DNA of 64,000 bases from Shewanella livingstonensis (GTDB lineage Bacteria > Pseudomonadota > Gammaproteobacteria > Enterobacterales > Shewanellaceae). The stretch is from positions 4,350,001-4,414,000 of the forward strand of contig NZ_CP034015.1 in the NCBI RefSeq assembly GCF_003855395.1, given 5' to 3'. Below the pieces are notes generated by a model. The model ran no database searches, was not told the origin of the DNA, and saw only the letters and a list, made by a program, of their open reading frames with translations. Shown one piece after another: positions 1 through 64,000 of the stretch. Positions within the stretch are counted from its first letter, which is position 1, and the number at the start of each line of letters is the position of its first letter. The translations under genes and the position numbers were made by a program.

Positions 1-185
1 TTCCAATCGTCCATCCCAGCTAGAACATCATCAGTTTGATAAATGGCTAGTACAGGGCCTTGAGCAATGATATTAAGGTCTTGGTCGGTCACTAACGTTG
101 CAATTTCAATGACTCGATCGACAGCAGGTTCTAAGCCTGTCATTTCTAAATCTACCCAAATTAGATTATTCGCATCAACAGCCAT
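1..185 (-). CDS. orn: Oligoribonuclease, N-terminal part (gene runs off the window)
   Basis: Only the first 61 codons are visible, from an ATG at 185 reading leftward off the window edge. The translation carries the exonuclease motif I of the DEDD 3'-5' exonucleases (DLEMTGLEP near residue 12), with the Asp and Glu that bind catalytic metal. Oligoribonuclease degrades 2-5-nt RNA fragments, including pGpG from cyclic-di-GMP turnover, to mononucleotides in the cytoplasm. It is divergent from rsgA, the arrangement known from E. coli and other gammaproteobacteria. The 112-bp gap between the two starts must hold both promoters. Confidence 0.95.
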
Positions 186-297
186 TTATGCCGCCTTATA
201 TTATCTGTCGCCTAAATTCAGGCATTTTTATAAAAGAGTGTGTATCATACTGTTTTTTTGACACACAAAAAAACACCTATTTAATGAAGATAAGCCT

Positions 298-1368
298 GTG
301 AGTAAAAAGAAACCCCTAAGTCAGGGCCAATTACGCCGAATGCGCGCTAATCAGACTAAGCGATTAAAGCGCAGTGACGATAACACTCAACATGCCGAGT
401 TGCAGGACAATCTCTTAGGTCCAGAGCAAGCTGGTGTCGTTATTTCCCGTTTTGGTCAGCATGCTGATATCGAAACAGTTGACGGTACTGTATCGCGGTG
501 TAATATTCGCCGGGCAGTAACCAGTTTAGTTACTGGTGATAAAGTGGTGGTAAGACTCGCAACTGAAGTCCAATCGGGCTCCAGTATCGGTGGTATTGTT
601 ATTGCCGTTCACCCGCGAAAATCTTCTTTAACGCGACCTGATTTATATGATGGCGTAAAAATTATTGCCGCCAATATTGATCAAATATTAATAGTTTCAT
701 CGGTGTTACCCAGCTTTACCACCCAAATTATTGATCGATATTTAGTCGCTTCTGAAGATACCGATATTCGACCTATCATTATTTTAAATAAAATTGATTT
801 ATTAGATGATAGCAATCGGGATGACATCGAGCGCGCGCTGAAACGCTACCAAGATATTGGTTATCCGGTTTATCGGATCAGTAGCCACACAGGTGAAGGC
901 GTAGATGATATAAAAGACTTACTCAATAACAAAGTCAGTGTTTTTGCAGGTCAATCTGGCGTGGGTAAATCGTCATTGATCAATGCACTAATGCCAGAAG
1001 CGGAGCTATTAATTGGCGATGTGTCTGACAATTCAGGTTTAGGCCAGCATACGACCACTACGGCCAAATTACTGCATTTTATTAGCGGCGGTGATTTAAT
1101 TGACTCACCGGGTATACGCGAATTTGCATTATGGCATTTAGATGCTATCAGAGTCGGTTGGTGCTTTATCGAATTTAGAGACTTTTTAGGAACCTGTAAG
1201 TTCCGTGATTGCAAACATGGCGATGACCCAGGTTGTGCTTTACAGCAAGCGTTAGCAGATGGAAAAATCACTCAAGACCGCTTTAGCAATTATCAGCGCA
1301 TTATTGCCAGTTTAGATGAACAACGCCATGCACGACACTTCCGTGCTATTGATGATTTAGATTCGTAA
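298..1368 (+). CDS. rsgA: Ribosome small-subunit-dependent GTPase RsgA (YjeQ)
   Basis: 356 residues with a GTG start, close to the usual ~350. RsgA is a late 30S-subunit maturation factor whose GTPase is stimulated by the ribosome. The GTPase motifs appear in the circularly permuted order typical of this family: NKID (G4) first, then GQSGVGKSS (P-loop, G1), then DSPG (G3). An N-terminal OB fold precedes them. A C-terminal zinc knuckle is visible as CKFRDCKHGDDPGC. The gene is divergent from orn and followed by psd after 107 bp, as in E. coli. The start codon fits the family N-terminus (SKKKPLSQGQ). Confidence 0.97.
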   Translation: MSKKKPLSQGQLRRMRANQTKRLKRSDDNTQHAELQDNLLGPEQAGVVISRFGQHADIETVDGTVSRCNIRRAVTSLVTGDKVVVRLATEVQSGSSIGGIVIAVHPRKSSLTRPDLYDGVKIIAANIDQILIVSSVLPSFTTQIIDRYLVASEDTDIRPIIILNKIDLLDDSNRDDIERALKRYQDIGYPVYRISSHTGEGVDDIKDLLNNKVSVFAGQSGVGKSSLINALMPEAELLIGDVSDNSGLGQHTTTTAKLLHFISGGDLIDSPGIREFALWHLDAIRVGWCFIEFRDFLGTCKFRDCKHGDDPGCALQQALADGKITQDRFSNYQRIIASLDEQRHARHFRAIDDLDS

Positions 1369-1475
1369 AATCAGGACTGTATTTCAATACTGTGTTGAAA
1401 TAATACTCTGTAGAAAATAGTACTCCGTAGGAATAATAATCCTAGTTAAACCTGCTTAGAGAAAAGGGAAACACA

Positions 1476-2342
1476 TTGGACTCAATTAAAATTGCCTTGC
1501 AGTACATGCTGCCAAAACACTTTTTGTCGCGTTTAGTCGGTAAATTTGCTGCTGCTGAAGCAGGCATTATTACCACAGTAGGGATCAAATGGTTTATCAA
1601 AAAATACAAAATTGATATGTCAGAAGCACAGCAACCTGAGCCCGAAGCCTATAAAACCTTTAATGCCTTTTTTACTCGTGCGCTAAAGCCTGAACTTAGA
1701 CCGATAAACCAAGACGGTACTATGATGGCACATCCGGTAGATGGAGCAGTTAGTCAGTGTGGCCCTATTGAAGCTGGTAATATTTTCCAAGCCAAAGGTC
1801 ACACCTACACCGCTGAAGCGTTATTAGGTGGTGATAAGGTTGATGCTGCACGTTTTGATGGTGGTGATTTTGCCACCATTTATTTAGCACCAAAAGATTA
1901 TCACCGCATTCACATGCCAATCACCGGCACATTATCGAAAATGACTTATGTCCCAGGTGACTTGTTTTCGGTTAATCCACTTACCGCGCAAAATGTACCA
2001 GGATTGTTTGCCCGTAATGAACGTGTAGTGGCTCTATTTGAAACAGAAGTAGGTCCACTTGCAATGGTACTGGTTGGTGCAACCATAGTTGCCAGTATTG
2101 AAACCATATGGTCCGGCACGGTAACACCGCCAGGTGGTAAACAAGTGTTTAGCTGGGACTACCCAACTACAGGTCCAGATGCGGTTACCTTAGAAAAGGG
2201 CGCTGAAATGGGGCGCTTTAAATTAGGTAGCACTGTAGTGATGCTATTTGCACAAGATGCCATAGAAACATTTGCAGATGGTGTAGAGCCGGGTGAAACA
2301 ACGCGTATGGGCCAGCCTTTCGCTATGCTGTCTAAAGCGTAA
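1476..2342 (+). CDS. psd: Phosphatidylserine decarboxylase proenzyme
   Basis: 288 residues with a TTG start, preceded by a GA-rich ribosome-binding stretch. Psd converts phosphatidylserine to phosphatidylethanolamine at the inner membrane. The C-terminal LGST motif (FKLGSTVVM) is the self-cleavage site where the serine becomes the pyruvoyl group of the alpha chain. The conserved DYHRIHMP segment lies in the middle. The length matches the bacterial short form. mscM follows after 335 bp and a probable terminator, so the two genes are probably not strictly cotranscribed here, unlike in E. coli. No internal disruption is seen. Confidence 0.97.
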
Positions 2343-2390
2343 CCAATATAATTTTGACGGCACCTAAATAGGTATCGTTTAGTCGTATCT

Positions 2391-2426
2391 AACCGTACTG
2401 TTTTTGGGCAGTACGGTTTTATTTTA
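2391..2426 (+). terminator. Rho-independent terminator after psd
   Basis: The inverted repeat AACCGTACTG / CAGTACGGTT has a 7-nt loop and runs into TTTATTTT. It lies 49 bp after the psd stop. Confidence 0.8.
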
Positions 2427-2677
2427 TGAGCTCATCCCACTTTTAAGCGCGAGCTAATGTTTGCCAGTAACATTACAGCCATAGGACTAACAGCCCTCAT
2501 TACGGCAGTATTCATCGCGACGTAAATCGATACAATGAACATAATACCAACGCGCCTACAGGTGAATTAATCATTGTGGTGACAACTTCATTTGAAACAG
2601 CCTAAAGTCATCAAAAATATAGATCATAATCACCCAAATTTGCTACCATGTCCTGACTCCAATCTGGGCAAAGTATT
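2427..2677. other. Intergenic region between psd terminator and mscM
   Basis: No convincing gene. A short minus-strand frame (about 2440-2538) would encode a 36-residue hydrophobic peptide starting MFIVSIYVAMNT. It has no good ribosome-binding site, so it is either a gene remnant or chance. The mscM promoter should lie in this stretch. Confidence 0.4.
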
Positions 2678-5600
2678 ATGTTACGTTTAGCGCGTTTATT
2701 CTTGTGTTTCCTTATAGTTAATACACTGTCGGTTTCTGTATTTGCCAACACACCCCTAACCCTTGATAAACGATTGGGGCTAAATGACCAAGCCGAAAAT
2801 CAGCCGCTTGATATGCCATCACAAATTGCAGAACTCGAAAGCAGTATTGAAAAATTGCAAATAGAACAGCAAACGTATACTAATATTGAACGTTCTAACA
2901 ACGAAACCAAATTGTCACTGACAGGCCAACTACGTGAAGCGCAAATAACATTAGGCCTTGATGAAGATATCGATCTTGATCAGCAAGCCTCAATGGCTTA
3001 TTTTCATTTATCAGAATTAAAAGAGACAGAGTCGAACCTTAATGATCAACTACGGCTGATTTTACAACGGCAAAAACAACTACCCGATTTGATTGTTCAA
3101 GCAGAAAATGCATTAACTCAGCATAATAAAACCCAACAGGTACCGATTGAGACTCCATTAGGCCAACGTAACAAGCTACAAGCCGAACTGCTTACTCAAC
3201 ATATTGCAACATTGCAGGCAGAACGTTTAGCTAATCCTAAACAATTAGAAATCACTCAGCTTCAACAACAGCTCAATCGCTTATCCTTAGGCCAACAAGA
3301 AACTTTTATTGAGCTAATTAATAAACATAATATTGAGTCTCGCCAACAACAAACTGCTGAAACTATTGCTAATAACCTAATTGATGCCCAAGAGTTGGCC
3401 GATCCTTTATCTCAAGAATTAAGCAAATTAAATCAGCGCTATGCTGAGCAATTGCAAACACTGACCAGCAATATAAAATCGGCTATAGAAAAACAACAAC
3501 GAGTTGAAAAGCGTTATCAATCTCAAAATGCACAACTTTCAAATGTACTTGAACAAATTACTTGGGTTAAAACTAATTCGGCATTTGGCGATCGTTTCTT
3601 ACAAATGCTGCAATCATTACCTAAACCGCCCAACCTAGACAAATTGCAAACAGAATTAGCTGATGCACGGCTTGAACGCTATCAATTAGAGCAACATCAA
3701 GCATTAAATAGTCAGCAACTTGATGACAGTGAGATATTTAATGAAACTCAGATAAAGCTATTGCAGTCACAGCAAGTACTCATAGAGCAACTATTACAAA
3801 GCTATGACCAGTATTTAGCTGAGTTCGCTAAGTTACGTATTGGCTATGAACAGTTAAACCAGCTGTATAACACCTTAAAAAACACCCTTAACGAGCATTT
3901 ATTTTGGGTGCCTAATGCCCCTAGCATTGGTCCATTATGGTTAATCGATTTGAGCCATAGCAGTGTATGGTTACTGCAACCCAGCCAGTGGCAATCTTTA
4001 CAGCAAGCTTGGTCTGAAAAAAGTAATTATTGGGCTTGGTGGGGCATTTTATTATTATGCTGTTTAATGGCACAAGACATGCTCACACCTAAGTTTAATA
4101 AAGCCATTAGTCGTTATGCCGTCTTTGTCGGTAACGTGACTCAAGATAAATTTAAGTACACCATCAAAACCCTAATTATCAGCTTAGTGTACGCCTTGAT
4201 AAAACCTTTACCGGTTATTGTGGCAGGACTCATTTTCTCCCGTTCAGAGCAAAACATGGTTTATGCCATAGGAGTGGGCATTTTAGCCATTGGCGTCAGT
4301 TATCTAATTTATCAATTCTTTTTCTTATTAACCGTTGAAAAAGGTATTTTAATCAGCCATTTTAGGCGGCCTAAAAAAATAGTTAAACAAGCACAACAAA
4401 CACTTGCCTCCTTTGTCATCATATCAGCACCGTTAATTGGTCTAATGGGTTTTACCGAAGCATTAGATACTTCATTGGTACGTAATAGCTTGGGTCGTGG
4501 CGCATTTATCGTTTTCTGTGTGGTGTTATTTCTGCTGTATAAAGATGTCATGTTACTGATTGGCCAATATCGCAAAAATAAGCCTAGCGCGACTAATATG
4601 GCGATCATTCAAAAATCTGTATGGGCAATTCTCATTGTTACGCCTATTTTTAGCGCCATATTGGCAGCAATTGGCTACTACTTCACCGCTTTTCAATTGC
4701 TATTACAACTGCAAATATCAGTATTATTAGGCTTAGGATTCTTACTGACTTACCAGTTAATTAAACGCTGGATGCTGATTGAGCGGCGTCTAATCGCCTT
4801 TGATCGCGCTAAAGCCAAACGTGCAGAGCGACTTGCACAACGGGAAAGAGGTGAGTTACAAAATAATGAACCAATAGAAACTTATGAAGAACCTATTGTT
4901 GATTTAGAAACCATTTCCAGCCAGTCATTAGGCTTAGTAAGATCCATTTTAATTATTGCTTTCTTCGCCAGCTTATTGGGTATTTTGGCGCAAACTCATA
5001 CTGCTGTATTCTCATTTTTAGATGGCGTTACCTTATGGACCACCAACAGCAACGTTAATGGCATTGAACAGCAAGTGCCTATTACATTAAAGTCGATTTT
5101 ATTTGGTATTATGTTAGTCGGATTTTCGTTAGTTATTGCTAAAAATCTTCCTGGTTTATTGGAACTTACGTTATTACAAAGATTAGATTTATCACCCGGA
5201 ACCGGCTTTGCTATTACTACGGTTAGCAGTTATTTAGTGGTATTTTTTGGCATACTTTTTGGTTTTTCAACCCTTGGTATGGAATGGTCTAAATTACAGT
5301 GGTTAGTTGCGGCATTGTCCGTTGGTTTAGGTTTTGGCTTACAAGAGATTTTTGCTAACTTTATTTCTGGTTTGATTATTTTGTTCGAAAAACCCATTCG
5401 GATTGGTGATACCGTTACTATTCGCGACCTCTCTGGAACGGTCAGTAAAATCCAAATTCGAGCAACGACTATTGTCGACTGGGATCACAAAGAAATTATC
5501 GTGCCAAACAAAGCATTTATTACTGAACAATTGGTTAACTGGTCGCTATCCAATCCAATAACTCGCGTGATTGTCACGGTATCGGTATCTCGAGATGCGG

Positions 5601-5887
5601 ACCCAACTAAAGTGGAAATGTTGCTGCATCAAGCGGTGCGTGAATGTGAATTATCATTAGCCATACCAGAACCAGAGGTATGGTTTGCCGGTTTTGGGCA
5701 ACACACTCAAGATTACGAAATTCGCTCCTATGCCAAAGACATGTCGGCTCGTTGGCCGCTACGCCATAGCTTACATAAACTGATTAATAAAAAACTCAAA
5801 GAAAACAATGTCGAACTTGCCTACCCACAAATGGAAGTTCATATTAATCATACGCCTAAAGAATCCACTGGATTATACAAAGGCTAA
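2678..5887 (+). CDS. mscM: Large mechanosensitive channel, MscK/MscM (KefA/YjeP) type
   Basis: 1069 residues, in the range of the large MscS-superfamily channels. The protein starts with a signal peptide (ending near SVFANT). A long periplasmic, glutamine-rich coiled-coil domain follows (roughly 30-430). Several membrane segments then run from about 450 to 860. The MscS core is unmistakable: a pore helix and beta domain around GFGLQEIFANFISG and FEKPIRIGDTV near residues 885-915, then a cytoplasmic alpha/beta domain. It opens under membrane tension to release solutes on hypo-osmotic shock. Position after psd matches E. coli yjeP (mscM). The exact paralogue, mscM or mscK, is inferred from synteny. 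Confidence 0.92.
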   Translation: MLRLARLFLCFLIVNTLSVSVFANTPLTLDKRLGLNDQAENQPLDMPSQIAELESSIEKLQIEQQTYTNIERSNNETKLSLTGQLREAQITLGLDEDIDLDQQASMAYFHLSELKETESNLNDQLRLILQRQKQLPDLIVQAENALTQHNKTQQVPIETPLGQRNKLQAELLTQHIATLQAERLANPKQLEITQLQQQLNRLSLGQQETFIELINKHNIESRQQQTAETIANNLIDAQELADPLSQELSKLNQRYAEQLQTLTSNIKSAIEKQQRVEKRYQSQNAQLSNVLEQITWVKTNSAFGDRFLQMLQSLPKPPNLDKLQTELADARLERYQLEQHQALNSQQLDDSEIFNETQIKLLQSQQVLIEQLLQSYDQYLAEFAKLRIGYEQLNQLYNTLKNTLNEHLFWVPNAPSIGPLWLIDLSHSSVWLLQPSQWQSLQQAWSEKSNYWAWWGILLLCCLMAQDMLTPKFNKAISRYAVFVGNVTQDKFKYTIKTLIISLVYALIKPLPVIVAGLIFSRSEQNMVYAIGVGILAIGVSYLIYQFFFLLTVEKGILISHFRRPKKIVKQAQQTLASFVIISAPLIGLMGFTEALDTSLVRNSLGRGAFIVFCVVLFLLYKDVMLLIGQYRKNKPSATNMAIIQKSVWAILIVTPIFSAILAAIGYYFTAFQLLLQLQISVLLGLGFLLTYQLIKRWMLIERRLIAFDRAKAKRAERLAQRERGELQNNEPIETYEEPIVDLETISSQSLGLVRSILIIAFFASLLGILAQTHTAVFSFLDGVTLWTTNSNVNGIEQQVPITLKSILFGIMLVGFSLVIAKNLPGLLELTLLQRLDLSPGTGFAITTVSSYLVVFFGILFGFSTLGMEWSKLQWLVAALSVGLGFGLQEIFANFISGLIILFEKPIRIGDTVTIRDLSGTVSKIQIRATTIVDWDHKEIIVPNKAFITEQLVNWSLSNPITRVIVTVSVSRDADPTKVEMLLHQAVRECELSLAIPEPEVWFAGFGQHTQDYEIRSYAKDMSARWPLRHSLHKLINKKLKENNVELAYPQMEVHINHTPKESTGLYKG

Positions 5888-5911
5888 TCTAGGTAATAAT
5901 TAAGGACAGCT

Positions 5912-6646
5912 ATGCTCGTTTTTGCTCACCGCGGCGCTAGCGGTTATGAACCTGAAAATACCTTACTCGCAATGGACAAAGCCCTCGACTTGGGTGTGAG
6001 TGCCATTGAGTTAGATGTGCATTGCGTTGAAGGTGAGCTAGTGGTGTTTCATGATCGCCGCTTAGAAGGTAAATCCACTGGAACGGGGCTAATTCATTTA
6101 ACGACCAAAGCGGAATTAGCTCAATTTACAGTTGGCGGACAAGCAATACCCACATTGTGGCAAGTACTCGAACGAGTCAGTGTTAGCAGCAAAGGCTCGT
6201 GTACTATCAACATTGAATTAAAAGGTATTGGCTGTGTACAACCCTTTATTGCGTTATATACCCAAGCCTTAGAACAACTTAGTTTCATCCCAGAACAACT
6301 GTTAATATCATCCTTTAATCATCCCTATCTAGCACAGATAAAACAGTCTTTTCCGCAAGCGGTGATTGCACCATTATTAGCAGGGATCCCGCTCGATTTA
6401 GCTAAAATAATGACCACACTACATGCTTATTCAATCAATCTTGATATTAGTTTTATTAATCAAGCCATTGTTGATGATGCCCACCAGCGAGGTGGCAAAG
6501 TGTTTGTTTATACGGTTGATAACCCACAAGATATTCAAGCGTTAAAAGCCATGGGCGTGGACGGTATATTCAGTAATTACCCAGATAAAGCCATCGCAGC
6601 AGCAATGATGCCGATAACAACCGATTATAGTGGTTGGTTTGAATAA
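5912..6646 (+). CDS. ugpQ: Cytoplasmic glycerophosphodiester phosphodiesterase (UgpQ-like)
   Basis: 244 residues with no signal peptide, so the cytoplasmic UgpQ type rather than periplasmic GlpQ. It hydrolyses glycerophosphodiesters from phospholipid breakdown to glycerol-3-phosphate and an alcohol. The GDPD signature is present: HRGASGYEPENT at residues 6-17 (catalytic His and Arg), ELDVH near 38-42 and the second catalytic His in FHDRRLEGKSTG. A good ribosome-binding site (AAGGA) lies 6 bp before the ATG. The gene begins 24 bp after mscM, suggesting readthrough. Its 3' side is occupied by an insertion sequence 43 bp past the stop. Confidence 0.93.
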   Translation: MLVFAHRGASGYEPENTLLAMDKALDLGVSAIELDVHCVEGELVVFHDRRLEGKSTGTGLIHLTTKAELAQFTVGGQAIPTLWQVLERVSVSSKGSCTINIELKGIGCVQPFIALYTQALEQLSFIPEQLLISSFNHPYLAQIKQSFPQAVIAPLLAGIPLDLAKIMTTLHAYSINLDISFINQAIVDDAHQRGGKVFVYTVDNPQDIQALKAMGVDGIFSNYPDKAIAAAMMPITTDYSGWFE

Positions 6647-6681
6647 TCTATTTAACCTGAACTAGGGATAAGGGATGAACT

Positions 6682-6689
6682 TAGTTATT
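6682..6689. repeat. Target-site duplication, left copy (TAGTTATT)
   Basis: Eight bases identical to 7664-7671 on the other side of the insertion sequence. Eight base pairs is the duplication length reported for the IS1595 family. Confidence 0.9.
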
Positions 6690-7663
6690 CATGCCTATGC
6701 ACTTGGCTCAGTAAGAATGTATTGGCGTGTGAATCATTGCCAAATTTAACAATCTGTTAGGTATTTCTCTTTCCATTTGTCTACGATTGAACCGATAACA
6801 GAACTCACTCAGGTATTCTTGTAGGTACTTTCCTGAAATACCATGAAATGTCCCAAGTAAAAATGCCTTTAAGTTACCAATGGCAATATGAACCCAAGGC
6901 AGCCATTCATCAACAAGCTCACTGGGGGTAACCCTCGCTTCATGTTGTTGAGTCTTATCTATAATGTTCAACGCAGGTAAGCCGTCTGTATGCACTTCTT
7001 GCTGTCTCGTTAAGTGTTTGGCAACGAACTTTTCAACACTATCATGGCAAACGCTATTCACAGCCTGCATAGCAATAAATCCAGCTCTTTTTCCTTTGCT
7101 TTCAACGGCAACTAAAACAGGTGTTTTACCTTCTGCTCCACGTCCACGCTTGCCCTTCCTTCTGCCACCCACTAACGCATCATCAATTTCAATGACGCCT
7201 GACAGTCTATATAAGCTGTCTCTATGGCCCATAGCCGTTCTCAGCTTACTTAATATTAAACGTGCCGTTCGCCAATTAACTTCAATGTGCTTGCTCAGTC
7301 TTAATGCCGAAATACTGCCTTTATCTGAGCCTAAAAAGTAGATAGCCCAAAACCACTTAGTGATAGGAATACGGCTACCGTGGAATAAAGTGTCCGCTGT
7401 GACCGATGTTTGTTTATGACATTGACTGCATTCATATACATTGCGGGTTGCAAGCTCATAAGCATGCTCACAAGAGCATCTAGGACAAACAAAGCCATTA
7501 GGCCATCTCATTTTCTTAATGTGATTTAAGCAATCAGTTTCAGAGCTGAATTGACGTTGCCATTCAAAAAAACTCGCTTCAGGCATTTTCATAGCAAATC
7601 TCACTTCTAGTCTTGATTTATACTATAAGAATAGGCCAAAACTGACTCAGATGCATAGGCATG
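6690..7663 (-). mobile_element. Complete IS1595-family insertion sequence, 974 bp
   Basis: The element is bounded by imperfect terminal inverted repeats. The left end begins CATGCCTATGCACTTGG. The right end read inward begins CATGCCTATGCATCTGA. They match at 19 of the first 23 positions. A perfect 8-bp duplication, TAGTTATT, flanks it. It carries one intact transposase gene on the minus strand, so it looks autonomous and fairly recent. It landed between ugpQ and a dehydrogenase gene and breaks neither. Family assignment rests on the transposase, the repeat ends and the duplication length. Confidence 0.92.
6708..7592 (-). CDS. IS1595-family transposase (ISXO2-like)
   Basis: 294 residues from the ATG at 7592; an in-frame GTG at 7604 is the alternative. 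The N-terminus has the zinc-ribbon of this family (CPRC and CSQC pairs, about residues 37-60). The DDE-type catalytic core then shows EIDDALVGG (first Asp) and HTDGLPAL (second Asp). It ends in IGNLKAFLLGTFHGIS, where Asn stands in place of the usual acidic third residue, as in the ISSod11-like subgroup. The YLSEFCYRFNRR tail is also typical. The frame is intact. Confidence 0.93.
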   Translation of the reverse strand: MKMPEASFFEWQRQFSSETDCLNHIKKMRWPNGFVCPRCSCEHAYELATRNVYECSQCHKQTSVTADTLFHGSRIPITKWFWAIYFLGSDKGSISALRLSKHIEVNWRTARLILSKLRTAMGHRDSLYRLSGVIEIDDALVGGRRKGKRGRGAEGKTPVLVAVESKGKRAGFIAMQAVNSVCHDSVEKFVAKHLTRQQEVHTDGLPALNIIDKTQQHEARVTPSELVDEWLPWVHIAIGNLKAFLLGTFHGISGKYLQEYLSEFCYRFNRRQMEREIPNRLLNLAMIHTPIHSY

Positions 7664-7671
7664 TAGTTATT
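7664..7671. repeat. Target-site duplication, right copy (TAGTTATT)
   Basis: Partner of 6682-6689. It directly abuts the right inverted repeat of the insertion sequence. Confidence 0.9.
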
Positions 7672-7731
7672 TAACATCAGCATGTAAATCAAGCTCAGAT
7701 TATTTATCCAACGTTTGACAATGAGGTTAAT

Positions 7732-8685
7732 GTGACACATAAACTGTTATTACTGACCAGAGAAAACGACCGATATCGGCAACTATTAACAACGCTTTGC
7801 TTGCCGAACCTCGAAATTGTTGACGATCTGATGGTTGATGATTCAGGCCATTACACTGGTGGCAATAGTAGCGATGCCGATATTTGGTTAGCAGAACCTC
7901 ATCTAGCCGCTTCATTATTGCCGCATGCAATGGCACCCAAATGGTTACAATCTACCTTTGCCGGTGTCGATGCATTAATGCATCCTTCGTTACCACATGA
8001 TTATTTACTGACTAATATTCGCGGTGTGTTTGGCCCGCTTATGAGCGAATATGTGTTTGGTTACCTATTAAGTCATTATCGCCACCATACTCAATATACT
8101 CAGCAGCAACAGCAACAACTTTGGCAGCCAGGTAGTTACCGAACCTTGCAAGGCTTACAGCTACTCATTTTAGGCACAGGTTCTATTGCTCAACACCTTG
8201 CTAAAACCGCCCATCATTTTGGTATGACCGTCAGCGGGCTTAATCGAAAAGGTGGTCATGTTAGTGAATTTGATAGCATCGACACAATGGATAAACTAAC
8301 CGACTATTTACCGCTAGCAGATGTGATTGTTAGCGTATTGCCCAATACACCTCAAACCAAATATATTTTAAATGCGGCTAATCTTACGTTATTAAAAGCA
8401 GATGCTATGTTATTTAATATTGGCCGAGGTAGCACTATTGAATTAGAAGCGCTACAAGCTGAATTAACCTTACAGCCACAACGCCAAGCCATATTAGATG
8501 TATTTGAACGAGAGCCCTTACCTGCTGATCATCCACTATGGCATTATGATAACGTCATTATTACACCACATATCGCCGCACCAAGCTTCCCAGAGCAAGT
8601 AATACAGGTATTCAATCACAACTATCAGCTATGGCAACAATCCAAACCATTACAGTATGTGGTCGACGTTAACCAAGGTTACTAA
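7732..8685 (+). CDS. D-2-hydroxyacid dehydrogenase (GhrA-like)
   Basis: 317 residues with a GTG start 9 bp after an ATGAGG ribosome-binding stretch. NAD(P)-dependent D-2-hydroxyacid dehydrogenases reduce 2-ketoacids such as glyoxylate or hydroxypyruvate. The nucleotide-binding motif LGTGSIAQHLAK is at about 142-153. The catalytic trio is readable: Arg in NIGRGS, Glu in FEREPLPADHPLW and His in ITPHIAAPS. Substrate cannot be read from sequence; GhrA-like proteins are the nearest family I recognise. The insertion sequence lies 68 bp upstream, so the native promoter may have been altered or separated. Confidence 0.88.
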   Translation: MTHKLLLLTRENDRYRQLLTTLCLPNLEIVDDLMVDDSGHYTGGNSSDADIWLAEPHLAASLLPHAMAPKWLQSTFAGVDALMHPSLPHDYLLTNIRGVFGPLMSEYVFGYLLSHYRHHTQYTQQQQQQLWQPGSYRTLQGLQLLILGTGSIAQHLAKTAHHFGMTVSGLNRKGGHVSEFDSIDTMDKLTDYLPLADVIVSVLPNTPQTKYILNAANLTLLKADAMLFNIGRGSTIELEALQAELTLQPQRQAILDVFEREPLPADHPLWHYDNVIITPHIAAPSFPEQVIQVFNHNYQLWQQSKPLQYVVDVNQGY

Positions 8686-8875
8686 AGCTGCAATCAACTT
8701 AATATTCACAAATATGGTTCAAGAGGGTATTGATCACTTTGGTGTACAGCATCAGACATGCACTTAATCTGATCCGGCTAACACCTAATATTAACCGCTT
8801 TCACAAATTGTTGCATTCATTAATCTAAATCTAGCATTATCAATAAGTTAACGATAAATTTGTTTGTGCCTACAC
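8686..8875. other. Intergenic region between the dehydrogenase gene and the MITE-like element
   Basis: No gene, tRNA or terminator recognised in this 190-bp stretch. Confidence 0.5.
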
Positions 8876-9142
8876 TAGGGCCTGTTGATCTTTGCTGGTT
8901 GAATTTTGTTCGAGTTAAAAACGTTTTAATCGAGGCGAATGGATTGATGCCTAGTCATCTAAGCAAAATGCATTCAACAAAGAGTAAAACGTTTTTAGCC
9001 GAACCCTTCGGGCAGCGTTTGTTGGCCATTTTTACTGTGTTATCGACTTTTTATGTAGAATAACTACACCTCAAAGTCTCTGCCTTGTACAAATGGCCAA
9101 CAATTCGCTGCAAAAATAACCTTGAAAGATCAACAGGCCCTA
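8876..9142. mobile_element. MITE-like inverted-repeat element, 267 bp
   Basis: Both ends carry the same 18-bp terminal inverted repeat, TAGGGCCTGTTGATCTTT (8876-8893) and its exact complement (9125-9142). The outermost bases could be a TA target duplication. Inside are two further nested inverted pairs: TAAAAACGTTTTA at 8916-8928 with TAAAACGTTTTTA at 8985-8997, and TTGTTGGCCATTT at 9019-9031 with AAATGGCCAACAA at 9091-9103. No real gene fits: a 67-codon frame crossing it has no family features. Non-autonomous mobile element is the best reading. The family is not identified. Confidence 0.75.
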
Positions 9143-9229
9143 ATGCACCGGAGTTGATTTATCGGAAAAAGATGAGCTAGATCAAACTGTATTAAAAATG
9201 ATCGCTACATAAGCAAAATAGTTATTGCC

Positions 9230-9248
9230 AATGATAACTGTTTTCATT
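9230..9248 (+). promoter_or_regulatory. Putative Fur box upstream of bfd
   Basis: A 19-bp imperfect palindrome, AATGATAACTGTTTTCATT, matches the classic Fur site with about three mismatches. It ends 56 bp before the bfd start. Iron-repressed expression of bfd is established in several gammaproteobacteria. Confidence 0.65.
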
Positions 9249-9304
9249 TAGAATTAGATTACTTTCTAGCTCAGACCATTTTTTTGAATGAAGAGGCTTT
9301 CCCT

Positions 9305-9496
9305 ATGTTCGTTTGTCTTTGTCATGCTATTACCGACACTCAAATCAAAGCTGCTGTTAGCTTAGGTGACAGTTCGTTGGCTGATGTAAAGAAACGTCTT
9401 GGCGTTGCAGACCAATGCGGCAAATGTGCCCGCATGGCTAGTCAAATAATTCAAACACAGCTTGAGTACGAACCTAATTTCTATGAAGTTGCCTAG
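9305..9496 (+). CDS. bfd: Bacterioferritin-associated ferredoxin
   Basis: 63 residues. The start is placed at the ATG at 9305 because an AAGAGG ribosome-binding site lies 8 bp before it and MFVCLCHAI is the family N-terminus; an upstream in-frame TTG is not supported. Bfd is a small [2Fe-2S] protein that reduces the core of bacterioferritin to release iron. The four cluster cysteines are visible: CLC near the start and CGKC at 38-41. No bacterioferritin gene is next to it here. The upstream Fur-like box suggests induction under iron starvation. Confidence 0.95.
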   Translation: MFVCLCHAITDTQIKAAVSLGDSSLADVKKRLGVADQCGKCARMASQIIQTQLEYEPNFYEVA

Positions 9497-9535
9497 TCGC
9501 ATTAATATATAAGTCGACTCTGCTTCCATAAAAAA

Positions 9536-9571
9536 ATGCTGCTCATATGACATATGAGCAGCATTTTTTTA
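9536..9571. terminator. Bidirectional terminator between bfd and parC
   Basis: A perfect 14-bp stem (ATGCTGCTCATATG and complement) with a one-base centre, flanked by A-run and T-run. It serves both converging genes. Confidence 0.92.
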
Positions 9572-9589
9572 TTCGACAATCCAGCAATC

Positions 9590-11893
9590 TTACTCGTGTA
9601 CATCCAGATTATCGTCTTGCAAGCCGTCTTCTGCCAATGGTCCCATTTCGACATCAACACTGTCTACGCGTTGTAATCCTCTTGGTAACTTAGCACCACG
9701 ACGACCACGCTCACCACGATAGTGCTCTAAATCGCTTGGTTTCAAGGTTAGCTTGCGCTTACCAGCCCACAACGTTACTGCAGTATTATGTGGCACAACA
9801 TTTAAGTGCAAAAGTAACTCTTCACGATTCTTAGCACGATCGGTTGGAATACCGATAATCTTGTTGCCTTTACCTTTTGATAACTGTGGCAAGGCATCTA
9901 AACTAAACATCAACATTCGGCCTTCAGAGGTAATCGCTAACAGCGATTGCTCAGTCGTTTTATTGATTAACTTTGGCTGCATAACTAAGGCGTTGGATGG
10001 TAGGCTGAGTAGTGCCTTACCAGCCTTATTACGGCTGACCAAATCTGGATAAGCACAAATAAAGCCATAACCAGCATCACTTGCCAACAAGAAAAACTGT
10101 TCATCTTCCCCCATAAGCACATGTTGCATTATCGCGCCAGGTGCCATATTAAAGCGGGTGGTAATCGGCTCGCCTTGGCTTCGCGCAGAAGGCAACGTAT
10201 GGCTGTCGGTAGCAAATGCGCGCCCTGTTGAGTCAATAAACACCGCCGCTTGGTTACTTTTCCCCATCACACTACACAAATAACTATCACCAGACTTATA
10301 TGACATCCCTTCGACATCAACATCATGGCCTTTAGCACAGCGTACCCAGCCTTTATCTGACAATACTACAGTAACGGATTCTGTTGGCGTTAACTCTTGT
10401 TCAGTGAGCGCCTTGGCATCTACACGTTCGATAATCGGTGAGCGACGATTGTCACCATAAGTCTCACCATCTTGGATCAATTCTTTTTTAACCAAGGTTT
10501 TCAAGCGACGTTCAGAGCTTAACAATAACTCTAATTTGTCACGTTCTGCCGCAAGCTCATCTTGCTCACCTTTAATTTTAAATTCTTCAAGCTTGGCTAA
10601 ATGACGTAATTTTAACTCTAAAATTGATTCAGCTTGTTTATCCGACAAGTGAAAGCGAGCCATCAACTCAGCTTTAGGTTCGTCGTTATAACGAATAATT
10701 TCTATTACTTCATCAATGTTTAAAAACGCAACCATTAACGCTTCTAAAATATGTAACCGTGCTAATACTTTATCAAGTCGATATTGCAAGCGGCGAGTGA
10801 CCGTTGTAAGGCGGAATTCCAACCACTCAGTTAACAGTTGCTTTAGCCCTTTTACTTTCGGACGGCCGTCGAGCCCCAACACATTGAGGTTAACTCGGAA
10901 GCTTTTTTCAAGATCTGTCGTCGCAAATAAATGGGTCATTAGCTGATCACAATCAATGCGATTTGAACGAGGTACAATCACTAATCGCACTGGATTTTCA
11001 TGATCAGATTCATCACGTAAATCAGACACCATCGGCAGCTTTTTCGCCTGCATTTGATTGGCAATTTGTTCTAAAATCTTACCGCTACTGGCTTGATGCG
11101 GTAATGAAGTAATAACAATTTCGCCCTGCTCTTCGCTGTAAACTGCACGAGCTCTAATGGAGCCTTTACCCGTATCATAAATCCGCTCAATATCAGCTCT
11201 AGGGGTAATTATTTCGGCTTCTGTTGGATAATCAGGGCCTGGAACAAACTCCATGAGTCGTGCTAAATCCGCTTTAGGATTATCGATTAGCTCTATACAG
11301 GCACCCACTAATTCACGCACATTATGCGGCGGAATATCTGTTGCCATGCCCACAGCAATACCGGTAATACCATTCAATAATATATGCGGTAATCGTGCTG
11401 GTAAGGTTACAGGCTCTTTCATGGTGCCATCAAAGTTAGGGCTCCAATCTACGGTACCCTGCCCTAACTCCGACAGTAACACTTCAGAAAACTTTGACAG
11501 TCTCGCTTCGGTATAACGCATGGCAGCAAATGACTTAGGATCATCTGGTGCGCCCCAGTTACCTTGGCCGTCAACCAGCGGATATCGATAGGAAAATGGC
11601 TGCGCCATTAACACCATAGCTTCATAACATGCACTATCACCATGCGGGTGATATTTACCTAATACGTCGCCGACAGTACGGGCTGATTTTTTATGTTTAG
11701 ATTGCGCAGATAAACCTAACTCGCTCATTGCATAGATAATGCGTCGTTGGACGGGTTTTAGACCATCACCAATATGCGGTAGGGCGCGATCCATAATCAC
11801 GTACATGGAATAATTTAAATAAGCCCCTTCGGTAAAGCGCCTAAGCGGCATTTGCTCTACACCATCAAGGCTTAATTCAATCGCATCACTCAT
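9590..11893 (-). CDS. parC: DNA topoisomerase IV subunit A
   Basis: 767 residues from the ATG at 11893. That start follows AGGAAAAG and gives the family N-terminus [11 protein letters not shown]; a ten-codon longer frame exists upstream but is less likely. ParC and ParE form the enzyme that decatenates daughter chromosomes. The quinolone-resistance region reads [14 protein letters not shown], with wild-type Ser and Glu. The catalytic tyrosine is in [11 protein letters not shown]. The beta-pinwheel C-terminal domain is present. The gene overlaps the upstream sugar dehydrogenase gene by 8 bp, which suggests translational coupling. Confidence 0.97.
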
Positions 11894-13040
11894 TATTCTT
11901 TTCCTGTGATTGTTCGGGTGCATTATAAAACAAGCGGTAAATATTACCTTTTAGATCATCTGAAATGTACATTGCGCCATCAGGCGCATTTATTACATCA
12001 AATGGTCGTGCAACCGGAAATTCTCCATCCAAAAAACTCACCACGGTTTCACGTTTAACAATTTTGTTATCTTCCATAACGAGCATCACAATTTGATAGC
12101 CCACTTTACTTGAACGGTTCCACGAACCATTTTCAGCCACAAAAATCTGTTTGCGATAACGCTCAGGAAATTGCTCACCTCGATAAAAGCTTAAACCCGT
12201 AGCGGCAACATGGGCTGGCAATTCAAATTCCGGCAAGGTGATATTTAAATTGTCCGGCTTGTCATACGCAGGCTCTATCACATCAGTGCCATGTAAATAT
12301 GGAAAGCCAAAATGACTGCCTTTAATGTCTAAACGGTTTATCTCATCAGCGGGAATATTATCGCCCATCCAATCACGGCCTAAATCAGCAAACCATAACT
12401 TGTTAGTGTCCGGAGACCAATCAAAGCCAATAACACTGCGAAGGCCGGAAGCAATTTGCTCACTGGCACCAGTATCAACGTTAATCGCTAAAATACTGCC
12501 AAATGGCGAAGAAGCTTCACAGACATTGCATGGCGAACCAATAGCAACATATAAGCGACCATCGGGTCCAAAATGCATTGAACGAGAATACTTTTTATCT
12601 AAACTGGGTAAATTTGAATAAACTTCACGCGCACGACTAGGGCGACGCAGTCTAGATTCTATTTCTTCAAAACGAATAATGCGATCGTCTTCGGTAACGT
12701 ATAGCGCCCCATCATGGAAGGCTAATGCTTCTGGATAATCAAGGCCTCTGGCAATAAGATAACGCTTATCAACCTGCCCATTTTGATCGCTATCAACTAG
12801 GGCATACACTGTGCCACTTTTTTGAGAGCCAACAAAAAGAGTGCCTTCATCTCCTACAGCTAATTGCTTAATATCTCCTAAATCAGAAGCATATAAACTT
12901 AAGCCAAAACCTTTTGTAACAGTAATCATAACCGATTGTGCGGCAGAAGCGATCACAGGGAACAGGCTTAAAAACACCACCCCCAGCAAGGCTAATTTAC
13001 CGCCAAAATTGAGATAGAATCGTAATCTAAAATATTGCAT
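11886..13040 (-). CDS. Exported glucose/sorbosone dehydrogenase-family beta-propeller protein
   Basis: 384 residues from the ATG at 13040; in-frame starts at 13070 (ATG) and 13082 (GTG) are possible. The N-terminus is a signal peptide or anchor ([21 protein letters not shown]). The rest shows repeated beta-propeller blades typical of PQQ-dependent sugar dehydrogenase-like proteins, such as [30 protein letters not shown] and [10 protein letters not shown]. These proteins oxidise sugars in the periplasm with PQQ, but many homologues are uncharacterised and no PQQ genes are nearby. It sits between parE and parC in one tight operon, an unexpected partner for topoisomerase IV. Confidence 0.82.
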
Positions 13041-13094
13041 GCTAATTATCTTTTGCCTTATGTTATACATTATTATTGGCACTAAGAAACACGA

Positions 13095-15014
<1,920 letters not shown>

Positions 15015-15051
15015 TTAGCTCAAATTGATCGTTGTTTGTAACGGTGTAATG

Positions 15052-15624
15052 TTACAGCTGAATAAATTTACATATTTTGTCTAATTGTTGTTCATAGCCG
15101 ACAAAACTGTGGTCGCCATTGGGCTCTAAATGTAATTCACAGCTATGGTACTTGTGTAGTGCTTGTCGATAATCTAACACTTCGTCACCAGTTTGCAACA
15201 GCACCAGAAAACGATCAGGATGTCGGATAACCTGAGTATTGTACAGGGCTACATCTTCTTGATGTTGTGGCACCACTTGATAATGTTCATTGGTGTAGGG
15301 ATTATATTGAGGCCCGATAAACTCTTCAAACAATTCGAACGGTTTTACCGCCGGATTAACCAAAACAGCTCTTCCACCATAGGTTTCGGCTAAATAACTA
15401 GCAAAGTAACCTCCCAGTGACGAACCAATAAAGCGCAATGTTTGCCCTTGTTGTTTCGCTTGTTCTGTTATTTTGCACAATAGAGTCATTGCTGCTGTGG
15501 GTGCTGAAGGTAATTGTGGTTGGCAAAAATCGACTTGTGGATAATGCTGCTGGATATGATGTGCGGTTTGAATGGCCTTATCTGACCGAGGAGAACTATT
15601 AAAACCATGTATATAAAGCAGCAT
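15052..15624 (-). CDS. yqiA: YqiA-family alpha/beta-hydrolase esterase
   Basis: 190 residues, start ATG 15624 after a GAGGG ribosome-binding site. The family N-terminus (LLYIHGFNSSPRSDKA) carries the oxyanion-hole region. The nucleophile elbow is GSSLGGYFA. The acid and His are in GDEVLDY and GDHSF near the C-terminus. E. coli YqiA has esterase activity on short acyl esters; the natural substrate is unknown. Gene order with cpdA upstream and parE downstream is the same as in E. coli. Confidence 0.93.
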   Translation of the reverse strand: MLLYIHGFNSSPRSDKAIQTAHHIQQHYPQVDFCQPQLPSAPTAAMTLLCKITEQAKQQGQTLRFIGSSLGGYFASYLAETYGGRAVLVNPAVKPFELFEEFIGPQYNPYTNEHYQVVPQHQEDVALYNTQVIRHPDRFLVLLQTGDEVLDYRQALHKYHSCELHLEPNGDHSFVGYEQQLDKICKFIQL

Positions 15625-15689
15625 ATTCCCTCGCGAGACGGTTAATTAGTACTAAGCGCCTCCTTATTAACATAAGTTGACACAGTAAA

Positions 15690-16529
15690 CTAGTATCCGC
15701 TGGCCTCATTATCTGGCGCAAATCGATTTCCGGGCACGCGATACACATTAGTACGAATGCTACCATCGCCTGCTAACTCCAGCAAACGATAACCGGGTTG
15801 AAGATGATCTAAGGCAAAATAGGAGGATAATGGCTTAAACTGGATACATGTTGATGGTGTCGCCATTAGTTGAATTGGACCATGTGGCCCTGGATGAATA
15901 TTATCCACTTGTTGATGTACATGCCCCCAAAGAACGCCTTTAACTTGTGGGTAGCGACTTGCTCGTTGCAAAAAGTTTTCGCCATTCATCATGCAATGCT
16001 GATCTAACCAAGCACACTGCATTAAAATAGGATTATGGTGCATTACTAACAGTACATGTTTATCTGGTGTCGCCTTAATTGCTGCCTCGATCAAAGCGAA
16101 TTGCTGTTCGCCCATATAACCACCAGGCTTGCCACGAACCGTTGAATCAAGCATGAGTATTAACCAGTTACCAATAATAATCCGTTGTTGACCAAACACT
16201 TTTTCACCTTGCATACGCAAGCTCATCAAGCGAGGGTCGTCATGATTACCAGGTAAATAATGGCAAGGTAAATTTAACATCTCAATCTTTCGCACAAAGT
16301 GCTCATAAGACTCTGGAGAGTAATCTTGGCTAATATCACCCGTGGCCAATAAGATATGGGCTGGATATTGCGTTGCGATGAACGTGTTTAATACGGCTTG
16401 AAGACTTTGTGCCGTATTAACACCGAGCAATTGACCTTCAGGATCAGCAAAAAGATGCGGATCAGTAACTTGTACTAACCGCACAGGCTCATTTTCAGCA
16501 ACAGAATAATGCACTGCGTCTTTAAGCAC
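15690..16529 (-). CDS. cpdA: 3',5'-cyclic-AMP phosphodiesterase
   Basis: 279 residues, GTG start after AGGAA. CpdA hydrolyses cAMP to AMP and so tunes CRP-dependent regulation. The calcineurin-like metallophosphoesterase metal ligands are all present in order: TDPHLF, GDISQD, GNHDDP, MHHNP and GHVHQ. It lies in the nudF-yqiB-cpdA-yqiA-parE order known from E. coli, 35 bp after yqiB. Family members with different nucleotide specificity exist, but synteny supports CpdA. Confidence 0.94.
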   Translation of the reverse strand: MLKDAVHYSVAENEPVRLVQVTDPHLFADPEGQLLGVNTAQSLQAVLNTFIATQYPAHILLATGDISQDYSPESYEHFVRKIEMLNLPCHYLPGNHDDPRLMSLRMQGEKVFGQQRIIIGNWLILMLDSTVRGKPGGYMGEQQFALIEAAIKATPDKHVLLVMHHNPILMQCAWLDQHCMMNGENFLQRASRYPQVKGVLWGHVHQQVDNIHPGPHGPIQLMATPSTCIQFKPLSSYFALDHLQPGYRLLELAGDGSIRTNVYRVPGNRFAPDNEASGY

Positions 16530-16564
16530 AAAAGATTCCTAACATGGTAAAAAGAATAAAAAAG

Positions 16565-17002
16565 CTATGATTGGCAAGTCACTCTCCGAGACCCAATCTT
16601 CAACAGCTCCTCAAGGAATGCATTCACCTGAAATTTTTCATCGCTATGATGCATATGTATATTAGGGTAATCATACACTGGCTTTAAACGATAAATCTGT
16701 TGGCTAGTTAACACTTCTGCTAATTGAGCGTCATGATAAATACGAACAGTTGCATTTGGAGATTTAAAAAAATGTCCATTTGGTATAGGGCGCGATATTT
16801 CGACTAATTGAGTATACTTAGTATTTTCAATAAGATTGATCGACAATTTACCAAACTCACCTTCTACCTGCCAAGGTTCATTGATATTGATTTGATCGGG
16901 TAACCATTTTAAAATATGCGCATAATTTCGACCACATACAGCTAAGAAGCTGCTGATATTTGGTTGATATCTCTGCTTTTTGTTGAGGTTAAACTGTGCC
17001 AC
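16565..17002 (-). CDS. yqiB: DUF1249-family protein YqiB
   Basis: 145 residues, GTG start after AGGAAAG. It matches the conserved gammaproteobacterial YqiB family (DUF1249) by length, sequence character (RYQPNISSFLAVCGRNYAHI near the N-terminus) and position between nudF and cpdA. Its function is unknown. It has no signal peptide or membrane segment, so it is probably cytoplasmic. Confidence 0.88.
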   Translation of the reverse strand: MAQFNLNKKQRYQPNISSFLAVCGRNYAHILKWLPDQININEPWQVEGEFGKLSINLIENTKYTQLVEISRPIPNGHFFKSPNATVRIYHDAQLAEVLTSQQIYRLKPVYDYPNIHMHHSDEKFQVNAFLEELLKIGSRRVTCQS

Positions 17003-17040
17003 TCGATCTTTCCTATCTTGCTCATAACATGTTCAATAAA

Positions 17041-17667
17041 CTAAAGTGCATCACGAATTTTTTGATAATTGAGCATCAACCATTGAATACCTAATACTGT
17101 CGATGCATTGTCAATACGACCATTGTTAACCCACTCGTAAGCTTGTTCACGACTAACAACATGGACACGAATATCTTCATTTTCATGTTCAAGTCCGTGT
17201 ATCCCGCTAGCTTTGGTAGTATCAACATGTCCCCAGAACAAATGAAAACGCTCGGTGGTGCCACCAGGACTGACTAAATAGCTATTTATAGGTGTTAAGC
17301 CCAATAAACTTAGTCCGGCTTCTTCGGCTAACTCACGTTCAGCAACTTGTTCTGGCAATTCGCCGGGCTCAATCATACCTGCCACTAACTCAAGAAGCCA
17401 GATTGATTTAGTAGTTGCTAATGCAGGCACCCTGATTTGTTCAATTAATACCATTTCATCACGTACAGGGTCATAAGGCAGCACGACCACGGCATTACCT
17501 CGTTCAAACACTTCTCGAGTGACTTCGCCACTCCAGCCGCCTTTAAACAACTTATGCTTAAATGTGTATTCATCTAATTGAAAGAAACCTTTGTACAGTA
17601 CTTTCTTGGAAATCAAACTAAAACCAGACTCAGCGTCAAAGGTTGTTATCACGGGTTGCTCAGACAT
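17041..17667 (-). CDS. nudF: ADP-ribose pyrophosphatase
   Basis: 208 residues, ATG 17667. The complete Nudix box is visible from GMIEPGEL to RELAEEAGL. NudF hydrolyses ADP-ribose to AMP and ribose-5-phosphate in the cytoplasm. It is the first gene of the minus-strand operon ending with parC. It is divergent from tolC across 434 bp, as in E. coli. The length agrees with the family. Confidence 0.95.
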   Translation of the reverse strand: MSEQPVITTFDAESGFSLISKKVLYKGFFQLDEYTFKHKLFKGGWSGEVTREVFERGNAVVVLPYDPVRDEMVLIEQIRVPALATTKSIWLLELVAGMIEPGELPEQVAERELAEEAGLSLLGLTPINSYLVSPGGTTERFHLFWGHVDTTKASGIHGLEHENEDIRVHVVSREQAYEWVNNGRIDNASTVLGIQWLMLNYQKIRDAL

Positions 17668-18101
17668 ACTTATCCTTGTCCATCAAAACGTGAACAATCT
17701 GCTCATTTTGACAGTTTAAATTAACATAATTAATAACTAAGCATTTAAGCTTACATAAGCAAAAACGGGCCTAATTAAAATAAAATCTGTTACACTTCAA
17801 ATTTGACTTGAAAAAGAAAAAATCACTATTATTAAGTATAAGTAGTGCACAATATGTAGTACATCATATTAAGTAAACACTTAGTGCCCAGCCATATGAT
17901 GCAGTAGACTATAGGTTATCGATATTGAACGACGATATCATCTGTAAACTATTGTGAATACTCATTAAAAAAGTGTGTTATCACCGATTGCCGCGTCAAG
18001 ATTTAATATTTTTAAATCAACTACTTAACGAATGGCATGACCAAATTTATAAGTTAATCAACACCTCATCTTACCGAGGAATTGTCTAAAAAGGGCAGCA
18101 A
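17668..18101. other. Divergent nudF/tolC control region
   Basis: A 434-bp AT-rich gap that must contain the outward promoters. I see no gene, tRNA or strong hairpin. AAGGGC before the tolC ATG is its ribosome-binding site. Confidence 0.6.
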
Positions 18102-19397
18102 ATGAAATTCAAAATTGGTTCATTATACGCAGCGTTAGCATTTGCTATCGCAGCACCGGCAGCGCAGGCTGACGATTTACTACAAATTTATCAGCAAGCA
18201 CTCACTAGCGACCCTATCGTTTTACAAGCCAAAGCACAACGTGATGCGTTATACGAAAGTATTGAAGAAAACCGCGCACCGCTACTACCAAGTATTAGTG
18301 CAAACGTTGGCTACGCTAAAGCGTGGAACGACCCTTTAGAAGATAGCAATGGTCTTATCGGTGGTGTTAACTTAACGCAAGTTATCTACGATCATAGCGC
18401 ATGGGTAGGTTTAGATCTTGCTGAAATGGCAGCATCTCAGGCTGATTCAGCTTATGCCTCAACGTTACAATCGCTCATTACACGTGTCACAAAAGCGTAT
18501 TTTGATGTACTAACTGCTAAAGATAACTTTGAATTCCAGGGCGCTGAAAAAGCAGCCATTGAACGTCAACTTGAACAAACTAAGCAACGTTTTGCCGTAG
18601 GCCTAACAGCCATTACCGATGTTCATGAAGCACAAGCGCAATATGACTTAGCATCAGCATTGGAAATTCTAGCGCAAAACACCTTAGATAACAGCTATGA
18701 AGCATTACGTGAAATTACCGGTATAGATCATAAATCAATTAATATTCTTGATACTAACCGTTTTTCAGCTGGTACACCTGCACCTGCATCATCTGCTGAT
18801 TGGCTAACAATGGCCGAAACTAACAGCATCGATTTAATGACTCAGCGGATTGCTAAAGATATCGCTAATGAAACCATTAAATTGTACAAAGCAGGTCATA
18901 TGCCTTCGTTAAATTTCAATGCTGGTTATAACAAAGGCATGGATCAAACTCCAGGGCCAGATTATGACAATACCAATATTGGCGTAACCTTAAGCATTCC
19001 GCTTTTCGAAGGTTTTAAAGTGACCTCCCAAGTGAAGCAAGCGCAATTTCAATATGTGGAAGCTAGCGAAAAATTAGAACAAACTCATCGTAGTGTAACT
19101 AAAAACATTCGTAATAACTTTAACAACGTTACCGCATCTATTAGTTCAATCAAAGCATATGAGCAGTCAGTCATTTCATCTGAAAGTGCACTCAAAGCAA
19201 CCCAAGCTGGTTTTGAAGTGGGCACGCGTACGATTGTCGATGTATTGAACCGTACACGTGATTTGTATGATTCGAAACGCCAATTATCTGAAGCGCGTTA
19301 TGGTTACATTAATTCTATATTAGCTCTAAAACAGGCTGCTGGTACATTAAACGAGGATGATGTGATCTCGATTAATAGTGGACTCATTGCTCAATAG
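18102..19397 (+). CDS. tolC: Outer-membrane channel protein TolC
   Basis: 431 residues with a signal peptide cleaved near AQADDLL. TolC is the trimeric outer-membrane exit duct shared by RND efflux pumps and type I secretion systems. Two outer-membrane efflux protein repeats are visible (about 25-210 and 230-415), rich in long helices. They include the characteristic ERQLEQTKQRFAVGLTAITD segment and its partner near GFEVGTRTIVDVLNR. Length and position opposite nudF match E. coli. A terminator follows directly. Confidence 0.95.
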   Translation: MKFKIGSLYAALAFAIAAPAAQADDLLQIYQQALTSDPIVLQAKAQRDALYESIEENRAPLLPSISANVGYAKAWNDPLEDSNGLIGGVNLTQVIYDHSAWVGLDLAEMAASQADSAYASTLQSLITRVTKAYFDVLTAKDNFEFQGAEKAAIERQLEQTKQRFAVGLTAITDVHEAQAQYDLASALEILAQNTLDNSYEALREITGIDHKSINILDTNRFSAGTPAPASSADWLTMAETNSIDLMTQRIAKDIANETIKLYKAGHMPSLNFNAGYNKGMDQTPGPDYDNTNIGVTLSIPLFEGFKVTSQVKQAQFQYVEASEKLEQTHRSVTKNIRNNFNNVTASISSIKAYEQSVISSESALKATQAGFEVGTRTIVDVLNRTRDLYDSKRQLSEARYGYINSILALKQAAGTLNEDDVISINSGLIAQ

Positions 19398-19434
19398 TCA
19401 CAGGGCTTAGACAAAAATAAGCTCCCACAAAAAA

Positions 19435-19457
19435 ACCGCCAATTGGCGGTTTTTTTA
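19435..19457 (+). terminator. Rho-independent terminator after tolC
   Basis: CCGCCAATTGGCGG inside an A-run/T-run, ending in seven T. It could also act on the convergent outer-membrane protein gene. Confidence 0.9.
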
Positions 19458-19513
19458 TGAGCATACAATGATTAACACACTATTTTATACGATCTGTTTG
19501 GCACTATATGGAA

Positions 19514-20248
19514 TTAAAAAACTAATTCAATACCTGCAAATGCACCACTAAAATCAGTATTTTGTGACACACCAGAGAAATTGCTCACATCAAAATTAAA
19601 CTCACGGTAACCAACTCGAATAGCCGTGTCTACAGCTAAACCATCAAACTGCCAACCTAAACCAGCACCATAATCATATACACTAGATTCATCCACACCT
19701 AGCATAACATCAGCAAAGCCAAATAAACCTAAGCCAATCATGCCAACTTGTGCACTCGCGTATCCCATCACGATACCACTATCGATATCCACTTCTTCAG
19801 GGTGACCAGCATCGTTAACACGAAGTGAACCGCTCATTAGTTTATATGCAGCACCTAAATCAACAGACACTAAGTCGTTATCTAGGATCTCGTAATACAA
19901 CACAAAGTCAGTATTACTTAAGTCATTCGTCACCGAGGTCGCGCCAGTAAAATTGTGACCATTAAAGTTAAAGTTAGCGTTGCTAATATCCGTGCTCGAC
20001 TCAAGACGGTTTTCACGAATTTTAATATTAGGTACAAACGGTAACGGATGTTCAACAGCAATCCACACGCTACCTTGTGATGAATCATCATTAAAGCTGT
20101 GTGCAACTCCGCTATCATCATTAAAGGCATTTGTGGTGTCTGCCTGCCAATAATCAGCGCCTACTTTAAAACCTAATACAGTTGCCGCATGAGCCGATGA
20201 CACACTTAATAGGCCCACTACAGCTGCAGCCAGAAGAGTCTTTTTCAT
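19514..20248 (-). CDS. TIGR04219-type outer-membrane beta-barrel protein
   Basis: 244 residues with a clear signal peptide (MKKTLLAAAVVGLLSVSSAHA) and a C-terminal phenylalanine (GIELVF), the outer-membrane insertion signal. Alternating hydrophobic strands fill the body. It resembles the TIGR04219 family common in Shewanella and relatives; function unknown. The ATG follows AAGGA that lies inside the end of the upstream DUF2333 gene, two bases away, so the two are almost certainly cotranslated. Confidence 0.85.
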   Translation of the reverse strand: MKKTLLAAAVVGLLSVSSAHAATVLGFKVGADYWQADTTNAFNDDSGVAHSFNDDSSQGSVWIAVEHPLPFVPNIKIRENRLESSTDISNANFNFNGHNFTGATSVTNDLSNTDFVLYYEILDNDLVSVDLGAAYKLMSGSLRVNDAGHPEEVDIDSGIVMGYASAQVGMIGLGLFGFADVMLGVDESSVYDYGAGLGWQFDGLAVDTAIRVGYREFNFDVSNFSGVSQNTDFSGAFAGIELVF

Positions 20249-20250
20249 TA

Positions 20251-21222
20251 TTATCCTTGTGAGATTAAATTAGTTAAATCAATTACCGCGGCATTTGCAC
20301 GCGAAATATAATTAGCCATCACCAACGAGTGATTAGCCACTAAACCAAAACCATTTCCATTAAGAACCAAAGGGCTCCAAACAGTTTGCTGAGTGGCTTC
20401 AAGCTCACGAATAATTTGACGTAAGCTAACCTCAGCATTTTTCTTTTCTAATACATCGGCAAAATCAACTTCAATGGCTCGCATAAAGTTTAACAATGCC
20501 CAAGCTGATCCACGACTTTCATACAACACGTCGTCAATTTTCCACCAGCTGGTTTTAATTTCATTACTCGATAAACCAGGTGTAGATTGACGAGCCGAAG
20601 CATCACCTGATAAATCAGTATTTAACCGTTCTTGACCAACGCTGGCAGATAAACGTTGCGACATACTGCCTAAACGCTTCTGAATTTCTTTAAGCCATTC
20701 ATTGAGGTTATCTGCACGAGCATAAAACTGAGCATTATTGTTATCAGTATCACTAATTTTAGCGCGATAAAGCTTCAATAATTTAATCGCATCGCGATAT
20801 TCACCTTCTGCACTTGGTACTAACCAACTGGTGTTATCGATATTTAACTTCGAATGTGCTGCTAACAAATCATTATCGGCAGTTGATTGCGACTGTGAAC
20901 GGCTAAATTCCTTACGCATAATCAGTGCTAAATCTCGCACCTGTTCTAATGCGCCAAACTCAAATGCTGGCATGTTATCCATCATTATCGACGGAGGCAT
21001 AATATCATTAGATAACCAACCACCTGGTTTATCCAGCAAGGTTTCCATGGTGTCAATTAATGCAGTAGTTGTGGCATAACCTACAATACGCTTGCCGTTG
21101 TCAGTTTGCAGCGATACTGTTTTGATCGGATCTGGTGCCACGCTCCACCATACACCGACAACATAAAGTACTAAACCAAGTACACCAACAACTGTTAAAA
21201 TTTTATTCCTTGTTACTTGCAT
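20251..21222 (-). CDS. DUF2333-family membrane-anchored protein
   Basis: 323 residues from the ATG at 21222, eight bases after AAGGAG; an in-frame TTG sits just before it. One N-terminal membrane helix (about 8-28) is followed by a largely helical periplasmic domain with SVAPDPIK just outside the membrane. It matches the DUF2333 family; function unknown. It is the middle gene of a three-gene minus-strand unit with a copper chaperone upstream (12-bp gap) and an outer-membrane protein downstream (2-bp gap), which points to an envelope role. Confidence 0.82.
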   Translation of the reverse strand: MQVTRNKILTVVGVLGLVLYVVGVWWSVAPDPIKTVSLQTDNGKRIVGYATTTALIDTMETLLDKPGGWLSNDIMPPSIMMDNMPAFEFGALEQVRDLALIMRKEFSRSQSQSTADNDLLAAHSKLNIDNTSWLVPSAEGEYRDAIKLLKLYRAKISDTDNNNAQFYARADNLNEWLKEIQKRLGSMSQRLSASVGQERLNTDLSGDASARQSTPGLSSNEIKTSWWKIDDVLYESRGSAWALLNFMRAIEVDFADVLEKKNAEVSLRQIIRELEATQQTVWSPLVLNGNGFGLVANHSLVMANYISRANAAVIDLTNLISQG

Positions 21223-21234
21223 CAATATTACTCC

Positions 21235-21723
21235 TTAATGATGGTGATGATGTTCTGCATGTTCATCATGCTGAGTCGCGGCTTGCTTTAGCACCGGAAG
21301 CTCAATCATAAGTTGCTGACCATCTTCAAAAATTAATTCTAAAGCCACTTTATCATCTATTACTAATGGCGCAGTTAATGACAATAACATCACATGTTCG
21401 CCAGTAGGCTGAAGGGTTAACGAACCGTGAGACGGTATAATAAACCCTTCGACTTGGCGCATTTTAACCATGCCATCTTCTTCTAAAATGGTATGCAACT
21501 GCGCTACTTTTGCCACACTCGTCTTCACTTCAACTAACTTAACATCGCTGTTGTTGTGATTTTCTAAGGTAAAATAAGCGGCAGTATTGGGCACACTCGC
21601 AGGCATAGCTCTAACATGTCCATCGACCAAAACCACGTTAGCACTGGCTGCGAATGATATCGATGATAACACTAAAAAGTTAAACAGATGTTTGAATATT
21701 ACTTTCAATGTCTTAAACTCCAT
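21235..21723 (-). CDS. Periplasmic copper chaperone, PCu(A)C family
   Basis: 162 residues from the ATG at 21723; a GTG four codons upstream is possible. The signal peptide ends near FAASA. The full copper-binding pattern H-x10-M-x21-H-x-M is present, starting at the His of AQLHT and ending GEHVM. The C-terminus adds a run of five histidines (HAEHHHHH), likely extra metal ligands. Family members deliver Cu(I) to cytochrome oxidase subunit II. No oxidase gene is adjacent. The gene heads a unit with DUF2333 and a TIGR04219 outer-membrane protein. Confidence 0.9.
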   Translation of the reverse strand: MEFKTLKVIFKHLFNFLVLSSISFAASANVVLVDGHVRAMPASVPNTAAYFTLENHNNSDVKLVEVKTSVAKVAQLHTILEEDGMVKMRQVEGFIIPSHGSLTLQPTGEHVMLLSLTAPLVIDDKVALELIFEDGQQLMIELPVLKQAATQHDEHAEHHHHH

Positions 21724-21758
21724 GTAATCCCACACGTGTTCACCACAGGAAGCTACGA

Positions 21759-22496
21759 ATGAGTCATATTCAGGTAAGAGATGATCAAGGCGTACGTATC
21801 ATCAGTTTTAATCGTCCAGAAAAGCGCAATGCCTTTAATCTAGAAATGTATCAGCAATTCACAGAATACCTGATCCAAGGTGAAGCCGACAATGATATTC
21901 GTGCCTTTCTGTTCCATGGTACCGAAAACTGTTTTACCTCTGGCAATGATATCGTCGATTTTCTGCAAAGTGGTGCGTTAGATGATAATCATCCAACCGT
22001 TAAATTCTTGTTTTGTTTATTAGATCTTAAAAAGCCTGTGGTTGCAGCGGTAACAGGAGCTGCAGTGGGAATAGGAACAACTTTACTGTTACATTGTGAC
22101 TTAGTGTATGCCGACGATAATGCTAAATTCCAAATGCCATTTGTCAATTTAGCGCTAGTACCAGAAGCAGCCTCAAGCATATTGTTACCCTTAATTGTTG
22201 GCCAACAAAAAGCGGCTGAACTGATTTTACTAGGCGAAGCCTTTGATGCTGAAACGGCTGAAAAATTAACCATTATTAATCGCGTGGTTGCCCAAGACGA
22301 GCTGATAAGCTTTAGTCTAACCCAGGCAAAAAAATTAGCAGCACTACCACCTTTATCTATGCAAGCATCAAAACGGCTTTTACGTCATAACCAGGCAGAA
22401 GTTAAAGCTCAGATGAAGTTAGAATTAGTTGAGTTTGCTGAACGCTTACAAAGTGACGAAGCAAAACAACGCTTCCAAGCTTTCTTAAAAAAATAA
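21759..22496 (+). CDS. Enoyl-CoA hydratase/isomerase family protein
   Basis: 245 residues, ATG six bases after AGGAAG. The crotonase fold is clear: NRPEKRNAFNLEMY near the N-terminus, FTSGNDIVDF around residue 62 (oxyanion hole, CoA binding) and AAVTGAAVGIGTTLLLHCDL at about 96-115. One of the two glutamates of classical hydratases is replaced in this region, so it may be an isomerase or another crotonase-family enzyme. Divergent from the copper chaperone gene; stands alone. Confidence 0.88.
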   Translation: MSHIQVRDDQGVRIISFNRPEKRNAFNLEMYQQFTEYLIQGEADNDIRAFLFHGTENCFTSGNDIVDFLQSGALDDNHPTVKFLFCLLDLKKPVVAAVTGAAVGIGTTLLLHCDLVYADDNAKFQMPFVNLALVPEAASSILLPLIVGQQKAAELILLGEAFDAETAEKLTIINRVVAQDELISFSLTQAKKLAALPPLSMQASKRLLRHNQAEVKAQMKLELVEFAERLQSDEAKQRFQAFLKK

Positions 22497-22520
22497 CCAC
22501 ATATTTCAATGTAACCTGTC

Positions 22521-22549
22521 TGCGGGGTAATCAAACTTCCCCCGCTTAT
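22521..22549 (+). terminator. Weak terminator after the crotonase-family gene
   Basis: GCGGGG and CCCCGC can pair around a ~10-nt loop. Only a short T stretch follows, so the call is tentative. Confidence 0.4.
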
Positions 22550-22566
22550 CCATTACTGGGCAAGCC

Positions 22567-22767
22567 TTAAAATCGAGATGTTTTTTGGCTCATCACCACA
22601 GCAATCACAAAGTACGCAAGTAAACTAATACTTGGATTGGTTAGCACTAATCCTACAGTCACAATACGAGTCCAAAGCAATGACCAGCCATATTGTTTCG
22701 CTAACTTCGCAGATACGCCACATGCAATTCGAGTTTCATCTTGTAATCTATTGATTAAACGGTTCAT
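22567..22767 (-). CDS. PspC-domain small membrane protein
   Basis: 66 residues, ATG behind a GAGAGGA ribosome-binding site. It is a PspC-domain protein: a short N-terminal stretch (RIACGVSAKLAKQYG) and one or two hydrophobic segments (about 25-60). PspC proteins sense or respond to envelope stress in the phage-shock system. No pspA, pspB or pspF is nearby, so this is a stand-alone copy. It is the last gene of a compact minus-strand set with two other small envelope proteins. Confidence 0.85.
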   Translation of the reverse strand: MNRLINRLQDETRIACGVSAKLAKQYGWSLLWTRIVTVGLVLTNPSISLLAYFVIAVVMSQKTSRF

Positions 22768-22817
22768 ATTATCCTCTCGTACTTAATAAGGTTTATTCTA
22801 AAAGCAATGAGTGAAGA

Positions 22818-22949
22818 TTAAGCTTGGTCATTAATGCTTGGCCAAAACAGCCAGCTGACTAACATCGCACACAATGCAAAACTGATAACTGGCAATAACA
22901 ATAACGACATTAATGGCAGCACCAAGCCTATATTCATCGCCCAATCCAT
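22818..22949 (-). CDS. Unrecognised 43-residue small membrane protein
   Basis: Short frame from ATG 22949 to TAA 22818, reading MDWAMNIGLVLPL at its start and FWPSINDQA at its end. The middle is one strongly hydrophobic segment of about 30 residues, so it is predicted to sit in the inner membrane. Its ATG overlaps the stop of the preceding gene (TAATG), the classic arrangement for translational coupling. I do not recognise a family. The coupling and the PspC gene 50 bp downstream argue that it is real. Confidence 0.65.
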   Translation of the reverse strand: MDWAMNIGLVLPLMSLLLLPVISFALCAMLVSWLFWPSINDQA

Positions 22950-23254
22950 TACTTATTCTCGGCAGCTACAGCGGTACTCACTTGTGGTTGTTCAAAGCTA
23001 GCAAACTCTAAAGCTGAATTAATTTCAAAAACTTGTTGTGCTATTTGAGTTTGCAACGACAGCATTAACTCTTGCTTTACATTTGAAATCATCTCTTGGC
23101 TCGCTTGCGTCATATTCTGTTCTAGCGCAGCGACTGTATTAGAGATTGAAATTTCATCTGCTTGTGCCGAAACACTGGCGGTAACCAATAATGCTGCTGC
23201 AATTGATAGTTGAACACTACGGCGAATCACGTTGGTTGAAGTTAATGTAGACAT
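22949..23254 (-). CDS. Small exported protein of unknown function
   Basis: 101 residues from the ATG at 23254, chosen because AAAGGA lies about 8 bp upstream; a longer in-frame start at 23287 is less likely. A signal peptide runs to about SVSAQADE. The mature part (about 70 residues) looks like one long amphipathic helix with many Gln, Glu and Ser (NTVAALEQNMTQASQEMI). It could be a coiled coil. No family recognised. It is the first gene of the three-gene unit ending with PspC. Confidence 0.7.
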   Translation of the reverse strand: MSTLTSTNVIRRSVQLSIAAALLVTASVSAQADEISISNTVAALEQNMTQASQEMISNVKQELMLSLQTQIAQQVFEINSALEFASFEQPQVSTAVAAENK

Positions 23255-23652
23255 AATGGCATCCTTTCTTGTGTTGGTTAATGGCAACTAAACACCCGTC
23301 TAGTTGATTACACCATAGGTATTACAAGCTGCGTGCCAACTTTAAAAAATAACCATAACCACTTAATTTGTAGACTAAATAAATTAACTATAGTTTATGT
23401 GGCTGAACTAAAAACACGTTCAAAAAACCAACAGGTAGTAAAATTAACCATATAGTTAGTGAAAATGACCAGTGATTTTCATAAGTAATTAAGAAAGGCT
23501 AAAAGTCGTCATAAATAACCCAATATCAGCGCAACACTGAGATGCTACAACACAACAAGAGCTTAAATAAGTGACTGGATTAGTGGTTGAATTAGCGGCG
23601 AGATTAATGGTTGGTGAGTGAGACGTGAGGTCTAATCGTCACGCTGAAAGAG

Positions 23653-23687
23653 TTAATAATTGAGATAATGGGTGAGTCAATTATTAA
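23653..23687. repeat. 11-bp inverted repeat, intergenic
   Basis: TTAATAATTGA and its perfect complement TCAATTATTAA, separated by 13 bases. No T-run follows, so it is not an obvious terminator. It may be an operator or an RNA structure. Confidence 0.5.
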
Positions 23688-23804
23688 GAAAATATCAGAA
23701 AAAGTGACTAGGTCTTATCATAGGTAATTGTATTAGCCACTACTGTCTAGCGTCTAGCAGGCTTTATGGATTCTTGAGTTGATTTTACAAGGGAGTCAAA
23801 ATCA

Positions 23805-23832
23805 AAAAACGCCTAATAAAAGGCGCTTTTTA
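23805..23832 (-). terminator. Terminator after dusA
   Basis: CGCCT/AGGCG stem with a six-base loop flanked by A-run and T-run. It lies 122 bp past the dusA stop and could work in both directions. Confidence 0.6.
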
Positions 23833-23953
23833 TAGGCTAACAGCGGTTTCAACATGACCGTCTGAGCGTTTATTTCACAACGTTTCCTATTGAAATACCT
23901 CGCGGCATAACCACCTGATATAACCTCTGTATATAACCTATTAATAGAAAGAA

Positions 23954-25003
23954 TTATATCAAAGTAGATTCGTCACTGGCCAGTGCTTCGGCATCAACAA
24001 ACTCAGCGGCTTTAAGCACCACCCCAATATCAGCATTAGCCTTATGGGCATTCTCGCTTAAATGACGACGCCAGCCACGTGAACCTGGTAAACCTTGGAA
24101 TAAACCAATCATATGGCGGGTAATGTGATTTAAACGACCGCCTTGAGCTAAATGAGCCTCAATATACGGCAACATTTGCTCAATAACTTGCTGACGTGTA
24201 ATCACCGCGGTATCGAGTCCACACAACTGCTGATCCACTTGCGCTAATATATAAGGGTTTTGATAAGCTTCACGCCCCACCATCACGCCATCTAGCTGGG
24301 CTAAATGCAGTTTAGATTCTTCAAGGGTTTTAATGCCACCGTTAATGCTAATGTTCAAGTGTGGATAATCACGCTTTAACTGGTAAACCCGATCATAATC
24401 TAACGGCGGGATCTCACGGTTTTCTTTCGGACTTAACCCTTGTAACCAGGCTTTACGCGCATGAATCGTAAATGCACTACAGCCCTGGGCGCTCACTGTT
24501 TCAATAAAATCCGTTAAAAACTGATAACTGTCTTGCTCGTCAATCCCAATACGGGTTTTTACCGTGATCGGAATATCAGTTACCTGCTTCATCGCATCAA
24601 CACATTGCGCAACCAGCGCAGGTTCTGCCATTAAACATGCACCAAAGCGACCATTCTGCACTCTATCAGACGGGCACCCTACATTGAGGTTCACTTCATC
24701 ATAACCGCGCTCAGCAGCTAATTTTGCACACGCCGCTAAATCAACCGAATTAGAACCCCCTAGCTGTAACGCCACAGGATGTTCTTGCTCGTTATAAGCT
24801 AAATAATCGCCCTTACCTTGCAATATGGCGCCCGTGGTAATCATCTCGGTATATAACAAGGCCTTACTCGACATAAGGCGTGCAAAATAACGATAGTGGC
24901 GATCTGTCCAATCCAGCATAGGCGCTATGGAAAAGGTGCGATCAAGCGCATCTGTTGGTATGACTAGCTTTGGCGTTGTATTCACTGAATTCTTTATACT
25001 CAT
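23954..25003 (-). CDS. dusA: tRNA-dihydrouridine(20/20a) synthase
   Basis: 349 residues, somewhat long at the N-terminus. DusA reduces U20/U20a in the D-loop of tRNAs with FMN and NADPH. Visible motifs are [16 protein letters not shown] (residues 26-41), [24 protein letters not shown] with the catalytic cysteine in [16 protein letters not shown] and INGGI for FMN phosphate binding. The 5' end of dusA is a known integration target for genomic islands and prophages; here the gene is intact and no island is attached. Confidence 0.96.
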
Positions 25004-25487
25004 AATCTAGGTTAATAGTGCACGTTGCTAACGGCTTTTAACGATTAGTTACTTTGTTAAGGCGACTAAAAAATAGGATGTGCTAATCGAATGGCTGACT
25101 CAACATAAATACAATCGTGGTCCACGATTGTATTCCATAACAAAGCATCATCAAAAAGATGTAATATTATAACGTGAATTGGAGTTATTTGCAGATTCTC
25201 GAGGTTGAATATCAAATCTTTAAGTTTAGTTAACATGTATTAAGACCATTCATTGGCTTGAGGCTTGTTACACTAAACCTATCTAAAAATTGTTTTTGTA
25301 ACTGATGTCTCTTTCAATTTCGTTTTTGTGTTCTAAGCTTGAGTCAGTATTCCACTTTGCTGATATAATCAGCAACTATGATGGTTTATGACGATTGGGT
25401 CGTGTAACGTAATGCACTCTATTCTCTATCTATAGCCCCATCTGTACGCTATCACTACTTTTTAAATCTACAAGGACCGCTTAGCCT
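25004..25487. other. Divergent dusA/cheX intergenic region
   Basis: 484 bp with no gene seen. It contains a perfect dyad at 25111-25131. The cheX ribosome-binding site (AAGGA) lies about 11 bp before the ATG. Confidence 0.55.
25111..25131. promoter_or_regulatory. Perfect 10-bp dyad, operator-like
   Basis: ACAATCGTGG, one centre base, then CCACGATTGT. It lies 108 bp upstream of the dusA start. There is no T-run, so a protein-binding site is more likely than a terminator. The binder is unknown. Confidence 0.45.
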
Positions 25488-25964
25488 ATGAACGTTGAAT
25501 TCATTAACCCATTTCTTGTTTCTTTGATCAATGTTATCTCAACCATGGCAACAATGGATTTAGAACCTGGTAAACCGCAACTGAAAAACCATGACCTTGC
25601 TAAAGGTGATGTGTCTGGTTTGATTGGTATGGTGGGCCCTAAAACCCGCGGGTCGCTCTCTATTACTTTCGAAAAAACCTTAATTCTTGAAATTATGCAT
25701 AAAATGCTAGGCGAAAACCCTGGCATTATTAATGACGAAGTTACTGATTTAGTTGGTGAAATCACCAACATGGTGACAGGGGGTGCTAAAAATATACTCA
25801 GTGAAAAAGGCTATGATTTTGATATGGCGACGCCAGCAGTGGTGTCGGGTAAAAATCATACCATTTCTCATAAAGCGCGTGGTAAAAAAATCATGATGCC
25901 TTTTACCCATGAATTCGGTAATGCTTTTATTGAGATTTGTTTTGAGGATGTAAAATCGGTTTAA
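25488..25964 (+). CDS. cheX: CheX-family chemotaxis phosphatase-like protein
   Basis: 158 residues with no signal peptide or membrane segment. It belongs to the CheC/CheX/FliY phosphatase fold. The catalytic Glu-x2-Asn pattern is seen in GEITNMVTGGAKN (about residue 86). CheX proteins dephosphorylate CheY-P or similar response regulators. It stands alone, away from any chemotaxis cluster in this window. Single-domain CheX proteins are common in Shewanella and Vibrio. Its partner regulator cannot be told from context. Confidence 0.85.
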   Translation: MNVEFINPFLVSLINVISTMATMDLEPGKPQLKNHDLAKGDVSGLIGMVGPKTRGSLSITFEKTLILEIMHKMLGENPGIINDEVTDLVGEITNMVTGGAKNILSEKGYDFDMATPAVVSGKNHTISHKARGKKIMMPFTHEFGNAFIEICFEDVKSV

Positions 25965-26026
25965 TGGCTGTCACTAGTAGCTTAAAATAGCCCCGGCTAA
26001 AACACTGTTAAACAGCTATAAACTAA

Positions 26027-26058
26027 AATGCCCAAGACGCAACTGCATATTGGGCATT
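26027..26058 (-). terminator. Terminator after alr
   Basis: AATGCCCAA and TTGGGCATT form a 9-bp stem. Read leftward it is followed by TTTTAGTTT, and it ends 21 bp past the alr stop. Confidence 0.65.
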
Positions 26059-26078
26059 ACATAAAAATCGTTGAGCCG

Positions 26079-27170
26079 CTAGTCAAGTAGCTCCACCACC
26101 ACTCGTGGGGTTAATTTAGTCACTAATTCATAAGCAATAGTGCCAATATGCTCGGCTACTTCTTCAACCGCAAGCGTTTTACCCCACAGTTGTACGTTGT
26201 CGCCAACACGGTCTTGTGCATCGGCGCCTAAATCAACTGTTAACATATCCATCGACACACGACCCACTATTGGCACTCGACGGCCATTAATCCACACTGG
26301 TGTGCCTTCTGGTGCATTACGGGGATAACCATCGCCGTAACCCATTGCTACCACACCTAAACGAGTGTCTTGTTTAGCGGTCCATAATGCACCGTATCCA
26401 ACGCTATCGCCCGCTTTATGCTCACGTACAGCGATTAGATTAGACACCAATTCCATTGCTGGTATCAGTTTATGATTAACGCCTTTATCGCCAACAACTG
26501 GAGATACACCATAGAGCGCAATGCCGGGTCTTATCCAATCAGCTTGGCTTGTTGGCCAAAATAATGTTCCTGCTGAGTTTGCTAAGGTGCGATCACCTTC
26601 TAAGCCGCTAATCAATTTATCAAAGGCATTCATTTGCATTTGAGTCATCTTATTACCAGGTTCATCTGCACAGGCAAAATGGGTCATTAAATGGATTGGC
26701 TTTGCCACTTGCGGACAAGCCAATAAACGCTGATAGATGGCGTCAAACTGCTCTAAACTAAAGCCGAGACGATGCATACCGGTATCGATTTTCATCCACA
26801 CGGTAACAGGCTTATCTAAGGTGATCGTTTCAAGCATCTGCAATTGCGATTCATGGTGCACCGCAGTATCGATATTATGAGTCACTAATAGGGGTAAATC
26901 GGACTGACGGAAGAAACCTTCTAATAATAAAAGCTTACCTTTTACCCCGCCTTCTCTGAGCTGCAATGCTTCTTCAAGTCTTGCTAAACCAAAACCATCC
27001 GCACCGCCACTATATTTGCCGACACTTTCAGCAACATTTAATAAGCCATGGCCATAACCATTGGCTTTAACCACTGCCATAATTTTGCTATTTGGCGCAA
27101 TAAGGCGCATTTGTGCTAGGTTACTTTGTAGTGCGTAACGACTGATTTCTGCACGAGGAAAAGGTTTCAA
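26079..27170 (-). CDS. alr: Alanine racemase
   Basis: 363 residues with a TTG start seven bases after AAGG. The enzyme makes D-alanine for peptidoglycan with pyridoxal phosphate. The PLP lysine is in [11 protein letters not shown] (about residue 34). The [11 protein letters not shown] and [11 protein letters not shown] segments, including the second catalytic tyrosine region, are intact. It lies downstream of dnaB on the same strand with a 146-bp gap, the dnaB-alr order seen in many gammaproteobacteria. Confidence 0.96.
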
Positions 27171-27316
27171 TAGGTTGCCTTAATTAAACAATAAATAACA
27201 TGCCACATCTTGCTGCCTGGTGGGCGGTTAACGTTTTAAAACGCCACCTCACAGACAGAGATAGGCTAATATCATAAATAACGATACTAAAAAAACAAAT
27301 ATAATGTAATCAATGA

Positions 27317-28723
27317 TTAATCTTCTTCAAATTGCGGGCCAGCGTAATTATCAAAACGTGAGAATTGGCCTTGGAATACCAGACGAATACGCCCAATAGG
27401 TCCGTTACGCTGTTTACCAATAATAATCTCAGCGGTGCCTTTATCTTCAGAGTTATCGTTATACACTTCGTCGCGATAGATAAACATAATCAAATCGGCA
27501 TCTTGCTCAATCGCCCCCGATTCACGTAAGTCTGAGTTGATAGGACGTTTATCGGCACGTTGCTCTAGCGAGCGGTTGAGCTGTGACAATGCAATAACGG
27601 GGACTTCTAATTCTTTGGCTAAGGCTTTTAATGAGCGAGAAATTTCTGAAATCTCTAAGGTACGATTCTCTTTTAACGACGGCACCTGCATTAATTGCAG
27701 GTAATCAATCATAATCATAGACAAACCACCATGCTCGCGCGCAATACGTCTGGCACGACTGCGCACTTCCGTTGGGGTTAACCCTGAGCCATCATCGATG
27801 TACATTTTACCCTGTTCAAGCATAATGCCCATTGTTGATGATACGCGCGCCCAATCTTCATCATCTAATTGACCAGTTCGAATTTTAGTTTGATCCACTC
27901 GACCAAGCGAAGCTAACATACGCATCATAATCTGTTCTGAGGGCATCTCAAGACTAAAAATAAGCACAGGCTTATCTTCATTCATCGCTGCTTGTTCACA
28001 CAAATTCATGGCAAAGGTCGTTTTACCCATAGAAGGACGGGCGGCGACAATAATTAGGTCGCCAGACTGAAACCCTGCAGTCATTTTATCTAAATCATTA
28101 AAACCACTTGAGACACCCGTAACCCCGTTATGCGGATTATTATAGAGCTGCTCAATCTTATCGACGGTTTTTTCAAGAATGCTTTTAATGTTTTCTGGGC
28201 CTTCATTGGCATTGGTGCGCATTTCAGCGATTTTAAATACTTTGGTTTCGGCTAAATCTAATAATGCACTAGAGTCTCTACCTTCAGGGTTGTAGCCTGC
28301 ATCGGCAATTTCATGAGCAACTGCAATCATGTCGCGCACTACAGCACGTTCACGCACAATATCAGCATAAGATAAAATGTTACCGGCACTCGGAGTGTTT
28401 TTAGCAATTTCACCTAAGTAAGCAAAGCCACCGGCATCATCTAACTGATCTTCAATTTCGAGTTGTTCTGATACGGTAATCAAATCTAGCGGTTGGCCTG
28501 ATTCCATTAAACGCTGCATAGCCGTAAAAATCATTCGATGAGAACGAGAATAAAAATCTTCTGGCACAACCGCTTCAGAAACACGATCCCACGCTTCAGC
28601 ATCTAGCATCAATCCACCTAAAACGGATTGTTCTGCTTCAATAGAGTGAGGAGGCAATTTTAATGCATTAACTTCTACATCTCTCTGCCTGTTTCTTGCT
28701 TTAAAGGCACCTTGCTGTGACAT
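27317..28723 (-). CDS. dnaB: Replicative DNA helicase
   Basis: 468 residues from the ATG at 28723, which follows GGGAG; a slightly longer frame upstream is unlikely. DnaB is the hexameric 5'-3' helicase of the replication fork. The N-terminal domain (PPHSIEAEQSVLGGLM) binds primase. The RecA-like domain has the Walker A AARPSMGKTTFA, SLEMPSEQI and the DNA-binding LSQLNRSLE segment. No intein is present. It is divergent from the S46 peptidase gene. Confidence 0.97.
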   Translation of the reverse strand: MSQQGAFKARNRQRDVEVNALKLPPHSIEAEQSVLGGLMLDAEAWDRVSEAVVPEDFYSRSHRMIFTAMQRLMESGQPLDLITVSEQLEIEDQLDDAGGFAYLGEIAKNTPSAGNILSYADIVRERAVVRDMIAVAHEIADAGYNPEGRDSSALLDLAETKVFKIAEMRTNANEGPENIKSILEKTVDKIEQLYNNPHNGVTGVSSGFNDLDKMTAGFQSGDLIIVAARPSMGKTTFAMNLCEQAAMNEDKPVLIFSLEMPSEQIMMRMLASLGRVDQTKIRTGQLDDEDWARVSSTMGIMLEQGKMYIDDGSGLTPTEVRSRARRIAREHGGLSMIMIDYLQLMQVPSLKENRTLEISEISRSLKALAKELEVPVIALSQLNRSLEQRADKRPINSDLRESGAIEQDADLIMFIYRDEVYNDNSEDKGTAEIIIGKQRNGPIGRIRLVFQGQFSRFDNYAGPQFEED

Positions 28724-28853
28724 TAACACTCCCAATTTACAACGACTTTATAAAATATGGTATAACACCGTGGTCAAGCTTAATTTGCAGTCATTACGAA
28801 TCAAAATGACAGCTCCGTCAAACGAAAATAACAAAATAATTTAAGGAAAATAC

Positions 28854-31640
28854 ATGCGTATCGTACTCGTTGCAGCTCTGGTGCTGACATCTGGTTTAGC
28901 TTTTGCCGATGAAGGCCAATGGCAACCATACCAAATGCCATCCATTGCAGACAAACTCCAGCAACGCGGTATTGATATTCCCGCATCACAACTGGCCGAC
29001 TTGGGTCAATACCCAATGAATGCTGTCGTCAGTTTGGGCTATTGTACCGCCAGTTTTGTCTCCCCCCAAGGCCTAGTTGTCACAAACCATCATTGTGCTT
29101 ATCGCGGCATCCAATATAACAGTAAAAAAGAGCATAATTACCTCACCGATGGCTTTTTAGCGCACACCCAAGCAGAGGAGCCTTCGGCAGGACCAAACGA
29201 ACGCTTATACATTACTGAACAAGTCACTAACGTGACCGAACAAGTAATGGCTAACTTAAGCAACGAGCCATTAGCCCGCTTTGAAGATATCCAAGCTAAT
29301 AGGAAAGCATTAATTAAAACCTGCGAAGCAGATGACAACTACCGCTGTTCGGTTAACAGCTTTCATCACGGTTTAGAATATTATCTGACTAAACAGTTAA
29401 TCATTCGCGATGTTCGCTTGGTGTATGCGCCACCAGAAAGTGTTGGCGGATTTGGTGGCGACATAGATAACTATGAATATCCACGACATTCTGGCGACTT
29501 TACTTTTTTACGAGCTTATGTCGGTAAAGACGGTAAGCCAGCAACATTTAAGAAAGGCAATGTGCCATATCAGCCTAAAAGCTACTTAAAAGTGAACGCT
29601 GATGGTGTAAAGGCTGGTGATGGTATTTTTGTAGCCGGTTACCCTGGCTCTACCAGTCGTTACAACTTAACCAGTGAGTTACAGTTTGCCAGTGATTGGA
29701 TATATCCAACCTATGCAAAGCGTTACCAGTTGCAAATTGATACCATTACCTTTATGGGCGATGTAGATAAAGATATTGCGCTTAAATATGCCGGTACTAT
29801 GGCCTCTATGGCTAATCGAATGAAAAAAATTAATGGCTTGTTAGATGGCTTTAACGCCACCGATATTGTCGGTATTAAGCAGCAACGCGAAAATGATTTT
29901 TTAGCTTGGCTTAAAAAAGACCCTAATGCTAACCAAAATCTAATCAACGACCTTGAAGCGCTACTGGCTGAAAAACATCAACAAATGCAAACCAATTATT
30001 TCTTTAAAAATGCCCAATCAAGCGAAATGCTCCAGGCTGCGAGTAAGCTTTATCGTTTAGCGAAAGAAAGAAAGAAACCCAATGACCAACGTGAATCTGG
30101 ATTTCAGCTTCGTGATATGAAAATGTTTAAAGCTGCACTAAAACGTATAGATAGCAGCTTTGATCCTGTAGTCGATAAAATCTTATGGTTACAAGACTTA
30201 CAAGCTTATGTACGTCAACCTTTAAAAAACGAAGTGTTTGATCATGCCTTAAGCATCTCAGATAACTTTGAACAGCTAGAGTCCAAAGTAGAAGGTTTAT
30301 ATGCGTTAACAGAGTTAACTAATCAAACTAAACGCCTTGCATGGATGGCTAAATCCGCTGCAGATTTTGAAAACAGTGGAGACCCATTTATACGTTTAGC
30401 CGTGGCTATTTACAATACGAATATGGCTGTTGAAAAGAGCGAAAAGTTACTTTCAGGTAAGCTGTCATCTGTTCGTCCAGAGTACATGAAAGCGATTATT
30501 GACTATTATAAATCAAATAATTGGCCGGTATATCCCGATGCTAACCGCACCTTACGCATTACTTACGGCATGGTTGATGGCTACCAATCCAAAGATGCGT
30601 TATATAAGCAACCCTTTACTCGCTTAGCCGGCATCTTAGCTAAAAACACTGGCGAAGAACCTTACTATGTTCCAGCCAAGCTACTAGCTGCCATTAAAGC
30701 TGATGACTTAGGCAAGCATCGTGTTACATCAGTATATAAACAACAAAGTAGTTGTCAGTTTATGTCTTGCTTAGACAAGCCAGCTGATTTTAACTCTGTG
30801 CCGGTTAACTTTTTATCAAGCGCTGACACTACTGGTGGTAACTCAGGATCGCCGGTATTTAATGGTAAGGGCGAATTAGTTGGTCTTAACTTCGACTCAA
30901 CTTATGAAGCCATTACTAAAGATTGGTTCTTTAACCCAACGATCACCCGTGCAGTGCACGTCGATATTCGCTATATATTGTGGATGATGGATAAGGTTGA
31001 TCATGCTGATAGCTTGATCAAAGAATTAGCATTAGTGACAAATACTGTTGCAGTAACTGAGGCTGTGCCAGTCAAAGCGGCGACAGTAGTCACCACCGAA
31101 ACAAAAGCTACAGCATCCGCCGAGCTGGCATCTGAAGTAACACCCGAACTAGCTACAGAACTTACAACTGAGATAGAAACGACTGTCGCGGCCAAAGCTA
31201 TACCTCAATTGCCAGTTACAACAAAAGCCGTGGTAGCGCCAAAAGTAAACGCAGATGTATCTACTGAGCTAGTACCTGAACTAGCTTCTGAAATAGCACC
31301 CGAACTAACATCAGAGGTAGAGACGACTGTAGTGACCAAAGCTGTAGCTCAAGTTCCAGCAGCAAAAGCAGCAGTACCAAAAGTAAACGTCGATATATCT
31401 GTACCTGAGATAGCTTCTGAACTAGCTCCTGAGACAACTCCTGAACTAGCAATTAAGATAGTACCCGAACGAGCAACTGAGGTAGAGACGACTGTCGCGA
31501 CCAAAGACCTGCCTAAGGTACCAGTCGCAGCTAAAGCCAAGGTTGTAGTAACGACCCAAGTCACTGCCACAGAAAAAGCCGCGGTAACGACCAAAACAGT
31601 CACTGAAAAAGAGACAAAGAAACCGTCAATAGCAGACTAA
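28854..31640 (+). CDS. S46-family dipeptidyl-peptidase with repetitive C-terminal tail
   Basis: 928 residues, about 200 more than usual for peptidase family S46 (DPP7/DPP11). A signal peptide ends near LAFADE. The catalytic triad is readable: His80 in TNHHCAYRG, Asp215 in RHSGDF and Ser664 in GGNSGSPV. These periplasmic enzymes remove dipeptides from peptide N-termini. The residue 18 after the serine, which sets DPP11 acidic specificity when Arg, is Ser682 here, so specificity is uncertain. From about 725 to the end there is a low-complexity Ala/Glu/Thr/Val/Lys tail with three ~48-residue degenerate repeats. Confidence 0.9.
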   Translation: MRIVLVAALVLTSGLAFADEGQWQPYQMPSIADKLQQRGIDIPASQLADLGQYPMNAVVSLGYCTASFVSPQGLVVTNHHCAYRGIQYNSKKEHNYLTDGFLAHTQAEEPSAGPNERLYITEQVTNVTEQVMANLSNEPLARFEDIQANRKALIKTCEADDNYRCSVNSFHHGLEYYLTKQLIIRDVRLVYAPPESVGGFGGDIDNYEYPRHSGDFTFLRAYVGKDGKPATFKKGNVPYQPKSYLKVNADGVKAGDGIFVAGYPGSTSRYNLTSELQFASDWIYPTYAKRYQLQIDTITFMGDVDKDIALKYAGTMASMANRMKKINGLLDGFNATDIVGIKQQRENDFLAWLKKDPNANQNLINDLEALLAEKHQQMQTNYFFKNAQSSEMLQAASKLYRLAKERKKPNDQRESGFQLRDMKMFKAALKRIDSSFDPVVDKILWLQDLQAYVRQPLKNEVFDHALSISDNFEQLESKVEGLYALTELTNQTKRLAWMAKSAADFENSGDPFIRLAVAIYNTNMAVEKSEKLLSGKLSSVRPEYMKAIIDYYKSNNWPVYPDANRTLRITYGMVDGYQSKDALYKQPFTRLAGILAKNTGEEPYYVPAKLLAAIKADDLGKHRVTSVYKQQSSCQFMSCLDKPADFNSVPVNFLSSADTTGGNSGSPVFNGKGELVGLNFDSTYEAITKDWFFNPTITRAVHVDIRYILWMMDKVDHADSLIKELALVTNTVAVTEAVPVKAATVVTTETKATASAELASEVTPELATELTTEIETTVAAKAIPQLPVTTKAVVAPKVNADVSTELVPELASEIAPELTSEVETTVVTKAVAQVPAAKAAVPKVNVDISVPEIASELAPETTPELAIKIVPERATEVETTVATKDLPKVPVAAKAKVVVTTQVTATEKAAVTTKTVTEKETKKPSIAD
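31115..31553 (+). repeat. Three degenerate coding repeats in the S46 peptidase tail
   Basis: Protein residues about 755-803, 804-849 and 850-900. Each copy has a PELA(S/T)E-type stretch, then the core ETTV-x2-K, then a Pro/Ala/Lys/Val stretch; copies 1 and 2 end in PKVN-x-D. The DNA is also visibly repetitive. Confidence 0.75.
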
Positions 31641-32063
31641 CCTTAAGTAAACAATACTCCAGTGTTCATCAATAGATGTTCACTGGTTTAAAATATCTTC
31701 TGTCGATAGTAGTACTTTCTAGTTAACAGCATTTCTACAAGCATGGGGATGATATCAATGACATTCAGTATATTTGCAGTGTAGAGCGCTTCATGTTGTG
31801 GGTGAGTACAATGCAAAATAGCAGGCTTAAACCGTAGCAAATGAACCGATACAAGTTGTGCTAACGCATTGATGAACAACTGAATAGTCGATTTGAACCA
31901 TACAACATAAGTCCTATCCTCCTGTAGAAGTCAGGCTGAAGGTAGCGCACAAGAGTAATTGTTGTATAACACTATGCATTCAACACGTCGCTTCAATTAA
32001 CCCCATTTTATTTTCCACAGTAGAACAGCTATGTAATATGATTGATGTTAAATCGCAGACATA
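31641..32063. other. Intergenic region after the S46 peptidase
   Basis: 423 bp without a supportable gene. A minus-strand 63-codon frame at 31688-31879 lacks any recognisable feature. Confidence 0.5.
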
Positions 32064-32093
32064 AAAAAACACCGCCCAAGGGCGGTGTTTTTT
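32064..32093. terminator. Strong terminator after rplI
   Basis: AAAAAACACCGCCC pairs with GGGCGGTGTTTTTT around two bases. It is symmetrical, so it can work in both directions. Confidence 0.92.
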
Positions 32094-32109
32094 ATGGAGC
32101 TAAAGGTAA

Positions 32110-32562
32110 TTAAGCTTCTGCAACTACAGAAATTTTAACTATTGCTTTAACTTCAGCGTGTACTTGAACTTCAACTTCGAAGTAACCAGTAGTGCGCAAA
32201 GCACCTAAAGGTAAACGAACTTCAGATTTGGCAAGTGCTACGCCAGCTGCAGTAACTGCATCAGCGATATCACGGTTACCAATTGAGCCGAACAACTTAC
32301 CTTCATCACCCGCTTTAGAAGCAATAACAACAGCTTCTAATGCAGTTAATTTATCAGCACGAGCTGTCGCAGTAGCTAATTCAGCAGCTAATTTAGCTTC
32401 TAATTCAGCACGACGGGCTTCAAATACTTCAATGTTTGCTACGTTTGCTACAACAGCTTTACCGTAAGGTAAAAGGAAGTTACGAGCATAACCAGCTTTA
32501 ACAGAAACCTGGTCGCCTAAGCTACCTAAGTTTGCAACTTTATCTAGCAGAATAACGTTCAT
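32110..32562 (-). CDS. rplI: 50S ribosomal protein L9
   Basis: 150 residues from the ATG at 32562, chosen because it follows GAGGACTT and gives [14 protein letters not shown]9 binds 23S rRNA domain V with its N-terminal domain; a long helix joins it to the C-terminal domain. The [13 protein letters not shown] motif is present. It is the last gene of the rpsF-priB-rpsR-rplI operon, closed by a strong terminator. Confidence 0.97.
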
Positions 32563-32604
32563 TATCAAGTCCTCTATATTCGATTAGGAATTAATACTGC
32601 AATA

Positions 32605-32844
<240 letters not shown>

Positions 32845-33147
32845 CTAAGTTTTCAATTCGACATTTTCAGCATGCAAGACTAAACGGTTTTGTCCATTTC
32901 GCCCTTGTTGTAGTGAAAGAAACCCTTCAACATCAACTTGCACACCTGCTTGTAATTTATTTGCTACGCTATTAAAGCGCGGACCACTTAATATCACTTG
33001 AATCAAACAGTAGACGTTTCTCAACATTTCTACTTCTTGTCGTTGTGATTTATGCTCTACTGTTATGACCACATGGGCAATACCGCTAGGGCTATCTAAT
33101 CGTCTTGTACGAGTAATCGTGCCAGACAACACTAAGTGATTATTCAA
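32845..33147 (-). CDS. priB: Primosomal replication protein N (PriB)
   Basis: 100 residues with an apparent TTG start; NNHLVLSGTITRT aligns with the E. coli N-terminus. PriB is a dimeric OB-fold single-strand DNA-binding protein that helps PriA reload DnaB at stalled forks. It lies between rpsF (5-bp gap) and rpsR, the standard place. No clear ribosome-binding site precedes the TTG, so translation is probably coupled to rpsF. Confidence 0.94.
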   Translation of the reverse strand: MNNHLVLSGTITRTRRLDSPSGIAHVVITVEHKSQRQEVEMLRNVYCLIQVILSGPRFNSVANKLQAGVQVDVEGFLSLQQGRNGQNRLVLHAENVELKT

Positions 33148-33152
33148 AAAAA

Positions 33153-33545
33153 TTATTCAGCGTTTTCTTCAGCGCTTTCTTCTACATTACGGTCATCAGA
33201 AGGTGAACGACGTGAATCACGTTCGTCTCTTGCTTTTGCCATAGGAGAAGCTTCAGTAACGGCAACTTTAGTGCGCATTACCATGTTACGCAGAACAGCG
33301 TCGTTGAAACGGAAAGCTGTTTCTAGTTCTTCAATAGACTCTGCAGATGCTTCTACGTTCATAAGAACATAGTGAGCTTTATGTAGGTCTTGGATCGGGT
33401 AAGCCAATTGACGACGGCCCCAATCTTCTAAACGGTGGACTGTACCATTAGCAGCGGTGATAACACCGGTGTAACGCTCAATCATACCTGGGACTTGTTC
33501 ACTTTGATCTGGGTGAACCATAAATACGATTTCATAATGACGCAT
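33153..33545 (-). CDS. rpsF: 30S ribosomal protein S6
   Basis: 130 residues. The S6 fold is clear ([47 protein letters not shown]). The C-terminus is an acidic Glu-rich tail (ESAEENAE), the type that RimK extends with glutamates. It is the first gene of its operon, with AAGGAG before the ATG and a conserved leader upstream. Confidence 0.98.
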
Positions 33546-33590
33546 TTATTGCTCCTTACGGTTAAGTAGCCTCTTTTCAGGCTCAGTCAG
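33546..33590 (-). promoter_or_regulatory. Probable S6:S18 autoregulatory mRNA leader
   Basis: Read on the minus strand, a stem (AGCCT/AGGCT, 33568-33583) stands just before AACCGTAAGGAG, so a CCG triplet directly precedes the ribosome-binding site of rpsF. A CCG element near the Shine-Dalgarno is the hallmark of the known S6:S18 leader motif, which lets the S6-S18 dimer repress its own operon. The fold was judged by eye. Confidence 0.5.
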
Positions 33591-33761
33591 ACCAATGTGG
33601 AGGCAAGGAACGAATTAAAGTGACTGATTTGAGCGCGCGATGATACATAAAGCGTGTCGTAAACTCAAGCATTAACTCACTCTTTTCAGCAATCTTGATT
33701 ACAGGTATGATATCAACAGTCAAAATATCGCGTTTACGCCTTAACAGAATAAAACACACAA

Positions 33762-34514
33762 ATGATGTCTATGAAAAAAATAATAACCACATGCTGCTTC
33801 TTTCTGTTATCTACGCCAGCATGGGCGTTGGTCCCACCAGATTACCAAGAGCCACCAAGCAATTTCAATGCTGAGGTTGAAGCAGGGCTTCAGTTAAACA
33901 GTGGTAACAATGAAACTAAAAACTTCAACGGTCGTACTTATTTAACTTACGACTCTCCGAGCACCAAACAAGAAGCCACATTAAAAGCATATTATGCCGC
34001 TGATGGCACTGAATCTACCGCCGAGCGTTATGAATTATACTTACAGTCTAACTACAAGTTAGATCGGGGGTATGTATTTGGCCGTGGCGAATTCACTTGG
34101 AACCAGTTTGGTTCTTATACTAAAATATCCATTATTTCAACTGGTTATGGTTTTGATTTAATTAAAAACAATCGAACTAAATTGAGTCTTGAAGCTGGCC
34201 CGGGTTATCGTTACGACCAACCACAATCCAGTATTGCAGAGCCAAATCCGGATGAAAACCGTGACATCATTATTCGTTCTGCGGCTAAATATACCGTAAA
34301 ATTACAAGAGTACACTAGCTTCAACGCAGATGTGACAGCCGAAACTGGCTTAGATAACAATACGTTGACCCTTGATATGAGTTATAAAAATACCTTTATT
34401 CAAGATTGGGCATTTAAAATCGGTATGAACATCAAGTACACTGAAGTGGTACCTGATGAAAGTCAAAATACTGATACCGTCACCACATTTAACTTGTTGT
34501 ATACGTTTCAATAA
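33762..34514 (+). CDS. DUF481-family outer-membrane protein (YdiY-like)
   Basis: 250 residues; the real start may be the fourth codon (ATG at 33771), giving MKKIITT. A signal peptide ends near TPAWA. The body is beta-strand rich with the DUF481 character (EAGLQLNSGNNETKNFNGR, GRGEFTWNQFGSY, GPGYRY). The C-terminus is aromatic (LLYTFQ). DUF481 proteins are predicted outer-membrane barrels; E. coli YdiY is acid-induced. No clear ribosome-binding site was found. It is convergent with nothing and is followed by a hairpin. Confidence 0.83.
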   Translation: MMSMKKIITTCCFFLLSTPAWALVPPDYQEPPSNFNAEVEAGLQLNSGNNETKNFNGRTYLTYDSPSTKQEATLKAYYAADGTESTAERYELYLQSNYKLDRGYVFGRGEFTWNQFGSYTKISIISTGYGFDLIKNNRTKLSLEAGPGYRYDQPQSSIAEPNPDENRDIIIRSAAKYTVKLQEYTSFNADVTAETGLDNNTLTLDMSYKNTFIQDWAFKIGMNIKYTEVVPDESQNTDTVTTFNLLYTFQ

Positions 34515-34550
34515 TTACTGACATGTAATGAACCGCAACAAGACAATCAG

Positions 34551-34576
34551 TCAATAAGGCAACATTGCCTTATTGA
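34551..34576. repeat. Perfect 12-bp hairpin between the DUF481 and MFS genes
   Basis: TCAATAAGGCAA and its complement around CA. No T-run follows, so it could be an attenuator, an mRNA-stabilising structure or a protein site rather than a standard terminator. Confidence 0.5.
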
Positions 34577-34609
34577 ACTAATACCTATTCAATCAATAAA
34601 GGCCAAGTT

Positions 34610-36031
34610 ATGGACAGCCCGCTACGCAGTTTTGCATCCCTATATAGCACCACTTTTTTAATGGTGCTTGCTGCTGGCCTACTAACTACTTACTTAGGCT
34701 TAAGCCTAACGACCATGCAAGTACCACAAATATGGATTGGTGGCATGATGTCTGCTTACTATATTGGCCTTGTTTGCGGTTCCAAAGTTGGCCATAAACT
34801 CATTGCTCAGGTGGGTCATATCCGTGCTTTTGTTGCTTGTGCTGGAATAGTGACAGCGTCAGCGCTTGGCCATGCTTTAATTGACAACTTAACTATATGG
34901 CTAATATTGCGCTTTGCTGTCGGCATGGGAATGATGTGTCAGTATATGGTGTTAGAAAGCTGGCTCAATGAACAGGCTGAAAACAATCAACGGGGTACTG
35001 TGTTTGCGAGCTATATGATTGTATCTTACCTAGCGTTAATGGCGGGTCAAGGAGCCATTAGCTTATATCCAGATCTAGGAATAGAGCCGCTACTGTTAAT
35101 TGCCATCTGTTTCGCATTATGTATTGTACCTATCTCAATCACCCGCAGAATTCACCCTGAACCATTAACACCAGCACCGTTACAGATGGGGCTATATTGG
35201 AAACGGGCGCCTCAAGCGCTGACAACAATAGCCTTGGGAAGTATGATTGTTGGCTGTTTCTATGGTTTGGCTCCATCTTACGCCACAGCTAAAGGTATTG
35301 ATCCTGAACACGTAGCGTTATACATGTCGTGTACTATTTTTGCAGGATTACTAGCCCAGTGGCCGATGGGTAAATTATCTGACATTATCTCTCGCAGCTT
35401 ATTAATTCGAATTAACTGCGTTTTATTGGGCGTTATAGTGTTAATTATTACGATTATCCCATTCCAAACTGTGTCTTCATTAATATTAACCAGCTTATTT
35501 GGTATTTTAGCGTTTACCTTATACCCATTAGCCACTGCATTAGCTAACTCACGGGTAGAGCAACATGAACGAGTTGGACTATCGGCCACCATATTAGTCA
35601 CCTTCGGTATTGGGGCGAGTATTGGCCCCTTAGTTGCTTCAGGTTTAATGCAGGCATTGGGCGATCAAATGCTATATGGATTTATGGCTATTTGTTCGTT
35701 TACCTTACTTATAAGACTGCTATGGATTAATGTCCGTCAAAAAGCTGAACAGACAAGCACTGGCGATTACATTATGGCTGGGGGTGATTTAGTCAGTTCG
35801 CCGCTAGCAGCATCATTCGATCCGCGTGTAGATATTGAAATGGTCAACGAACAAATGATTAACCCAGCTGAAGATGCATTTGACGTTATTCCAGAATCGA
35901 CCGTAGATGAATTTGATGATGTCGGTGAGCAAGCAGATTATAATACTGCTTATGCTAGCGTGAGCGATGAGATGTTGGAACAAGATGAGTTGGATGATGA
36001 GGATGTCGATAACGAAATTGGTAGACGCTAA
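34610..36031 (+). CDS. MFS transporter (YcaD-like) with acidic cytoplasmic tail
   Basis: 473 residues. Twelve membrane segments fill about residues 10-375. The inter-helix motif regions (YYIGLVCGSKVGHKLIAQVGHIR and QWPMGKLSDIISR) are those of the major facilitator superfamily. It resembles the YcaD branch, whose substrate is unknown. The last ~97 residues are hydrophilic and very acidic (DELDDEDVDNE), longer than usual for the family and predicted to be cytoplasmic. The gene ends at a bidirectional terminator shared with rlmB. Confidence 0.85.
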   Translation: MDSPLRSFASLYSTTFLMVLAAGLLTTYLGLSLTTMQVPQIWIGGMMSAYYIGLVCGSKVGHKLIAQVGHIRAFVACAGIVTASALGHALIDNLTIWLILRFAVGMGMMCQYMVLESWLNEQAENNQRGTVFASYMIVSYLALMAGQGAISLYPDLGIEPLLLIAICFALCIVPISITRRIHPEPLTPAPLQMGLYWKRAPQALTTIALGSMIVGCFYGLAPSYATAKGIDPEHVALYMSCTIFAGLLAQWPMGKLSDIISRSLLIRINCVLLGVIVLIITIIPFQTVSSLILTSLFGILAFTLYPLATALANSRVEQHERVGLSATILVTFGIGASIGPLVASGLMQALGDQMLYGFMAICSFTLLIRLLWINVRQKAEQTSTGDYIMAGGDLVSSPLAASFDPRVDIEMVNEQMINPAEDAFDVIPESTVDEFDDVGEQADYNTAYASVSDEMLEQDELDDEDVDNEIGRR

Positions 36032-36101
36032 CTCTGATGCCATTGAATGGTGGTTTGTAGATTAACAGCTAGTTACCACTAAACCCATAACCTGCAACAA
36101 T

Positions 36102-36131
36102 AAAAAACGGCGATAACCATCGCCGTTTTTT
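36102..36131. terminator. Bidirectional terminator between the MFS gene and rlmB
   Basis: AAAAAACGGCGAT pairs perfectly with ATCGCCGTTTTTT around a four-base loop. Confidence 0.93.
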
Positions 36132-36169
36132 GATCGCGTTCTATAACAGAAACGCTAATAGATAACTGG

Positions 36170-36910
36170 TTAAGCTAATCGTTGTCTGACTGCTTCAAAT
36201 AAGCAAACACCAGTGGCAACAGACACATTAAGACTCGATACACTGCCAGCCATTGGGATCGATACCAATGAGTCGCAGCCTTCGCGTGATAATCTGCGTA
36301 AGCCTTTATCTTCAGCACCCATAGCAATCGCTAAAGGCCCTTTAAGATCTGCTTGGTATACATTGCCTTCTGCTTCGCCTGCTGTGCCTACAATCCAAAC
36401 ACCTTTATCTTGTAGGTGACGCATAGTACGAGCAAGGTTAGTCACTTGAAATAACGGTATAATTTCTGCGGCGCCACAAGCAACTTTGCTAACGGTTGAG
36501 GTTAACCCGACTGAATTATCTTTTGGTACGATAACCGCATGTACACCCGCAGCATCAGCATTACGTAAGCAAGCACCTAAGTTATGCGGATCAGTTACAC
36601 CATCTAAAATCAATAGAAAAGGCACTTCTGTTTTATCAAGTAATGCATCTAAATCGCTTTCAGTCAAAGGCTTAACCGCTTTTACCCGAGCAACAATTCC
36701 CTGGTGTTGCGAGCTACCGGCTTTGTCATCAAGTACTTTACGTGCTGCACGTTGAAGTGTTGTGCCAAAGGTTGATGCTATATTAATGAGTGGCGTTAAA
36801 CGGTCGTCATCACGACCTTGTAATAGCCATAGCTCAATAACACGCTCAGGGCTATTATTTAATAATGCTTCAACGGCATGAATGCCAAAAATGGTATCTT
36901 GTTTTTTCAT
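36170..36910 (-). CDS. rlmB: 23S rRNA (guanosine-2251-2'-O)-methyltransferase
   Basis: 246 residues. A short RNA-binding N-terminal domain ([10 protein letters not shown]) is followed by the SpoU/TrmD knot. The three SpoU motifs are intact: [24 protein letters not shown] and [15 protein letters not shown]. RlmB methylates G2251 in the P-loop of 23S rRNA using S-adenosylmethionine. It starts 4 bp after rnr, the same pair as in E. coli, so the two are cotranscribed. Confidence 0.96.
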
Positions 36911-36914
36911 TTAA

Positions 36915-39437
36915 TTACTTTCTCTTGCTGCGCTTGGCAGGGGTTTTCTTAACGCTAGAATTTGGTTTCGTGGCATCTGCTTTTTGTTCCACTGCAGAAG
37001 GCTTCTTTACAGCCGCAGGTTTGGCTGCGGGCGATGAGGCTTTGCCACTTGAGCGACGCTTACTGGCCTTAGGCTTATCTGAGGTAGATTTGTCCGGCTT
37101 TGTTTTGTCAGACTTAGCTTTATCAGATTTAGTCTTATCCGACTTATCAGTCGACTTGCCTCTTCGTGGCGATTTAGCGCCTTCGGCATTAACTCGTTCA
37201 CGTGCAGTTGAAGGTTTGCTACCTTTACGCACAGGTTTGCCTGCGCTTTTACTATTATCGCCTACCATCAATAAATCAATTTGACGATCGTCCAGATTCA
37301 CCGCTGCGACTTTAACCGTCACAGCATCACCTACTTGATATACTTGGCGAGTATTTTCACCTATTAATCGTTGGCGCATAGGATCAAATTGATAGTAGTC
37401 ACTTGCAAGACTTGAAATATGTACCAAGCCATCAATAAATAATTCGTTTAATCTGACAAACAAACCAAAGCTAGTCACTGAAGCAATAACCGCGTCAAAG
37501 GTATCGCCAACATGATCTTGCATATATTCACATTTCAGCCAATCACTCACATCACGGGTTGCTTCGTCTGCACGACGCTCAGTGGTAGAACATTCTTCAC
37601 CTAATGCATCTAACTCTTCAATCTGATAGAGATAACCACCATCTTGAGTCCATTTATCGTTAGCATTACCCAGCTCTTTTGCGAGTAAGTATTTGATCAC
37701 TCGATGTAAAACCAAGTCAGGATAACGACGAATTGGCGAAGTGAAATGCGAATAAGCTTCTAATGCCAAACCAAAGTGACCTTCGTTATCAGGGCTATAA
37801 ACAGCTTGGCGCATTGAGCGCAATAACATCACCTGAATTAACTCAAAGTCAGGACGGTCAGCAATTTTTAACATTAGATTTTGATAGTCAGTCGGCGTCG
37901 GCTCTAATCCGCCATCCATGCTTAAGCCACGTTCAGCAAGAAACTCTTTAAAGTTAGCGAGTTTTTGCTCAGATGGAGCTTCATGTACACGATACAGCAC
38001 TTCACCTTTGTGTTTTTTAACAAATTTGGCTGAAGCAACGTTAGCTAAAATCATACATTCTTCGATGATTTTATGCGCTTGGTTACGGCCTCTTGGGACT
38101 ATTTTGTCAATTTTACGCTGTTCATTAAAAATAAACTGCGTTTCTAACGTTTCAAATGCAATTGCGCCACGTTCAGCACGACGTTCATCTAAGGTAAGAT
38201 ATAACGACTGCAAACATAATAAATGTGGGAAGAGTGCTTCATGATCAGGCTCAATAGGCCCACCTTCTAGCATCGCGGCGACTTGGGTATAAGTAAAACG
38301 TGCATGAGAGTGCATTACCGCAGGATAAAACTTGGTACCCGATAACTTACCTGCAGCAGAAATAGTCATCTCAGCAACCATACACAAACGATCGACTTTA
38401 GGCTTTAATGAACACAAGCCGTTAGAGATCTTCTCAGGCAACATTGGAATAACTTGCGACGGAAAATATACCGAGTTACCACGAGCACGCGCTTCAGTAT
38501 CTAATGCAGAATCCGTACGTACATAATGGCTCACATCAGCAATCGCGACCCATAAACGCCAGCCACCACTTGGTTTTGCTTCAGCATAAACAGCATCATC
38601 AAAGTCGCGAGCATCTTCACCATCAATAGTGACTAGTGGTAAGTGACGTAAATCAACACGGCCTAACTTATCTTCTTCGGTAACTTCGTCGGGAATACGT
38701 TTTAGTTTTTTCTCAATAATCGCAGACCAAGTATGCGGTAAATCGTAATTACGTAATGCAATTTCAATTTCCATACCCGGAGCCATGGTCTTACCCAAAA
38801 CTTCAGTCACTTTTGCTGCTGCTTTAACAAAACGGCCAGGACGACGGGTTAACTCAACCACAACTACATCACCGGCTCTCGCACCAAGCGTGTCTTCGCT
38901 GGCGATAAGAATTTCTTGGGTAATACGTCTATCATCTGCCATAACAAAACCCATGCCACCGTCGACGTGATAACGTCCAACTAAGGCTGCGGTTCGTTCA
39001 TGCACTAAACGGACAATTCGCGCTTCACGGCGACCACGACGATCTGTACCGGCTTTTTGAGCCAATACTTTATCACCATGGAAATACATCAGCATATCGC
39101 GATTATTAATAAATAAGTCATCACCGCCTTCATCTGGCTTAAAGAAGCCAAATCCATCGCGATGGCCTAAAACGGTACCAGACAATAAATCCATACGTTC
39201 AGGTAAACCATAGCTTTGTCCACGAGTAAAGACTAACTGTCCATCACGTTCCATTGCACGTAAACGACGACGAAGTGCTTCTAATGGCACTTCATCAGTT
39301 ATGGATAGGGCTTCAGCTATTTTATCGCGGGTAACCGGAGACTTTTGCGCACGCAAGTATTCTAAAATATACTCGCGGCTAGGAATAGGATTGTCGTACT
39401 TGTCTTGTTCTCTCTCAAAATGAGGATCGTTGATCAT
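36915..39437 (-). CDS. rnr: Exoribonuclease R
   Basis: 840 residues. Domains in order: an N-terminal helix-turn-helix (residues 20-80), two cold-shock domains, the RNB catalytic domain with [12 protein letters not shown] holding the metal-binding aspartates, and an S1 domain near residues 640-725. RNase R is a processive 3'-5' exonuclease that degrades structured RNA and acts with tmRNA. The last ~110 residues are a Lys/Ser/Asp-rich tail with SDK/TDK repeats. Such basic tails are known in RNase R and help bind RNA and ribosomes; this one is rather long. ATG follows TGGAA. Confidence 0.97.
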
Positions 39438-39474
39438 TCAATTTCCAAATAATTCGCTCCATATTGTGGAGCCT

Positions 39475-40092
39475 TTAACGTGTGTACAGCTGTGGCTGCT
39501 GTGCCCTGGCCACTATACTGGCAGGCATTTTTGCAGCGAGCATCTGTAATAAAGACGAGGCTTTTTTCTGTTGAGCATCGTCATCAAATATACTGTTATA
39601 TAACCAATGATAGCCTAGTTCGTAATCGGCAGGACTTCCGTAGCCTTCACCAAACAAACGAACCAATGTCATTTTTGCACTTAAATCTCCATTAGCAGCT
39701 GCAGGTAACACATATTGCACCGCACGATTGGGATCTTTAACCACTAGTTTACCGCGATAATAATAATCTGCCAATTTTACCATAGCTTCGGCACTGCCTT
39801 GCTCTGCAGAAGTTTGCAGTAATGCCATGCCACGTGAAGGATGCGCTTTTACGCATACACCATTATTAAGCATTTCACCCCATAAAAACTGATACATGGG
39901 TTGTTGTAATACTTCAGCACGGGCTTCAATGTCTTGAACCAGCTGGCAGTCATCTGCTTTTACGCGTTGCAAGTATTGATTTGAGCGGATGAGCGAAATC
40001 AATTGTTGATCGCCATAAATATCGACGGCTTCGGTAACCGCGAAAACATTGGCTGAAATAACACTCAACAACAATAAAGAGATACGCAACAT
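39475..40092 (-). CDS. motX: Sodium-type polar flagellar motor protein MotX
   Basis: 205 residues from the ATG at 40092; a GTG six codons upstream is possible. A signal peptide ends near ISANVFA. The rest matches Vibrio MotX closely in layout: VDIYGDQQLISLI near the start, LQRVKADDCQLV, then Sel1-like repeats (SAEQGSAEAMVKLADYYYRG and following) and the YGSPADYELGYHWLYN signature. MotX with MotY forms the T-ring that places PomA/PomB stators around the polar motor. Genes between rnr and purA hold motX in Vibrio too. Confidence 0.92.
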   Translation of the reverse strand: MLRISLLLLSVISANVFAVTEAVDIYGDQQLISLIRSNQYLQRVKADDCQLVQDIEARAEVLQQPMYQFLWGEMLNNGVCVKAHPSRGMALLQTSAEQGSAEAMVKLADYYYRGKLVVKDPNRAVQYVLPAAANGDLSAKMTLVRLFGEGYGSPADYELGYHWLYNSIFDDDAQQKKASSLLQMLAAKMPASIVARAQQPQLYTR

Positions 40093-40185
40093 AGGAATTC
40101 TCGATGACACTTTGATGGCTTATCCATCGGCAGTATAGCGTATTTCTTGAGGATAAACTGTTACAAACATTAAATAGCATTCATT

Positions 40186-40211
40186 AAAAAGGCCGCTTAT
40201 CGCGGCCTTTT
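40186..40211 (-). terminator. Terminator after purA
   Basis: AAAAGGCCGC pairs with GCGGCCTTTT around a five-base loop. It lies 4 bp past the purA stop, so motX needs its own promoter. Confidence 0.88.
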
Positions 40212-40214
40212 ATC

Positions 40215-41546
<1,332 letters not shown>

Positions 41547-41579
41547 TTAACAGGTTTTAGGGGGTTATAGGCAAGTATT

Positions 41580-41768
41580 TTATTGAAACATGATCAATAA
41601 AACAGCTCCAGCAGTTACTAAGCAGCCACCTAAGCGTCTGAGAACATTTTGCTTTTGCGTTGAAAGCTCAAATAAATATTTTTGCCACTTGTTAGGAAAA
41701 AGTAATGGACCAAGCCCTTCGAGGATTAAAACTAAGCCAAATGCACTGATTAAGAGTTGTATATTCAT
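41580..41768 (-). CDS. yjeT: YjeT/DUF2065-family small membrane protein
   Basis: 62 residues with two hydrophobic helices (about 4-22 and 45-61) joined by a short polar loop (PNKWQKYLFELSTQ). It matches the DUF2065 family that E. coli encodes just before purA. Function unknown. In E. coli and Vibrio hflK-hflC lie upstream; here the upstream gene is rpsI. Confidence 0.88.
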   Translation of the reverse strand: MNIQLLISAFGLVLILEGLGPLLFPNKWQKYLFELSTQKQNVLRRLGGCLVTAGAVLLIMFQ

Positions 41769-42156
41769 GTTGTTAACTTCTTTAATTGATACCCATAGTA
41801 TTCATTATCTAATCATTAAGCTGGAATTCTAATTGCGTTATTCAAGGCGACGACATAAAACTATAATGGTGTTTGGCAACTTCTTATTCGTTGCTATACC
41901 TATTTAGTTAAGAAGGTATAAGAGAAGAGCACGCCTTATTGTGTAAGCCACACAACAGATTATGCGATGGTTGGCCGCGACAACTACATTACGCTATCAA
42001 CCTCATTATGGCTGCTATCTGATATAAAAGCGTTAACCTTAAGTGAAATGATTGCTATAACGCTTTTAGCTAATGTTACTCGCTCCTATCGGCCACAGTG
42101 CTAGAGACCTCATTAATCTGCACAAAAATAGTCGAACCTGATAAATTTTAGGCAAT
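41769..42156. other. Intergenic region at an operon junction (rpsI to yjeT)
   Basis: About 390 bp. No recognised gene. On the plus strand a frame around 41920-42110 stays open for about 60 codons (from ATG near 41963 it would give 44 residues, starting MVGRDNYITLSTSLWLL). It may be a remnant or chance. The yjeT-purA promoter should be here. Confidence 0.45.
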
Positions 42157-42184
42157 AAAAAACCCAGCAAGAGCTGGGTTTTTT
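42157..42184 (-). terminator. Terminator after rpsI
   Basis: AAAAAACCCAGC pairs with GCTGGGTTTTTT around AAGA. It lies 16 bp past the rpsI stop. Confidence 0.92.
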
Positions 42185-42200
42185 GAATCCAAAAAACGAA

Positions 42201-42593
42201 TTAACGCTTAGAGAACTGTGGCTTACGACGTGCTTTACGTAGACCAACTTTCTTACGCTCAACTTTACGAGCATCACGGGTAACAAAACCAGCGGTACGT
42301 AGAGTAGGACGTAAAGTTTCATCTAGTTGCAATAATGCACGGGTAATACCGTGACGAATTGCACCAGCTTGGCCAGTAGTACCACCGCCCTTTACAGTTA
42401 CATAGATGTCTAATTTATCAGTCATTTCTACTAACTCTAACGGTTGACGAACAACCATACGAGCAGTTTCACGACCAAAATATACATCCAAAGGACGTTG
42501 GTTAACAACGATATTGCCACTACCTGCTTTAGCGAAAACGCGAGCTGTAGATGTTTTGCGACGGCCAGTGCCGTAGTACTGAGTTGCAGACAT
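42201..42593 (-). CDS. rpsI: 30S ribosomal protein S9
   Basis: 130 residues, ending in the conserved basic RRKPQFSKR tail that reaches the P-site t[18 protein letters not shown] at the N-terminus and [15 protein letters not shown] in the middle are diagnostic. It is 17 bp after rplM. Confidence 0.98.
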
Positions 42594-42610
42594 TTGCTTA
42601 CTCCTCCCGT

Positions 42611-43039
42611 TTAGATATCAAGAACTTGTGGTTGTTGTGCAGCGTGGTTATGTTCTGTGCCAGCGTAAACTTTAAGTTTACGGAACATGGCACGGCCCAA
42701 AGGACCTTTTGGTAACATACCCTTAACTGCTTTCTCGATGATCATTTCAGGCTTATGAGCTTGAAGCTTCTCAAAGCTGATTTGCTTAATGCCACCAATG
42801 AAGCCTGAATGAGAGTAGTAGATCTTACCAGCTGCTTTATTACCAGTTACAGTCACTTTTTCAGCATTGATAACGATGATATAATCACCAGTGTCAACGT
42901 GTGGAGTGTACTCTGGCTTATGCTTGCCACGTAAGCGAGTTGCGATTTCAGTTGCGATACGACCTAAAGTTTTGCCTTCAGCGTCAACAACAAACCAGTC
43001 ACGAGTTACAGTTTCTGGTGTAGCAGTAAAAGTCTTCAT
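42611..43039 (-). CDS. rplM: 50S ribosomal protein L13
   Basis: 142 residues, family length. Motifs include [16 protein letters not shown] near the N-terminus and [19 protein letters not shown] near the C-terminus. L13 is an early-assembly 50S protein; in E. coli it represses its own mRNA through the leader. A leader hairpin candidate lies upstream at 43150-43167. Confidence 0.98.
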
Positions 43040-43149
43040 TATTACAAAAACCCAAAGTTAATTTTCTGTCTCACATGCTGACTGCAGGTTGCAATCAACA
43101 CAAAATTACCGATTCTTGCCCCTTCGAACATGAATATTGGCTTACAACT

Positions 43150-43167
43150 TCCGCCCAAATTGGCGGA
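43150..43167 (-). promoter_or_regulatory. Hairpin in the rplM leader region
   Basis: TCCGCC and GGCGGA enclose six bases, about 110 bp upstream of the rplM start. It could be part of the L13 autoregulatory leader or the zapE 3' side. It is not a strong terminator. Confidence 0.3.
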
Positions 43168-43302
43168 TTAACGCGGGCAGGTCGCAGATTATACGCAAAG
43201 CCGCAGCAAAGATCACCTGATTTCTGATAATATTTTAAATAAACTGTTCTATTTATGCGTAATAAAAAGTGCTCGGCTGGTTTACGAAATAACACCACTA
43301 AC

Positions 43303-44415
43303 TTAAGGTAAATGTTCTAGCGCAAGATATTCTCTCGATTGCATTTCAATCAGTCTTGAACGACAACGTCTGAACTCAAAACTTAACTGGCCATCAGTAT
43401 AAATGTGTCCCAATTCCACTTGCGCTGAAATAATTAATTTTACATTTCGCTCATAAAATTCATCAACCATTGCCAAGAATCGCCTAGCAATATCATCACC
43501 TGTTTGCTGTGAGCCCATTTGTTCTAGGCCACTTAACAGCACAGTATGATAAAGACAAGCCATCTCCATGTAATCGCGTTGCGAACGAGGCCCATCACAC
43601 AAATCACGGAAGTTAATGAGCAACACACCTTGCGACTGTTGACGGATATGAATTGCACGTCCATCGACAGCTATCGCAGCAGTCAACTTTTCAGATTCTG
43701 GCGCCAGTTGGTCAAAATATCGTAATAGATTGGTATCAGCTTGTTCATCGAGTGGATAATGATAAATCTCAGCCTGCTCTAAGGTACGCAAACGATAATC
43801 AATCCCGGAGTCGACATTAAGGATCTCGCAATGATGATTAATCAAGGCAATAGCAGGCAAAAAACGCGCCCGTTGTAGACCATTTTTGTATAGTTCATCA
43901 GGAATGATGTTTGAGGTAGCAACCAGTGCCACCCCTTCTTTAAACAGTGCTTGGAATAAGGTGCCTAGCAACATAGCATCTGTAATGTCAGAAACAAAAA
44001 ATTCATCAAAGCAGATAATTTGATATTGTGACGCCATCTTTTTCGCAATGGTTAAAAGAGGATCTTGTACACCTTTAAGTTCACCTAAGTCATGATGAAT
44101 TTGATGCATAAAACGATGGAAGTGAGCTCGTAATTTTCGTTCCATGGGTAATGCATCAAAAAAGGTGTCCATCAGATAGGTTTTACCCCGACCAACCCCA
44201 CCCCATAAATATAAACCTTTTACCGGTGTCGCTGTCGATTTCATACCCACAGCAGCAAATAACTTACTGATACCTGATGTGGGTTTCGCCGCTACAATCA
44301 ATTCATCATAAACTCGTTGCAATGACTTAACCGCTTGTTCTTGAGCGGCATCATGTGAAAAATCTTCTCGGGTAAGGTCTTGCTGATAATGCTGCCAAGG
44401 GGTTAACTGCGACAC
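43303..44415 (-). CDS. zapE: Cell-division protein ZapE (AFG1-like ATPase)
   Basis: 370 residues, GTG start. It is a P-loop ATPase of the AFG1/ZapE family: Walker A GGVGRGKTYLMD near residue 72 and Walker B ICFDEFFVSDI near 133. ZapE interacts with FtsZ and supports division under stress in E. coli. Gene order zapE-rplM-rpsI on one strand with degQ-degS divergent is the E. coli arrangement. Confidence 0.95.
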   Translation of the reverse strand: MSQLTPWQHYQQDLTREDFSHDAAQEQAVKSLQRVYDELIVAAKPTSGISKLFAAVGMKSTATPVKGLYLWGGVGRGKTYLMDTFFDALPMERKLRAHFHRFMHQIHHDLGELKGVQDPLLTIAKKMASQYQIICFDEFFVSDITDAMLLGTLFQALFKEGVALVATSNIIPDELYKNGLQRARFLPAIALINHHCEILNVDSGIDYRLRTLEQAEIYHYPLDEQADTNLLRYFDQLAPESEKLTAAIAVDGRAIHIRQQSQGVLLINFRDLCDGPRSQRDYMEMACLYHTVLLSGLEQMGSQQTGDDIARRFLAMVDEFYERNVKLIISAQVELGHIYTDGQLSFEFRRCRSRLIEMQSREYLALEHLP

Positions 44416-44725
44416 GAATATGACTCTCTTACATCAAATAATTGCTGTCAATAATAACATTAAACAACGAATACGAGTAATGGCTTCAAAGGATCAAATT
44501 AACCTTTGTTAATAAAAATGGAACTAACGTGAATACCACTACTCTGATTAATTAACATAAATTTGCTTATTTCTTACTTGTAATCGTACTGGTTAACTCG
44601 CCATTGTAAAATGGGTTCACGACAACAACAATAAAAACGATTAACGATATTTAACTTTGAAATCATACTATCAAGGCTGATATTTTATATCATCAACCTT
44701 GAATATTTACAGGAGCTATCCATAG
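44416..44725. other. Divergent zapE/degQ control region
   Basis: 310 bp without a gene. It contains a sigma-E-type promoter for degQ at 44520-44548. An AGGAG ribosome-binding site lies 10 bp before the degQ ATG. Confidence 0.65.
44520..44548 (+). promoter_or_regulatory. Sigma-E (RpoE)-type promoter upstream of degQ
   Basis: GGAACT (44520-44525), 17 bases, then TCTGAT (44543-44548). Both boxes and the spacing match E. coli sigma-E promoters such as that of degP. The predicted start is near 44555, giving a leader of about 170 nt. Confidence 0.65.
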
Positions 44726-46075
44726 ATGAAAACCAAATTAAGCTTACTTTCTGCGGCTTTATTAACGGCATCGTTAGCCATGGCACCAACGCTTTCGTTC
44801 GCTGCTATTCCACAAGCAGTAGACGGTCAAGCAATGCCTAGTTTAGCGCCAATGTTAGAACGAACCACACCAGCAGTTGTATCTGTTGCAGTAACAGGCA
44901 CCCAAGTGTCCAAACAGCGTACACCCGATGTATTTCGCTATTTCTTTGGCCCTAATGCTCCACAAGAACAAGTACAAGAGCGTCCTTTTAGAGGTTTAGG
45001 CTCTGGGGTTATTATTGATGCCGATAAAGGCTACATCATTACTAATAACCATGTCATAAATGGCGCCGATGATATTCAAATTGGTTTGTATGATGGCCGC
45101 GAAGTCACCGCGAAATTAATTGGTGCAGATAAAGAATCTGATATTGCATTATTGCAAATTGACGCAAAAAACTTAGTCGCGATTAAGCAAACTGATTCTG
45201 ATGAAATTCGTGTGGGTGATTTTGCTGTTGCCATTGGTAACCCATTTGGTCTTGGACAAACAGTCACATCGGGAATAGTCAGCGCACTAGGTCGCAGTGG
45301 TTTAGGCATTGAAATGCTAGAAAACTTTATCCAAACCGATGCTGCTATTAATAGTGGTAATTCGGGCGGCGCATTGGTTAACTTAAAAGGCGAACTGATT
45401 GGCATCAATACCGCGATTGTGGCCCCGAATGGCGGTAACGTTGGTATAGGCTTCGCAATCCCAGCCAATATGGTTAATAACCTTGTAGATCAAATTATTG
45501 AACATGGTGAAGTAAGACGAGGTGTATTAGGTGTCTCTGGACGTGACCTTGACAATGAACTTGCTAAAGCGTTTGGTTTAGATACCCAACACGGTGGTTT
45601 TGTTAATGAAGTGACCCCGAAAAGTGCTGCTGACAAAGCCGGACTAAAAGCTGGTGATATTATTGTTAGCCTTAATGGCCGTAGTATTAAAACGTTCCAA
45701 GAGTTGCGCGCAAAAGTTGCAACCATGGGTGCAGGTGCTGAAGTTGAATTTGGCATTATCCGTGATGGCGATACTAAGAACATTAAAGCAACACTAGGTG
45801 AAGCAGACAAAGTTGAGGCTGAAGCAGGTAACGTGCATCCTATGTTGCAGGGCGCTACGTTGGAAGATAGCAAAAAAGGTATTCAGATAACTGACATTGC
45901 TCAAGGTTCACCAGCGGCAATGAGTGGACTGGTTAAGGGGGATTTAATTGTGGGACTCAATCGCAGTAAAATCACTAGCCTTAAAGCATTAAAAGAAATG
46001 TTGAAAGAGAATCAAAGCTCAGTAGCACTTAAAATATTACGTGATAACCACTTACTCTACCTTGTTTTACGTTAG
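44726..46075 (+). CDS. degQ: Periplasmic serine endoprotease DegQ/DegP family
   Basis: 449 residues. A signal peptide ends near LSFAA. The trypsin-like domain has the triad His in ITNNHVING, Asp in ESDIALLQ and Ser in INSGNSGGALVN. Two PDZ domains follow (about 255-345 and 365-449). DegQ/DegP degrade and chaperone misfolded envelope proteins. Length and linker fit DegQ, and the position before degS matches E. coli degQ-degS. The sigma-E-like promoter upstream resembles degP regulation, so this one gene may cover both roles. Confidence 0.94.
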   Translation: MKTKLSLLSAALLTASLAMAPTLSFAAIPQAVDGQAMPSLAPMLERTTPAVVSVAVTGTQVSKQRTPDVFRYFFGPNAPQEQVQERPFRGLGSGVIIDADKGYIITNNHVINGADDIQIGLYDGREVTAKLIGADKESDIALLQIDAKNLVAIKQTDSDEIRVGDFAVAIGNPFGLGQTVTSGIVSALGRSGLGIEMLENFIQTDAAINSGNSGGALVNLKGELIGINTAIVAPNGGNVGIGFAIPANMVNNLVDQIIEHGEVRRGVLGVSGRDLDNELAKAFGLDTQHGGFVNEVTPKSAADKAGLKAGDIIVSLNGRSIKTFQELRAKVATMGAGAEVEFGIIRDGDTKNIKATLGEADKVEAEAGNVHPMLQGATLEDSKKGIQITDIAQGSPAAMSGLVKGDLIVGLNRSKITSLKALKEMLKENQSSVALKILRDNHLLYLVLR

Positions 46076-46165
46076 TATATTGTATGCTAGGTTTTCATAA
46101 TAGTTGTCTATACGCTGCTGTACACTGATATAACAAACATCGAATTATAGTGTGTGATATCAGTT

Positions 46166-46209
46166 AAATAAATAAGCATCGACCAACCTTGGTCGGTGCT
46201 TATTTATTT
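46166..46209 (+). terminator. Long hairpin between degQ and degS
   Basis: AAATAAATAAGCA-T-CGACCAA pairs with TTGGTCG-G-TGCTTATTTATTT around CC, one G-T pair inside, then TTATTT-type tail. Likely terminator or attenuator for degQ. Confidence 0.75.
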
Positions 46210-46256
46210 GAGCTATGTTAATATAACAGCCATTTTTTTTAACAATTATTCAAGCC

Positions 46257-47336
46257 ATGAATCTAAAAGACACTTGCATCTATATAATTAAAGCTGTGGT
46301 ATTTGGTCTAATCATGGCAGCTGTTTTTTTAGCCATAACCTCTTTGACGCAAAATTCCTCGCTAAACCATAGCTTAACGAATGTGAGCAACAATGGCTCA
46401 GAATTATCTTTCGCTAAAGCAGTTCGTCGAGCCGCCCCTGCCGTTGCTAATATTTATAGCCTTAGTATCGATCAACGTAATCCACTTAATTCAAGTTCGC
46501 TTCAAGGCTTAGGTTCTGGTGTGATAATGAGTAAAGAAGGTTATGTACTAACCAATTATCATGTCATAAAAAAAGCCGATGAAATTGTTATTGCACTGCA
46601 AGATGGGCGTAAATTTACGGCTGAAGTGGTGGGGTCTGATCCAGAAACAGATTTAGCGGTATTAAAAATTGAAGGTGATAATTTACCTATAGTGCCCGTT
46701 AACCTTGAAAAACCAGCTCAAGTAGGCGATGTGGTATTGGCTATTGGTAATCCTTATAATATTGGCCAAACCATTACCCAAGGGATTATCAGTGCAACAG
46801 GACGTAGCGGCTTAAGTTCAGGCTATTTAGACTTTTTACAGACTGATGCAGCCATTAATGCAGGCAATTCAGGCGGTGCACTAATCGATACTGGAGGCGA
46901 ATTAATTGGTATTAATACTGCTGCATTCCAAGTCGGTGGTGATAACGGTGGTAACGGCATTAGCTTTGCAATTCCGATAAAACTCGCCCACAGTATTATG
47001 GACAAATTGATTAAACATGGCCGAGTTATCCGCGGTGCATTAGGTATTTCAGGCGAACCACTCAATCCAGTAATGGCGCAAATACTCAACCTACCTGATT
47101 TAAAAGGGGTGTTAGTGACAGGAATTGATCCTGATGGACCTGCGGCGCGGGCACGCTTAACGCCTAGGGATGTGATTACTCAATATAATGACGAAGATGT
47201 TCCTGGTGTTGAAATGCTCATGGACAGAATCGCAGAAACGACACCTGGCACTAAGGTCAACATGACCATTATCCGTGAGGGCAAGCAGCAAACATTACCA
47301 GTCATTATTGCAGAAAAAATAACGGAAGCTGAGTAA
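46257..47336 (+). CDS. degS: Inner-membrane-anchored site-1 protease DegS
   Basis: 359 residues. A single N-terminal membrane helix (about 10-30) anchors a periplasmic protease with His in LTNYHVIKKAD, Asp in ETDLAVLK and Ser in INAGNSGGALID. One PDZ domain follows (about 260-350). DegS binds C-termini of misfolded outer-membrane proteins and makes the first cut in RseA, freeing sigma-E. It lies 181 bp after degQ with its own gap, so it may be separately transcribed. Confidence 0.95.
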   Translation: MNLKDTCIYIIKAVVFGLIMAAVFLAITSLTQNSSLNHSLTNVSNNGSELSFAKAVRRAAPAVANIYSLSIDQRNPLNSSSLQGLGSGVIMSKEGYVLTNYHVIKKADEIVIALQDGRKFTAEVVGSDPETDLAVLKIEGDNLPIVPVNLEKPAQVGDVVLAIGNPYNIGQTITQGIISATGRSGLSSGYLDFLQTDAAINAGNSGGALIDTGGELIGINTAAFQVGGDNGGNGISFAIPIKLAHSIMDKLIKHGRVIRGALGISGEPLNPVMAQILNLPDLKGVLVTGIDPDGPAARARLTPRDVITQYNDEDVPGVEMLMDRIAETTPGTKVNMTIIREGKQQTLPVIIAEKITEAE

Positions 47337-47362
47337 CTCACTAAAATAGTGATAAAAGATAG

Positions 47363-47399
47363 CAACAAAAAAGCCATTCAAATGAATGGCTTTTTTGTT
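47363..47399. terminator. Bidirectional terminator between degS and murA
   Basis: AACAAAAAAGCCATTCA and its near complement ending GGCTTTTTTGTT form a long stem. Both converging genes can use it. Confidence 0.9.
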
Positions 47400-47435
47400 G
47401 GCGCATCAGTAATGCCGATGATGACTTCACTCGAA

Positions 47436-48710
<1,275 letters not shown>

Positions 48711-48962
48711 TTACATATTGAAAAGTTTTTCACGCTTCCACTGGGTAGGCGTAAAAGTTTTAATTGTTAACGCGTGCAACTCACCACTGGCAATCTGCTC
48801 AGCTAAAGGGGTATAAATCGCCTGCTGTTGTTTTACGCGGCTCATGCCGTCAAAACATTCGCCCACAGCAACCACTTTATAGTGGCTGCCATCCGAGGTC
48901 ACATGCGCTTCTGTAAGCGACAACGCCTCGGTTAAAATTTGTTCAATAACATTGCATTCCAT
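48711..48962 (-). CDS. ibaG: BolA-family protein IbaG (YrbA)
   Basis: 83 residues. The BolA fold shows VTSDGSHYKVVAVGECFDG and the conserved HALTIKTFTPTQW tail. IbaG binds iron-sulfur clusters with monothiol glutaredoxin and is acid-linked in E. coli. It sits between mlaB and murA as in E. coli yrbA. Confidence 0.95.
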   Translation of the reverse strand: MECNVIEQILTEALSLTEAHVTSDGSHYKVVAVGECFDGMSRVKQQQAIYTPLAEQIASGELHALTIKTFTPTQWKREKLFNM

Positions 48963-48995
48963 GAAATCAATTACCTTTACTATTCGATTCTATAT

Positions 48996-49289
48996 TTAGC
49001 TAAAAAAAGCGTCTAAATCATAAAGCTCAATCATTTTTTTGAGCTGCTCACTGGGGTTAACCAATTGACGTATTACGCTTGCTTCCTGACTGTTTGAAGC
49101 ATGTAGTTTGATTAACGCTAATAACAATGCAACACCTGCACTGTCAACGTATTCCAATGCTGATAAGTCTACCACTTGAGTAGATGCAGTAAACAATTCA
49201 TGGCGTTTAGGCCACAATTGTTTTACTTCATCTTGAGTTAACCGACCACTGACAATGCAGCGTTGGTCTTGTTGATTAAAGGTAATCAC
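48996..49289 (-). CDS. mlaB: Mla phospholipid transport: STAS-domain protein MlaB
   Basis: 97 residues, GTG start that overlaps the mlaC stop by 4 bp (GTGA). The STAS domain has the core VVDLSALEYVDSAGVALLLAL. MlaB binds the MlaF ATPase inside the cell and keeps the MlaFEDB complex stable and active. Confidence 0.93.
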   Translation of the reverse strand: MITFNQQDQRCIVSGRLTQDEVKQLWPKRHELFTASTQVVDLSALEYVDSAGVALLLALIKLHASNSQEASVIRQLVNPSEQLKKMIELYDLDAFFS

Positions 49290-49954
49290 GCAGCTGCAGC
49301 TTCTTTTACTGGTTGGCGATCTATTCTCTGTTGAGTTTTATCATTCAACATTGTTATGACTGCTTCAATACCTTGCTGGCGGATTAAATTAGAAATTTCA
49401 GACTGTTTAGAGGCTAATAAGCTCACACCTTCCGCCACTAAATCAAATGCTTTCCAAGTATTGTCTTTCAAACGACGTGCTTTGAATTGAATTTTAATCG
49501 GTGGACGACCTTGCTCAAGGATTTGCACGTTCACTTCCACTATTTTTTCATCACTAAAATCACTTGGTGGATCAAAGGCTACTTTTTGATCCGTATATTC
49601 TGTTAATGCTTGTGCATAAGTGGCCACTAAATAGCCTTCAAAAGCCTCAACAAAACGATTACGTTGATCAACAGTCGTATCGCTTAAATACTGTCCCATC
49701 ACTTTATATGCAGCATATTTATAATCGACGTAAGGCATAAGCTCTTCACGCACAATCACTTTCAAGTGACTTAAATCATCATTAATTAATGCTTTATCTG
49801 ATTTAAACCGATCAAAAGTCATACTGGATACTTGTTTGATCATCTCATAAGGATCATGAGTATTAACCTCTTCATTGGCCGCTATAGCACCTTGGCTAAT
49901 AACTGCACTACCAACTAGGCATAAAGCAATAACACGACTAAAAAACGTTTTCAT
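49286..49954 (-). CDS. mlaC: Mla phospholipid transport: periplasmic carrier MlaC
   Basis: 222 residues from the ATG at 49954, which follows AGGAT and gives a proper signal peptide (MKTFFSRVIALCLVGSAV); the longer frame upstream overlaps mlaD and is not needed. MlaC shuttles phospholipids between the outer-membrane MlaA complex and MlaFEDB. The core RNRFVEAFEGYLVATYAQAL is typical. mlaA is not in this window. Confidence 0.94.
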   Translation of the reverse strand: MKTFFSRVIALCLVGSAVISQGAIAANEEVNTHDPYEMIKQVSSMTFDRFKSDKALINDDLSHLKVIVREELMPYVDYKYAAYKVMGQYLSDTTVDQRNRFVEAFEGYLVATYAQALTEYTDQKVAFDPPSDFSDEKIVEVNVQILEQGRPPIKIQFKARRLKDNTWKAFDLVAEGVSLLASKQSEISNLIRQQGIEAVITMLNDKTQQRIDRQPVKEAAAA

Positions 49955-49964
49955 AATAGGGATC

Positions 49965-50438
49965 CTATTTATCTTTAGATGACATGCTGTATAAAAGCTG
50001 ACCAATTAAATCTTCTAAAATCAATGCACCACGGGTGTCATGTACTTTATCGCCATCGGCAAGCATCGAAATATCATCGTCCATAAACCCAGGCGTTAAG
50101 CCAATAAACTGCTCGCCAAGCAAGCCTGAAGTCAAAATGGCTAAACTGCTGGTTTCAGGAAATTTATCAAAACGCTTATCCATTGTTAACGTCACGACAG
50201 GCACTAATTTATGGCTATCAAGGGTAACATCTGTCACCCGCCCAACCACCACTCCACCGACCTTCACTGGTGAACGTACTTTTAGGCCACCGATATTATT
50301 AAACTCAGCCACCAAAGTATAAGTCTGGGCATTGGATTTTACTTTAACATTAGCAACGTTGAATACTAATACGCAAAATGCCAATAAACCTGACAATAAA
50401 AATACGCCTACTAATAACTCTATTTTCCGTGTCAACAT
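49965..50438 (-). CDS. mlaD: Mla phospholipid transport: MCE protein MlaD
   Basis: 157 residues. One N-terminal membrane helix (about 7-27) is followed by the MCE domain (VAEFNNIGGLKVRSPVKVGG). MlaD forms a hexameric ring on the periplasmic side of the inner-membrane transporter. Gap to mlaC is 10 bp, to mlaE 41 bp. Confidence 0.95.
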   Translation of the reverse strand: MLTRKIELLVGVFLLSGLLAFCVLVFNVANVKVKSNAQTYTLVAEFNNIGGLKVRSPVKVGGVVVGRVTDVTLDSHKLVPVVTLTMDKRFDKFPETSSLAILTSGLLGEQFIGLTPGFMDDDISMLADGDKVHDTRGALILEDLIGQLLYSMSSKDK

Positions 50439-50479
50439 ACTATTAAACCACTTAAATTAATCTAAACAATGAAAAAATC

Positions 50480-51265
50480 TTAATTTCCAAACATGATTGC
50501 CGTAAGCAAAAAGTCCAGCGCTAAAACAGCTAAGCTTGCCTGCACAACCGTTGAGGTTGTCGCACGGCTGATGCCTTCTGGATTGGGTTGAACTTCATAA
50601 CCTCGATACAAGGCTATCCATGTCACCACCACACCAAAAATAGCACTTTTTATCAAACAGTTAACAATATCTTGTCGCCACTCAACCGATGCTTGAAGAA
50701 TAGACCAAAACGCACCACTATCAATGCCCTTCCATTCAACACCGACTAAGTGCCCACCTAAAATACCCACTAGACTAAACATTAACGCTAGTAATGGCAT
50801 GCTAATGACACCAGCCCAAAAACGCGGCGCAATAATTTGCCTTAATGGGTCTATCGCCATCATTTCTAAACTCGACAATTGCTCTGTCGATTTCATTAAG
50901 CCTATTTCGGCGGTTAACGCAGAACCTGCTCGTCCGGCAAATAGTAATGCTGCAACGACAGGCCCAAGTTCACGTAATAAGCTTAACGCTACCATTGGGC
51001 CTAAGCTTTCTTCAGTGCCAAACCCAACTAAAATATTATATCCCTGTAGGGCCAATACCATGCCAATAAACAAACCTGACACTAAAATGATGACCATTGA
51101 ACGAACACCAAGCACATAAATTTGCTTAATGAGTAATGGAGTGCCTTTTTTGATGTTAGGGAAATGCGCAATCGCGCGCCATAACATGATGCCCGCTCGA
51201 CCATAACCCTGCACTAATCTCAGTGCATATTTGCCGGTGTCGGCAATATAATCAATTACGCCCAC
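50480..51265 (-). CDS. mlaE: Mla phospholipid transport: permease MlaE
   Basis: 261 residues from the GTG at 51265, placed there because AGGAG lies seven bases upstream; the longer in-frame ATG at 51319 would lie deep in mlaF. Several membrane segments span the protein, with the MlaE signature [20 protein letters not shown] and [17 protein letters not shown]. It overlaps mlaF by 14 bp. MlaE is the membrane subunit coupling MlaF ATP hydrolysis to lipid movement. Confidence 0.95.
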
Positions 51266-52076
51266 GAAGTAGCTCCTCTTTATAATCCTCTGCAGGATAA
51301 TGGAATGGCACAGGGCCATCAGGCGCGCCTTTGATAAACTGGATCAATTGTGGATTGTCAGATTGACGTAATTGCTCTGGCGTACCATGCGCAATAACTT
51401 TTTTGTCTGCTATTACATAAACATAATCCGCAATACCTAGCACTTCATCTACGTCGTGAGAAACCACCACAGAAGTCAGTTTTAATGAGTCCGACAATTC
51501 ACGGATCAGTTTGACTAACATCCCCATGGAAATAGGGTCTTGACCCGCAAAAGGCTCATCGTACATTACCATCTCAGGTTCAAGCGCAATCGCTCTAGCC
51601 AATGCAGCTCGGCGCTGCATACCACCGGATAACTCGTTAGGCATCATATACGCTGCACCGCGAAGTCCAACAGCTTGCAGCTTCATCAGCACAATAGACC
51701 TGATAATATCTTCTGGTAATCCCGAATGTTCTCTCAATGCAAATGCCACATTATCGAATACATTAAGGTCGGTAAATAACGCGCCGCTTTGAAACAGCAT
51801 GCTCATGCGCTTGCGCAGTTCAAAAAGATCTTTGCGCTTAAGCTGATGTATATCATGACCATCGAATAAGACTTGGCCACTGTCAGGAGTTAACTGCCCG
51901 CCAATTAATTTTAACAAGGTGGTTTTACCAATACCACTGGGACCCATGATTGCTGTTACTTTACCCTTGGGGATCGATAAAGAAATATCGCTGTAGATCA
52001 CCCGCGAACCATGGCTAAAGGCCAAATGGTTAACTTCGACCAAAGGTTTATTATTTGATTTACTCTTATCAGACAT
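51252..52076 (-). CDS. mlaF: Mla phospholipid transport: ATPase MlaF
   Basis: 274 residues from the ATG at 52076; an ATG two codons upstream (52082) and a GTG at 52121 are alternatives and no clear ribosome-binding site decides. Walker A is [11 protein letters not shown], the signature is [15 protein letters not shown] and Walker B is [13 protein letters not shown]. It is the first gene of the mlaFEDCB-ibaG-murA operon, divergent from yrbG. Confidence 0.95.
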
Positions 52077-52264
52077 TGGCATTGAGGAGATAACAGCCTT
52101 CCTTGCATTAAGTTGAGGCACAAATTGTACTGTAATTGTCTATTAAGCGACAACTATATCCATATAACCTCATATCATTATGGGTACAATTACTGTGCAA
52201 TGCTTTCAATTTGATAAAAATCCAGCGAAAATGCTCGTTAATAAATTATTACTATCGGAATCAC

Positions 52265-53227
52265 ATGCTAGTTAATATCTTAATGTTAATTGTTGGCCTT
52301 GCTGTTTTAGTTTGGAGTGCGGATAGATTTGTTTATGGCGCGGCGGCGTTTGCGCGTAATTTAGGTTTGCCACCAATGCTAATTGGACTGACCATTGTTG
52401 CTATGGGTAGCTCTGCACCCGAAATGTTTGTTGCAGCCACAGCCTCAATGGATGGTATGCGTGATACTGCCATTGGCAACGTATTGGGTTCAAATATTGC
52501 TAACATTACTCTAATTTTAGGATTAACCGCCTTACTTGGCGCCATTAGCGTGGGATCAAGGACTTTAAAACGCGAGATCCCTATCATGCTAGCCGCGACA
52601 ATATTTGCGGGCTACACCTTGCATGATAATGTGTTAACACAGGCAGAAGGTATCATGCTCATCGTGATACTTTTGCTGTTAATGGGATATTTTATTTGGC
52701 AAGCGACTCATGATAAAACTCCCGATAGCTTAGATACTGAACTTGAATCTGAGATCCCTAAAGATGTGCCAACCTTTCATGCTATCATTTGGCTAGTTAT
52801 TGGTATTATATTACTGCCCCTATCGGCAAGTTGGATGGTAGATGGTGCCGTGGGTATTGCAAAATTTTATGGCCTATCGGACCTTGTTATTGGCTTAACC
52901 ATCATCGCTGTGGGCACAAGCCTACCGGAATTAGCTGCTTGTATTGCTGGTGTGTTAAAAAAAGAGCATGACTTGGTCATTGGTAATATTGTTGGTTCGA
53001 ACTTATTTAATATTCTTGCCGTACTGGCATTACCAGGGTTAATTTCACCTGGTGAAATAGATGCTTCAGCCAGTGGCAGAGACTTCTATATGGTCTTAGG
53101 CACCAGTGCGGCATTAGCCATTTTAGTGTTATCCAGTGGAGCCAAGCAACAACTGACTCGTTGGCATGGCGCACTATTATTAATCACCTTTATTGCGTAC
53201 CAAATTGTTGTATTTCAATCACATTAG
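52265..53227 (+). CDS. yrbG: Calcium/sodium antiporter family protein YrbG
   Basis: 320 residues from the ATG at 52265; the frame stays open 43 codons upstream but those residues are polar and not family-like. Ten membrane helices in two inverted halves carry the alpha repeats MGSSAPEMFVAATAS (about 56-70) and VGTSLPELAACIAG (about 218-231), the ion-binding sites. Position opposite mlaF and before kdsD is as in E. coli. Confidence 0.94.
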   Translation: MLVNILMLIVGLAVLVWSADRFVYGAAAFARNLGLPPMLIGLTIVAMGSSAPEMFVAATASMDGMRDTAIGNVLGSNIANITLILGLTALLGAISVGSRTLKREIPIMLAATIFAGYTLHDNVLTQAEGIMLIVILLLLMGYFIWQATHDKTPDSLDTELESEIPKDVPTFHAIIWLVIGIILLPLSASWMVDGAVGIAKFYGLSDLVIGLTIIAVGTSLPELAACIAGVLKKEHDLVIGNIVGSNLFNILAVLALPGLISPGEIDASASGRDFYMVLGTSAALAILVLSSGAKQQLTRWHGALLLITFIAYQIVVFQSH

Positions 53228-53271
53228 ATTGGAGCATAAAGATAAAGTATTAAGCTAAAAGAGAGAGCTGT

Positions 53272-54249
53272 ATGGTAAATCAAACTCAATTTCGTCAGTG
53301 GGGCCGTAAAGTCATTGATATTGAAAAAGCTGCCTTAGATAATTTATATCAATATGTTGACTCTGTTGAGTTTGACCAAGCATGTCAATTAATCATGCAG
53401 TGCAAAGGCAAAGTGATTGTCATGGGCATGGGCAAATCAGGTCATATTGGCAATAAAATTTCGGCGACCTTTGCCAGTACCGGTACACCAGCATTTTTTG
53501 TACATCCTGGTGAAGCCAGTCATGGTGATTTAGGTGCATTGGCTAAGAACGATATTGTACTCGCTATTTCTAACTCTGGTGAGTCGAGCGAAATACTCAC
53601 ATTAATGCCAGTAATACAACGTATGGGCGTACCTGTTATTGCCGTCACAGGTAAACCAGACTCTAATATGGCGCGTTTATCTAAAATTCATTTATGCATT
53701 GCCGTTCAAGAAGAAGCTTGCCCATTAGGATTAGCTCCAACCTCTAGCACTACTGCAACCTTAGCAATGGGTGATGCATTAGCCATTGCCCTATTGCAAG
53801 CAAAAGGCTTTACTCGAGATGACTTTGCCTTGTCACACCCGGGAGGATCTCTTGGGCGAAAATTATTGTTAAAAGTCGATGATGTTATGCACAAAGGCGA
53901 TGATTTACCTATAGTCCATAATGATATTTGCATCACTGATGCGCTTTATGAAATATCTAAAAAAGGCCTTGGTATGACCGCTATCGTTGACTGTGCTACT
54001 AAACTTGTAGGTATTTTTACCGATGGTGATTTACGCCGAGTTATCGATGCCGAAGTAAACCTTCGAACCACGCCGATAGCCCAGGTTATGACTAAAAACT
54101 GTGTAACTTGCCCTAGCGGTATTTTAGCGGCACAAGCACTACAAATCATGGATGAAAAAAGCATCAATGGACTGATTGTCGTCAATGAAAAACATCAACC
54201 GATCGGGGCATTAAACATGCTCGATATGGTTAAAGCAGGAGTCATTTAA
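53272..54249 (+). CDS. kdsD: Arabinose-5-phosphate isomerase
   Basis: 325 residues. A SIS domain (GMGKSGHIGNKISATFASTG and SNSGESSEIL) is followed by two CBS domains. KdsD converts ribulose-5-phosphate to arabinose-5-phosphate for Kdo, the LPS inner-core sugar. kdsC follows after 2 bp. Confidence 0.96.
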   Translation: MVNQTQFRQWGRKVIDIEKAALDNLYQYVDSVEFDQACQLIMQCKGKVIVMGMGKSGHIGNKISATFASTGTPAFFVHPGEASHGDLGALAKNDIVLAISNSGESSEILTLMPVIQRMGVPVIAVTGKPDSNMARLSKIHLCIAVQEEACPLGLAPTSSTTATLAMGDALAIALLQAKGFTRDDFALSHPGGSLGRKLLLKVDDVMHKGDDLPIVHNDICITDALYEISKKGLGMTAIVDCATKLVGIFTDGDLRRVIDAEVNLRTTPIAQVMTKNCVTCPSGILAAQALQIMDEKSINGLIVVNEKHQPIGALNMLDMVKAGVI

Positions 54250-54251
54250 TC

Positions 54252-54818
54252 ATGTCAGAATCAACCGAGTGTCAGCAAGGATTTTACGGCCCTATCAGCA
54301 ATGATATTTGGCAACGAGCACAGAAAATCAAATTGTTAATCTGTGATGTCGATGGGGTATTTTCAGATGGACGAATTTACCTCAGTAACGCCGGTGAAGA
54401 ACTCAAAGCCTTTCACACACGAGACGGTTATGGTGTTCGCTCACTGCTTACTAGCAACATTCATGTTGCCGTTATTACCGGTCGTAAATCAAAAATTGTC
54501 GACACCCGTATGACGGCATTAGGTATCCAACATATTTATCAAGGTATTGATAATAAGTTTGAGCCGTTTGAGCAGCTTATGTCGCTGTATAATGTTAGTG
54601 CAGATGAAGTAGCTTACATTGGCGATGACATGGTAGACCTTCCGGTAATGAAAGCCGTAGGATTAGCGGTTTGTGTCGGTGATGGTCATCCGTTTGTGAA
54701 ACAACACTGTCATATGACAACGACCCTTAATGGCGGACATGGCGCGCTTCGTGAACTCACCGATTTATTATTATTAAGCCAAGACAAATTTGATAGCGCT
54801 CATGGCATGAGTATATGA
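54252..54818 (+). CDS. kdsC: Kdo-8-phosphate phosphatase
   Basis: 188 residues. HAD-superfamily C0-type phosphatase with CDVDGVFSDGR (nucleophile Asp) and YIGDDMVDLPVM (metal ligands). It removes phosphate from Kdo-8-P. It overlaps lptC by 4 bp (ATGA). Confidence 0.96.
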   Translation: MSESTECQQGFYGPISNDIWQRAQKIKLLICDVDGVFSDGRIYLSNAGEELKAFHTRDGYGVRSLLTSNIHVAVITGRKSKIVDTRMTALGIQHIYQGIDNKFEPFEQLMSLYNVSADEVAYIGDDMVDLPVMKAVGLAVCVGDGHPFVKQHCHMTTTLNGGHGALRELTDLLLLSQDKFDSAHGMSI

Positions 54819-55375
54819 ATAGAATCACCCTAGGTATTGTGGTTTTTTTTGGGCTTGCTTTTTTATTGTACTGGCAAGCACAAATAAAGCGTAGTGAACT
54901 GGACGCGGTGAAAGTGCGCGGTATTGAGCGCCCAGACTTTATTGCGGATAATCTCCGCACCACTGAATTCAATCAATTCGGTTTTGTCGAAAGTCGAGTC
55001 AGTGCAGAACATATGGAGCATTACGCTTCAAGTGACATCACTCACTTTACTAAACCTGTCTACCTTATTTACCCTGAAAATGGTAAAGCACAATGGAAAT
55101 TAACGGCAGACAAAGGACAGCTGAATAAAAATACCAGCAAAGTCATATTAGAAAAAAATGTTATTATTGATGCCATTGATATAGAAGAACCTCTACAGTC
55201 ATTGAGTACCCAAGCTATTGCCGTGGACTTAACCACCATGATAGGTACTTCGCAAGAGATGGTGTACATCAAAGGCAAAGGGTTTATTATTCAAGGTTTA
55301 GGCTTGCATGCCGACTTGAATTCGCAAAAATTATCGCTACTTAGCCAGGTAGAAGGAACATATGAGCCACATTAA
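54815..55375 (+). CDS. lptC: LPS export protein LptC
   Basis: 186 residues. One N-terminal membrane helix (about 3-20) followed by a periplasmic beta-jellyroll. LptC links the LptB2FG transporter to LptA. The ATG overlaps the kdsC stop, and the end overlaps lptA by 14 bp, so expression is tightly coupled. Confidence 0.95.
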   Translation: MNRITLGIVVFFGLAFLLYWQAQIKRSELDAVKVRGIERPDFIADNLRTTEFNQFGFVESRVSAEHMEHYASSDITHFTKPVYLIYPENGKAQWKLTADKGQLNKNTSKVILEKNVIIDAIDIEEPLQSLSTQAIAVDLTTMIGTSQEMVYIKGKGFIIQGLGLHADLNSQKLSLLSQVEGTYEPH

Positions 55376-55943
55376 TCGTCTCCACACTCGCGCCAATGTT
55401 ATGTTGTTAAGCAGCATACTTTGTATACTGAGTTTGCCTGCTGCGGCGAAACAAGGTGATCTTAAACAAGAATTAAAAATCGCTTCGGTCAGTCAATCTG
55501 CCGACATTAAAAACAACCAAATTGTCTTTAATGGTCCGGTTACTATTGTCCAAGGCACCATTAATATCAATGCCGATGAACTACGAGCGTTTACCCCCGA
55601 AAACAGTACCAGTAAACGGCTTATCGCTACAGGCTCACCAGCAACGTTTTCGCAAGAATTAGATGACGGCCAAATTGGTACTGCCAGTGCTGACGAAATT
55701 AGTTATGACCTAGCTACGACCACACTCACATTGACAGGTAATGCTAAACTGGATCAATCAGGCAGCCAAGTTACTGGTAATCGAATTAAGTACAATATCA
55801 ATGCGCAAGAGTTGATTGCTGAAAGCACTGGTAAAGGACCAGATCGAGTGATTACCATCATTCAACCTGAGAACTTCCAAGACGAGACTGCACCTAAACA
55901 ACAACTCCCTGAAATTCCGGTTAACAAGCAGATCAAACCATGA
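55362..55943 (+). CDS. lptA: LPS periplasmic bridge protein LptA
   Basis: 193 residues. A signal peptide ends near LPAAAKQ. The OstA-like beta-jellyroll shows INADELRAF and [20 protein letters not shown]. LptA oligomers bridge the inner and outer membranes for LPS. It overlaps lptB by 4 bp. Confidence 0.95.
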
Positions 55944-56671
55944 CCCAAATAACGTTAACTGCTGAAAATCTAGCTAAAAGCTATAAAGCTCGTCAAGTTG
56001 TCAAAGATGTGAGTTTAACGGTTAAAACCGGCCAAATTGTTGGTCTTTTAGGCCCAAATGGTGCAGGTAAAACAACCACTTTTTATATGGTGGTGGGCTT
56101 AGTAAAAAGCGATAAAGGTCGGATCCTCATTGATGATGACGACCTTACAGCCGACCCAATGCATTTGCGCGCCCGCAAAGGTATAGGTTACTTACCACAA
56201 GAAGCCAGTATTTTCCGCAAGCTCACCGTATACGACAATATTATGGCCGTGTTGCAAACTCGCAAAGAGCTCAGTACCGACCAACGTATTGAGCAAGTAG
56301 AACATTTGTTAGAAGAATTTCATATCACCCACATTCGCGACAGCCAAGGCATGTCCTTGTCGGGTGGAGAGCGTCGCCGAGTTGAAATTGCACGCGCTTT
56401 AGCGGCTAATCCCAAATTTATTTTACTCGATGAGCCCTTTGCGGGTGTTGACCCTATTTCGGTCATCGACATAAAAAAAATTATTCAACAACTTAAAAAT
56501 CGCGGTTTAGGGGTATTAATTACCGACCATAACGTCCGTGAAACCTTAGACGTTTGTGAGCGAGCTTATATTGTTAGCCAAGGCAATTTAATTGCCGAAG
56601 GTACACCTGAAGAGATATTGAGCAATCAACAAGTTCGTGCTGTGTACTTAGGTGAACAATTCAAGCTATAG
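55940..56671 (+). CDS. lptB: LPS export ATPase LptB
   Basis: 243 residues. Walker [14 protein letters not shown], signature [15 protein letters not shown] and Walker [14 protein letters not shown] are complete. LptB dimers power LPS extraction through LptFG, whose genes are not in this window. rpoN follows after 143 bp. Confidence 0.97.
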
Positions 56672-56814
56672 TTACTTTACTGGCCTTTTAGTCTATCTAA
56701 CTCATTTCATTGAACGATATCTAAACAGGGTTAAATGTCATTGATGTATGTGGCAATCCATTACATTTTTTGAGATTGTCATTTTTATGGAAATCATCTA
56801 GGGATAAGCGGTAA

Positions 56815-58299
56815 ATGAAAGCGTCACTCCAACTTAAAATGGGTCAACACTTAACCATGACCCCACAATTGCAGCAAGCCATTCGCTTACTGCAATTATC
56901 GTCATTGGAGCTACAGCAAGAAATCCAACAAGCATTGGATTCAAATCCATTACTTGAAATAGAAGATGAGTTTCCTGAAGCAAAAGATCCCATAAAAGAA
57001 CATCGTGACCAAGCTGATACCGACTTTAGTGACAACAGCATAGTCAATGTTGAAAAAGACACCTCCACAGTCGACACAGCAGAATCCATGACCAAAGAAA
57101 CCATGGATGATTTAGCCATGGATACCACATGGGATGAGGTCTATACCGCCTCACCGATGTCGGGTTCAGGCAGTGCGAGCATGCGCGATGATGACATGCC
57201 TTTCCAAGGTGAAACTACCGAAGGTTTGTATGAACATTTAGAATGGCAAAAAAATCTTACGCCATTTTCAGAGACCGATTTGGCGATTGCTACAGCCATT
57301 ATTGATGCCATAGATGAACGCGGCTATTTAACCCAAAGCACTGAAGACATTCTCGAAGCCATGGGCGATGAAAATGTTGAGCTCGATGAAGTTGAAGCAG
57401 TATTAAAACGCATTCAACACTTTGACCCCGTTGGCGTTGCTGCACGTGATTTAAGTGAATGTTTGATCATTCAATTAGCCCAATATGCCAATACAACACC
57501 ACATATTGATAATGCTCGACTGCTAATTAAAAACTATTTAGATTTAATTGCTGGCCGTGATTTCAGATTATTAATGCGTAAAACTAAGCTAAAAGAAAAT
57601 GAATTGCGTGATGCCATCACCCTAATCCAGTCACTCAATCCCCGTCCGGGCTTATTAATTACCGCCATTGATGACGAATACGTCATCCCAGATGTCACAG
57701 TACTAAAGAAAAATGGCCGTTGGGTTGTAGAGTTAAATCCAGACAATATGCCTAAGATTGGCGTTAATCAGCAATATGCCGCGATGGCCAGAAATAGTAA
57801 AAGCTCATCTGACAGTCAATTTATTCGCGGTCACTTGCAAGAGGCTAAATGGTTTATTAAAAGTATCGAAAGCCGCAATGATACCTTACTCAAGGTAGCC
57901 AACTGCATTGTGAAATTTCAGCAAGGCTTCTTTGAATATGGTGAAGAAGCTATGAAGCCTATGGTACTTAATGACATAGCTGAAGCGGTAGAAATGCATG
58001 AATCAACTATTTCGCGTGTCACCACACAGAAATATATGCACACTCCTCGTGGGCTATTTGAACTAAAATACTTCTTCTCTAGTCATGTCAGCACAGATGA
58101 TGGCGGGGAATGCTCATCAACAGCCATTCGTGCTTTTATCAAAAAGCTGGTTGCTGCAGAAAACCAGAAAAAACCGTTAAGTGACAGTAAAATGGCTCAA
58201 CTTCTGGCAGAACAGGGCATAAACGTTGCTCGTCGTACGATTGCAAAATACCGTGAAGCAATGATGATCCCGCCCTCAAACCAACGTAAGAGTTTATAA
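56815..58299 (+). CDS. rpoN: RNA polymerase sigma-54 factor
   Basis: 494 residues. Region I ([20 protein letters not shown]) binds activators and core enzyme. An acidic region II (about 50-120) follows, then the core-binding domain, and the C-terminal RpoN box [12 protein letters not shown] recognises the -24 element. Sigma-54 serves nitrogen, flagellar and other genes, and needs AAA+ activators. Its neighbours are the nitrogen-PTS genes. Confidence 0.97.
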
Positions 58300-58323
58300 T
58301 CTACAGGTAATGGAGGAATTTTT

Positions 58324-58611
58324 ATGCAAATAAATTTAACTGGGCGTCATGTCGACATAACCGAATCTTTACGTGAATACGTGCAAGGTAAATTTTCAAA
58401 GCTTGAACGGCACTTCGATCAGATCCATAATGTACACGTTGTGCTCAATGTAGAAAAATTACAACAAAAAGCAGAAGCTAAAATCAACCTTAATGGTGCA
58501 GAGATTTTTGCCATGTCAGAAAGTAATGATATGTATGCTGCTATAGACGCCCTGATCGATAAACTCGACCGTCAGGTAATTAAACACAAAGAGAAGTATA
58601 CAAAACACTAA
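58324..58611 (+). CDS. hpf: Ribosome hibernation promoting factor, short form
   Basis: 95 residues, GGAGG before the ATG. The short HPF/YfiA fold (INLTGRHVDITESLREYVQGK) lacks the C-terminal extension of long HPF. It binds the decoding centre and promotes 100S dimers in stationary phase. It lies 24 bp after rpoN, as in E. coli. Confidence 0.96.
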   Translation: MQINLTGRHVDITESLREYVQGKFSKLERHFDQIHNVHVVLNVEKLQQKAEAKINLNGAEIFAMSESNDMYAAIDALIDKLDRQVIKHKEKYTKH

Positions 58612-58613
58612 CG

Positions 58614-59057
58614 ATGGAACTTTGTACCATTCTGCAGCCGGAATGCACTACCTGTGCCACACCGGGCAGTAAGAAAAAAGTACTGGAACTCATCAGCAAT
58701 TTAGTCGCTGCCCAGTACCCAACCCTGTCTTCGCAAGAGGTTTTTGAAAGCCTATTAGCGAGAGAGAAAATGGGTAGCACAGGTATAGGAAATGGCATTG
58801 CGATACCTCATGGTCGGTTGACGACCATTGATCACCCTATTGCGATATTTGTTAAATGTGAAGAAGCCATTGCCTTTGATGCAATAGATAAGCAGCCCGT
58901 GGATATTTTATTTGCTTTGTTAGTACCAGCAGATCAGTGCCAGCAACATTTAGGCACATTATCGAGTATGGCTAAAAAGCTAAGCGATAAGCAAATATTG
59001 AAACAGCTTCGTAAAACTCACGACTCAACAGAACTTTATCAGGTTATAACTGCATGA
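58614..59057 (+). CDS. ptsN: Nitrogen-PTS EIIA protein PtsN
   Basis: 147 residues. The EIIA phosphorylation site is the His in GIAIPHGR (about residue 64). PtsN regulates potassium and nitrogen responses according to its phosphorylation state. It begins 2 bp after hpf and overlaps rapZ by 4 bp. Confidence 0.95.
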
Positions 59058-59917
59058 AACTTGTCATAGTATCGGGACGTTCAGGCTCAGGAAAGTCCGT
59101 TGCCCTGAGAGTATTAGAAGACCTAGGATATTATTGTGTTGATAATTTGCCTTTACCACTTATTGGCACATTACTAGCCCAGCTAAAGGGCAGTAATGAT
59201 TTAGTGGCGATTAGTGTTGATGTGCGTAACATTGCTGAACAAGGCAAAGTGCTGCAAGACCAATTAGCCCTACTTGAAGATGACACTGAAATTATCAGCT
59301 TCTTTTTAAATTCTAATGATAAAGTATTACTTAAGCGCTACAGCGAAACACGTCGATTACACCCGTTATCTAAAAATCATATTTCACTGCAAGAAGCGAT
59401 AAAACTAGAAGGCCATTTACTTGAGCCAATCGCAAAAATTGTTGACCATTACATAGATACTTCTGCACTGAACATCTACGAATTAAGCGATCAGGTTAGG
59501 CAAATATTATTAGGCAGTGTCGATAAAGAGTTAGTGATTAACTTTGAATCTTTTGGCTTTAAGCACGGCATGCCAACTGAAGCTGACTTTATGTTTGATG
59601 TGCGCTTCCTGCCTAATCCACACTGGGAAATAGAGCTGCGTCCCTTTACAGGTTTAGATGAACCAGTACAAGAATTCTTAGGTCGACAACCATTGGTTAA
59701 TAAGTTTATCTGGCAAATTGAAAATCTATTTGAAACCTGGATGCCGCATTTAGAACGCAACAATCGCAGCTACCTTACCATCGCTATTGGATGTACTGGT
59801 GGCCAGCATCGTTCGGTATATATTGCAGACCAATTAGCAAAACGATTTAGACAAGGCAGTAAACATACTGTTAATGCTCGCCACAGAGAATTAAAGATAA
59901 GTGGTACCAATAGCTAA
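59054..59917 (+). CDS. rapZ: RNase adapter protein RapZ
   Basis: 287 residues. Walker A GRSGSGKS at residues 8-15 and the conserved C-terminal [11 protein letters not shown]. In E. coli RapZ presents GlmZ small RNA to RNase E and senses glucosamine-6-phosphate, controlling GlmS. No glmZ-like RNA was identified in this window. Confidence 0.96.
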
Positions 59918-59937
59918 GTGAGCATAGGATCGAACGG

Positions 59938-60213
59938 ATGATCAAACTTGAACGCCAAGTTACCATTTCAAATAAATTAGGACTACATGCCCGAGCAGCA
60001 ACAAAATTAGCGGTTTTAGCCTATGATTTTGATGCCAATATTACCTTAACTCAAGGCGATAAAAATGCCAGTGCAGCGAGCGTACTGGGGTTGTTAATGC
60101 TTGAAAGTGGCATAGGAAAAATTATCACGGTAACGGCACAAGGTCCAGATGCCGAAGTAGCATTAAACGCAGTGTGTGATCTCATCAATGCAAAATTTGA
60201 TGAGTCTTGCTAA
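59938..60213 (+). CDS. npr: Nitrogen-PTS phosphocarrier NPr
   Basis: 91 residues, HPr-fold. The phosphorylated His is in LGLHARAATKL (about residue 16). NPr passes phosphate from EI-Ntr to PtsN. It closes the rpoN-hpf-ptsN-rapZ-npr run, 20 bp after rapZ. Confidence 0.95.
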   Translation: MIKLERQVTISNKLGLHARAATKLAVLAYDFDANITLTQGDKNASAASVLGLLMLESGIGKIITVTAQGPDAEVALNAVCDLINAKFDESC

Positions 60214-60700
60214 ATTTGTGAATAGTACGATTGGCAAATCATTAATTTTTTAATCTACCATCATATCTAGTTATTATGGCCACTGAAGACAATGCCCATA
60301 ATAACCACACTGTCACGACATTGATTGCTCAACAGTGGGCATCAATTCCCCGACAATATTAGCCCTTAGGTTTATCTCACGGCGCAGATACCAATCTGAT
60401 TAAGTATCAGTTCAATCTGCGAGAGTTTAGCGTTTAACATGATACTAATTTAACTGCTTTCAGCAACGGATCCAGTATGACTCTGCATCCGTGCAGTCGT
60501 TTGTCTATATTATATAAAGCAGCCTAAACAATGCATAATTTCGTCCAGCGGAAACAACCCCTGTATTCCATTTATGCGTTACATTGTCTTACGTAAGCAA
60601 CAACTATTATGGTTCTAATACGTCTTGAACAAACAAGCCTGAGCAGCCCAACATGATGACATACTTAATGATATTGGTATGATAAATAGGAAGTAGATAT
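60214..60700. other. Intergenic region between npr and mgtE
   Basis: 487 bp without a gene I can support. It includes a hairpin at 60270-60305. I looked for an M-box or mgtA-type leader ahead of mgtE and could not recognise one. AGGAAG gives the mgtE ribosome-binding site. Confidence 0.5.
60270..60305. repeat. Inverted repeat downstream of npr
   Basis: GTTATTATGG and CCATAATAAC separated by 16 bases. No T-run follows, so termination is uncertain. Confidence 0.45.
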
Positions 60701-62065
60701 ATGGGTAAAGAGTACCTAGACAATGAGATAACAGAACAACGACTCAATCAACTTGCTCAAGCGCTAGACAGTGGTTTGTTTGTCCATGCTCGTAATATGT
60801 TACATACCATGTCGCCTAACGATGTCGCGCTCATTCTCGAATCATCACCGCCCAAAAATCGACAGGTATTATGGCAACTCATTGATCAACAATATGCGGG
60901 TGAAATTCTTGACGAATTAGGTGAAGAACTCAAAGATTCACTCATTAGCAGCATGACACCAGAAAAACTTGCTCAAGCCACAATCGGAATGGACACCGAT
61001 GACCTTGCTTATATTCTCCGAAGCTTACCCGATACTGTTTACAAGAAAGTACTCAAATCAATGCGAAGCCAAGACCGGGACAGAGTAGAACAGGCACTGC
61101 GTTACCCTGATGATACCGCTGGCAGTATCATGAACACCGATACTGTCACCCTTAGGCCCGATGTGAATATCGAAGTGGTATTGCGCTATTTACGTCAACG
61201 AGGAAATTTGCCCGACACTACCGACACCTTATATGTTGTCGACCGTCAAGATCATGTTTTAGGCGGAGTCAGGTTAGTCGATTTACTAACATGCGATCCT
61301 AGCGTCACAGTTCGCAGTATTATGGACACAGAGTTAGAAAGTATTCCGGTTGAGATGTCTGATAAAGATGTCGCACAAAAATTTGAACGACTCGATTGGA
61401 TATCCGCTCCTGTCGTCGATAGCCAAGCAAAATTACTTGGACGGATCACTATCGATGATATTATCGATGTGATCCGTGAAGATGCCGAACATTCAATGAT
61501 GGGTATGGCAGGGATGGATGATGATGAGGATACCTTTGGTCCAGTGCTAAAAAGCACCCTAAGACGCTCTCTATGGTTAACGATTAACTTATTTGCTGCC
61601 TTACTTGCCTCATCTGTCAGTAATATGTTTGAGGGCACCTTGGAGCAGTTTGCTACTATCGCGATTTTAATGACTATCGTTCCAAGTATGGGCGGCGTTG
61701 CCGGCAATCAAACTTTAGCACTGGTGATCCGTGGTATTGCACTTGGACATATTGGCCAAAGTAATTCACGTTGGTTGATAGGCAAAGAGCTCGGTATCGG
61801 ATTGCTCAACGGCATAATGTGGTCTGTGTTGGTTTTTTTTGCAGTATGGCTGTGGAAAGACGACATCGCGTTAGGCGGATTAATTGGCAGTGCTATGCTG
61901 ATTAATATGACAGTGGCAGGCTTTGCTGGCGCTACCATTCCAATCATGCTCAAAAAGCTCAATATCGACCCTGCACTTGCTGGAGGCATGGTACTTACCA
62001 CAGTGACAGATGTGGTTGGCTTATTTGCATTTTTAGGTTTGGCGACACTGTATCTCGTGCACTAG
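60701..62065 (+). CDS. mgtE: Magnesium transporter MgtE
   Basis: 454 residues. Cytosolic N-domain (about 20-135), two CBS domains (about 140-260) and five membrane helices (about 285-452) follow the known MgtE layout. PSMGGVAGNQTLAL near residue 326 lies in the ion-pore region. MgtE is a Mg2+-gated Mg2+ channel. The ATG follows AGGAAG. It is a single-gene unit. Confidence 0.95.
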   Translation: MGKEYLDNEITEQRLNQLAQALDSGLFVHARNMLHTMSPNDVALILESSPPKNRQVLWQLIDQQYAGEILDELGEELKDSLISSMTPEKLAQATIGMDTDDLAYILRSLPDTVYKKVLKSMRSQDRDRVEQALRYPDDTAGSIMNTDTVTLRPDVNIEVVLRYLRQRGNLPDTTDTLYVVDRQDHVLGGVRLVDLLTCDPSVTVRSIMDTELESIPVEMSDKDVAQKFERLDWISAPVVDSQAKLLGRITIDDIIDVIREDAEHSMMGMAGMDDDEDTFGPVLKSTLRRSLWLTINLFAALLASSVSNMFEGTLEQFATIAILMTIVPSMGGVAGNQTLALVIRGIALGHIGQSNSRWLIGKELGIGLLNGIMWSVLVFFAVWLWKDDIALGGLIGSAMLINMTVAGFAGATIPIMLKKLNIDPALAGGMVLTTVTDVVGLFAFLGLATLYLVH

Positions 62066-62635
62066 CGTATTGATCTAATAGTTAAACCACCGCAGATCGG
62101 GGCAGGTAATCGTTATCATACCGTCCTTTGTCTCGCTCACGGTGTTGCATTGATTCGCAATAAACTTGCTATAAACGAAGCAGCTAATCAAAGCCTGCGC
62201 CTTGTGAGCCGCAAAATGACAGGCCTTGATATAAATAGGTCAAATGTTGTTTATCTTACTTATCCCACCTCTTAACTCGTGATGAGATTATTTAACTTGA
62301 ATTACAGATAATCAATGTATTAATTCATTAGTTATTTTATGAGTTCAACCTCTGCTTAGGTCGATTTTATTACTCATATCTAGACGGTTTCAGGACATAA
62401 TAATTACCTAGAACTAAAAAATCTACATCGAAAAAGCTAAAAATAGCGATATTAAGCAGCGCGTCTTCAACCGAATTCAAATGACTTACATTATTTTCAA
62501 ACCATAAGTTCTAGCCATTTAATTATAACTCTGTCCTCATGTTGTCATTAACCTGACCTTTTATTGCCATATTTATCATCGATACTGCGCAACAACAACA
62601 ACGGATCAAATGGCTTTGATTAGACTATTATTTAT

Positions 62636-62666
62636 CACCAAATTAGTGCAACTGCACCAAATTAGT
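62636..62666. promoter_or_regulatory. Operator-like direct repeat with central palindrome
   Basis: CACCAAATTAGT occurs twice (62636-62647 and 62655-62666). The junction forms the palindrome GTGCAACTGCAC (62646-62657). It lies about 100 bp upstream of a promoter-like site, the usual distance for an enhancer of sigma-54 promoters. Confidence 0.4.
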
Positions 62667-62741
62667 TAATAGATAGAAAATATATAAACCGCATAAAAAA
62701 TTAACACACTGATAAATATACATTAAAAATATATATTAAAG

Positions 62742-62758
62742 TTGGCACAAGCTTTCCA
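62742..62758 (+). promoter_or_regulatory. Possible sigma-54 promoter
   Basis: TTGGCAC then, after six bases, TTCCA. The consensus is TTGGCACG-N4-TTGCA, so the G of the -12 GC is lost and one -24 base differs. The same bases could serve as a weak sigma-70 -35 box with TAATGT 16 bp later. Confidence 0.33.
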
Positions 62759-62828
62759 TATAGTAATGTATACCCACTAAGTAGTAGTTTTATTTTTGAG
62801 CAGTCTGTGGCTGTTGTAGGAGATGGCA

Positions 62829-62981
62829 ATGAATAAAGTAACCATAAAGAATCGCATTCAGTCGATAAATACCATGGTCAGTAATGCGATTGCACAAGGT
62901 CGCCACAATATTTTTTTCTTCGCACATATCGGTTACAGCCAATGGGATGAAGTAGAAACTCGCTCAGGTAAACACAGATAA
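62829..62981 (+). CDS. Unrecognised 50-residue protein
   Basis: Frame from ATG 62829 to TAA 62979-62981; AGGAG lies 6 bp before the ATG. An in-frame ATG at 62823 touches the ribosome-binding site and is less likely. The protein starts MNKVTIKNRIQSINTMVSNA and has an aromatic patch NIFFFAHIGYSQWDE near the middle. No signal peptide. I recognise no family. It lies 18 bp before the helix-turn-helix gene, so the two may form an operon. Confidence 0.5.
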   Translation: MNKVTIKNRIQSINTMVSNAIAQGRHNIFFFAHIGYSQWDEVETRSGKHR

Positions 62982-62999
62982 ATTTACAGGAATTATTTG

Positions 63000-63251
63000 A
63001 TGTATATATCTAGTACAAAACAGTATTCAGTGGACTTACAGACACAAGTGATTAATGAAGTCAAAAACCACAAGCGCTTATTGTCTGATGTGGCTAAACA
63101 ATACGGTGTCTCAGCTAAAACAGTTTACCAATGGATAAGAAATAGCGATGCTCGTCAAACAGAAAGTAAAGGAGCTATCGTATCAGAAATAGCTTATTTA
63201 CAACAAAAAATTGCCCTGTTAAGCCAGCAATTACAAACAATGGCAAGTTAG
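63000..63251 (+). CDS. Small helix-turn-helix protein (transposase OrfA-like)
   Basis: 83 residues from the ATG at 63000, seven bases after AGGAA. The protein has a helix-turn-helix (about residues 28-48; LLSDVAKQYGVSAKTVYQWI) and a C-terminal helix with leucine spacing (AYLQQKIALLSQQLQ). This is the layout of IS3-type OrfA proteins. No OrfB or other integrase core follows and no IS ends are seen, so it is either an orphan OrfA or a small DNA-binding regulator. Confidence 0.65.
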   Translation: MYISSTKQYSVDLQTQVINEVKNHKRLLSDVAKQYGVSAKTVYQWIRNSDARQTESKGAIVSEIAYLQQKIALLSQQLQTMAS

Positions 63252-63257
63252 TAAGAT

Positions 63258-63470
63258 AAACCGTTTTGGCAAGGATGTTTGGCCGTAATAACAACTCGTT
63301 CCCCAGCAAGTTGATAATACACAGCAACAACATTCTAATAATAAGCGCAAAAAATCTTGCATCCTTGCCACTTTATTGTCCCACCGTTAGCCGTTAAAAA
63401 AGCAGCTAGCATAACAGTTAAGGCGTTATTGGGTCCCCAGGATCTATTATCCAATAACGTCATTTTTATT
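63258..63470. repeat. 213-bp direct repeat, copy 1
   Basis: About 95 percent identical by eye to 63532-63743. It contains arms TGGCAAGGATG (63267-63277) and CATCCTTGCCA (63360-63370), then CGTTATTGG (63424-63432) and CCAATAACG (63451-63459) followed by CATTTTTATT. No consistent reading frame: a one-base length difference shifts any frame. Confidence 0.85.
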
Positions 63471-63531
63471 GAGCTATTTTAGCGTTCGTTATTGATGGAG
63501 CTACTGTCACCATTAGTGGAGCTAAGTATCA

Positions 63532-63743
63532 AAACCGTTTTGGCAAGGATGTTTGACCGTAATAACAACTCGTTCCCCAGCAAGTTGATAATACACAGCA
63601 ATAACATTCTAATAATAAGCGCAAAATACTTGCATCCTTGCCACTTTATTGTCCCACCGTTAGCCGTTAGGAAGGCAGCTAACATTACAGTTAAGGCGTT
63701 ATTGGGTCCCCAGGATTTATTATCCAATAACGTCATTTTTATT
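63532..63743. repeat. 213-bp direct repeat, copy 2
   Basis: Partner of 63258-63470. The same two inverted repeats are present (63541-63551 with 63633-63643, and the CGTTATTGG/CCAATAACG hairpin near its end). Overlapping frames of 85-88 codons on both strands occur only in this copy and do not hold in copy 1. Confidence 0.85.
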
Positions 63744-63865
63744 CCTGCCCTTGGCTGATAAGCTCAAAATAATAATAGCGAGCTTAGTAACACTTTACAG
63801 CATCGTTAATACCGATTGATGCGGAAGGTGTTGAATACCACGACAACAAAAAATACAATGCAAAC

Positions 63866-63902
63866 AAAAGCCCCAAAGCAAAGGATGCAATGGGGCTTTT
63901 TT
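63866..63902. terminator. Terminator near the right edge
   Basis: AAAAGCCCCA and TGGGGCTTTT enclose 15 bases, with TTTTTT on the plus strand and TTTTG on the minus strand. It could serve either direction. Confidence 0.75.
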
Positions 63903-63943
63903 ATCGCTATTGACTCAAACTAGCTCATACTTAACCAAGTAAA

Positions 63944-64000
63944 CTACCGTTTACCCTCAATAATATTTACACTTCCAGTAATTGGTTTTGTAATAGCAAG
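63944..64000 (-). CDS. Possible C-terminal end of a gene entering from the right
   Basis: The minus strand reads LAITKPITGSVNIIEGKR then TAG at 63944-63946. The 18 residues look protein-like, and the hairpin at 63866-63902 would terminate it. Too short to name; could be chance. Confidence 0.35.
   Translation of the reverse strand, partial: LAITKPITGSVNIIEGKR

Follow-up and report, generated by a model that had tools for sequence, protein, structure and literature searches.

Closest described systems

The best analogue of the locus described here is the alphaproteobacterial CIN1, or cuckoo, locus, in which the small DUF1127 protein CcaF1 is co-transcribed with tandem CcsR RNAs that are matured by RNase E with CcaF1 (described in parts of PMC10253847). 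In both cases a small protein gene is followed by tandem homologous structured RNAs carrying a C-rich unpaired motif, and the Shewanella locus is best viewed as working like CIN1 without being a member of it. The Shewanella peptide is not a DUF1127 protein by sequence, the RNA loops read UCCCC(C)A and do not match the CIN1 motif CCUCCUCCC, an HTH gene is added to the set, the promoter is of the sigma54 type rather than RpoHI/RpoHII, and the hosts are Shewanella rather than Alphaproteobacteria.

The ar14 sRNAs display identical C-rich motifs in the unpaired parts of variable hairpins and are linked to nitrogen control, with NfeR1 silencing ntrB through its C-rich motif (parts of PMC10746234). 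They resemble the present RNAs in placing one C-rich motif on hairpins with differing stems, whereas their motif, CCUCCUCCC, is found on three hairpins of one RNA and no peptide-HTH-array layout is described in those parts of the source. GlmY and GlmZ, of the GlmY/GlmZ-RapZ system, are sigma54-controlled sRNAs (parts of PMC4987338); here rapZ lies upstream and sigma54 control is predicted. The repeat units, in contrast, gave no Rfam match to those families at gathering thresholds. Arrays, C-loops and a peptide are also not known for GlmY/GlmZ.

CsrB and CsrC likewise present many identical hairpin loops in one RNA, CsrB acting to titrate CsrA. The loops predicted here are C-rich, however, rather than GGA, and GGA is located in the closing stem of the class found in the window, which denotes the whole 64,000-nt stretch of Shewanella livingstonensis DNA analysed in this work (NZ_CP034015.1, positions 4,350,001 to 4,414,000). 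The HTH protein recalls OrfA of the IS3 family through its HTH_Tnp_1 domain and leucine-rich C-terminal stretch, but no OrfB adjoins it in the window, a single match per genome was obtained in 91 of 93 genomes, and the neighbourhood is fixed in 67 of 74 loci.

No paper on a Shewanella peptide-HTH-RNA locus was found in the open-access literature searched. The main text of a Shewanella sRNA prediction paper, as available in part, does not contain 'tandem', 'rpoN' or 'mgtE' (PMC5471319), and it is possible that this RNA was predicted among the trans candidates of that work.

Organization of the locus

Within the window, the initial annotation had singled out two direct copies of a non-coding unit. 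These copies are the 3' end of a larger set not seen at the time, consisting of a promoter and box, a micropeptide gene, an HTH gene and an RNA array. The anatomy, conservation and synteny of the set, together with the motif positions, stem covariation and strand preference presented below, were read directly from the sequence. The features are as follows.

56815..62065, + strand: conserved upstream neighbours, which from family knowledge we take to be rpoN, hpf, ptsN, rapZ, npr and mgtE; a synteny marker outside the predicted unit
62634..62669, no strand assigned: NtrC-like box, a predicted enhancer, with ATCACCAAATTAGTGCA at 62634-62650 (9 of 12 positions to TGCACCN5GGTGCA) and the adjacent half-like TGCACCAAATTAGTTAA at 62653-62669
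62742..62759, + strand: sigma54-type promoter TTGGCACAAGCTTTCCAT in the -24/-12 layout, the -13 base being C and not the canonical G
62823..62981, + strand: micropeptide ORF of 52 aa with the motif HIGYSQWD, or of 50 aa from the ATG at 62829
62997..63251, + strand: small HTH_Tnp_1 protein of 84 aa (83 aa from the ATG at 63000), an orphan IS3 OrfA-like domain
63258..63470, + strand: RNA unit 1, 213 nt (covariance model R1, E 7e-12)
63268-63277/63360-63369, + strand: closing stem of unit 1 (predicted fold)
63292-63313, + strand: first C-loop hairpin of unit 1, with the loop UUCCCCAG at 63299-63306
63385-63410, + strand: small hairpin of unit 1 (predicted fold)
63422-63461, + strand: second C-loop hairpin of unit 1, with a T-rich tail
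63532..63743, + strand: RNA unit 2, 212 nt, built to the plan of unit 1 (R1, E 7e-12)

The sequence features initially reported for the repeats were all confirmed. The copies at 63258-63470 and 63532-63743 share 95.3% identity over 213 aligned columns and differ in length by one base only. The 11-bp inverted pair TGGCAAGGATG/CATCCTTGCCA (63267-63277/63360-63370) has 82 nt between its arms, and the 9-bp pair CGTTATTGG/CCAATAACG (63424-63432/63451-63459) encloses an 18-nt loop and is followed by TCATTTTTATT. Unit 1 begins 7 nt past the stop of the HTH ORF (62997-63251), and the two unit matches found by blastn in the same genome are both at this locus (63258-63743). For domain 1 and for the 3' half in each of the two copies the fold z-scores were -3.2, -3.4, -4.9 and -4.5, and none of the 200 shuffles of any piece did as well; over a whole 241-nt stretch the score was -2.67 on the + strand and -1.52 on the opposite strand.

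A likeness to the CsrA SELEX consensus, RUACARGGAUGU, is seen in part of the closing stem, GCAAGGAUGU (63267-63278), but this sequence is base-paired and is not shared by other classes. Downstream of the array, at 63846-63906 and ahead of the next, convergent gene, T-rich DNA follows a strong inverted repeat (AAAAGCCCCAAAGCA/TGCAATGGGGCTTTT) that could be the terminator of the whole transcription unit.

The two protein genes

The HTH protein matches PF01527 with an E-value of 8e-8 (32.8 bits; cut-off 24.1), and its dN/dS was 0.03-0.15 in all pairs whose dS was usable (13 of 15). It was matched in 79 of 129 genus genomes at 1e-8 and, when an alignment was used at 1e-12, in 93 of 129, all but two of these with one match each (91/93). 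The loci discussed below derive from 74 of the 79 places, those of G113, G040, G044, G058 and G082 being left out. No match was obtained in 23 further genomes from four other genera of the family. Relatives outside the genus were found in 12 genomes at 1e-10, and in the five inspected downstream (L183, L185, L186, L188 and L189) no such RNA unit was seen. A protein search returned 85 proteins, named 'transposase', 'DNA-binding protein', 'hypothetical' and the like, and every name giving an organism gave Shewanella. A defence or phage origin was considered and set aside, the matches being of a generic HTH kind (best 5e-5 in PADLOC and 3e-6 in PHROGs).

The micropeptide ORF upstream of the HTH gene encodes 28-71 aa with HLGxSQWDVE or a similar motif, is preceded by a ribosome binding site in most loci as judged by eye, and in most close relatives starts at the equivalent of the ATG at 62829. 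In 55 of 74 loci the motif H[LIVM]G.[ST].W was found at no more than 500 nt upstream of the HTH gene; neither strand of the loci (859,798 bases) has it at any other place. In 10 of 10 pairs dN was below dS. A search with 30 micropeptides returned 27 proteins, and all those with an organism name were from Shewanella. By eye the micropeptides resemble the ends of DUF1127 proteins, but an identity with DUF1127 was rejected on profile comparison (probability 0.5, E 0.12). In Pfam at E<=10, ten micropeptides gave no DUF1127 and sub-threshold matches alone, for three of the ten; no DUF1127 was found in the S. livingstonensis genome at E<=1. PADLOC and PHROGs, searched for a defence or phage origin, gave no match for the micropeptide.

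A possible variant promoter upstream of the peptide gene

Transcription is predicted to start near 62769. In 57 of 74 loci the form TGGCAY-N5-TTNCW lies no further than 650 nt upstream of the HTH gene; the rest of the same loci (1,671,496 nt) contains 22 occurrences. Compared with the published sigma54 consensus, TGGCACnnTTnTTGC (parts of PMC8743547), the -24 element TGGCAC is present and the GC of the -12 element is absent, the -13 base being A in 28, C in 18, T in 11 and G in none of the 57 loci. In these 57 loci the -12 element reads TT(A/C/T)CAT and never TTGC, a consistent departure from the consensus. The non-G base at -13 may mark a variant promoter.

The NtrC consensus is given as TGCACCAnnnTGGTGCA (parts of PMC8743547) or TGCACC(A/T)4TGGTGCA (parts of PMC4987338). 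An NtrC-like box matching at 9 or more of 12 positions was found in 48 of 58 loci (one matching at 11) and in 1 of 58 mononucleotide shuffles, and in 46 of the 48 it is located 89-125 nt upstream of the -24 element. The S. livingstonensis glnA gene shares this layout and has the canonical GC and a box of 11/12. From these motifs, sigma54 control by NtrC or a near relative is predicted.

The repeat unit as a predicted structured RNA

No known family had been recognized in the repeats, and this is borne out: an Rfam covariance search of the window and 11 divergent loci at gathering thresholds gave no match to the units, and at E<=5 the region 62500-64000 gave four weak matches only, to eukaryotic families. 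The proposal of a duplicated structured non-coding RNA is supported both by stems that stay paired despite sequence change across the genus and by the absence of an Rfam family. A coding repeat was ruled out by the single-base length changes and covarying stems.

To count stem pairs fairly, 103 units from 47 loci were picked by short sequence anchors with no requirement for pairing, and their arms were paired position by position beyond the anchors, yielding 64 distinct arm pairs at positions 6-14 (576 cells). These comprised 386 Watson-Crick, 94 G-U, 13 A-C and 83 other cells. The paired cells (480/576) exceed the shuffle mean of 337, with 0 of 2000 partner shuffles as high. Partner shuffles gave 112 G-U and 43 A-C, placing the observed values at 0.84 and 0.30 of expectation respectively, with other mismatches depleted likewise; composition alone favours G-U over A-C by 2.6 to 1, and both this count and the first one treat the sequences as unrelated. 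That first count (518 cells: 429 Watson-Crick, 57 G-U, 2 A-C and 30 other; G-U 7 and A-C 8 just inside the stem, at positions 15-16) was biased, as the units had largely been chosen by a descriptor that rewards G-U and penalizes A-C, and for this reason the strand argument rests on the sequence-anchored count. On the opposite strand the roles of G-U and A-C would swap, and therefore an RNA from the protein-gene strand is the better reading; the pairing pattern points to transcription from that strand. In the close class, RNAalifold gave 39 pairs, 10 of them changed on both sides, while the closing stem hardly varies there. Across classes, the C-rich loop sequence is retained while the stems change.

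The initial annotation had offered a duplicated structured DNA site as an alternative. The persistence of G-U and depletion of A-C on the + strand, and the absence of dispersed units, make this less likely, and the same evidence makes a MITE unlikely. Its other suggestion, of twin sRNAs each with its own terminator, was partly right: the RNA units number from 1 to at least 8, in L034 the 26-nt gap between them leaves too little room for each to have its own promoter, and the only conserved promoter-like element found is upstream of the peptide gene. A terminator scan found none, but required loops of 3-8 nt and was blind to the long-loop stems present here. A single promoter with subsequent processing is favoured over two separate genes.

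A shared plan across Shewanella

With one copy as query, blastn matched 14 of 129 genus genomes, and in those 14 the first unit is located about 6 to 60 nt behind the HTH_Tnp_1 gene whenever both are on one contig. Divergent HTH loci also have RNA-like units downstream, which differ in sequence and share a common plan: a 5' box GTTNN, a closing stem starting RRCAR and ending in a CTTGY-like arm, and, inside, a hairpin with CCCC(C)A in its loop. An A-rich stretch is often present as well, and the units finish T-rich. Those of the window's class each carry a further C-loop hairpin with a tail of this kind. The loops seen were UUCCCCAG, UCCCCCAG, CUCCCCCAA, CCCCCAA and similar. A structural descriptor (stem, C-loop hairpin, T-rich tail) matched 44 of 74 loci, the control stretches giving 2 of 73 and 0 of 68. 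It misses the window's own units because of a mismatch within their C-loop hairpin.

Covariance model R1 was built from 39 units of all classes with only the closing stem modelled as paired. At 1e-4 it found units in 61 of 129 genus genomes. Among 394 genomes of the order it matched 18, all Shewanella (1 of 114 genera), weak matches in this search being lost to the filters used. The exact pattern TTTCGRCAAGN{60,90}CTTGYCNTTTTATT was too strict, matching 2 of 394 genomes. A pattern scan of contigs from 84,980 species yielded 36 loci that were confirmed, each under a Shewanella title, and blastn of 62750-63850 against phages and plasmids gave no match. Among the R1 places listed, all adjoin the HTH or peptide gene or are on short contigs or at contig ends, as compared by eye.

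The number of units is as low as 1, in several genomes, and reaches at least 8, the most seen on any one contig. In G093, 11 units were counted over two contigs, maybe partly double-counted, with 8 on one contig. Draft contigs were seen to end inside the array (L040, L041, L042 and L043; G013 and G121), so that copy numbers from draft genomes are lower bounds.

Genomic place and losses

In 67 of 74 loci the set follows rapZ and npr, downstream of rpoN-hpf-ptsN-rapZ-npr(-mgtE). Seven loci are elsewhere, of which G051, G072, G009, G074, G056 and G096 have the promoter and peptide motif and G019 the promoter form only. In G051, G019 and G074 (L129, L134 and L136) a second genomic place of the HTH gene is accompanied by a different, larger RNA, with a CCCCCAAAGG loop hairpin and a strong hairpin and T-run at its end.

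The genus genomes lacking an HTH match at 1e-12 number 36; all have rapZ, and 20 of them were examined at that place. Nothing convincing was found downstream of rapZ in 15 of the 20. In G011 and G052 the set is present with a weaker HTH match, the peptide regex failing in G052, and G060, G115 and G118 have the peptide and RNA with no HTH gene found (E 0.01, sense strand). The promoter, box and RNA of G115 and G118 were recognized by eye, R1 scoring the G118 RNA only at E 0.011. Because these three genomes keep peptide and RNA without it, the HTH gene is, judging by gene content, dispensable, and the promoter, peptide and RNA look like the core of the set. On the reverse strand of L214 and L215 (G118 and G115), at about 7300-7800, a run of two or three consecutive HxGxSQWD peptides precedes one minimal C-loop RNA.

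Proposed function and alternatives

The repeats are proposed to be tandem regulatory sRNAs forming the 3' end of a likely single transcript with the micropeptide and HTH genes, and likely to pair their C-loops with G-rich mRNA sites; this reading is put forward at even chances of being correct. Transcription, processing, the activator, the targets and the roles of both proteins enter it as suppositions. When nitrogen is limiting, sigma54 polymerase at 62742-62759 would be activated from 62634-62669 by NtrC, or by an enhancer-binding protein like it, giving a single transcript spanning the peptide, HTH and array, from which peptide and HTH protein would be translated. RNases would cleave the array into units, all displaying identical C-rich loops, and these would pair with G-rich sites at mRNA starts and block ribosome binding sites, the unit copy number setting the dose. 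The micropeptide would likely aid RNA maturation or use, as CcaF1 does for CcsR, and the HTH protein would likely regulate the unit and could be lost.

Several observations count against this explanation. The -13 base is never G, the peptide is not DUF1127, and 15 of 20 HTH-less genomes examined are without a convincing set at this place. The C-loop sequence differs from the CCUCC anti-Shine-Dalgarno, and the mean length of Hfq-type ARN runs, 2.8, is little above the 2.1 of shuffles.

A more far-reaching proposal is advanced tentatively and is the more doubtful of the two: that the locus represents a new riboregulatory operon class, Shewanella-only in all searches, which combines an HLGxSQW micropeptide as the protein partner of the RNAs, a domesticated transposase DNA-binding domain, a copy-variable C-loop array and a variant sigma54/NtrC promoter, and is independent of CIN1. 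If the proposed function is right, Shewanella, on which much work on respiration is done, possesses a nitrogen-linked RNA regulator that is undescribed and has copy number as built-in dose control; its protein genes now bear the annotations orphan 'transposase' and hypothetical protein. The locus would then be a second example of a small protein with tandem C-loop RNAs, assembled from unrelated parts, making testable both the generality of that pairing and the effect of the small protein on the RNAs.

The main rival is a multivalent sponge, which through its many identical C-loops would titrate either a protein that binds RNA or a G-rich sRNA, with no mRNA pairing. The presence of the loop once or twice per unit, with up to 8 units on one contig, and the retention of its sequence while stems change fit such a role, but the single unit of several genomes would offer little for a sponge, and overall it is considered improbable. 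CsrA is an unlikely ligand given that GGA sits in the closing stem and not in all classes, and we know of no protein in Shewanella that binds such C-rich loops. Less probable still, and unlikely to be correct, is a role solely as 3' structure protecting or attenuating the peptide-HTH mRNA, with no separate function. The first unit does follow the HTH stop closely, at a distance of 7 nt in the window and of up to about 60 nt elsewhere in its class; the units are nevertheless still present in G060, G115 and G118, which gave no HTH gene, and protection of an mRNA would need neither conserved loop sequences nor variable copy number.

That the RNAs replace GlmY/GlmZ as ligands of the RapZ encoded upstream is highly improbable: rapZ is upstream in 67 of 74 loci and GlmY and GlmZ are also sigma54-controlled, via GlrR (parts of PMC4987338), but the units have no Rfam match to either, the set is located elsewhere in seven loci, and the 36 of 36 HTH-less genomes all have rapZ while 15 of the 20 examined lack the set there. 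A MITE-like element or HTH-binding site acting as DNA, as might be suggested by inverted arms spaced 80-130 nt next to a transposase-type HTH gene, is scarcely credible given that G-U is kept and A-C depleted on one strand, that the R1 places listed, compared by eye, all adjoin one of the two protein genes or fall on short contigs or at contig ends, and that no second transposase gene adjoins in the window.

Elsewhere, an RpsF_leader (RF02893) is present at 33543-33627 on the - strand, the sole above-threshold Rfam match in the whole window.
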